DNA of 28,673 nucleotides, taken from IMG/VR virus record IMGVR_UViG_3300048036_000015, positions 1 through 28,673 of that record; one strand, written 5' to 3'. This DNA is from a virus. This document shows positions 1 through 28,673 of this stretch, in pieces; position 1 is the first letter of the stretch; each line of letters opens with the position of its first letter. The notes under the pieces are model-generated. The model was not told where the DNA came from, searched no databases, and was given only the letters and a program-made list of their open reading frames with translations. Made by a program: the position numbers and the translations under genes.

Positions 1-135
1 TGTCGTAAGTGCGACCATTTCAGAAAGTCTGTAGCGCAATGTAAAAAATGTGGATGCTTTATGAAGATAAAAGGGGCGATTGCCTTTACGCGATGTCCTA
101 TCGGTAAATGGGAAAGGGAAAAGGATATAACCCAA
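1..135. repeat. Terminal direct repeat, left copy (circular closure)
   Basis: Bases 1-135 match bases 28539-28673 at 134 of 135 positions. The only difference I find is A at 127 against G at 28665, which changes an ATA (Ile) codon to GTA (Val). The repeat lies inside a gene that is open across the join, so it is best read as overlap from assembling a circular or circularly permuted genome of 28538 bp, with natural variation at one base. A true short terminal repeat of a linear genome is less likely because it would cut a gene. Confidence 0.93.
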
Positions 136-327
136 GACCAATTATCTATCCTTAGACGTCTTGTAAATAGCTTAGAGAACACTAAGGTAACACATGAGCA
201 GAACGTAGGGCTTACTAATTTATACAATGAGATATTCGGAATGAGAAAAAACGTATCTTCTTGTGGTGGGTGTGTTAGAGATATGGTAAAAGACCTAAAA
301 CAATTATTAGAGAGTTATGAAGATTGA
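1..327 (+). CDS. Cysteine-rich zinc-binding-like protein (5' end lies at the other window edge)
   Basis: The frame is open from base 1. The start is supplied by the right end of the window: an ATG at 28530 gives three residues (MEI) before the sequence here, for a full protein of 111 residues. The N-terminal 40 residues hold a CxxC pair, then CKKCGCFMKIK and a CPIGKW motif, an arrangement I recognise from small phage proteins and likely to bind zinc. The second half is helical and ends with a CGGC motif, so it looks like two small modules joined. Function is unknown. It overlaps the start of the next gene by 11 bases and lies between the sigma-like gene and the packaging genes in the circular map. 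An ATG at 61 is internal to the first module and is not the likely start. Confidence 0.85.
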   Translation, partial: CRKCDHFRKSVAQCKKCGCFMKIKGAIAFTRCPIGKWEREKDITQDQLSILRRLVNSLENTKVTHEQNVGLTNLYNEIFGMRKNVSSCGGCVRDMVKDLKQLLESYED

Positions 328-766
328 GAGCGTTAAAATATCGGAGTTGAAATTTGCCGAGTACAACCCTCGCACAATATCAAAGAAGCAGTTTAAAGAC
401 CTAAAGAAAAGCCTTGAAGAATTTGGTCTGGTCAATCCTATTGTAATAAATGCAAACGAGGATAGGAAGAATGTAATAATCGGAGGGCATCAAAGAGCGA
501 GAGCGTGGGAAGATTTAGGCAACGACCACATACTGACATACGCAGTTGATTTACCGATTGAAAAAGAGATGAAACTAAATCTTAGGCTAAACAAGAACGG
601 AGGTAAGTTTGATGACGACTTACTGCTGAACTATTTCGATGAAGAGGTGTTATTTGAGGTAGGGTTTACTGTAAACGATTTAAATATCAATATAGACAAG
701 TACGAAGACAATACGCTCGAAGAGGTAACGAAAGATGTTTGCGAGTGTTGTGGCGCACCAATATGA
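317..766 (+). CDS. ParB-like N-terminal domain protein
   Basis: A 149-residue protein with the ParB/Srx-type nuclease-like fold: a YNPR motif near residues 16-19, a helix, and a GGHQRARA motif near residues 56-63, the usual phosphate- or nucleotide-binding signature. There is no partition partner and no C-terminal helix-turn-helix, so plasmid-like partition is unlikely. In phages such proteins usually sit near terminase or DNA methylase genes and may act on DNA during packaging. The protein ends with CECCGAPI, half of a zinc knuckle. Its stop overlaps the next start as ATGA, so the HNH gene is probably translationally coupled to it. The domain call is firm; the role is inference. Confidence 0.88.
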   Translation: MKIESVKISELKFAEYNPRTISKKQFKDLKKSLEEFGLVNPIVINANEDRKNVIIGGHQRARAWEDLGNDHILTYAVDLPIEKEMKLNLRLNKNGGKFDDDLLLNYFDEEVLFEVGFTVNDLNINIDKYEDNTLEEVTKDVCECCGAPI

Positions 767-1026
767 AAAAGCACACTAAAATATATATGGATTACTTTAG
801 CTTTGATAGGTGCGATTTTATCCCTTGCGAAGTGTGTGGTAACCCAGCACATGACATCCACCACATAGATGCAAGAGGCATGGGTGGGAGTAAAGAAAAA
901 GACTACATTGAAAACTTACAAGCTGTATGTCGGAGTTGTCATATTGAGTACGGAGATATATCGTATTTGAAAGATATGTTAAAGGAGATACACTTAAAAT
1001 ATATGGAGGTATATGGAACAAAATAG
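763..1026 (+). CDS. HNH endonuclease family protein
   Basis: An 87-residue protein when started at the ATG at 763, which overlaps the previous stop (ATGA); the frame can be extended upstream to a TTG, but the coupled ATG is preferred. It shows CEVC, then DIHHID, an Asn-Leu helix start (ENLQAVC) and CRSCH, the zinc pairs and His-His/Asn/His pattern of HNH nucleases. Short HNH proteins beside terminase genes are common in tailed phages, and in HK97 the one next to terminase stimulates DNA cleavage during packaging. The same job is inferred here from position. Its last 14 bases overlap the small terminase gene. Confidence 0.88.
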   Translation: MKKHTKIYMDYFSFDRCDFIPCEVCGNPAHDIHHIDARGMGGSKEKDYIENLQAVCRSCHIEYGDISYLKDMLKEIHLKYMEVYGTK

Positions 1027-1372
1027 AACAAAGGTAGCTAAAGAAAGAATGCTGAAAGCGTTAGAGAAATCGCTGGGCATTGTATCAACTGCTCTAAAGA
1101 TGACAGACCTATCAAGAACGAATTACTATAAGTGGTTAAAAGAAGACCAGGAGTTTGCTGATAAGGTCAAAGAGATAGAACAGATAGAGCATGATTTTAT
1201 ACGCTCTAAATATTACGAATGTATAAAGGACAAAGTACCAAGCGTTGTAATTCATGCAGCCAAAACACAATTAGGATTAAGTGAGCGTCAGCAGATAGAT
1301 GTAACAACGCAAGGGGATAAGATTAACAAAATAGAGATAGAGATTGTCAAGTCTAAAGATACAGACGAGTAA
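1013..1372 (+). CDS. Putative terminase small subunit
   Basis: A 119-residue protein with an N-terminal helix-turn-helix: residues around 20-45 (VSTALKMTDLSRTNYYKWL) look like the DNA-recognition part of phBC6A51-type small terminases, followed by a long helix. It would bind the packaging site and hand DNA to the large subunit. The call is supported by its position immediately before the large subunit, with a 29-base overlap if the latter starts at its TTG. Identity by residue pattern is moderate; identity by context is strong. Confidence 0.78.
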   Translation: MEQNRTKVAKERMLKALEKSLGIVSTALKMTDLSRTNYYKWLKEDQEFADKVKEIEQIEHDFIRSKYYECIKDKVPSVVIHAAKTQLGLSERQQIDVTTQGDKINKIEIEIVKSKDTDE

Positions 1373-2510
1373 CGTATTTGAGAGGAACTACAATGCACCT
1401 ACTAAGCTTGTGGTCAATCAAGGTGGTACGCGAAGTGGGAAGACCTACTCACTTTGTCAGCTTCTTATTGTCAAGGCTTTTGAGGAAACTGGCAAAAGGT
1501 TTAGCATCGTAAGGAAGTCATTACCCAGTTTAAAGCTGTCTGTAATGAAAGACTTTTTTGAGATACTGAATGCACATGGTTTATACGATGAAACAAAGCA
1601 CAATAAATCGGACCATACCTACACTCTTAACGGCAATACATTTGAGTTTATATCTTTAGACCAACCACAAAAGAAGAGAGGTGCTAAACGGCACTATCTA
1701 TTCTGTAACGAGGCAAACGAATTAACGTGGGAAGATTTCTTTCAGCTGCTGGTAAGAACAGAGGAAAAGATATACATTGATTATAACCCATCTGAAACAC
1801 ATCACTGGTTATATGACAAGGTGCTGAACAGAGAAGATTGTACATTCATCAAATCAACGTACAAGGATAATCCATTTCTACCAGATGAATTGGTCAAGGA
1901 GATTGAAAGGCTACGAGAAACGGATGAGGACTATTGGAAGATATACGGATTGGGGGAGCGAGGTTTCTCTAAGTCTATTATATTCCCAAGAGTTGAGATG
2001 ATGAGCAAGATACCAGAAGAGGCAACGCTAATTTCTACTGGCTTAGACTTTGGATATACCAACGACCCAAGTGCCTTAGTAGAGGTATACGAATTAGAAG
2101 ACAAATTAATATTTAACGAATTACTATATGAACGAGGACTTACTAACTCTGACATTGCTAACCGAATGGATGCTTTCTGGACTGATAAGCGAAGAGTTGT
2201 ATTTGCAGACAGTTCAGAGCCTAAATCAATCGAAGAACTGTATAGATTAGGGTACAACGTAAAACCATGCGTAAAGGGTAGGGATTCAATTAACATAGGG
2301 ATAGACCTACTGAAACGATTTAAACTATGCGTAACAACCAAAAGCACCAACTTAATATCGGAGTTCAATGGCTACAAATGGCAAGAGGATAAGAACGGCT
2401 ACCTACTTAATAAGCCAATAGATAATAACAATCACGGAATAGATGCATTACGCTATGCAGTTACTATGGTAAAGAGCAAACCAAACGTAGGGAAGTATTC
2501 AATTAGGTAA
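1344..2510 (+). CDS. terL: Terminase large subunit (Terminase_3 type)
   Basis: A 388-residue packaging motor. Walker A is GGTRSGKT at residues 27-34. The Walker B position is YLFCNEAN at 118-125, with Asn where Asp is usual, which I believe is common in this branch. A coupling motif YIDYNPS lies at 144-150. The C-terminal RNase H-like nuclease has its acidic residues at D235 (LDFGYTND), D289 (FADSSEP) and D367 (HGIDALRY). No ATG lies before the ATPase core, so the start is taken as the TTG at 1344, inside the small subunit gene. The length is normal for the family. Confidence 0.95.
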   Translation: MSSLKIQTSNVFERNYNAPTKLVVNQGGTRSGKTYSLCQLLIVKAFEETGKRFSIVRKSLPSLKLSVMKDFFEILNAHGLYDETKHNKSDHTYTLNGNTFEFISLDQPQKKRGAKRHYLFCNEANELTWEDFFQLLVRTEEKIYIDYNPSETHHWLYDKVLNREDCTFIKSTYKDNPFLPDELVKEIERLRETDEDYWKIYGLGERGFSKSIIFPRVEMMSKIPEEATLISTGLDFGYTNDPSALVEVYELEDKLIFNELLYERGLTNSDIANRMDAFWTDKRRVVFADSSEPKSIEELYRLGYNVKPCVKGRDSINIGIDLLKRFKLCVTTKSTNLISEFNGYKWQEDKNGYLLNKPIDNNNHGIDALRYAVTMVKSKPNVGKYSIR

Positions 2511-2546
2511 CTTTTATACACATTACACATTTTACTATTTAATAAT

Positions 2547-3149
2547 ATGAAGCTGACAATACCGACAGATACAAGTGAAATAACTCTTGGGCAATTACAA
2601 AGGCTCACAGAAATAGAAGAGGCTGAACTTGGTAATCTGGAAAAGCAAAAGCAAACCATTGAGTTACTAACTGGAGTAGATAGAGAAACACTTGATAGGT
2701 TTCGTCTAAGCGATTTAGAGAGCGTTTACGACAAACTTCTGTATTTGTCTAAGCAAGACAATAGGCTTATTAAATTGGTTACCATAGAGGGCATCAAATA
2801 CGGCTTTCATCCTAACCTATCAAATATCACTACTGGGGAGTTTGCTGACCTTGATACTTTCTGCAAGGATTTAAACAAGAACTTGCACTATGTTATGGCA
2901 GTTCTTTACAGACCAGTAACGATTGACAAATCTGGGAAGTACGATATTGAGCCATACAAGGGAACGGAAGAACGTGCTGAGTTATTTAAGAAGAAACTAC
3001 CAGCCAATGTGGTAAATGGTGCTATGGTTTTTTTTTGGACTTTAGGGAAAGATTATTTGACAGATATGCTTCGGTCTTCATCGGAGGGCAAAGTTCAGAC
3101 AAGCAACAACGATTCAGTAAAAAGTGGGGCTGGTATGCCATCCTCATGA
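2547..3149 (+). CDS. Putative tail assembly chaperone, short form (gpG-like)
   Basis: A 200-residue protein that opens the tail module after a 36-base gap. It has an N-terminal mixed region, a middle domain (residues 70-125) and a run PANVVNGAMVFFWTLGKDYL near residues 151-170 that I recall from chaperone-like genes of Bacteroidota phages. At residues 161-163 the gene reads through nine T, where a -1 shift would replace the last 37 residues by the 74-residue product of the overlapping frame. This two-product layout just before the tail genes matches the G/GT chaperone pair of siphophages. The assignment rests on layout and pattern, not on a search. Confidence 0.7.
   Translation: MKLTIPTDTSEITLGQLQRLTEIEEAELGNLEKQKQTIELLTGVDRETLDRFRLSDLESVYDKLLYLSKQDNRLIKLVTIEGIKYGFHPNLSNITTGEFADLDTFCKDLNKNLHYVMAVLYRPVTIDKSGKYDIEPYKGTEERAELFKKKLPANVVNGAMVFFWTLGKDYLTDMLRSSSEGKVQTSNNDSVKSGAGMPSS
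3028..3036 (+). promoter_or_regulatory. Likely -1 programmed ribosomal frameshift site (T9)
   Basis: In the frame of the upstream gene the codons are GTT TTT TTT TGG, which places a T TTT TTT heptamer in the correct phase for simultaneous -1 slippage at 3029-3035. After the slip the next codon is TTG at 3035, entering the overlapping frame that stays open to 3259. A weak 5-bp stem (CTTCG with CGGAG) lies about 35 bases downstream, farther than usual for a stimulator. A miscounted T in the assembly would give the same picture. Confidence 0.65.
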
Positions 3150-3259
3150 CATTGGCTAACGATGATATTTTAAAGATAGATGAAGCAACCGAAATGAGTA
3201 TAAACAAATGCTTTACCTATTTAACATATATAAAGGATAAAGAAAACGCAAGGAAATGA
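3035..3259 (+). CDS. Tail assembly chaperone frameshift extension (gpT-like)
   Basis: This 74-codon frame has no convincing start of its own at the 5' end. Its only later ATG (3146, overlapping the upstream stop as ATGA) would drop the conserved-looking part FSKKWGWYAIL. That part, followed by a helix with DEATEMSINKCFTYL, resembles the second chaperone ORF of flavobacterial phages. The best model is a fusion made by a -1 shift at the T run, giving 163 + 74 = 237 residues. An independent short product from 3146 is possible but less likely. The next gene begins at 3256 with an ATGA overlap. Confidence 0.7.
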   Translation: MDFRERLFDRYASVFIGGQSSDKQQRFSKKWGWYAILMTLANDDILKIDEATEMSINKCFTYLTYIKDKENARK

Positions 3260-3711
3260 AATCATTCAAATCAATAGTAGAGCAGTTCGAAAAGATATGT
3301 AACGCTCACAAGCAACTTAACTCATTTACGTTTGGGGATATATTCGAGGTAGACCTATCCAATGAGGTTGACTTTGCAAAGGCTCATCTGATAGAGCAAC
3401 CAGCCACAATCAATAACAGAGATTTTGTATTTACGTTTGATTTGCTTGTGATGGATTTGGTGGCAGCAGATGGCTCAAATGAAACTGATGTACTGAATAA
3501 TACATTCCTTATAATGGCTGATATATATAGAGAGTTCAAGAATGGTCTCGGTAGGGGTACACCAGTGATTGATTCTCGAACTTATTCAATAAACGAGAGC
3601 GTATCATGTGAGCCGTTTACAGACCGATTTGAGAACTTACTGGCTGGATGGAAAGGAACAATCAGCATAACAGTTCCAAGTCATAACAACGCTTGTAATA
3701 GCCCTATATGA
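3256..3711 (+). CDS. Putative tail completion or terminator protein
   Basis: A 151-residue protein in the tail block. It starts with a helix (SIVEQFEKICNAHKQLNSF), followed by a strand-rich core that includes NRDFVFTFDLLVMDLV and ends in NACNSPI. I recognise this pattern from Bacteroidota phage genomes, where it sits between the chaperone and gp10-like genes. Size, alpha/beta composition and position fit a tail terminator or minor tail protein, but no diagnostic residue proves it. It is coupled by ATGA overlaps to both neighbours. Confidence 0.55.
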   Translation: MKSFKSIVEQFEKICNAHKQLNSFTFGDIFEVDLSNEVDFAKAHLIEQPATINNRDFVFTFDLLVMDLVAADGSNETDVLNNTFLIMADIYREFKNGLGRGTPVIDSRTYSINESVSCEPFTDRFENLLAGWKGTISITVPSHNNACNSPI

Positions 3712-4241
3712 AATTAGAATTAGAAGCAACGCAAAAAGCCCTATCTAAGTTTGGTAAGGATGTTATAATCAAGGCAGCTACATATCTGCAAACAAGAAAG
3801 CGAGGATATGATACTGGTAAGCTGATGAAGTCGCTTGATTATGATTTGGGTGTTGCTGCAAATTCTATAAGCCTTAAGATACGGATGGAAGACTATGGTC
3901 TTGCAATCAATGAGGGTAGAGGTAAATCTGGTGGTGGCTCTGGTGTTTTATACCCTAAGATATTAGAATGGGTTAAGCGTAAAGGATTGCGCCCAAGAAA
4001 TAGCAAAGGGCAGTATGAGGCATGGAGAAACAAGGCACAACAACAGAGAGGCATTGCCTACGTGGTAACAAGAAAGATACACAGATTTGGATATAAGGGT
4101 ACTGGATTCTTTGACGATGCATTTGCACAAAGCTATAAGAAACTACCTAAGAAATTAACACAAGCTTTTGCTTTAGATTTAGAAAACTTTTTGAATTTTA
4201 CAATAGACGAGATAAATGGGAACAACAGTAACACGCAGTAA
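3708..4241 (+). CDS. HK97 gp10-like tail completion / head-tail joining protein
   Basis: A 177-residue basic protein. Features typical of the gp10-like family are an N-terminal helix, DTGKLMKSLDY, YGLAINEGRG near residues 65-74, PKILEWVKRKGL, and a C-terminal GTGFFDDAF where the family usually has a Phe-rich GxxFF element. Such proteins cap or complete the tail at the neck. It overlaps the following gene by 26 bases. The call is by recognised motif order and position. Confidence 0.7.
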   Translation: MKLELEATQKALSKFGKDVIIKAATYLQTRKRGYDTGKLMKSLDYDLGVAANSISLKIRMEDYGLAINEGRGKSGGGSGVLYPKILEWVKRKGLRPRNSKGQYEAWRNKAQQQRGIAYVVTRKIHRFGYKGTGFFDDAFAQSYKKLPKKLTQAFALDLENFLNFTIDEINGNNSNTQ

Positions 4242-6225
4242 TTATTGGATGCTCAAATTAACGAGCGACACAACACCAGTATACAATTTTAAATTTGTAG
4301 TTGATATATTTGTTGATGGGGTAAAGTTTATAAGACTTAAGCAACCTAAAAATAACAACGATTCTGCTCACATTAATTTTGAGAAGATAGTAAAGAATTA
4401 TATTAAGGTTACTAACAAGCATGATAATACAATAACTGGCTCAATAGATTATGATTCTATTCATTTAATGCCACAAAATACTACCGATGTAGGAACGGCA
4501 TCAACACCAGATATTGAAGATTACCCCCTTAGTAAAAACACAGACACGTTAAAGACGTTTACCTTTAAGTTCTACGAGGAATATTCTACAACTGCCAATG
4601 GTACAGTTTCGGTGTCAAGCAGTTCTGCCAGTAATGTCAGTTACCCATTAATAAACTACGCAAATGAGTGGGAAGATAAGATGGAGTTAGATGTAGATTT
4701 GTTTAATTTTGCACAGCAAATCAGTCTATTATCAAACCCAACCTTTGATAATACACAGACGCAAAATTGGACACACTACCCTGCTGATGGAGTAGTTTTA
4801 ACATTTCCAGCAAATAACCGAATGAAAATGTCGGTTTTAAATCCCGGCGTTTTCCCCAATAGAATTGATACTGAAGCGGATGAAGAACAAATTGTAGGAG
4901 TAAAATATAAATTTAAGTACAAAATAGAATATAAATCAGATATTACAAATTTTCAAATATGGAATGGTTCTGCTTATGTTAATGCACCTTTTGAATTAGG
5001 TTGGAATGAACTTATATATACTTGTCAAGCAACGCATAATTTATATCTAAATATATTTGGTACTACTGGTGGGGAGATGCTTTTTTCTTTTACACAATTC
5101 GAAGCCGTAGTAAATAAGGGAAAATTTCTAAGTGAGTTACCGGCAGATACAACCAAAGGAAATAACACAAGTGGAAAGATTTCACACCTTACAAGTTACA
5201 ACGATTACAAAACACTTTCATTTTTTAATAATGATACTGCACCATACGCAACAGTAGATGGATTGCTCGAATATAGATTTTTTGATACAGAGCCAATATT
5301 CCAGATGCAGAATGGTACAATTTTTCCTACTAATTACGTTGGCAAGATAGAAGTAAGTAATGAGAGTAATAACGGAGGAGTTAATCCATCTGAAGCAGAT
5401 TCAGACGATAAGTATTTGCTATTTGCTGGAGTAGGCGCTGCAAACGTGAAAAAAATAAAATACCCAAACAAAGGGGGCTACCAATTACAAGAAGATTCTA
5501 ATATAAAATACTATACTGTTTATTATGCAGATTCAGTATCTAATTCGGTAACTACTGGAAGCGTTGCTGCATCGCAAGTAAAACAAGGGGATAGGTGCAG
5601 AATTTTATCTGTGGGTACAACAGATTTTACCTTATATGGTGCAGCTAATAACAACGTAAATACTATATTCTACTCAAACTCTGGCAGCATTGCTGGAACT
5701 GGTGCGGTTGAAATATTTAGTAAAAAACAAGCCTCACAAACGCATTTGTTTGAGATAGCCTCAGATAGCAATTGCAACTCCACAAGATTTGAAGAGTATT
5801 CTTTAGCTTGGAAAAACAAGTACGGAACATGGGACTACTATATGTTTGATGGGGAGCATAGTGATGTAAGGAACTACAATCGTCAAGACCAGTCGCAAAA
5901 AGTAGCTGGTAGTTGGGGAGCATCTGACTTTGCAATAGAATCCTACGAGCGAGGTAAGGTGCAAAAAGTAGGTGGCACAAAACAAACTACAATAAACACA
6001 AGATATATTGGAGATGAGTATAATGATTATTTTAATGGATTGCTTATGTCTAATGAAGTTCTGTTACTTACACCAGTTAAAAAGGGGGATGACAATATTA
6101 AGCAAGTACCTATTCCAATAAATATCAAAGACACATCGCTTGCTTACAAGACAAATTTAAAAGACAAATTAGTTCAATACTCATTCACTTTTGAGTATGC
6201 TCATGATTTAAAACAAAGGGTTTAA
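4216..6225 (+). CDS. Large tail/baseplate protein with two inserted domains
   Basis: A 669-residue protein. The N-terminal part (NYWMLKLTSD, NFKFVVDIFVDG, FEKIVKNYIK) and the distal part (ARFEEYSLAWKNKYGTWDYYMF-like segment near residue 525, then LLLTPVKKGD) resemble a family of Bacteroidota phage tail proteins. Two blocks appear to interrupt this scaffold: residues about 170-300, a jelly-roll-like module that opens NPTFDNTQTQNW, and about 441-503, with VGTTDFTLYGAANN and GSIAGTGAVEI, a motif set I know from marine phage fibres. Likely role: baseplate or distal tail protein with added adhesive domains. The ATG at 4216 lies inside the previous gene. Confidence 0.65.
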   Translation: MGTTVTRSNYWMLKLTSDTTPVYNFKFVVDIFVDGVKFIRLKQPKNNNDSAHINFEKIVKNYIKVTNKHDNTITGSIDYDSIHLMPQNTTDVGTASTPDIEDYPLSKNTDTLKTFTFKFYEEYSTTANGTVSVSSSSASNVSYPLINYANEWEDKMELDVDLFNFAQQISLLSNPTFDNTQTQNWTHYPADGVVLTFPANNRMKMSVLNPGVFPNRIDTEADEEQIVGVKYKFKYKIEYKSDITNFQIWNGSAYVNAPFELGWNELIYTCQATHNLYLNIFGTTGGEMLFSFTQFEAVVNKGKFLSELPADTTKGNNTSGKISHLTSYNDYKTLSFFNNDTAPYATVDGLLEYRFFDTEPIFQMQNGTIFPTNYVGKIEVSNESNNGGVNPSEADSDDKYLLFAGVGAANVKKIKYPNKGGYQLQEDSNIKYYTVYYADSVSNSVTTGSVAASQVKQGDRCRILSVGTTDFTLYGAANNNVNTIFYSNSGSIAGTGAVEIFSKKQASQTHLFEIASDSNCNSTRFEEYSLAWKNKYGTWDYYMFDGEHSDVRNYNRQDQSQKVAGSWGASDFAIESYERGKVQKVGGTKQTTINTRYIGDEYNDYFNGLLMSNEVLLLTPVKKGDDNIKQVPIPINIKDTSLAYKTNLKDKLVQYSFTFEYAHDLKQRV

Positions 6226-9200
6226 TGGTACAATTAGTAGTATATAATCAACAAGGTGGGGATAGTGTATATCTTGACTTGGGGGATGTAAGCATAAAAG
6301 CTGACTATTCGTCTATTGAAATACAAGACATCACAAAAAGAAAGTCAGAAAGCACTCAAGCGTTTACATTACCTTTTACGGCTACCAACAACAATTTTTT
6401 TGCTCACTTTTACAATGTTAATGTAACTGGTGGGTTTTTCTCTAATTCAAAAGTAAAGGCATCTATATTAGTTGATAGTATTGAGGTCTTAGATGGCTAC
6501 CTACAACTACTGAAAGCAGATGCAAATACAGAGAACTACGATGTGGTAGTGTTTGGCGAGGTGGCTAATATTGTCAAGTCTTTAGGAATTGACCAGCTTA
6601 ATGATTTAGATTTTAGTTCTCTAAGTCATGAATGGAGCAGAGTAAATATCAATAGAAGCTGGGATGGAAATACGATATACACTAATGGTACTGGTGGGGA
6701 TGAGATACTTTACCCCATAATAGACTATGGGTATGGTCTTAATGATGAAGCCGTACTTGGTCAATCCAGTAATTACATAAGCTACGAAAGGCTAAAACCA
6801 GCTATAAAATTAAAGACACTATTTTATAAAATATTAGAAAGCATAGGCTACACAATTAACTCTACTTTCTTTAACACTGATTTCTTTACGAAGCAGTATA
6901 TGACACTTGCTAATGACACGCAACAATTAGCATCACAAGAGCCAGACTATTTTAAAGGCGAAATTGACCAAGATAGTAGTGGAATTAGGTTTACAACTAA
7001 CAAGCTTTACATACCTTTTCCAGTACTAAAAGCAGATTTATATGGCAATTGGAATGGTGGTACTCTTTCTCCACAAGTAGCTGGTAAATATTCAGTTCCT
7101 ATTAGTGGGAAATATAGGTTTAAATTAGGTTTAAATATAGATTTTTATAGACCTACTGGGAGTGGCTCAATTACCTACACATTACAGGCAGTAGTGGGAA
7201 GCATAGTAGTTGCGCAAAAACATATAGCCGTAAATGACACTAAAGATTTTAATTTTGTAACGGCATCCATTTCTTTAGAATCTGGAGATGAGGTTAAGTT
7301 TACTATTAAGGATAGGTATAACAATGCTGATTATAGTGATTTAAAAGGCTACGCAACACTATTAGAAGCACCAGCTATACAATTAGGGTCAACTGTTGAT
7401 TTGTCATCTGGAAACAATGTTTTACCCAGTATAAAGCAATCTGATTTTATTTCGTCAATTTTGTCGAGGTACAATTTAATTGTTGAAACTGACAAGGAAG
7501 TGGCTAATCAGCTTAACATAGAGCCAGCACAAGATTACTTTAATGCTGGCACATCAAAAGATTGGACTGATAAATTAGACGCTTCTAAAAACATAGTCAT
7601 AAAACCTACATCCGAATACCAGAAAAAGGAACTATTGCTTAGTGATTTAGAAGCCGATGATAAACAAAACAAAGAACACCAAGAACAATTAGGCGCACCA
7701 TATAATTCGTTCTCATTAAAATTCTCTAATGATTTTGCTGAAGATGGTAAAATAGAGACAAAGAGTGTTTTTTCTTCTTATACTAATGATTATTTTGGGG
7801 GCTTATTAATAGGTCAAAATTATATATATGATGGAGAAACACCTACGTTTGTTAAGACGCCCCCTAAACTGTTTGCCTATTCTGGTTTAAAGAATGCTAA
7901 TTATAAGGTCAAAGAACACCAACTTGACACGGCTACCATCTCGATGGATGAGTACCCTATGTGTTCAACTTATATCGTTGCTGGTAATGAAATACAAAGC
8001 ACAGACGAAGACATTAGATTTAGGTCTATACCTAAATTTGGAGAATCATTTATTGTTAATGAAACTACACAAAATGATACTTATAATACTTGCTGGGAAA
8101 GTTATCTTAATAACTTGTACGGAAGCAATGCAAGAATATTAATTGCTAATTTTAATCTTAGTTCGGTTGATATAGCAAACTTTAAGTATAACGATAGGGT
8201 GTTTGTTAAAGACGCTTATTATAGGGTTAATAAAATTAAGGGTTTCTCTTTAGGTAAAGACGTAAGCACACAAGTAGAATTGATAAAAATACTACGTGAT
8301 GATAAAGTATCCCCATGGACTGGTTGCACATTAACTATGACTGGGGTGGATTCTTATGGATTCGCTACTTGGAGTACCCCAAATCCATCATCCTATATCA
8401 TGAGGAAATGTTGCGAGGGGCTTGGTTACGCGTTTGGTTTTTATAGTACCAATCCAGTTTGTTATGTTGGTAGGGATAGGTCTTTAAAAAGCATACAACA
8501 CACGACCACAACAACAGATGGCACTACTACAATAGGTCGCTCTGGCTCAAGGGTTTCCATTGAGGGCACAATATCTAAACTTGGAGAGAGTGCGACAGAT
8601 GGGCAAATACTATCATGGAGTAATGCAGCAGATAGTACAAGATGGATAACATTCCCAGATGAGATACCTTTAGATGATGGTAAAATATTAATTGGTAACT
8701 CAACAAATGTAGCAAGTAAAAGCACCTTGCAAGGAGATGCAAACATATCTGTTACCAAAGACGATGCTGGGGGAACTACGACAATAGCTTTAGATAGCGT
8801 ACCAGCTGCTGGAACTAATGGGCAAATACAGGTAAATGACAACGGAGATTTAGGCACAGGAACAGGGTTGTCTTATGTGGGTACAACTTTGATAACTCCA
8901 AATGTAACGGCTACTGGAGATGTGGATGTTACTGGAGATGTAACTGCTGACAACTTTATAGGAGATGGCTCACAACTTACAAACATACCGACAACGGCAA
9001 GTGGTGGGGCATCTGGAGATGTTCAATTTAACGATGGCTCAAATGGTTTTGCTGGAGAATCTAACTTTAATTATAACCCTACAACAAACACCTTAACCGT
9101 AGATAAAGTCCTTGCAGTTTACAAAGGAGATAATATAGGTACAGGTATATATGCCACAGGCTCTACAAAATATTGGTACCTAGGTGTAACAGACTTTATT

Positions 9201-9539
9201 AGCTCAAGCGGCTCTTCTACAGGTCGTGTCTCTAGTGTGGGTAATTATATGGATATGCCTAGTGCTAGTCAATACTATACCGCAGAGTTTCAAGTACCTG
9301 TAGGTTATAGAGTTACTAAAGTTTTTGTGAAAGGAAATGCCAACGTAACTTTCTCCGTATCAGTCTCGGGATGGAGTACTGTTTTTGGCGCAAACAAAGG
9401 TAGCGGAACTGTAAACACTGAACTAACGCTAACAAATCAGCTGGCAGCAAGCGAAGGTAATTTTTATACTATTACAGTAAACCCATCATCGGCTGGGCAA
9501 AGGCTATATGGTTGTAGATTAACATTAGAAGAAGTATAA
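6225..9539 (+). CDS. Large tail protein with C-terminal fibre region
   Basis: A 1104-residue protein. Residues 1-110 include SSIEIQDITKRKSESTQAF and PFTATNNNFFAHF, a start I recognise from conserved tail proteins of Bacteroidota phages. Residues to about 690 form the tail body. Beyond that the sequence becomes Gly/Thr/Ser/Asn-rich with fibre-like modules (DVDVTGDVTADNF, GDVQFNDGSNGF, NPTTNTLTVDKV) and a beta-rich tip ending RLTLEEV. The protein probably joins a baseplate component to a receptor-binding fibre. Its ATG shares a base with the previous stop (TAATG). A CCEGLGYAFGF segment near residue 728 is unusual for a fibre. Confidence 0.68.
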   Translation: MVQLVVYNQQGGDSVYLDLGDVSIKADYSSIEIQDITKRKSESTQAFTLPFTATNNNFFAHFYNVNVTGGFFSNSKVKASILVDSIEVLDGYLQLLKADANTENYDVVVFGEVANIVKSLGIDQLNDLDFSSLSHEWSRVNINRSWDGNTIYTNGTGGDEILYPIIDYGYGLNDEAVLGQSSNYISYERLKPAIKLKTLFYKILESIGYTINSTFFNTDFFTKQYMTLANDTQQLASQEPDYFKGEIDQDSSGIRFTTNKLYIPFPVLKADLYGNWNGGTLSPQVAGKYSVPISGKYRFKLGLNIDFYRPTGSGSITYTLQAVVGSIVVAQKHIAVNDTKDFNFVTASISLESGDEVKFTIKDRYNNADYSDLKGYATLLEAPAIQLGSTVDLSSGNNVLPSIKQSDFISSILSRYNLIVETDKEVANQLNIEPAQDYFNAGTSKDWTDKLDASKNIVIKPTSEYQKKELLLSDLEADDKQNKEHQEQLGAPYNSFSLKFSNDFAEDGKIETKSVFSSYTNDYFGGLLIGQNYIYDGETPTFVKTPPKLFAYSGLKNANYKVKEHQLDTATISMDEYPMCSTYIVAGNEIQSTDEDIRFRSIPKFGESFIVNETTQNDTYNTCWESYLNNLYGSNARILIANFNLSSVDIANFKYNDRVFVKDAYYRVNKIKGFSLGKDVSTQVELIKILRDDKVSPWTGCTLTMTGVDSYGFATWSTPNPSSYIMRKCCEGLGYAFGFYSTNPVCYVGRDRSLKSIQHTTTTTDGTTTIGRSGSRVSIEGTISKLGESATDGQILSWSNAADSTRWITFPDEIPLDDGKILIGNSTNVASKSTLQGDANISVTKDDAGGTTTIALDSVPAAGTNGQIQVNDNGDLGTGTGLSYVGTTLITPNVTATGDVDVTGDVTADNFIGDGSQLTNIPTTASGGASGDVQFNDGSNGFAGESNFNYNPTTNTLTVDKVLAVYKGDNIGTGIYATGSTKYWYLGVTDFISSSGSSTGRVSSVGNYMDMPSASQYYTAEFQVPVGYRVTKVFVKGNANVTFSVSVSGWSTVFGANKGSGTVNTELTLTNQLAASEGNFYTITVNPSSAGQRLYGCRLTLEEV

Positions 9540-9558
9540 AAAAGTAAATTTACTATTT

Positions 9559-9705
9559 ATGATTAGCGAGGTCATCAAAGGATTGACAACAGGAAAGATA
9601 AAACAAACAAAAAGCAATACGTTTGCATTTGGATTAGAGCAATACCCTAAGACAATCAAACAAGCGTGGAAACAATTTAAGACAGAGATATGGCTGAAAA
9701 GGTAA
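9559..9705 (+). CDS. Small hypothetical protein between tail fibre and tape measure genes
   Basis: A 48-residue frame starting MISEVIKG and ending EIWLKR. It fills the gap between the two large tail genes, beginning 20 bases after one and overlapping the next by 16 bases, the spacing style used elsewhere in this genome. It is Lys-rich with one Trp-rich helix (KTIKQAWKQFKTEIW) and has no membrane segment or known domain. It is probably real because otherwise about 150 bases would be empty in a very compact region. Confidence 0.6.
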   Translation: MISEVIKGLTTGKIKQTKSNTFAFGLEQYPKTIKQAWKQFKTEIWLKR

Positions 9706-11096
9706 TAATACCATTAGAAGCAAAAGTTGATAAGGCTATTGAGGAAATAACGGCTTTAAATGATAAGTTGGAAGACATTGCAAAGTCGAATAAGGCAGCA
9801 GCAAAGTCTACTAAAAACCTATCTAAAGGATTCAGAGGCTTGGGTCTTGCCATGAAAACTGCTGGTATCGGTCTTGTTATTGAGGCTTTTAATTTTCTTA
9901 AAGAGATAATGGGTAAAAACCAAACTGTAATAGATACTATAACTATTGCAGCCGATACTATGGGAATGGTTTTTAGAAGCATCGGTAACGAGGTTGTCGA
10001 AGTAGGGCAAAAGATATTCAATGCTTTTCAGCAGCCACAAAAGACCATAGCATCTATCGGTACTAAGTTTGAAGAATTTAGAACGTATATAGCTGACAAA
10101 TTTAGTGGTGTTGGAACTGTTTTGACTGGTATATTTACATTTAATACGTCTTTAATTAAGGCTGGTCTAACTGAAATAAAAGGAGATTTTCAAAACTTTA
10201 CTGCTGACGTTGGGGATGTATATAATAATGTTACCGATAGCGTTGAAGAGGCAACTAAAAGTTTTATAGCTAACGCAAAGGCTTCTTTAGATACTGCAAC
10301 GGCAATGAGTAAAGAGCGCAAAGAAGTTCAGTTGTTGGAAGCTGGTCAACAAAAGTTAATGCTAACCTATCAAAATCAAGCTGAACTACAACGTCAGATA
10401 CGTGATGATGAAAGTTTAACATTCCAAGAACGAATAGCAGCCAATGAAGAGTTAGGAAGAATATTAGATGAGCAGATTGCAACAGAACAAGCCCTTGCTC
10501 AAAAGAAAGTTGATTTAGCACAAAAGGAATTAGATTTAAACAAGGGGAATCATGAACTACAACTTGCTTTAATAGAGGCTGAAACAGAGTTGGTGGATAT
10601 AGAAGAACGAGTTACTGGGCAAAGGTCGGAGCAACTTACAAATCAAAACTCATTATTAAAAGAACAAACTGCAAATATATCCGACCAAATTGCTGCCGTT
10701 GGAGGTTTAACTAAAACATTTAGTGAGTTGGCTGGAGATAATAAAAAATTAGCAATAGCGTCTGCAATTATAGACACCTATGCTGGGGCAAGTAAAGCCT
10801 TTGCACAAAAAGGTGTTTTGGGATTCATTTCTGGTGCGGCAATTATTGCTGGGGGTTTAGCTAATATTAAAAAGATAAGAGATACAAAAGTACCAGGTGC
10901 TTCTGATAGTGGTGGTAGCGTTCCAGAAGTAGGCTCAAGCCTTGCTGCAAGTTTACCAACAAGAGCAAGTTTAGATGATGTAGTAGGAAGCGTAAACAAT
11001 ACAAATCAACAACCAATAAAAGCCTACGTGATAGGTCAAGATGTAACAGATAGCCAAGAGGCACAATCATATTTAGATAACCAAAAAACTTTATAA
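9690..11096 (+). CDS. Tape measure protein
   Basis: A 468-residue protein with an N-terminal helical, Lys/Ala-rich region, a hydrophobic stretch (LAMKTAGIGLVIEAFNFL, residues 52-69), a long coiled-coil-like part at about 200-330 rich in Gln, Glu and Leu, and a second hydrophobic region (AFAQKGVLGFISGAAIIAGGL, about 373-393). This is the usual make-up of a tape measure that sets tail length and sits in the tail tube. By the common rule of about 0.15 nm per residue it would set a tail of about 70 nm. It lies after the baseplate-like genes, the reverse of the usual order. Confidence 0.8.
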   Translation: MAEKVIIPLEAKVDKAIEEITALNDKLEDIAKSNKAAAKSTKNLSKGFRGLGLAMKTAGIGLVIEAFNFLKEIMGKNQTVIDTITIAADTMGMVFRSIGNEVVEVGQKIFNAFQQPQKTIASIGTKFEEFRTYIADKFSGVGTVLTGIFTFNTSLIKAGLTEIKGDFQNFTADVGDVYNNVTDSVEEATKSFIANAKASLDTATAMSKERKEVQLLEAGQQKLMLTYQNQAELQRQIRDDESLTFQERIAANEELGRILDEQIATEQALAQKKVDLAQKELDLNKGNHELQLALIEAETELVDIEERVTGQRSEQLTNQNSLLKEQTANISDQIAAVGGLTKTFSELAGDNKKLAIASAIIDTYAGASKAFAQKGVLGFISGAAIIAGGLANIKKIRDTKVPGASDSGGSVPEVGSSLAASLPTRASLDDVVGSVNNTNQQPIKAYVIGQDVTDSQEAQSYLDNQKTL

Positions 11097-11689
11097 TGAA
11101 AGTAGTAGAATTTACAATAGATGAAAACGCAGAAGACTACGGAGTTTTTGCTATTAGCTTAGTAGAGCAACCAGCTATCGAAGAGAACTTTAAATACTTT
11201 TCAAAGGATGGAAGACCAAAGAACTTTGCGACAGTAGACAAAGACAAGCGTATCGTAATGGGTGCAGTAATGATACCAGACATTCAAATACTACGAGTTG
11301 ACGAAGAGGGCAACCAGTACAAATGTTTCTTTAGTAAGGAAACTATCAAGCGAGTAAGCGAGTTGTATATGCTCGAATCTAAACATAAGAACGCTACGTT
11401 AGAACACCAAAGAGTAATCAATGGCATTACTACCATAGAGAGTTGGATAGTAGCTGATAGTAAGCATGATAAAACCCAAGCCTTTGGTTTAGAGTATCCA
11501 GTAGGTACGTGGGTAGCTTGTATGAAGATTGACAACGAAGACGTATGGCAAAATTATGTAAAAGAGGGCATTGTAAAAGGTTTCTCTATTGAGGGGTACT
11601 TTGACGAGAAGCCTACTAAGATGAGCCAAGAGAGTGTTCTTGAACAGATTAGACAAATCATTCGAGAGGATGAAAATAAAACACTTTAA
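11096..11689 (+). CDS. XkdF-like capsid maturation protease
   Basis: A 197-residue protein with the signature of the XkdF family of putative phage serine proteases: ISLVEQPAIEENF at residues 20-32, VMGAVMIPDIQILR at 54-67, LEHQRVING at 102-110, IESWIVAD at 114-121, GTWVACMKI and KGFSIEGYF at 161-169. His104 and Ser116 are candidate catalytic residues. It would cleave the scaffold and possibly the capsid during head maturation. It sits directly before the scaffold and major capsid genes, as expected, and starts on the last base of the tape measure stop codon. Confidence 0.85.
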   Translation: MKVVEFTIDENAEDYGVFAISLVEQPAIEENFKYFSKDGRPKNFATVDKDKRIVMGAVMIPDIQILRVDEEGNQYKCFFSKETIKRVSELYMLESKHKNATLEHQRVINGITTIESWIVADSKHDKTQAFGLEYPVGTWVACMKIDNEDVWQNYVKEGIVKGFSIEGYFDEKPTKMSQESVLEQIRQIIREDENKTL

Positions 11690-11722
11690 TCAATAATCTA
11701 TTTACAAATATAAATTAGCGCA

Positions 11723-12322
11723 ATGGACACACTAAACAAAATCAAAGTTCTATTAGGTATGGAAGAAACTCCACAAGTAGACGAGGCTACTCCACAAGAA
11801 ATGGAGGAAGCAAAAGAGCAACTTAAATTTGAAGAGGCAGCTTTAGAAGATGGTACTATAATTAGTGCAGACGCTTTTGAGGTTGGCAACGCAGTTTTTA
11901 TTGTTGTTGAAGAAGACCAGCAACCTTTACCAGTTGGAGAATATGCTTTGGCAGATGGCTCACTTTTGGTAGTAGAGGAAGAGGGTGTTATCGCTGACAT
12001 TAAAGCAGCTGATGAAGAGGTTGAAGAAGTAGTTGAAGAAGAAGTTGTTGAGCAATCATCTGACGATTCTAAGGAAGCTATCGTTCAAGCTATCGGAGTA
12101 ATGGAAAACCTATTGCAAGAGTTCAATGCTTTGAAAGAAGAATTTGCATCTATTAAAGAAGAGGCAAAAGAAAACGCAGTAAAAGTAGAAGAGTTCGAAA
12201 AAGTAGGCGAAGAAATTAAGCCGAACCCAGAGGGTAATTTTAAACAAGTAAAAGAAAACGTTGATTTGTCAAAACTGACGGCTCAACAAAGAGTACAATA
12301 TTTAATCCATAAAAATAAATAA
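11723..12322 (+). CDS. Capsid scaffold protein
   Basis: A 199-residue, very acidic protein. A small beta domain (ALEDGTIISADAFEVGNAV, PLPVGEYALADGSLLVVEEEG) at residues 38-90 is followed by a Glu/Val-rich linker, a coiled coil (about 115-160) and a conserved-looking C-terminal tail (SKLTAQQRVQYLIHKNK). Acidic, coiled-coil proteins between the protease and the major capsid gene act as internal scaffolds and are removed by the protease. It ends one base before the start of the capsid gene. Confidence 0.8.
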   Translation: MDTLNKIKVLLGMEETPQVDEATPQEMEEAKEQLKFEEAALEDGTIISADAFEVGNAVFIVVEEDQQPLPVGEYALADGSLLVVEEEGVIADIKAADEEVEEVVEEEVVEQSSDDSKEAIVQAIGVMENLLQEFNALKEEFASIKEEAKENAVKVEEFEKVGEEIKPNPEGNFKQVKENVDLSKLTAQQRVQYLIHKNK

Positions 12323-12323
12323 A

Positions 12324-13226
12324 ATGGCAACAAACATTACAAACCCGAAATATGCTGGCGAAGAAGCTGCTGGTTTTATTTCTGCATCTCTATTAAGTGG
12401 AGAAACTTTAGGTAAAGGTTACCTTACTGTTTTACCTAATGTGTCGTACAAAGTAAACTTAAAGAGTTTTGATTTATCTACATCTAACATAGTTGACCAA
12501 TCATGCGACTTTCAAGCTGCTGGAGATGTAAACTATACTGAAAAAGCTCTAACTCCGGGTAACTACCAACTTAACCAAAAACTTTGCAAGAAAGATTGGT
12601 TGGCAACTTATGCTGGTGCATCTATGAACGTAGGTGTTGACGCTACACTACCATCAAGTTTTGAAGAGTATGTAATTTCACACGCTGGAGCGTTAGTAGG
12701 TCAAGAGGTTGAAAAATCTATCTGGACTGGAGTAGCTGCAACGACTGGAGAGTTTGCTGGATTTGAAACTCTTTTAGCAGACGCTGGCTCTGGTGCAGTA
12801 AAACCAACTCATGCAGTTTTAGATGCTACTAACATTATTGCTCAATTACGAGTTGTTAGAGATGCTATCCCAACAAGCGTTTACGGAAAAGAGGATGTAA
12901 TTATGTACATGAGTACAAAGGCATATCGTCTTTATGTTTCTGCACAAGCAGAAGCTGGTTATTTAGACAAGTATCACGTAGGTGTTACAGAAGCTAACTT
13001 TGAGGGAATTAACTTGGCATGGTGTCCTGGTATGAGTGATGACTGTATTATTGCAGCAAGAAAATCTAATATGTTCTTCGCTACAGATTTGGTATCTGAC
13101 ATGGCAGAGGTTAAACTATTAGACCAAAGTAATATTGATGGTTCAGATAACGTACACCTTGTGATGCGTTATAACGCTGGTGTTGGTTTCGCTACTGGTG
13201 GAGACATCGTTTACTACAACGCATAA
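12324..13226 (+). CDS. Major capsid protein (HK97-like fold expected)
   Basis: A 300-residue protein with the features of Bacteroidota phage capsid proteins: NPKYAGEEAAGFISASLL at the start, a strand-rich section with LTPGNYQLNQKLCKKDW, a spine-helix-like region (SFEEYVISHAGALVGQEVEKSIWTG, 112-136), and an A-domain-like end. The order protease, scaffold, capsid supports it strongly. The start region is A-rich (AAAAATAAATAAAATGG), as expected for strong translation in Bacteroidota. A rho-independent terminator follows. Confidence 0.88.
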   Translation: MATNITNPKYAGEEAAGFISASLLSGETLGKGYLTVLPNVSYKVNLKSFDLSTSNIVDQSCDFQAAGDVNYTEKALTPGNYQLNQKLCKKDWLATYAGASMNVGVDATLPSSFEEYVISHAGALVGQEVEKSIWTGVAATTGEFAGFETLLADAGSGAVKPTHAVLDATNIIAQLRVVRDAIPTSVYGKEDVIMYMSTKAYRLYVSAQAEAGYLDKYHVGVTEANFEGINLAWCPGMSDDCIIAARKSNMFFATDLVSDMAEVKLLDQSNIDGSDNVHLVMRYNAGVGFATGGDIVYYNA

Positions 13227-13238
13227 TTAATAATTTAG

Positions 13239-13265
13239 GTAGGGGTGTCAAAGCCCCTACTTTTT
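13239..13265 (+). terminator. Rho-independent terminator after the capsid gene
   Basis: A 7-bp GTAGGGG/CCCCTAC stem with an 8-base loop is followed directly by TTTTT. It lies 13 bases after the capsid stop and overlaps the upstream frame extension of the next gene. It probably lowers read-through so that capsid messages outnumber those of the genes that follow. Confidence 0.82.
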
Positions 13266-13280
13266 AAAACCCTATATAAT

Positions 13281-13841
13281 ATGGCTTGTTTATTATCAGA
13301 CGGAAGAGGTTTAGAATGCCGTGAATCAATCGGAGGTATTCGAAACGTATATTTCGCAAACGACAATACTTTAGGGAATTATACTATTACATCATCAGAA
13401 CTTACGGATGTTTCTGGAACGGCAAATATTTTCAAGTATGCTTTGATTCCACAAAGTTCTGGTTTTGATGAGGCTATTACAGTAAGCGAAGAAAACGGAA
13501 CTGTATTTTTTGAGCAAACTTTATCTTTGGCTTTGCCTAACGTAAATAAAACTCAATTACAAGTTTTAAAAGTTTTGACAGAGGGTAGATTCCAAGTGTT
13601 TGTAGAAGACAACAACTTAGACGCTAATGGAAACGGAAAAGTTTTCTTGGCTGGTGCTTTCAACGGAATGACAGTTACTGGTGGAAACGTAGGAAAAGGT
13701 CAAGCGTTCGGAGATATGAACGGCTATAACCTAACCTTAGTTGGTAGAGAAAAGGATGCTGCCGTTATTGTAGAACCATCTACTACTGCTGGAAACCCAT
13801 TTGCTGACTTTACAACTATTACTGTTGATGATGGCTCATGA
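13281..13841 (+). CDS. Putative major tail (tube) protein
   Basis: A 186-residue beta-rich protein. The ATG at 13281 (CCTATATAATATGG context) is chosen over an upstream GTG that falls inside the terminator. MACLLSDGRGLECRESIGGIRNVYF, a central EENGTVFFEQTLSLAL, FQVFVEDNN and the GAFNGMTVTGG..GQAFGDMNGYNLTL stretch follow a pattern I know from structural proteins that sit after the capsid gene in Bacteroidota phages and are thought to form the tail tube. It is flanked by terminators on both sides, which fits a product needed in many copies. The tube identity is inference; a virion structural role is likely. Confidence 0.6.
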   Translation: MACLLSDGRGLECRESIGGIRNVYFANDNTLGNYTITSSELTDVSGTANIFKYALIPQSSGFDEAITVSEENGTVFFEQTLSLALPNVNKTQLQVLKVLTEGRFQVFVEDNNLDANGNGKVFLAGAFNGMTVTGGNVGKGQAFGDMNGYNLTLVGREKDAAVIVEPSTTAGNPFADFTTITVDDGS

Positions 13842-13865
13842 TAATACTATAATTCAATAATATTA

Positions 13866-13893
13866 AAGCCTCCACAAACGTGGGGGTTTTTTT
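13866..13893 (+). terminator. Rho-independent terminator after the putative tail tube gene
   Basis: The stem CCTCCAC with GTGGGGG (one G-T pair) and loop AAAC is preceded by AAAG and followed by seven T, so the stem can extend by A-T pairs. It lies 27 bases after the stop codon. With the terminator at 13239 it isolates this gene on its own message segment. Confidence 0.88.
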
Positions 13894-13951
13894 ATATAAA
13901 ACAATTTGACCTATTTCCTATTTAATTATATAACATTTAAAAACAAAACAA

Positions 13952-14209
13952 ATGCCTACTAACAATATTGTAAGACAAGGAACGAGAGCAGTAGCCGTTA
14001 CTCCAAACGATAGCACAGACATTACTGGAGCAGACTTTAACAATCCAGCAGCTTTATACGTTGGAACTGGGGGAGATGTAGAGGTTATCACTTTAGGTGG
14101 CTCAACAGTTACTCTTAAAGCAGTGCCTACTGGTACGTTTGTTCCTATGCAAGTAACGAGAGTGAAAGCAAGTGCTACAACTGCAACCGACATTATTGCT
14201 ATATTTTAA
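13952..14209 (+). CDS. Small beta-rich virion protein, decoration-like
   Basis: An 85-residue protein, MPTNNIVRQGTRAVAVTP at the start, then ALYVGTGGDVEVITLGG and VPTGTFVPMQVTRV, ending in DIIAIF. Small beta proteins of this pattern occur near capsid genes in many phages and may decorate the head or anchor a fibre, but I know of no proven role. It is preceded by a 58-base AT-rich leader after a strong terminator, so it may have its own promoter: TTTG at 13905 and a poor -7 match near 13931 are the best candidates. The next gene, a LamG fibre, follows after 10 bases, which would fit a base-and-fibre pair. Confidence 0.6.
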   Translation: MPTNNIVRQGTRAVAVTPNDSTDITGADFNNPAALYVGTGGDVEVITLGGSTVTLKAVPTGTFVPMQVTRVKASATTATDIIAIF

Positions 14210-14219
14210 ATAACGGATT

Positions 14220-16907
14220 ATGTTAAACATAATTCAAAATACAATAGGAGCAATCCGTAGGGTTGGAGAAAGCGTTGTAAGGGCTGGTCTAAAGATGTGG
14301 TTACCTTTTACTAAGACAGAGCCATTGGGGGAGGAATTACTCACAAATGTGGATTTTAGTACCGATGGTACTCTTACATCATCTTCTTGGACTTTAGGTT
14401 GGGCAAGTAGTGATAATGATGGTACAAATATATCGAATGGAATTCTTAATTTAATTAATGACGATGATAGTGCTTTTGATGGTAGGGCTTATGCCACAAA
14501 CGGCTTAAATGATTATTTATATTTAGGCTCTGGTAAAAAGTATGTAGTAACATATACCATATCTGAGAATACAAATAATGCCTCTTTGAATTTTTATTTT
14601 GGTACGTATACTGGGGCGCAACCGAATACAGTTGGAACCCATACAGTTTTTCATACACAAAGTGGTGGCACGCTTAACTTTATAGTTAGAAATGCAACTA
14701 ACAATACCACAATTAAATTTAGTAGTTTTTCCGTTCAAGAATACGCACAAGAAACCCCAGACATATCTGGCAATGATAACAATGCTATTTTAAAGACTGG
14801 TAAGGCTTTAGTTTTTGCTGGTAACGATTCAGTAGAAACGGTTTTTCCATCAAGCAAGGATATTAAAACTATTGCTTTTTGGATTTATCCTACACATACT
14901 GCCTCTGGAGAAACGCTTTTTTATTTTGGGGGTACTGGACAAGGAACAAAGTTTTTATATTTAAACCATCTAACGCTAAGAAAAGATTCTTTCGGAGGTA
15001 TGGATTTTAGCGTCTACGTTGATGGTGTTTATAGAGGTAATACTTATGAACCCAGCAATTATGTAACTCTTGCACAGGATGAGTGGCAAAGAGTTGTTTT
15101 AACTACATCTACTGCTTATAATACTATCTCTGACGCTTTCGATGTTGCCTATAAAGGTTTTGGCTCTCATGGTCGTTTTAAAATGTCAGACCTACAAATC
15201 TATGGGGCTGAATTTACCACCGATGACATTGCTTATGACTATGCAAACCCTCAAAAGTTAGTTACCGATAACGCAAGTTCAAACGTAACGCTTAACGATT
15301 TACACGCTTGGTGGCATATGAGCGAGGGCGATGGAACTATTGCTTTTGATTCTGCACCTTTGATAGGTAAAGAGTTAGTTGTTAATGGGGATTTTTCTAC
15401 AGATAGCGATTGGGTTATGACTGGAGGTTGGTATATTGAAAATGGTAAAGCAACTAAATCTGGCTCAGACTTTGGTGGTTTAGCTCAATTAGTAAACCTA
15501 CCCAATGCAAGAGTTTTTCAATTAACTTTTGATGTTTCTGGAGCTACTACTGGTACTCTTTCCTCACAAATTTACGGAGGTGGTGGTGTAGATTCATTTT
15601 TCAGCATAACAAATATATCTAATGGCAGTTACTCATTTACCACAAAATCAACAACCGACAGAACTGCTTTCAATTTTAATGGCTATAGTGGTTTTGATGG
15701 CTCGATAGACAACGTATCAATAAAAGAAGTCTACAACATAGATGGAGAAACCTACGACGGCTCATCTTTAGGTGCTACCTATGACGATGCTCAAGAGAGA
15801 ATCCCACAGTTGGGGATGATGAACTGGAGTAAGGGGAGTAATTTAATTGAGTATAGTGAGGATATTACACTTGCTAATGGTTATGGTAAAAATTCAGACG
15901 TAACTTTAGAATCTAATGCTGGAGTTAGCCCTATTGGAACTGGTAACGCAACTAAAATGTTAAACGCTTCTAATTATGGGATTTTTTATAATACTCAAAG
16001 TTTAGATGCTGGAGAAACTTATACTTTTTCGTTTTACGTTAAAAATATAAACGCTACAAATTTATATTATAGAATTTACAATAACACAACTCAATCCGAT
16101 TTAATTAGTGCCACATCCTACTATTCACAAACAAGCACAAGTGAATGGGTTAGGGTTTCGATTACATTTACAACAACTAACTCTGGTAGTTATAACTGCT
16201 ACTTAAATTCTGGAGTTTCAAATGGTAGCGCTTTATTTTGGGGTGCGCAATTAGAAAATGCTGATTCTGTATCTGCCTACCGAAGAACAAATGGAACTGC
16301 CGTTACAGACGCAACACTTATCTCATGCGCTACCGATTCACAGAAAGACATCTTAGGAAACGCAGTAAGGGTTAAAGGTAGTGGGTTTAATTTAGATGGT
16401 ACTGGTTATGGAGAGGTTGAGCATAGCACAGACTTTGATTTTGGTACTGGAGATTTTAGTGTTTCAGCTTGGGTTAAGTATTCGCACATAGCAAAAGGTA
16501 GTTCATTTAATACTATTTACACTAATGGTGGAGGGGTAGATGCTACTAATACTTTTGCTATAATGAGCGTTAATATACCTAATAGAATAGCGTTTTTAGT
16601 AAATACTACGAGTTGCACGTCAACAACAACTTTTAGCGATGGGGAATGGGTGCATATTGCAGCTACAAGAAACTCTGGAACGATAAGTCTATATATTAAC
16701 GGAAACAAAACCCCAGAACAAACGAAGAACACAGCCAACACCAATGCCACAGTTACAAGTAGCCAGAACCCAAGAATAGGATTTGATGGTAATACTGCAA
16801 GGTTTTATAAAGACGTAATTGATGATGTACAAGTTTACAACAGATACTTAACACCAGACGAGATAGAGCAAAACTTTAACGCAACAAAGTCTGGACATAA
16901 CAACTAA
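14220..16907 (+). CDS. Multidomain LamG-type fibre / receptor-binding candidate
   Basis: An 895-residue protein. A short amphipathic N-terminus (MLNIIQNTIGAIRRVGESVV) could attach it to the virion. Modules follow: a jelly-roll-like block opening ELLTNVDFSTDG (about 39-175), a LamG-like domain after PDISGNDNNA (about 180-345), a second jelly-roll block opening ELVVNGDFSTDSDW (about 385-505), a third opening NLIEYSEDITLANGYG (about 543-690), and a C-terminal LamG-like domain (about 720-890) with FSVSAWVKY, WVHIAATRNSGTISLYING and DDVQVYNRYLTPDEI. The LamG family binds glycans, so surface attachment is a fair inference. It lies between capsid and portal genes, so it could be a head fibre instead of a tail fibre. 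Confidence 0.7.
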   Translation: MLNIIQNTIGAIRRVGESVVRAGLKMWLPFTKTEPLGEELLTNVDFSTDGTLTSSSWTLGWASSDNDGTNISNGILNLINDDDSAFDGRAYATNGLNDYLYLGSGKKYVVTYTISENTNNASLNFYFGTYTGAQPNTVGTHTVFHTQSGGTLNFIVRNATNNTTIKFSSFSVQEYAQETPDISGNDNNAILKTGKALVFAGNDSVETVFPSSKDIKTIAFWIYPTHTASGETLFYFGGTGQGTKFLYLNHLTLRKDSFGGMDFSVYVDGVYRGNTYEPSNYVTLAQDEWQRVVLTTSTAYNTISDAFDVAYKGFGSHGRFKMSDLQIYGAEFTTDDIAYDYANPQKLVTDNASSNVTLNDLHAWWHMSEGDGTIAFDSAPLIGKELVVNGDFSTDSDWVMTGGWYIENGKATKSGSDFGGLAQLVNLPNARVFQLTFDVSGATTGTLSSQIYGGGGVDSFFSITNISNGSYSFTTKSTTDRTAFNFNGYSGFDGSIDNVSIKEVYNIDGETYDGSSLGATYDDAQERIPQLGMMNWSKGSNLIEYSEDITLANGYGKNSDVTLESNAGVSPIGTGNATKMLNASNYGIFYNTQSLDAGETYTFSFYVKNINATNLYYRIYNNTTQSDLISATSYYSQTSTSEWVRVSITFTTTNSGSYNCYLNSGVSNGSALFWGAQLENADSVSAYRRTNGTAVTDATLISCATDSQKDILGNAVRVKGSGFNLDGTGYGEVEHSTDFDFGTGDFSVSAWVKYSHIAKGSSFNTIYTNGGGVDATNTFAIMSVNIPNRIAFLVNTTSCTSTTTFSDGEWVHIAATRNSGTISLYINGNKTPEQTKNTANTNATVTSSQNPRIGFDGNTARFYKDVIDDVQVYNRYLTPDEIEQNFNATKSGHNN

Positions 16908-16911
16908 GAAA

Positions 16912-17259
16912 ATGATAGGAAATATATACATTTGTTTAAACGAAGAAACGTACAATTCTGAATTACCAGAAATCTTTTCACGTTATAAAGGAGCAGAGTT
17001 TGACGAAGAGGGTGCTTTAGTGCAACTCCTACCGACAACCTACGCTGAAATGGGCGAGGATAACAAACGTCAGTATGGTCATGCTTTAACATTCCAAAAA
17101 GATGGCGACAACTTTTATATATTAGAGTTTTCTGCAAGCTGGTTAGATGGAGAGGTATCTTATCTGCTTGGTTTAGGCGAGGGATTAGCATATCCGAACA
17201 ACACAGTCTTGACATCTGATGAGGCAGTTGAATTAGTAAAAGAAAACGCACAAGAATAA
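16912..17259 (+). CDS. Hypothetical protein (115 aa)
   Basis: A 115-residue acidic protein with no domain that I recognise. It has alternating strands and helices (GNIYICLNEETY, FYILEFSASWLDGEVSYLLG) and a C-terminal helix DEAVELVKENAQE. It starts five bases after the fibre gene, and its stop shares a base with the next ATG, so the three genes form one block. Possible roles include a fibre chaperone or a minor virion protein; neither is shown by the sequence. Confidence 0.7.
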   Translation: MIGNIYICLNEETYNSELPEIFSRYKGAEFDEEGALVQLLPTTYAEMGEDNKRQYGHALTFQKDGDNFYILEFSASWLDGEVSYLLGLGEGLAYPNNTVLTSDEAVELVKENAQE

Positions 17260-17675
17260 TGTATATCTTTAGTGTAACAAGCGATGTGGATTACTCAGCA
17301 GAACTTTACGTTCCGTTGGATTATGACGTTGTGGGTCGTTCTAATTACTTTCTACTTAATACTACCAACTTACAAACCAATGTAAGTAGAAGCGTCGTAT
17401 TAACAAAGGGTTATTCTAACGCAAGAAACACTAAATTTAGCTTTACGTTCTACGCAACTGATAACGAAGAAGAGGACAGAGTAGTATATCAAGAGACATC
17501 GTTCTTCAGCTACGATATTTACGAGCAAACGAGCAGTACAAATACAGACATCACAGATGCTTCAGTTATAGCAAAGAGAGAAACTGGAAAGTTTTGGGTT
17601 GGTGGCGATAGTCAAGTTACCTACGTTAAACAAGCAGAGGCAAACCCAACTAATTCCGTATATCTAAAAATATGA
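17259..17675 (+). CDS. Hypothetical beta-rich phage protein (138 aa)
   Basis: A 138-residue protein. The segment SFFSYDIYEQTSSTNTDIT followed by GKFWVGGDSQVTYV resembles a small family that I have seen near the structural genes of Bacteroidota phages, with no known role. The protein looks like a single beta domain and has no signal peptide. It is coupled by overlaps to the gene before (TAATG) and to the portal gene after (ATGA), pointing to a structural or assembly role in the head. Confidence 0.7.
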   Translation: MYIFSVTSDVDYSAELYVPLDYDVVGRSNYFLLNTTNLQTNVSRSVVLTKGYSNARNTKFSFTFYATDNEEEDRVVYQETSFFSYDIYEQTSSTNTDITDASVIAKRETGKFWVGGDSQVTYVKQAEANPTNSVYLKI

Positions 17676-19702
17676 GTTTAAGAATAGTAAATTTAGCAGC
17701 AGAAAAGTCCCCTAAAGCAAAGGAATCAGCATCGAAAGAATGGGTTTCTTATGGGGATGATAACAATTACTTTGAATATCTTATAGATAGATACAATGGT
17801 AGTGCCGTAAATAACGCAATTATCTCATCTGTAAGCGATCAAATCTACGGAGAGGGGTTATCATGTACTAACGAAAGTAAGAAGCCTTTAGACCACGCTA
17901 AAATGAAGTCTATATTTAAGTCTGATGACCTTAAGAAAGTTTCACATGATTTGAAGCTACTCGGACAAGGTGCTTTTAACATAGTATGGAATAAGGGTAG
18001 GACTGAAATTTTGATGGCGAAGCATATCCCAATGCAGAATGTTAGACCAGAGAAAGCAGATGAGGGCGAGATTAAGGCTTATTACTATTCTGATGACTGG
18101 TCGCAGTCAAGAAAAAAACAATATGCCCCAAGACGCATAGAGGCATTTACTGGAGCAAGAGGCGAAGAAACACAGATATTGGTTATTAAGCCATACGCAG
18201 CTGGTTACTTTTACTTTAGCCCAGTTGATTATGCTGGTGCTTTGCAATGGGCTGAGATTGACGAAGAGATTGGTACATATCACTTGACGAATATCCAGAA
18301 CGGATTTGCGCCAACGATGATGATCAACTTTAACAATGGGCAGCCTACTGAAGACGAGCAGAATCATATTGAGCGTAAGGTAACACAAAAGTTAGAGGGT
18401 GCGAAAGGCAAGAAATGGCTTATATCATTTAACGATGATACTGCAAACGCAACAACGATTGAGAGTTTACCAATATCTGAAGCAAGTGAGCAGTATAAAT
18501 TCCTAAGCGAAGAAGCTACTCGTAAGATATTAATAGGTCATAAAGTTACCAGCCCTATTTTATTTGGTATTAAAGATAACACTGGGCTTGGGAACAATGC
18601 AGAAGAGATTAAGACTGCCTCGCAGTTATGGGATAACACAGTTATTCGACCATACCAAAACATGATTCTTGAGGCTATTGACCAAGTGTTGGCAGTCAAT
18701 GGCATTGTGCTTGACACATATTTCAAAACACTACAACCAATTGAGTTTATAGAAACCGATGGCTTAGATGCTGATGAGATTGAGAAAGAAACTGGAGTAG
18801 ACCAAGACGATGCAGTAGATGTTGCACCAGATACAGAGGTTGTGGATGACGATATAGAAAAAGTTGACGCATCTTATAATGGTGCGCAGATTAGTAGTGC
18901 GATTGATATTGTGGCTAAAGTAAAAGAGGGAGTTCTAAACGAGGCACAAGCTATTGTATTCCTTGTACAATTCTTGCAACTACCAGAAGAGGTGGCGAGA
19001 GGATTCTTTAGTAGTGGAGCAGAGCAGTTGCTTTCAAAGATTGCCCTATCCAAAGAAGAGGATTTTAAAAAGTGTAAAAAAAAGAAGTGTAACAAAGGTA
19101 AATGCACTTGTCAAAACTACAATAAAGAGGATGAGAAGAACGACATCATTGTCGCAAATGCTCTGATTGATTTAGGCGAAGAGTTAAATCTTGACGAGTG
19201 GGAAGTTATTGAAGATGTAGACGCTGAAACACATGAGGAATTAGAGGCTTACAAGTTTGCATCTACTGGTGTGGCAAGACCAAACTCAAAGAGTGAGCAA
19301 GATGCAACTATCGGAGGGTTTATGTACAAAGTACGATACGAATATTTCCCTAAGAAAGTAAGTGCTAATTCAAGAGAGTTCTGTCGTAAGATGGTAGCAG
19401 CTGATAAGCTATATCGTAAAGAGGATATTATCTCAATGGGCGACAGAGAGGTAAATGCTGGATGGGGATTGAATGGCGCAAATACTTACTCTATATGGAA
19501 GTTCAAAGGTGGTGGTGGATGTCATCACAAATGGCGCAGAAAGACCTTTAGGTCATTAACTAAGATAGATACTAAAAGTCCTTTAGCACCGACAGTATCA
19601 ACCAACGAAGCAGACCGACAAGGGTACAGAGTGCGTAATGAGAAAGAGGTGGCAATGAAGCCAAAAGATATGCCTAACAAAGGATTTGTAAATAAAAAAT
19701 AA
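17672..19702 (+). CDS. Portal protein fused to a MuF-like C-terminal domain
   Basis: A 676-residue protein. Residues 1-365 look like a phage portal: YGDDNNYFEYLIDRYNGS, a wing region, and a long stem helix with SEEATRKILIGHKVTSPILFG and NAEEIKTASQLWDNTVIRPYQ. An acidic linker follows, then a helical part, a cysteine cluster (CKKKKCNKGKCTC, about 469-481) and a domain at about 549-626 with YKVRYEY, SREFCRKM, LYRKEDI, AGWGLNGANTYSIW and GGGGCHHKWRR. This resembles the end of MuF/gp7-type minor head proteins, with Cys and His where metal could bind. A separate minor head gene is absent, so the fusion may replace it. The portal part is firm; the MuF label is moderate. Confidence 0.85.
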   Translation: MSLRIVNLAAEKSPKAKESASKEWVSYGDDNNYFEYLIDRYNGSAVNNAIISSVSDQIYGEGLSCTNESKKPLDHAKMKSIFKSDDLKKVSHDLKLLGQGAFNIVWNKGRTEILMAKHIPMQNVRPEKADEGEIKAYYYSDDWSQSRKKQYAPRRIEAFTGARGEETQILVIKPYAAGYFYFSPVDYAGALQWAEIDEEIGTYHLTNIQNGFAPTMMINFNNGQPTEDEQNHIERKVTQKLEGAKGKKWLISFNDDTANATTIESLPISEASEQYKFLSEEATRKILIGHKVTSPILFGIKDNTGLGNNAEEIKTASQLWDNTVIRPYQNMILEAIDQVLAVNGIVLDTYFKTLQPIEFIETDGLDADEIEKETGVDQDDAVDVAPDTEVVDDDIEKVDASYNGAQISSAIDIVAKVKEGVLNEAQAIVFLVQFLQLPEEVARGFFSSGAEQLLSKIALSKEEDFKKCKKKKCNKGKCTCQNYNKEDEKNDIIVANALIDLGEELNLDEWEVIEDVDAETHEELEAYKFASTGVARPNSKSEQDATIGGFMYKVRYEYFPKKVSANSREFCRKMVAADKLYRKEDIISMGDREVNAGWGLNGANTYSIWKFKGGGGCHHKWRRKTFRSLTKIDTKSPLAPTVSTNEADRQGYRVRNEKEVAMKPKDMPNKGFVNKK

Positions 19703-19703
19703 G

Positions 19704-20210
19704 ATGGCAGTATTATTTGTAAACGAAGATAAATTAAAGAGTTCTACGGCAATCAACTACAATGTTGACACTGCCTTTTTACTACCCTTTTTAAAGATAG
19801 CACAAGACAAGCACCTACAGATTATCTTGGGTACGAAGCTATATGATAAATTACAGAATGACATTGCTGGTGTAGACGATGCAACTTTAACTGGGGTTTA
19901 CAAGACCTTAGTTGATGACTACATCCAAGATGCTATTATTCACTACGCACTTGTAGAGGCATTACCTTTTATATCGTTCCAGATTAAGAACGGAAGCATA
20001 ACGCAAAAGAATAGCGAGAACGGAACGGCAGCTACTCGTCAAGATGTAGACTACTTAGTACAGAAAGAGAGAGATTCAGCAGAGTTTTATGGGCAAAGAA
20101 TCGTAGAGTATTTATGTAACGATAGCAGTTCATTCCCAGAGTATAGCCAAAACACTGGTGCTGATTTGAATCCAATATCAAACGCATATTATACTGGTAT
20201 TAAATTATGA
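19704..20210 (+). CDS. Head-tail connector (adaptor) protein, DUF6712/gp6-like
   Basis: A 168-residue, mostly helical protein. VNEDKLKSSTAINYNVDTAFLLPFLKIAQDKHLQIILGTKLYDKL is the usual opening of Bacteroidota phage connector proteins: a helix pair ending in an LGT-type turn. It is followed by YKTLVDDYIQDAIIHYALVEALPFI and a C-terminal region with FPEY. Such proteins form a ring below the portal. It begins one base after the portal stop, as expected for this role. Confidence 0.75.
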   Translation: MAVLFVNEDKLKSSTAINYNVDTAFLLPFLKIAQDKHLQIILGTKLYDKLQNDIAGVDDATLTGVYKTLVDDYIQDAIIHYALVEALPFISFQIKNGSITQKNSENGTAATRQDVDYLVQKERDSAEFYGQRIVEYLCNDSSSFPEYSQNTGADLNPISNAYYTGIKL

Positions 20211-20299
20211 GATATAAGCCGAAGCAAAATAATATAAAGAAGCTAAAGGTATTTTTAAAGAAATTGAAAGATGAAAAACGACTTGATAGAGTTAAATAG
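20207..20299 (+). CDS. Tiny Lys-rich ORF (30 aa)
   Basis: A 30-codon frame starting MRYKPKQNNIKKLK, coupled to the connector gene by an ATGA overlap and overlapping the next small gene by 29 bases. It is strongly basic with one amphipathic helix. Nothing identifies a function. It could instead be a passive spacer, so confidence is low. Confidence 0.4.
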   Translation: MRYKPKQNNIKKLKVFLKKLKDEKRLDRVK

Positions 20300-20408
20300 T
20301 ATTAACATTGCAGCTTTAGGAGTTAGTTTTTCTGATATAGATGCAGCCTTAACTACCTTAGTTTTGATTACTGCACTTATTTACAACGTGCAAAGATTGA
20401 TGAAATGA
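20271..20408 (+). CDS. Small membrane protein, holin candidate (45 aa)
   Basis: A 45-residue protein with one predicted membrane segment (ALTTLVLITALIYNV, about 26-40) after a short segment SINIAALGVSFSDID that I recognise from small membrane genes beside endolysins in flavobacterial phages. Its stop overlaps the M15 peptidase start (ATGA), so the two are translationally coupled. Its role as holin is inferred from size, membrane segment and neighbour. Confidence 0.7.
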   Translation: MKNDLIELNSINIAALGVSFSDIDAALTTLVLITALIYNVQRLMK

Positions 20409-20755
20409 AGTATTTTAGCGAAAGCGAATTTAAGTGTAATGGTCATGTTTGTTATGACTTAATGAATCCAGAACTTTTAAAGAAGCTGGATTTAGCCAGA
20501 GGCATTGCTGATGTACCATTTTTTATTACATCGTCATATAGAGATAAGGAAACAAACGATCGAGTAGGTGGCTCTAAAAAGTCGGCTCACTTGAGAGGTA
20601 ATGCCGTTGATATACATTGTGAAAACTCCTACCATAGATTCAAAATAGTACAAGCGTTGTTAGATGCTGGGTTTACCAGAGTAGGTATTGCCAGTACATT
20701 TATACACGCTGATGTAGACGAAGAACTCACAGATTCAGTAATTTGGACATATTAA
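20405..20755 (+). CDS. Endolysin, M15-type peptidase
   Basis: A 116-residue peptidase of the M15 (VanY/D-Ala-D-Ala carboxypeptidase-like) type. Zinc ligands are visible as SAHLRGNAVDI (His62 and Asp69) and FIHADVDE (His101), with the substrate-side SSYRD at 43-47. It would cut peptide cross-links in host peptidoglycan. There is no signal peptide, so release would depend on a holin; the four small membrane-type genes around it fit that. The start overlaps the upstream holin candidate stop. Confidence 0.9.
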   Translation: MKYFSESEFKCNGHVCYDLMNPELLKKLDLARGIADVPFFITSSYRDKETNDRVGGSKKSAHLRGNAVDIHCENSYHRFKIVQALLDAGFTRVGIASTFIHADVDEELTDSVIWTY

Positions 20756-20756
20756 T

Positions 20757-20894
20757 ATGACAGGATGGGAATTAAGTTTGGGTACTTACACAGGAATACT
20801 GGTAGGTATCTGGTCATCTAAATTTGAAAACGGACATCAGCATTGTCTTTACTTACCTTTTGTATTCATTGAATTAAACACTTATTATGATTGA
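20757..20894 (+). CDS. Small conserved-type phage protein (45 aa)
   Basis: A 45-residue protein, MTGWELSLGTYTGILVGIWS at the start and HCLYLPFVFIELNTYYD at the end. I recognise the LYLPF pattern from short genes in phage lysis regions, though no function is known to me. It has two short hydrophobic parts, too short to be confident membrane spans. It begins one base after the peptidase stop codon and overlaps the next gene by eight bases. Confidence 0.65.
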   Translation: MTGWELSLGTYTGILVGIWSSKFENGHQHCLYLPFVFIELNTYYD

Positions 20895-21048
20895 GATTTT
20901 AAAATCAAACTGGGCTGAATTGCTAATCGGAGCAATGGCATTTTTTAAAGTTATTGCAAATGTAACTCCTACTGAAAAGGATAACAAGATGTTCGGGTAT
21001 CTGGATGACTTAGTTAGTTTCTTTATTAAGGATAAAAAGATAAAGTAA
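20887..21048 (+). CDS. Small membrane-associated lysis-region protein (53 aa)
   Basis: A 53-residue protein with a hydrophobic segment (ELLIGAMAFFKVIANV, 11-26) followed by TPTEKDNKMFGYLDDLVSFF, a motif seen in small phage proteins of lysis regions. It could be a holin or a spanin-like partner; neither is proven. It starts inside the previous gene and its last base is the first base of the next start codon. Confidence 0.68.
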   Translation: MIEILKSNWAELLIGAMAFFKVIANVTPTEKDNKMFGYLDDLVSFFIKDKKIK

Positions 21049-21266
21049 TGGCTATATCCCCAACACTTGCAAAGGGTATTCTTGCTATTGTTCCAGAAGT
21101 ATTCAAAGACAAACGAGGTAAATGGAGCAGTAAAAGAACTGTGTCTGGGGTGTTAGCTGGTGCTTGTGTTATGCAAATCGAGGCTAATGGCTTAGATATT
21201 AACAGCTTATTGTTAGCATTAATCTCTGTACTGCCGTTATGCTTCTCGGTATTTGAAAAAAAATAA
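21048..21266 (+). CDS. Two-span membrane protein, holin candidate (72 aa)
   Basis: A 72-residue protein with two hydrophobic stretches (about 32-43 and 52-68, SLLLALISVLPLCFSVF) and a charged C-terminal EKK, after a basic N-terminal part (FKDKRGKWSSKRT). This layout fits a class II holin. It ends the lysis group; the next gene follows after 31 bases. Confidence 0.68.
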   Translation: MAISPTLAKGILAIVPEVFKDKRGKWSSKRTVSGVLAGACVMQIEANGLDINSLLLALISVLPLCFSVFEKK

Positions 21267-21297
21267 CTATATTGAAGCCGTAACCAATTAATTTATT

Positions 21298-22377
21298 ATG
21301 GCTAACAATCGAATACGCTTAAAGCCTCATGAACTTGAGTTGATTAAGCAACACCGAGCAAAGACCTTAGACAACATTAACGACAATACTGCCTTAGATT
21401 TACATCTAAAGGAGCGAGGTATTAAAAAGAAAGACGTTGTATCTGTCAAACATTGGCAGAATATGAACGGAGAGTTGCGTTTTTCTGTCGTTACAAAAGA
21501 GGGGCAAGGATTTAGTGAGAACGACCTACTTAAAAGGGTAGGGAAATTCATATCCGAACATGCACCTACCTACCCAAAAATTGATCACGTTGCTGGTAGG
21601 CATCTACTGGTTATCAATCCAGCTGACATACATATTGGTAAATACGCTAATCCAGATGAAACTGGAGAAGAGTATAATATCCCTATTGCTGTTACTCGCG
21701 TTTTAAAGGGTATTGAGGGCATTATCGCAAAATCTAAAGGGTTTACTATTGATAGAGTTTTATTTTGCATAGGAAACGATGTTTTGCATATTGATAATGT
21801 TTACAACACCACAACAAAAGGAACACCACAAGACTGCGATGGTAAATGGTGGGAGCATTATGAGGTAGCTTTGCAGTTGTATGTTAAGTGTGTGGAGATG
21901 CTCCGACAAATCGCACCAGTTGATTGCGTACATTCTATGAGTAACCATGATTATCAATCTGGATTTCATTTGGCTCATGCATTAAAGAGTTGGTTTAGAA
22001 AGGCTGACGATGTAAGTGTAGACGCATCTGTTAATCATCGTAAGTATTATAGATATGGCAAGAACTTGATCGGTCTTGAGCATGGCGATGGTGCTAAGAT
22101 GGATAACCTACCCTTGTTAATGGCACAAGAGAAACCCCAAGAATGGGCGAACACTAAATTTAGATACTGGTATTTACATCACTTACATCACAAGGTAAAG
22201 CATAAGTGGAGAGATGCCAAAGATTTTATAGGTGTTACAGTTGAATACCTAAGAAGCCCAAGTGCTGCCGATTCTTGGCACAATCGCAAAGGGTTTACTG
22301 GCTCTCCAAAAGCCGTTGAGGGCTTTATACACGAATATGATAATGGGCAAGTTGCAAGATTGACACACTTTTTTTAA
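21298..22377 (+). CDS. Calcineurin-like metallophosphoesterase
   Basis: A 359-residue protein with the full metal-site series of the family: DIH at 110-112, GND at 159-161, SNHD at 215-218, a His at 262 in LEHGDG, and a His-rich HHLHH near 294-298. Residues 1-60 are helical and could bind DNA. Family members in phages include nuclease-like and phosphatase-like enzymes; the substrate cannot be read from the sequence. It is the last gene before a strong terminator, so it appears to be made with late genes despite being an enzyme. Confidence 0.85.
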   Translation: MANNRIRLKPHELELIKQHRAKTLDNINDNTALDLHLKERGIKKKDVVSVKHWQNMNGELRFSVVTKEGQGFSENDLLKRVGKFISEHAPTYPKIDHVAGRHLLVINPADIHIGKYANPDETGEEYNIPIAVTRVLKGIEGIIAKSKGFTIDRVLFCIGNDVLHIDNVYNTTTKGTPQDCDGKWWEHYEVALQLYVKCVEMLRQIAPVDCVHSMSNHDYQSGFHLAHALKSWFRKADDVSVDASVNHRKYYRYGKNLIGLEHGDGAKMDNLPLLMAQEKPQEWANTKFRYWYLHHLHHKVKHKWRDAKDFIGVTVEYLRSPSAADSWHNRKGFTGSPKAVEGFIHEYDNGQVARLTHFF

Positions 22378-22398
22378 TATCTAATACATTGAAAACTA

Positions 22399-22428
22399 AG
22401 CATCTAAGAAATTAGGTGCTTTTTTTTT
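22399..22428 (+). terminator. Strong rho-independent terminator ending the late block
   Basis: The 9-bp stem AGCATCTAA/TTAGGTGCT (one G-T pair) with a GAAA tetraloop runs into eight further T. It lies 22 bases after the metallophosphoesterase stop and just before the early promoter, separating late and early transcription. Confidence 0.93.
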
Positions 22429-22440
22429 GCCTTATTGTAG

Positions 22441-22470
22441 TTGTTATTCCGAAAAACTTTTTTATATTTG
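22441..22470 (+). promoter_or_regulatory. Bacteroidota-type promoter for the early block
   Basis: TTG at 22441-22443 and TATATTTG at 22463-22470, separated by 19 bases, match the -33 TTG and -7 TAnnTTTG consensus known for Bacteroidota. The leader that follows is made of A and C-rich repeats (CAAACAAAACAAAACAACT) and leads into the ATG at 22493 without a Shine-Dalgarno sequence. Confidence 0.82.
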
Positions 22471-22492
22471 TATCAAACAAAACAAAACAACT

Positions 22493-22663
22493 ATGACTGA
22501 TTCTATCACACAACAAATTCAAGACAATCAAGACTTACTTGATAGACTTAGAAGTAAGCGAAGCGAAGCCTTAGAAAGCATATTAAGATTTGACGAGGCT
22601 CACTTACTAACTGATGTAATTATCGCATTAGAAAACAATAACATTGAACTTAAATCTTTATAA
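22493..22663 (+). CDS. Small helical early protein (56 aa)
   Basis: A 56-residue protein when started at the ATG at 22493; the frame can extend upstream, but that would include the promoter. It reads as two helices (QQIQDNQDLLDRLRSKRSEALESI and AHLLTDVIIALENNNIEL), mostly charged. As the first gene after the early promoter it may act against the host or regulate, but there is no domain to support that. Confidence 0.72.
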   Translation: MTDSITQQIQDNQDLLDRLRSKRSEALESILRFDEAHLLTDVIIALENNNIELKSL

Positions 22664-22664
22664 G

Positions 22665-22865
22665 ATGGGATTACTAAAACAACTTTTATTAGGAAGACGA
22701 GATCAACAATTAGACCGAGAGCAGATGTTAGAGATGCAACTCAACGCTCACTACAACGAACAAGCACATTACTTACAAGAATGGCATGAGGGTAAACGTA
22801 CTCCCTTGAATAGTACGACAGATGAATACGAATATGTAAAACGACTAAACTATGGAAGCAAGTAA
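22665..22865 (+). CDS. Small hypothetical early protein (66 aa)
   Basis: A 66-residue protein starting MGLLKQLLLGRRDQQLD at the ATG one base after the preceding stop; an in-frame TTG further upstream is less likely. It is Gln-, Glu- and His-rich and helical (EQMLEMQLNAHYNEQAHYLQEW), with no recognised domain. It overlaps the next gene by 14 bases. Confidence 0.68.
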   Translation: MGLLKQLLLGRRDQQLDREQMLEMQLNAHYNEQAHYLQEWHEGKRTPLNSTTDEYEYVKRLNYGSK

Positions 22866-23223
22866 ACTAAACGAATTGTATGTCAAGAATGGCTTAACTA
22901 AAGACGATGTATTTAAACATAAGTTTTATACGATTATCTCACGTGCTGGAATTGACAAGATACAAGCCAACAACAACATTGTAATTGACTACAATTTGGA
23001 TAAGGTATCCGATGACAATAAATTTGTAATCATTAAGGCAACGGCTAAATGTGGGGATAAGGTAATCCAGACCTATGGAGAATCAAGCCCAACAAATACA
23101 AACAACGCATACCCAGTTGCAATGGCTGAGAAGCGAGCAATGAGTAGAGCAGTATTAAAGCTGACTGGATTTTATGAGTTAGGTCATTTCGGCGAAGATG
23201 AAGCTGATGATTTTAAACGATAG
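22852..23223 (+). CDS. Possible single-strand annealing or recombination protein (123 aa)
   Basis: A 123-residue protein whose order of motifs (ELYVKNGLTKDDVFKHKFY, ISRAGIDKIQANNN, YPVAMAEKRAMSRAVLKLTGF, FGEDEADDFK) I recognise as a family of Bacteroidota phage early genes. The AEKRAxSRA helix followed by an acidic GEDE tail recalls Rad52/DdrA-like annealing proteins, and the neighbours (DnaA-like, SSB-like, replisome organiser) support a DNA role. That function is inference. Confidence 0.55.
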   Translation: MEASKLNELYVKNGLTKDDVFKHKFYTIISRAGIDKIQANNNIVIDYNLDKVSDDNKFVIIKATAKCGDKVIQTYGESSPTNTNNAYPVAMAEKRAMSRAVLKLTGFYELGHFGEDEADDFKR

Positions 23224-23227
23224 TAAT

Positions 23228-23446
23228 ATGAACGAGAAAGGAAGAGGGTGGCAACCCAAAACAAAGCTTCAAGACGTATTGCTTGACACCTACAAAACGA
23301 AATCAGCGATCAGTACAAAGCTACAAATATCACAACCTACATTGATGCGTTTGTTAGCTGACGAGAAATGTATTACATTTAAGCAATTAAAAACCATATC
23401 AACCGATGCAAATATCAGCATCATAAAACTAATATCACTATTATGA
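23228..23446 (+). CDS. Small helix-turn-helix DNA-binding protein (72 aa)
   Basis: A 72-residue protein from the ATG at 23228 (an upstream in-frame extension overlaps the previous gene and is not favoured). Residues 25-43, KSAISTKLQISQPTLMRLL, form a clear helix-turn-helix, followed by FKQLKTISTDANISIIKL, as in short Cro/XRE-like regulators. It may control early transcription; no operator was identified. Its stop overlaps the next start (ATGA). Confidence 0.72.
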   Translation: MNEKGRGWQPKTKLQDVLLDTYKTKSAISTKLQISQPTLMRLLADEKCITFKQLKTISTDANISIIKLISLL

Positions 23447-23916
23447 AAATAGAAGAAGATCAGATTCCGTTGTTGCTTGAGATAGCAGCAAAGCAAAACA
23501 AAACGACAGTAGGTAGGATGAAATCAAAAGACCGAACTCGCTTTGTAGTGGAGGCACGTATCATGTGCTATAAAATTTTAAGAGATAGTGGATTTACCTT
23601 TGCCAGTATTGGGGCTTATTTTGATAAGCATCATTCCTCAGTCCTACACAACTTGAGGCAGCATGAGAGAAACTACTTATCTTTTAACTACTACCAAGAG
23701 ACATTTGATTCAATCATCTACGCATTGGGATATAACACCGAAGATAGTGTAGCAGACACTCTAATATTAGACCAATATAAAGAAAGGCTAAATGTATTAG
23801 AGGAAAAGATGGCTAACCTAAAGGGCGAGAATATCACGCTAAGAAGACAGTTGCAAAAAATACAGAAAACAAGTAAACTATTAACCAGTAATTTAAATCA
23901 GATATGTATTCAGTAA
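23443..23916 (+). CDS. DnaA domain IV-like DNA-binding protein with coiled coil
   Basis: A 157-residue protein. Residues 33-73 (RFVVEARIMCYKILRDSG, FASIGAYFDKHHSSVLHNL) match the DnaA C-terminal DNA-binding signature, in which IGxxF and a DHxxVLHA-like stretch contact DnaA boxes. The AAA+ ATPase part is absent, and a charged coiled coil (about 110-145) follows. Such orphan domains in Bacteroidota phages probably bind the origin or host DnaA boxes. It sits among replication genes. Confidence 0.82.
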   Translation: MKIEEDQIPLLLEIAAKQNKTTVGRMKSKDRTRFVVEARIMCYKILRDSGFTFASIGAYFDKHHSSVLHNLRQHERNYLSFNYYQETFDSIIYALGYNTEDSVADTLILDQYKERLNVLEEKMANLKGENITLRRQLQKIQKTSKLLTSNLNQICIQ

Positions 23917-24221
23917 GAGGAAAAATCAGAGAAATCAAACCAGTTGAACAGATCAGCGAGAAGTTTAAAAAGCAGATTGTTCTGGTAGAGCAAAGCACAA
24001 AGTACGATGCTATTATTCCATTGGAATTTGTCAACCAGAAAGTTGACGATGTAGTGCCTTTATTAGAGGTTGGAGATAGTCAAAACTTTAACGTAAATAT
24101 TCATGGTCGAGAATGGAAAGACCGATATTTTGTTTCCATTAGATGTTATGGAATTAGCAACGAAGATACAGTAGTTGCAGAGGGAAACGAGCAAGGGCAA
24201 AAAGAGAACTTGCCGTTCTAA
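23904..24221 (+). CDS. DUF3127 SSB-like OB-fold protein
   Basis: A 105-residue protein. GKIREIKPVEQISEKFKKQ at the start, a central IPLEFVNQKVD, and NVNIHGREWKDRYFVSIRCYGI follow the pattern of the DUF3127 family, a Bacteroidota group of OB-fold proteins thought to bind single-stranded DNA. The protein ends ENLPF, close to the acidic DDIPF-type tip with which SSB recruits partner proteins. It overlaps the DnaA-like gene by 13 bases and is followed by a terminator-like hairpin. Confidence 0.78.
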   Translation: MYSVRGKIREIKPVEQISEKFKKQIVLVEQSTKYDAIIPLEFVNQKVDDVVPLLEVGDSQNFNVNIHGREWKDRYFVSIRCYGISNEDTVVAEGNEQGQKENLPF

Positions 24222-24237
24222 TTGATAAACTGGATTT

Positions 24238-24266
24238 GGGGGTTTTATAGCCTCCATTTCTTTTTT
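24238..24266 (+). terminator. Probable rho-independent terminator
   Basis: GGGGG at 24238-24242 can pair with CCTCC at 24251-24255 (one G-T pair) around an 8-base loop, followed by ATTTC and six T. The stem is short and the T tract starts late, so termination may be partial. It lies directly before the promoter element at 24268. Confidence 0.55.
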
Positions 24267-24267
24267 C

Positions 24268-24275
24268 TATATTTG
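24268..24275 (+). promoter_or_regulatory. Bacteroidota -7 promoter element for the replication gene
   Basis: TATATTTG matches the -7 consensus exactly and sits 14 bases before the ATG at 24290, with the A-rich leader TAAAAAACTAAACT. No TTG lies at the expected -33 distance (the closest, at 24236, is 29 bases away), so it is weaker or needs an activator. Confidence 0.62.
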
Positions 24276-24289
24276 TAAAAAACTAAACT

Positions 24290-24934
24290 ATGGAACAACC
24301 AAACTACTACTCAATCCTTACGGCTGAAGTTCGATACGACAAAGATCTGACACCGAACGCGAAGCTACTCTATTCAGAGATAACTTGCCTCACAAATAAG
24401 AATGGCAAATGCTGGGCATCAAATGGCTACTTTGCTAACCTTTACGAAGTAAGTCCGATAACAATATCCAGATGGATAAATCAACTCGCTAAGAAAGGAT
24501 ATATAAGCATAACAATGCAGTATATACCTAACACTAAGCAAATAGAAAAACGTATTATATGTATTAACAAAAATGTTAATAGGGTAAACCAGAATGATTT
24601 GGGGGGTATTAACAAAAAAGTTAAACACCCTATTAACAAAATTGTTAAAGATAATACTACAAGTATTAATACTACAAGTAATAATAATATAGAGGGTAAA
24701 CCCTCTTCGATCGATGAGGTCAATAATTATTTTTTAGAGAAAAATTTTGATTTGTCGGAAGCAATTAATTTCTTTGAGTATTATGAAAACAATGGCTGGA
24801 AGCAAGGCAAGAACAAAATGAAAAAATGGAAACTGGCTGCAAATCGTTGGATGAGAAATTACAAGCCAAAGGAAAATAAAGGTTTAGCATCTCAATATGG
24901 TTTTAGTATTAACAATCAAAAACAACTAACATGA
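24290..24934 (+). CDS. Replisome organiser / replication initiator
   Basis: A 214-residue protein. Residues 5-75 form a winged helix of the phage replisome organiser type (LTPNAKLLYSEITCLTN, CWASNGYFANLYEVSPITISRWINQL). A low-complexity Asn/Lys/Val/Ile linker (about 90-140) follows, then a C-terminal DnaD-like tail, FFEYYENNGWKQGKNKMKKW with LAANRWMRNYK, which in related proteins helps load the helicase. The linker-coding part carries repeats that look like an origin (see 24564-24714). It has its own promoter and is followed by an ATGA overlap with the methyltransferase gene. Confidence 0.85.
   Translation: MEQPNYYSILTAEVRYDKDLTPNAKLLYSEITCLTNKNGKCWASNGYFANLYEVSPITISRWINQLAKKGYISITMQYIPNTKQIEKRIICINKNVNRVNQNDLGGINKKVKHPINKIVKDNTTSINTTSNNNIEGKPSSIDEVNNYFLEKNFDLSEAINFFEYYENNGWKQGKNKMKKWKLAANRWMRNYKPKENKGLASQYGFSINNQKQLT
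24564..24714. other. Candidate replication origin inside the initiator gene
   Basis: Three 16-base elements of form TTAACAAAANNGTTAA lie at 24564-24579, 24609-24624 and 24633-24648, each with arms TTAAC/GTTAA that are mutually complementary; the third has 7-bp arms. Next come two 14-base direct repeats TAATACTACAAGTA (24652-24665 and 24667-24680), a run of AT-only triplets, a hairpin AGAGGG/CCCTCT (24691-24706) and the palindrome TCGATCGA (24707-24714). Iterons followed by an AT-rich stretch in the linker-coding part of the initiator gene match the lambda O/ori design. Function is inferred. Confidence 0.6.
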
Positions 24935-25551
24935 AAATTACAAACGAGTGCAATATGGAATTAATGTTAAGGTACGAGGATAATCACTTTGACTTGGCTA
25001 TTGTTGACCCACCTTATGGAATTGATGCTGGGAATATGCAAATGGGTAATAACTCTAAAAAGAAATGGACAAAAAAAGATTGGGATAAAAACACACCGAA
25101 TAAAGAATATTTTGCCGAATTAAAGCGAATAAGTAAAAATCAAATTGTTTGGGGTGGCAATTATTTTGAACTAAAACCATCTAAGTGTTGGGTTATATGG
25201 GATAAAAACAATGGTGAAAGTGATTTTGCTGATGGTGAAATGGCTTGGACATCTTTTAATAAGCCTATGAGAATTAGAAAACAACATTGGTGTGGAAGTG
25301 CTTCTAATTGGGAAGATACAAATGGTAAAATACACCCAACACAAAAACCAGTTAAATTATACGAATGGTTATTAATGAACTACGCTAAAGAGGGCGATAA
25401 GATTTTAGACACACATTTAGGTAGTGGAAGCATTGCAATAGCTTGTCATAATTTAGGCTATGATTTGACTGCTTGTGAATTAGATAAAGATTACTATCTT
25501 TCTGCAATGAAACGTATTAACCAGCATCAAGCACAACTAAGGATATTATGA
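24931..25551 (+). CDS. Orphan DNA methyltransferase (N6-adenine or N4-cytosine)
   Basis: A 206-residue amino-methyltransferase. Catalytic motif IV is DPPYG at residues 26-30. The SAM-binding motif comes later, LDTHLGSGS at 159-167, after HPTQKP at 135-140, and CELDKDYY at 182-189 follows. The order (motif IV before motif I) is the beta-class order. No restriction enzyme lies nearby, so it probably protects phage DNA from host restriction or marks replication. It is coupled to both neighbours by short overlaps; its target site cannot be read from the sequence. Confidence 0.9.
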   Translation: MKITNECNMELMLRYEDNHFDLAIVDPPYGIDAGNMQMGNNSKKKWTKKDWDKNTPNKEYFAELKRISKNQIVWGGNYFELKPSKCWVIWDKNNGESDFADGEMAWTSFNKPMRIRKQHWCGSASNWEDTNGKIHPTQKPVKLYEWLLMNYAKEGDKILDTHLGSGSIAIACHNLGYDLTACELDKDYYLSAMKRINQHQAQLRIL

Positions 25552-26216
25552 TAGGAAAAGAGCCAAGCGAGGATTTACTAAACTTTTGTTTTGTAACTAT
25601 CAATAAGGCTTTGTTTGAGATGAGCCAGAACAGAGCCGAAGAAGACAGAAAGATATTAGCCAACATTCTTATGAATGATTTGAACGCTAAATTCCATAGA
25701 CTTACAACTGAAGACGTTACAAAAGCGTTTCACAATGGGGTAAGGGAAGCTGACCAGATGGCTATCAACCCAAGAACGTGGTTTAATTGGCTAAACAAAC
25801 AGAAGTTAAAAGCCAACGCAGTACGAATAGAATCATCACAAGAGAACGAAAGGTTGCAGATAGAACAGAAATGCCAAGAGATTGACAGAAAAGAAGTGCT
25901 ACGTGAGTTTATAGAGTTATGTTTGATTGAGATATACGAGCAGTATGTAGCTGGGGAGAAGTTTAAATTTCAAGGTGTGAGCCAAGTTTTCAACTGGTGT
26001 GAAAGCGTTGGATTAATTTCCTTAACTTTAAAAGAGAAAGAGAAGTTGTGGGATGAGATACAAGAGGAGATAAAACAAAAGAAGAAATTTGTACATAACG
26101 AGCGTAAGAAATTCCACCCAGTAATCATGTGCAGAGAAAAGACATTGATGACATATTTTAGCAAATGGAGAAAACAAAAATTTGATTTAAGAACGGAAGC
26201 AAATAAATTATTATGA
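25548..26216 (+). CDS. Conserved-type phage replication-region protein (222 aa)
   Basis: A 222-residue, mostly helical protein. LTTEDVTKAFHNGVREADQMAINPRTWFNWLNKQK near residues 52-86 resembles a segment found in replication-region proteins of Bacteroidota phages. The rest is long charged helices and a basic C-terminal end with FSKWRKQKFDLRTEANKLL. There is no enzyme motif. Position suggests a helper in replication, for example a loader or accessory factor, but this is only context. It starts within the methyltransferase stop (ATGA). Confidence 0.68.
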   Translation: MIGKEPSEDLLNFCFVTINKALFEMSQNRAEEDRKILANILMNDLNAKFHRLTTEDVTKAFHNGVREADQMAINPRTWFNWLNKQKLKANAVRIESSQENERLQIEQKCQEIDRKEVLREFIELCLIEIYEQYVAGEKFKFQGVSQVFNWCESVGLISLTLKEKEKLWDEIQEEIKQKKKFVHNERKKFHPVIMCREKTLMTYFSKWRKQKFDLRTEANKLL

Positions 26217-26416
26217 AGTACAACACAGACAAGCGCACACGAAAAAAGATTGACAAGCTACTGGAACAGAATGCAAGAAACGTGGCAAACTTTGGAACAA
26301 AGGGTAAGCATGATCTAAGAACTAAATCAGAATTTAACAAGGCTTGGACAGAAATACAAAGAGAAATACGTGAACTGGATGCAGATTTCTACAAAGTAAT
26401 AAAGGCACAGAATTGA
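26213..26416 (+). CDS. Small basic helical protein (67 aa)
   Basis: A 67-residue Lys/Arg-rich protein, MKYNTDKRTRKKIDKLLEQN at the start and helix-forming to its end (FNKAWTEIQREIRELDADFYKVI). No recognised domain. It is tightly coupled on both sides: an ATGA overlap upstream and a TTGA overlap with the nuclease gene downstream. Nucleic-acid binding is plausible from charge only. Confidence 0.66.
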   Translation: MKYNTDKRTRKKIDKLLEQNARNVANFGTKGKHDLRTKSEFNKAWTEIQREIRELDADFYKVIKAQN

Positions 26417-26760
26417 AAGCATTAGAGGACAAGTTACAAACGGCAGTAATAACATACCTACGGTTGGATAAGAAAGCATTGTATTGCGCTTCTTTAGGTG
26501 GTCAATATCAACGCTATCATTCGCAAAGGATGAAAGCCAAGAGGACTGGATATGTGGCTGGTTTCCCAGATGTATTTTGCTACGATGCCAGAGGTGGGTA
26601 TCATGGTCTTGCTCTTGAGCTAAAGGTAAAAGGTAACTACGCAAGTCAGAAGCAGAAGAATTGGATTAAGAGATTAAACGAAAGAGGCTATATGGCAAAA
26701 GTATGTACTGGCTTTGATGATGCTAAAAAGTTTATTGATGATTACTACGATTTAGAATAA
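26413..26760 (+). CDS. VRR-NUC domain nuclease
   Basis: A 115-residue nuclease of the PD-(D/E)xK superfamily. VAGFPDVFCYD gives the active Asp at 53, LALELKVK at 66-73 gives the E-x-K pair, and SQKQKNWIKRLNERGY with VCTGFDDAKKFI completes the VRR-NUC pattern. It probably cuts branched DNA such as recombination or replication intermediates before packaging. No ATG exists before the core, so the start is the TTG at 26413, which overlaps the preceding stop (TTGA). Confidence 0.88.
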   Translation: MKALEDKLQTAVITYLRLDKKALYCASLGGQYQRYHSQRMKAKRTGYVAGFPDVFCYDARGGYHGLALELKVKGNYASQKQKNWIKRLNERGYMAKVCTGFDDAKKFIDDYYDLE

Positions 26761-26766
26761 TTTTTT

Positions 26767-26774
26767 TATATTTG
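26767..26774 (+). promoter_or_regulatory. Bacteroidota -7 promoter element
   Basis: TATATTTG, an exact -7 match, lies 22 bases before the ATG at 26797, with the leader ACAAAACTAAAACTAACTA close to those of the other two promoters. There is no TTG at the proper -33 position. It would start a message through the tRNA and small genes toward the sigma-like gene. Confidence 0.62.
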
Positions 26775-26796
26775 ACAAAACTAAAACTAACTAATT

Positions 26797-27117
26797 ATGG
26801 AAGTAAAGATTGACACAAGCTGCAAGGATGTAATAAACGCAAGAGGTAATTACCCAGTTGGACACATCAAGGTCTTAATGAATCATTACGTAGATATGGC
26901 TGACAACCTTGAGCTGCTTTTAGATGTATATAAGAAGCGCATAGATCAGTTAGAAGCGTCGGACAACCCACACAAAGATATTTTGATTAGAGAGCTCAAG
27001 AGCGTATTTATTGAGGGGAGATGCGATTGGGAGCCAGAAAGTATATACGATAATCCTATAAGTGTTGAATGCGATATGCAACTCAGACATTACCCAGACG
27101 ATAGGCTTGGGCATTAA
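26797..27117 (+). CDS. Hypothetical protein (106 aa)
   Basis: A 106-residue acidic protein. A central helix (LMNHYVDMADNLELLLDVYKKRIDQLE) is followed by a C-terminal part with Cys, Trp and His (EGRCDWEPESIYDNP, CDMQLRHYPDD). I do not recognise the family. It is the first gene after its own promoter and is followed by a 122-base non-coding segment. Confidence 0.7.
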   Translation: MEVKIDTSCKDVINARGNYPVGHIKVLMNHYVDMADNLELLLDVYKKRIDQLEASDNPHKDILIRELKSVFIEGRCDWEPESIYDNPISVECDMQLRHYPDDRLGH

Positions 27118-27239
27118 TAAAGTGAGTAAGCTACTTGAGTGCTACAATTATTTTGAATCTTAATAGGATTTGAAAATCAGCTTGAGAGGGGGAGCGTGGG
27201 AACTCCCCCATCTTAAACAAAACTAACAATTAACTATTT
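27118..27239. other. Non-coding structured segment upstream of the tRNA
   Basis: No open frame of useful size was found here. A hairpin GGGGGAG/CTCCCCC (27188-27209) with an 8-base loop is the strongest structure; AATC/GATT can pair inside, and AAGCT (27128) can pair with AGCTT (27179). No T tract follows the hairpin, so a terminator is unlikely. It could be a leader that protects or processes the tRNA-bearing message, or a small RNA. Confidence 0.4.
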
Positions 27240-27326
27240 ATGGCTATGGCAGAAACTTACATTTACGCAGTTGCGATAATATTACCAGTAGTGTACATAT
27301 TGGGTATGTACTTTACAACAAAGTAG
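27240..27326 (+). CDS. Tiny membrane peptide whose stop lies in the tRNA (28 aa)
   Basis: A 28-residue frame MAMAETYIYAVAIILPVVYI followed by LGMYFTTK, essentially one membrane segment with a short tail. The start has the A-rich leader (AACAATTAACTATTT) used by other early genes. Its last five bases, including the TAG stop, form the first bases of the tRNA. It may be a real membrane peptide or chance. Confidence 0.42.
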   Translation: MAMAETYIYAVAIILPVVYILGMYFTTK

Positions 27327-27414
27327 GGTGGTGGAACTGGCAAACACACCCTCCTGTCTCGAGGGCGAGGATTGTAGCAATACCCTCTTGAACGTTCGAA
27401 TCGTTCCCCTACTG
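27322..27414 (+). tRNA. Class II tRNA with anticodon GTC
   Basis: A 93-base cloverleaf. The acceptor stem AGTAGGG/CCCTACT pairs at all 7 positions; T8 and G9 follow; the D stem GTG/CAC has loop residues A14 and G18 G19; the anticodon stem CCCTC/GAGGG carries loop CTGTCTC, which reads anticodon GTC at 27356-27358; the T arm GAACG-TTCGAAT-CGTTC is perfect. The variable region is 24 bases and can fold as GAGGATTG/CAAT..CCTC. No CCA is encoded; the discriminator base is G. The D arm is like tRNA-Leu, but the anticodon would decode Asp codons and Asp tRNAs have no long arm, so identity is unresolved. Confidence 0.85.
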
Positions 27415-27436
27415 CTAAACTTTAAAAACTAAACAA

Positions 27437-27562
27437 ATGAGCAAAGATAAAGAAACAGAAGTAGACACTACTTGGGATGCATGGCTTAACGATATGAGCG
27501 ACAGAGAGCAACCAGATGCTTGTAGTGTAGATAATCCAGATTGCGAAGCTTGTGGCTCATGA
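27437..27562 (+). CDS. Small Cys-containing phage protein (41 aa)
   Basis: A 41-residue acidic protein with C-terminal CSVDNPDCEACGS, a Cys pattern I recognise from small phage proteins of unknown role and that could bind zinc. It begins 22 bases after the tRNA with an A-rich leader, and its stop overlaps the next start (ATGA). Confidence 0.68.
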   Translation: MSKDKETEVDTTWDAWLNDMSDREQPDACSVDNPDCEACGS

Positions 27563-27762
27563 GTAGTATAGAGAACAAAGTCTGCATTAAGATACTTGAC
27601 AGAGCAGAGGTAGGCGAAAAGAAATACGGCACTACAATGGAGCGTACCGACCTATCAACGATTGACTGGATAAAACACGCACAAGAGGAAGCGATGGATT
27701 TAGCAGTCTATTTAGAAAAGATTCTGGAGTTATTAACAAAGGAACAAAAGCAAAAAAAATAA
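27559..27762 (+). CDS. Mini MazG-like nucleotide pyrophosphohydrolase candidate (67 aa)
   Basis: A 67-residue helical protein from the ATG at 27559. It holds E-V-G-E (an ExxE pair), then 23 residues, then E-A-M-D (ExxD) in HAQEEAMDLAVYLEKI, the metal-site layout of all-alpha MazG-like pyrophosphohydrolases, together with KYGTTMERTDLSTIDWIKHA, which is common in small phage members. These hydrolyse nucleotide triphosphates to monophosphates and may shape host or phage nucleotide pools. The upstream TTG in the same frame is not needed. Confidence 0.68.
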   Translation: MSSIENKVCIKILDRAEVGEKKYGTTMERTDLSTIDWIKHAQEEAMDLAVYLEKILELLTKEQKQKK

Positions 27763-27811
27763 CCTATATTAGCAATGTAAGGTTTTCACATTAGTTAGTT
27801 TTGAGAGGAGC

Positions 27812-27840
27812 GAGGAGTAAAATCTTTGTTCCTCTTTTTT
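27812..27840 (+). terminator. Rho-independent terminator before the sigma-like gene region
   Basis: The stem GAGGAGTAAA/TTTGTTCCTC (10 pairs including two G-T) with loop ATC is followed by six T. It closes the early message 50 bases after the MazG-like gene. Its place just before the sigma-like gene suggests attenuation, or a separate start beyond it. Confidence 0.85.
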
Positions 27841-27852
27841 ATTTAAAGTATT

Positions 27853-28026
27853 ATGTTAGGAAAAGGATTAGTAAATAGATTGATTTTAAAAGCCGTACGA
27901 AGAGGTAAAAAAATAAAAGTGATAAAACGCTATTTATATATGTATCATCAAATTAATATAGGCGACAAAGCATTGCGTCAAAGGTATGAAAGAATTAAAG
28001 TATTTGCTCGGCAAGGAGTACAATAA
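27853..28026 (+). CDS. Small basic phage protein (57 aa)
   Basis: A 57-residue, strongly basic protein (MLGKGLVNRLILKAVRRGKK, then IKRYLYMYHQINIGDKALRQRYERIKVFARQ). The NIGDKALRQRYERI pattern recalls small genes of flavobacterial phages that sit before sigma-like genes. It overlaps the sigma-like gene by 41 bases, more than other overlaps here. Nucleic-acid binding is possible from the charge. Confidence 0.55.
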   Translation: MLGKGLVNRLILKAVRRGKKIKVIKRYLYMYHQINIGDKALRQRYERIKVFARQGVQ

Positions 28027-28513
28027 GATATATGACATAGCCCTAAAGATAACAAAGGGCAACGACATAGATGCGCAAGATTTAACGCAAGAGGTCTATG
28101 TTATAATGTTAGAATACGACCAAGAGAAACTCCAGAAGATATACGACAATGGACATCTCAATTACTGGGTAGCAAGAGTAATGCTCAACCAGTATATCAG
28201 AAGCACATCCCCATTCAAGAAAAAGCACCATTCCTATCTTAAAGATGCAAACGCAGTAGTGAGCAACCTTGCTCATGATGATAGCGAAGAAACAATACAA
28301 GACAAAATACTTTTTGAGCAACGGCTGGAGCAAGTAGAAGATATAATGAAAGACTTGCATTTCTACGACAAGACGTTATTTAAGATATATTACGAATCTG
28401 ACCATTCAATTCGAAGCCTATCGGAATCAACCAGCATCAGCACAACGTCAATATTCAATACTATTAAGAACGTAAGAAACTATATAAAGGATGAAATTAA
28501 AGACAAGCAATAA
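27986..28513 (+). CDS. Sigma-70-like factor (region 2 and 4)
   Basis: A 175-residue protein. Residues 12-75 read like sigma region 2 (DAQDLTQEVYVIMLEYDQEK, then NYWVARVMLNQYIRSTSPF), and 139-170 like a region 4 helix-turn-helix (SIRSLSESTSISTTSIFNTIKNV). I recognise such short sigma-like genes in Bacteroidota phages. It lies at the end of the early block and directly before the packaging and tail genes on the circular map, so it may switch transcription to the late genes, but no late promoter motif was identified. Confidence 0.78.
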   Translation: MKELKYLLGKEYNKIYDIALKITKGNDIDAQDLTQEVYVIMLEYDQEKLQKIYDNGHLNYWVARVMLNQYIRSTSPFKKKHHSYLKDANAVVSNLAHDDSEETIQDKILFEQRLEQVEDIMKDLHFYDKTLFKIYYESDHSIRSLSESTSISTTSIFNTIKNVRNYIKDEIKDKQ

Positions 28514-28529
28514 GGTCTATAATGAGAGA

Positions 28530-28673
28530 ATGGAAATCTGTCGTAAGTGCGACCATTTCAGAAAGTCTGTAGCGCAATGTAAAAAATGTGGATGCTTTAT
28601 GAAGATAAAAGGGGCGATTGCCTTTACGCGATGTCCTATCGGTAAATGGGAAAGGGAAAAGGATGTAACCCAA
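28530..28673 (+). CDS. Cysteine-rich zinc-binding-like protein, 5' end (continues at base 1)
   Basis: This is the start of the gene annotated at 1-327. The ATG at 28530 gives MEICRKCDHFRKSV, restoring the first CxxC pair; it lies 17 bases after the sigma-like stop. The frame is open to the window end, where base 28665 (G) differs from base 127 (A), giving Val in place of Ile. The reading across the join supports a circular genome. Confidence 0.9.
   Translation, partial: MEICRKCDHFRKSVAQCKKCGCFMKIKGAIAFTRCPIGKWEREKDVTQ
28539..28673. repeat. Terminal direct repeat, right copy
   Basis: The right copy of the 135-base repeat that starts at base 1; see that entry. Removing it leaves a 28538-base circular unit. 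Confidence 0.93.

Follow-up and report, generated by a model that had tools for sequence, protein, structure and literature searches.

The locus raises the question of what purpose is served by an RNA that has the body of a class II tRNA and the anticodon of tRNA-Asp. The DNA, referred to here as the window, comprises all 28,673 bases of a virus record from IMG/VR. ARAGORN called a single tRNA gene in it, a tRNA-Asp (gtc) at 27322-27415 on the plus strand. The preliminary description of this DNA had given the span as 27322-27414, which is correct to the discriminator base G73; C74 at 27415 is included in the ARAGORN call. The features of the locus are as follows.

27322-27415, plus strand: class II tRNA-Asp-like RNA gene, from the acceptor stem to C74 (ARAGORN call; contigs L002 and L003; family covariation)
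27322-27328, plus strand: 5' strand of the acceptor stem, AGTAGGG, pairing with 27407-27413
27329-27348, plus strand: D arm of the tRNA-Leu type, TGGTGGAACTGGCAAACACA, without U20a
27331-27333/27345-27347, plus strand: D stem; the arm reads GTG-GAACTGGCAAA-CAC
27349-27365, plus strand: anticodon arm, CCCTC-CTGTCTC-GAGGG, the stem of which covaries in relatives
27356-27358, plus strand: anticodon GTC, within the loop CTGTCTC
27366-27389, plus strand: variable region, 24 nt
27390-27406, plus strand: T arm, GAACG-TTCGAAT-CGTTC
27407-27413, plus strand: 3' strand of the acceptor stem, CCCTACT, read by eye
27414, plus strand: discriminator G73, followed by C74 at 27415
27241-27327, plus strand: small ORF, MAMAETYIYAVAIILPVVYILGMYFTTK, with its stop codon TAG inside the acceptor stem

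By eye, T8 and G9 were read between the acceptor stem and the D arm. The acceptor and T stems are 7/5, and the variable arm is formed by GAGG (27367-27370) pairing with CCTC (27384-27387), with ATTG/CAAT inside. When the sequence was re-read, every cloverleaf landmark that had been named for a class II tRNA was right, and the T at position 37, previously pointed out as odd, was confirmed. The D arm had been described as Leu-like, and it differs by one base from that of a Bacteroidota tRNA-Leu(UAG), TGGTGGAACTGGCAGACACAC; on this match, the RNA body was probably derived from tRNA-Leu. The layout of small ORF and RNA is shared by L002 and L003, and as far as known the ORF lies outside the function of the RNA. 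Further upstream are ordinary phage genes for a replication-initiation-like protein (24290-24934), an N6/N4 DNA methylase (24931-25551) and a VRR-NUC nuclease (26413-26760). The window terminase most closely resembled terminases from phages of Bacteroides and Parabacteroides, and the exonuclease shared ~49-50% identity with exonucleases of Synechococcus and Flavobacterium phages; judged by sequence, the host is likely a member of the Bacteroidota.

Taken alone, the window sequence folded unremarkably (z -1.0), and the Rfam tRNA model (RF00005) did not report the window copy even at E<=1. With the same model, ordinary Bacteroidota tRNA-Leu genes gave 45-61 bits, and the phage relative L009, at 39.9 bits, was the sole relative scored as a tRNA. 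Near-identical copies were present in two other viral contigs (L002 and L003), and a covariance model, R1, scored the identical L001 copy at 103 bits. A looser pattern search revealed 34 stretches in viral contigs sharing the D arm and a YTGTC loop, and those that were parsed formed cloverleaves in which the variable region measured 19 to 79 nt. The pattern matches L041, L046, L050 and L053 were due to chance and are not RNAs. Among 23 diverse sequences, compensatory changes were found in 16 of the 24 pairs and 98.7% of the pair cells were standard. The covariation score was 0.612, against 0.178 in shuffles and <=0.18 in slid controls, and it supports the cloverleaf stems and the 4-bp base of the variable arm; the D stem barely varies and is therefore outside the reach of covariation. 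A chance hairpin or an assembly error is ruled out by the three near-identical contigs together with the strong covariation. No alternative fold with a Leu, Ser or Tyr anticodon emerged, the 5-bp anticodon stem and its YTGTCNC loop covarying and UC-N-C being invariant in the loop of the relatives. The idea of an assembly error in a tRNA whose relatives have a standard anticodon likewise failed, since the relatives keep GTC, and the anticodon first read here agrees with the ARAGORN call.

R1 scored the best cellular copies at ~105-114 bits, against 40-63 for the usual class II tRNAs in these genomes. Bacterial pattern matches were mostly in Pedobacter and its close relatives, as single copies, pairs and arrays of five. 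Approximately two thirds of 300 genomes from the order of Pedobacter matched R1 at 1e-21 or better, the remainder only at the ordinary tRNA-Leu level near 1e-13. Across the phylum, a family member was found in roughly one in ten of 247 genomes; R1 matches of 65-68 bits elsewhere in the phylum proved to be ordinary tRNA-Leu. Phage carriers fell into 10 groups by nucleotide similarity. The family is absent from Rfam and had gone unrecognised: an Rfam search that included the variable-arm (V) domain gave no family above threshold, the best being a sub-threshold sRNA match elsewhere in L163. Neither the RNA nor its link to asparagine was found in the open-licence literature, and earlier work in subscription journals is possible. 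Because ARAGORN misses long-armed copies and there is no Rfam family, these RNAs are easily overlooked.

Variable arms range from 19 to ~106 nt across the family and from 38 to 106 nt in most cellular copies, and the 24-nt arm of the window is a reduced form of this cellular domain. In the larger V domain, covariation backs paired segments, and the motifs AYAAAC, GGGTTGACCAC and GCTAAC are near-invariant (alignment A4, columns 15-20, 60-71 and 98-103; loci L153-L167, L014 and L023), without a match in Rfam. The domain is shared by the bacteria and two phage copies (L014 and L023), while most phage copies are without its motifs. Tandem pairs are common (L036:1338-1614, L042:1199-1473 and many others), with a first arm of ~39 nt and a second of ~74 nt. 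Pedobacter sp. SYSU D00535 (L037:3983-5600) carries five copies in tandem at intervals of ~370-400 nt, and the stretches separating them contain promoter-like and terminator-like sequences. A separate observation was a tRNA-Leu-like gene in a SAR202 MAG (L055:7464-7494, minus strand, and the bases that follow) with a hairpin of ~34 nt in its anticodon loop; this insert, CCAGATT...AATCTGG, is possibly an intron.

To consider which enzymes might act on the RNA, its bases were compared with known identity elements. The bacterial AspRS set comprises G73, G34 U35 C36, C38 and, as a minor element, G2-C71 (PMC9976931). All 86 distinct cellular copies had, without exception, U1-A72, G2-C71, U35, C36, C38 and G73. 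G34 was present in 84/86, so that GUC with C38 and G73 is found in the window, in 84/86 cellular and in 24/24 phage copies; part of the cellular set came from a pattern requiring a TGTC loop, and those recovered solely with the covariance model agree.

The preliminary description had suggested that, if charged with a class II amino acid, the RNA would recode Asp codons. Serine (or leucine) inserted at Asp codons, as by allo-tRNAs, would suit the class II body, G73 and G2-C71, and allo-tRNAs often have GUC as their anticodon (PMC7609411). However, C72 and C11-G24, which mark Ser identity in bacteria (PMC9976931), were not found in the copies examined, which have A72 or U72 and U11-A24 instead, and the Leu discriminator A73 occurs in no copy, all having G73. 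Moreover, the acceptor and T stems are not of the 8/4 or 9/3 type, and the anticodon-loop positions that are invariant are those read by AspRS, not SerRS. With the AspRS set kept, recoding is not supported and is judged very unlikely.

The same comparison was made for GatCAB. U1-A72 makes Asp-tRNA-Asn a substrate for amidation, and G1-C72 and U20a keep tRNA-Asp from being one (PMC9976931). The host class I tRNA-Asp genes carry both G1-C72 and U20a. In the family, G1-C72 was absent, being replaced by U1-A72 in 86/86 cellular copies and by A1-U72 in the window, and the D loop contained GGCA, that is no U20a, in 86/86. The full GatCAB-type acceptor (U1-A72, without G1-C72 or U20a) was thus present in all 86 cellular copies and in 19/24 phage copies. 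A1-U72 was seen in 5/24 phage copies, among them the window clade, which of the GatCAB identity features shows only the absence of G1-C72 and of U20a; amidation of the window copy is less sure for this reason. In E. coli, G1-C72 also helps to place the 3' end for AspRS (PMC9976931), and its absence from the family counts against the proposed charging with Asp, as does G10, which only 65/86 cellular copies keep.

Features associated with decoding were more relaxed. U33 was changed to C or G in 5/86 cellular copies, and position 37 was T in 63, C in 13, G in 10 and A in none. These data bear on the possibility that the RNA is simply an extra tRNA-Asp reading GAC/GAU in ordinary translation, its class II body being an accident of an anticodon change in a tRNA-Leu. 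The retained AspRS determinants and the D arm of the tRNA-Leu type fit this explanation, as do the ARAGORN calls of tRNA-Asp for short-armed copies and the U33 always kept in phages. It is nevertheless quite unlikely, given the cellular copies that lost U33 and the A37 and G1-C72 that never occur. Ordinary class I tRNA-Asp genes already coexist with the RNA in the same genomes, and the co-occurrence with GatB and AsnC and the missing asparagine synthetases, described below, would be left unexplained. With the identity elements kept and U33 and purine-37 relaxed, the RNA appears to combine recognition by AspRS with the acceptor that GatCAB needs.

Clustering of the proteins encoded around chromosomal copies revealed one recurrent neighbour, of ~158 aa. 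This protein belongs to the Lrp/AsnC family of regulators; among NCBIfam models AsnC matched it best, with a score under the equivalog cut-off. It is divergent from the RNA within 300 bp at 54 of the 67 non-redundant chromosomal loci, mostly at a distance of 121-207 bp, and genomes outside the main group are included. The E. coli asnC gene has a similar arrangement, lying divergent from asnA, which encodes asparagine synthetase A. The regulator-target swap that was expected in genomes without the RNA (RNA-), namely AsnC beside asnB, was not seen. At L155, L168 and L169, in three genomes outside the Pedobacter group, paired RNAs lie near proteins of ~1450 aa and ~345-366 aa and not beside AsnC.

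The divergent AsnC gene and the structured V domain with its invariant motifs would also suit a regulatory tRNA mimic, one that reports the supply of Asp or Asn through its state of charging or amidation or that acts as a competitor for AspRS or GatCAB, its effector being the variable-arm domain. The Pedobacter arrays, in which upstream TTTG/TAnnTTTG-like motifs and a terminator-like hairpin were recognised by eye, would provide such an RNA with its own promoter-like and terminator-like sequences. Yet the phage copies that mostly lack the V motifs keep the anticodon and nearly always the acceptor elements, and a regulator would leave unexplained where Asn comes from in genomes that have the RNA (RNA+) but no AsnA or AsnB. 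A regulatory role is therefore considered unlikely.

GatB was present in 43/43 RNA+ genomes tested. Within the Sphingobacteriales it was found in 25/25 RNA+ and 0/25 RNA- genomes, a perfect split that perhaps reflects one old event and not 50 independent trials, as these genomes share descent. Outside the Sphingobacteriales, GatB was present in 18/18 RNA+ genomes and also in 38/46 RNA- Bacteroidota, and as an exclusive marker of the RNA it holds only within the order. The housekeeping-type AsnB (~565 aa) showed the reverse distribution in Sphingobacteriales, with 24/25 RNA- against 0/25 RNA+ genomes. It is almost certain that the RNA represents a real conserved Bacteroidota family with ties to AsnC and GatB.

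AsnRS was detected in 52/52 genomes tested, including all 43 RNA+ genomes. A joint query with E. coli AsnA, the AsnB of genome G007 and E. coli GlnRS over the 43 RNA+ genomes, which like the others are partly drafts, gave GlnRS in 41/43, AsnA in 3/43 and housekeeping AsnB in 0/43. As AsnRS and GlnRS are present, neither Gln-tRNA nor Asn-tRNA requires GatCAB in the 41 genomes, and the remaining task of GatCAB there is likely the synthesis of Asn. Most RNA+ genomes also have AsnB-family paralogues of ~600 aa above the TIGR01536 cut-off, and these might make Asn; in G005, G006, G018 and G030, all RNA+, neither an AsnB-family match nor AsnA was found. G373 and G463, the two RNA+ genomes without a GlnRS match, are among the three with AsnA and carry an RNA without G34: the G373 copy (L151:2338-2414) has the loop CTATCTC with anticodon AUC, and the G463 copy (L161:5071-5186) has CTCTCTC with anticodon CUC. 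One of these altered copies has a variable loop of only 8 nt, and in both genomes the RNA gives the impression of being in decay.

Among RNA- genomes, those with GatB that were tested likewise lacked AsnA and housekeeping AsnB, and they may use the classical route in which AspRS and GatCAB act on tRNA-Asn; RNA- genomes without GatB were mostly AsnB+. In G308 (2.0 of 2.85 Mb read), tRNA-Asn has U1-A72; with a non-discriminating AspRS, the classical route would therefore suffice, and the RNA would need another role. The single AspRS found in G308 lacks the His/Gly pair, which we take to be the non-discriminating signature.

From these observations, the tRNA-Leu-derived class II RNA family of Bacteroidota was postulated to serve tRNA-dependent synthesis of Asn and not decoding, a proposal to which we give an even chance of being correct. 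The RNA would first be transcribed, in the chromosome probably under the control of AsnC. AspRS would then charge it with Asp through G34 U35 C36 C38 and G73. Since a discriminating AspRS cannot aspartylate tRNA-Asn, an Asp anticodon on a GatCAB-type acceptor would be needed at this step. GatCAB would next amidate the Asp to Asn on the RNA, which through U1-A72 and the absence of U20a differs from ordinary tRNA-Asp. Finally, Asn-RNA would be kept off the ribosome and the Asn released for use by AsnRS. The shortened copies carried by phages would perhaps raise the supply of Asn during infection.

Asn-pathway or AspRS genes were not found in the phage contigs carrying the RNA. Phages often carry tRNAs against anticodon-nuclease defences, and the presence of a single tRNA gene in the window could accordingly be read as a decoy or replacement for a host tRNA-Asp under such attack. 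This is very unlikely for a family that is mainly chromosomal, beside AsnC and tied to GatB. The broader idea of a decoy or structural RNA, raised in the preliminary description, does not account for AsnC, GatB or the missing asparagine synthetases. The proposed role in Asn synthesis, if true, would explain the source of Asn in Bacteroidota that lack the usual asparagine synthetases while having AsnRS, GlnRS and GatCAB, a puzzle set out for bacteria in PMC4206432. It would also mean that a tRNA is devoted to making an amino acid and not to decoding, and that the metabolic gene borne by a phage has RNA and not protein as its product. In its fullest form, in which a non-decoding chimera of Asp anticodon and Asn acceptor is the RNA cofactor for Asn in many Bacteroidota, the V domain has a function of its own and the phages carry an RNA-only metabolic gene, the proposal is tentative and falls somewhat short of an even chance.

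Comparison with known systems places the RNA between several of them. With bacterial tRNA-Leu it shares a near-identical D arm, a long variable arm and 7/5 acceptor and T stems, but it differs in having GUC, G73 instead of A73, U1-A72 and a far longer and more variable V arm. With bacterial tRNA-Asp it shares G34 U35 C36 C38 G73 and G2-C71; unlike tRNA-Asp it is class II, has U1-A72 instead of G1-C72 and has neither U20a nor, in cellular copies, A37. The non-proteogenic tRNA-Gly of staphylococci is a dedicated tRNA for a pathway other than translation, being class I and used for the cell wall. A non-translation role would be common to both, whereas the amino acid, class and pathway differ. Like the allo-tRNAs (Mukai 2017, reviewed in PMC7609411), the RNA has a class II body with an anticodon foreign to Leu, Ser and Tyr, GUC being among theirs, but it has 7/5 instead of 8/4 or 9/3 stems and no Ser determinants, and it occurs in Bacteroidota whereas allo-tRNAs occur in Clostridia, Proteobacteria and Acidobacteria. 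The functional parallel proposed is tRNA-dependent Asn synthesis by AspRS and GatCAB on tRNA-Asn, as in Bdellovibrio (PMC4206432), with which it shares GatCAB, AsnRS, GlnRS, the apparent lack of the usual asparagine synthetases, U1-A72 and, if the proposal is correct, the conversion of Asp to Asn on an RNA. The difference lies in the carrier, which here would be a class II RNA of its own bearing an Asp anticodon; a non-discriminating AspRS would then not be required.
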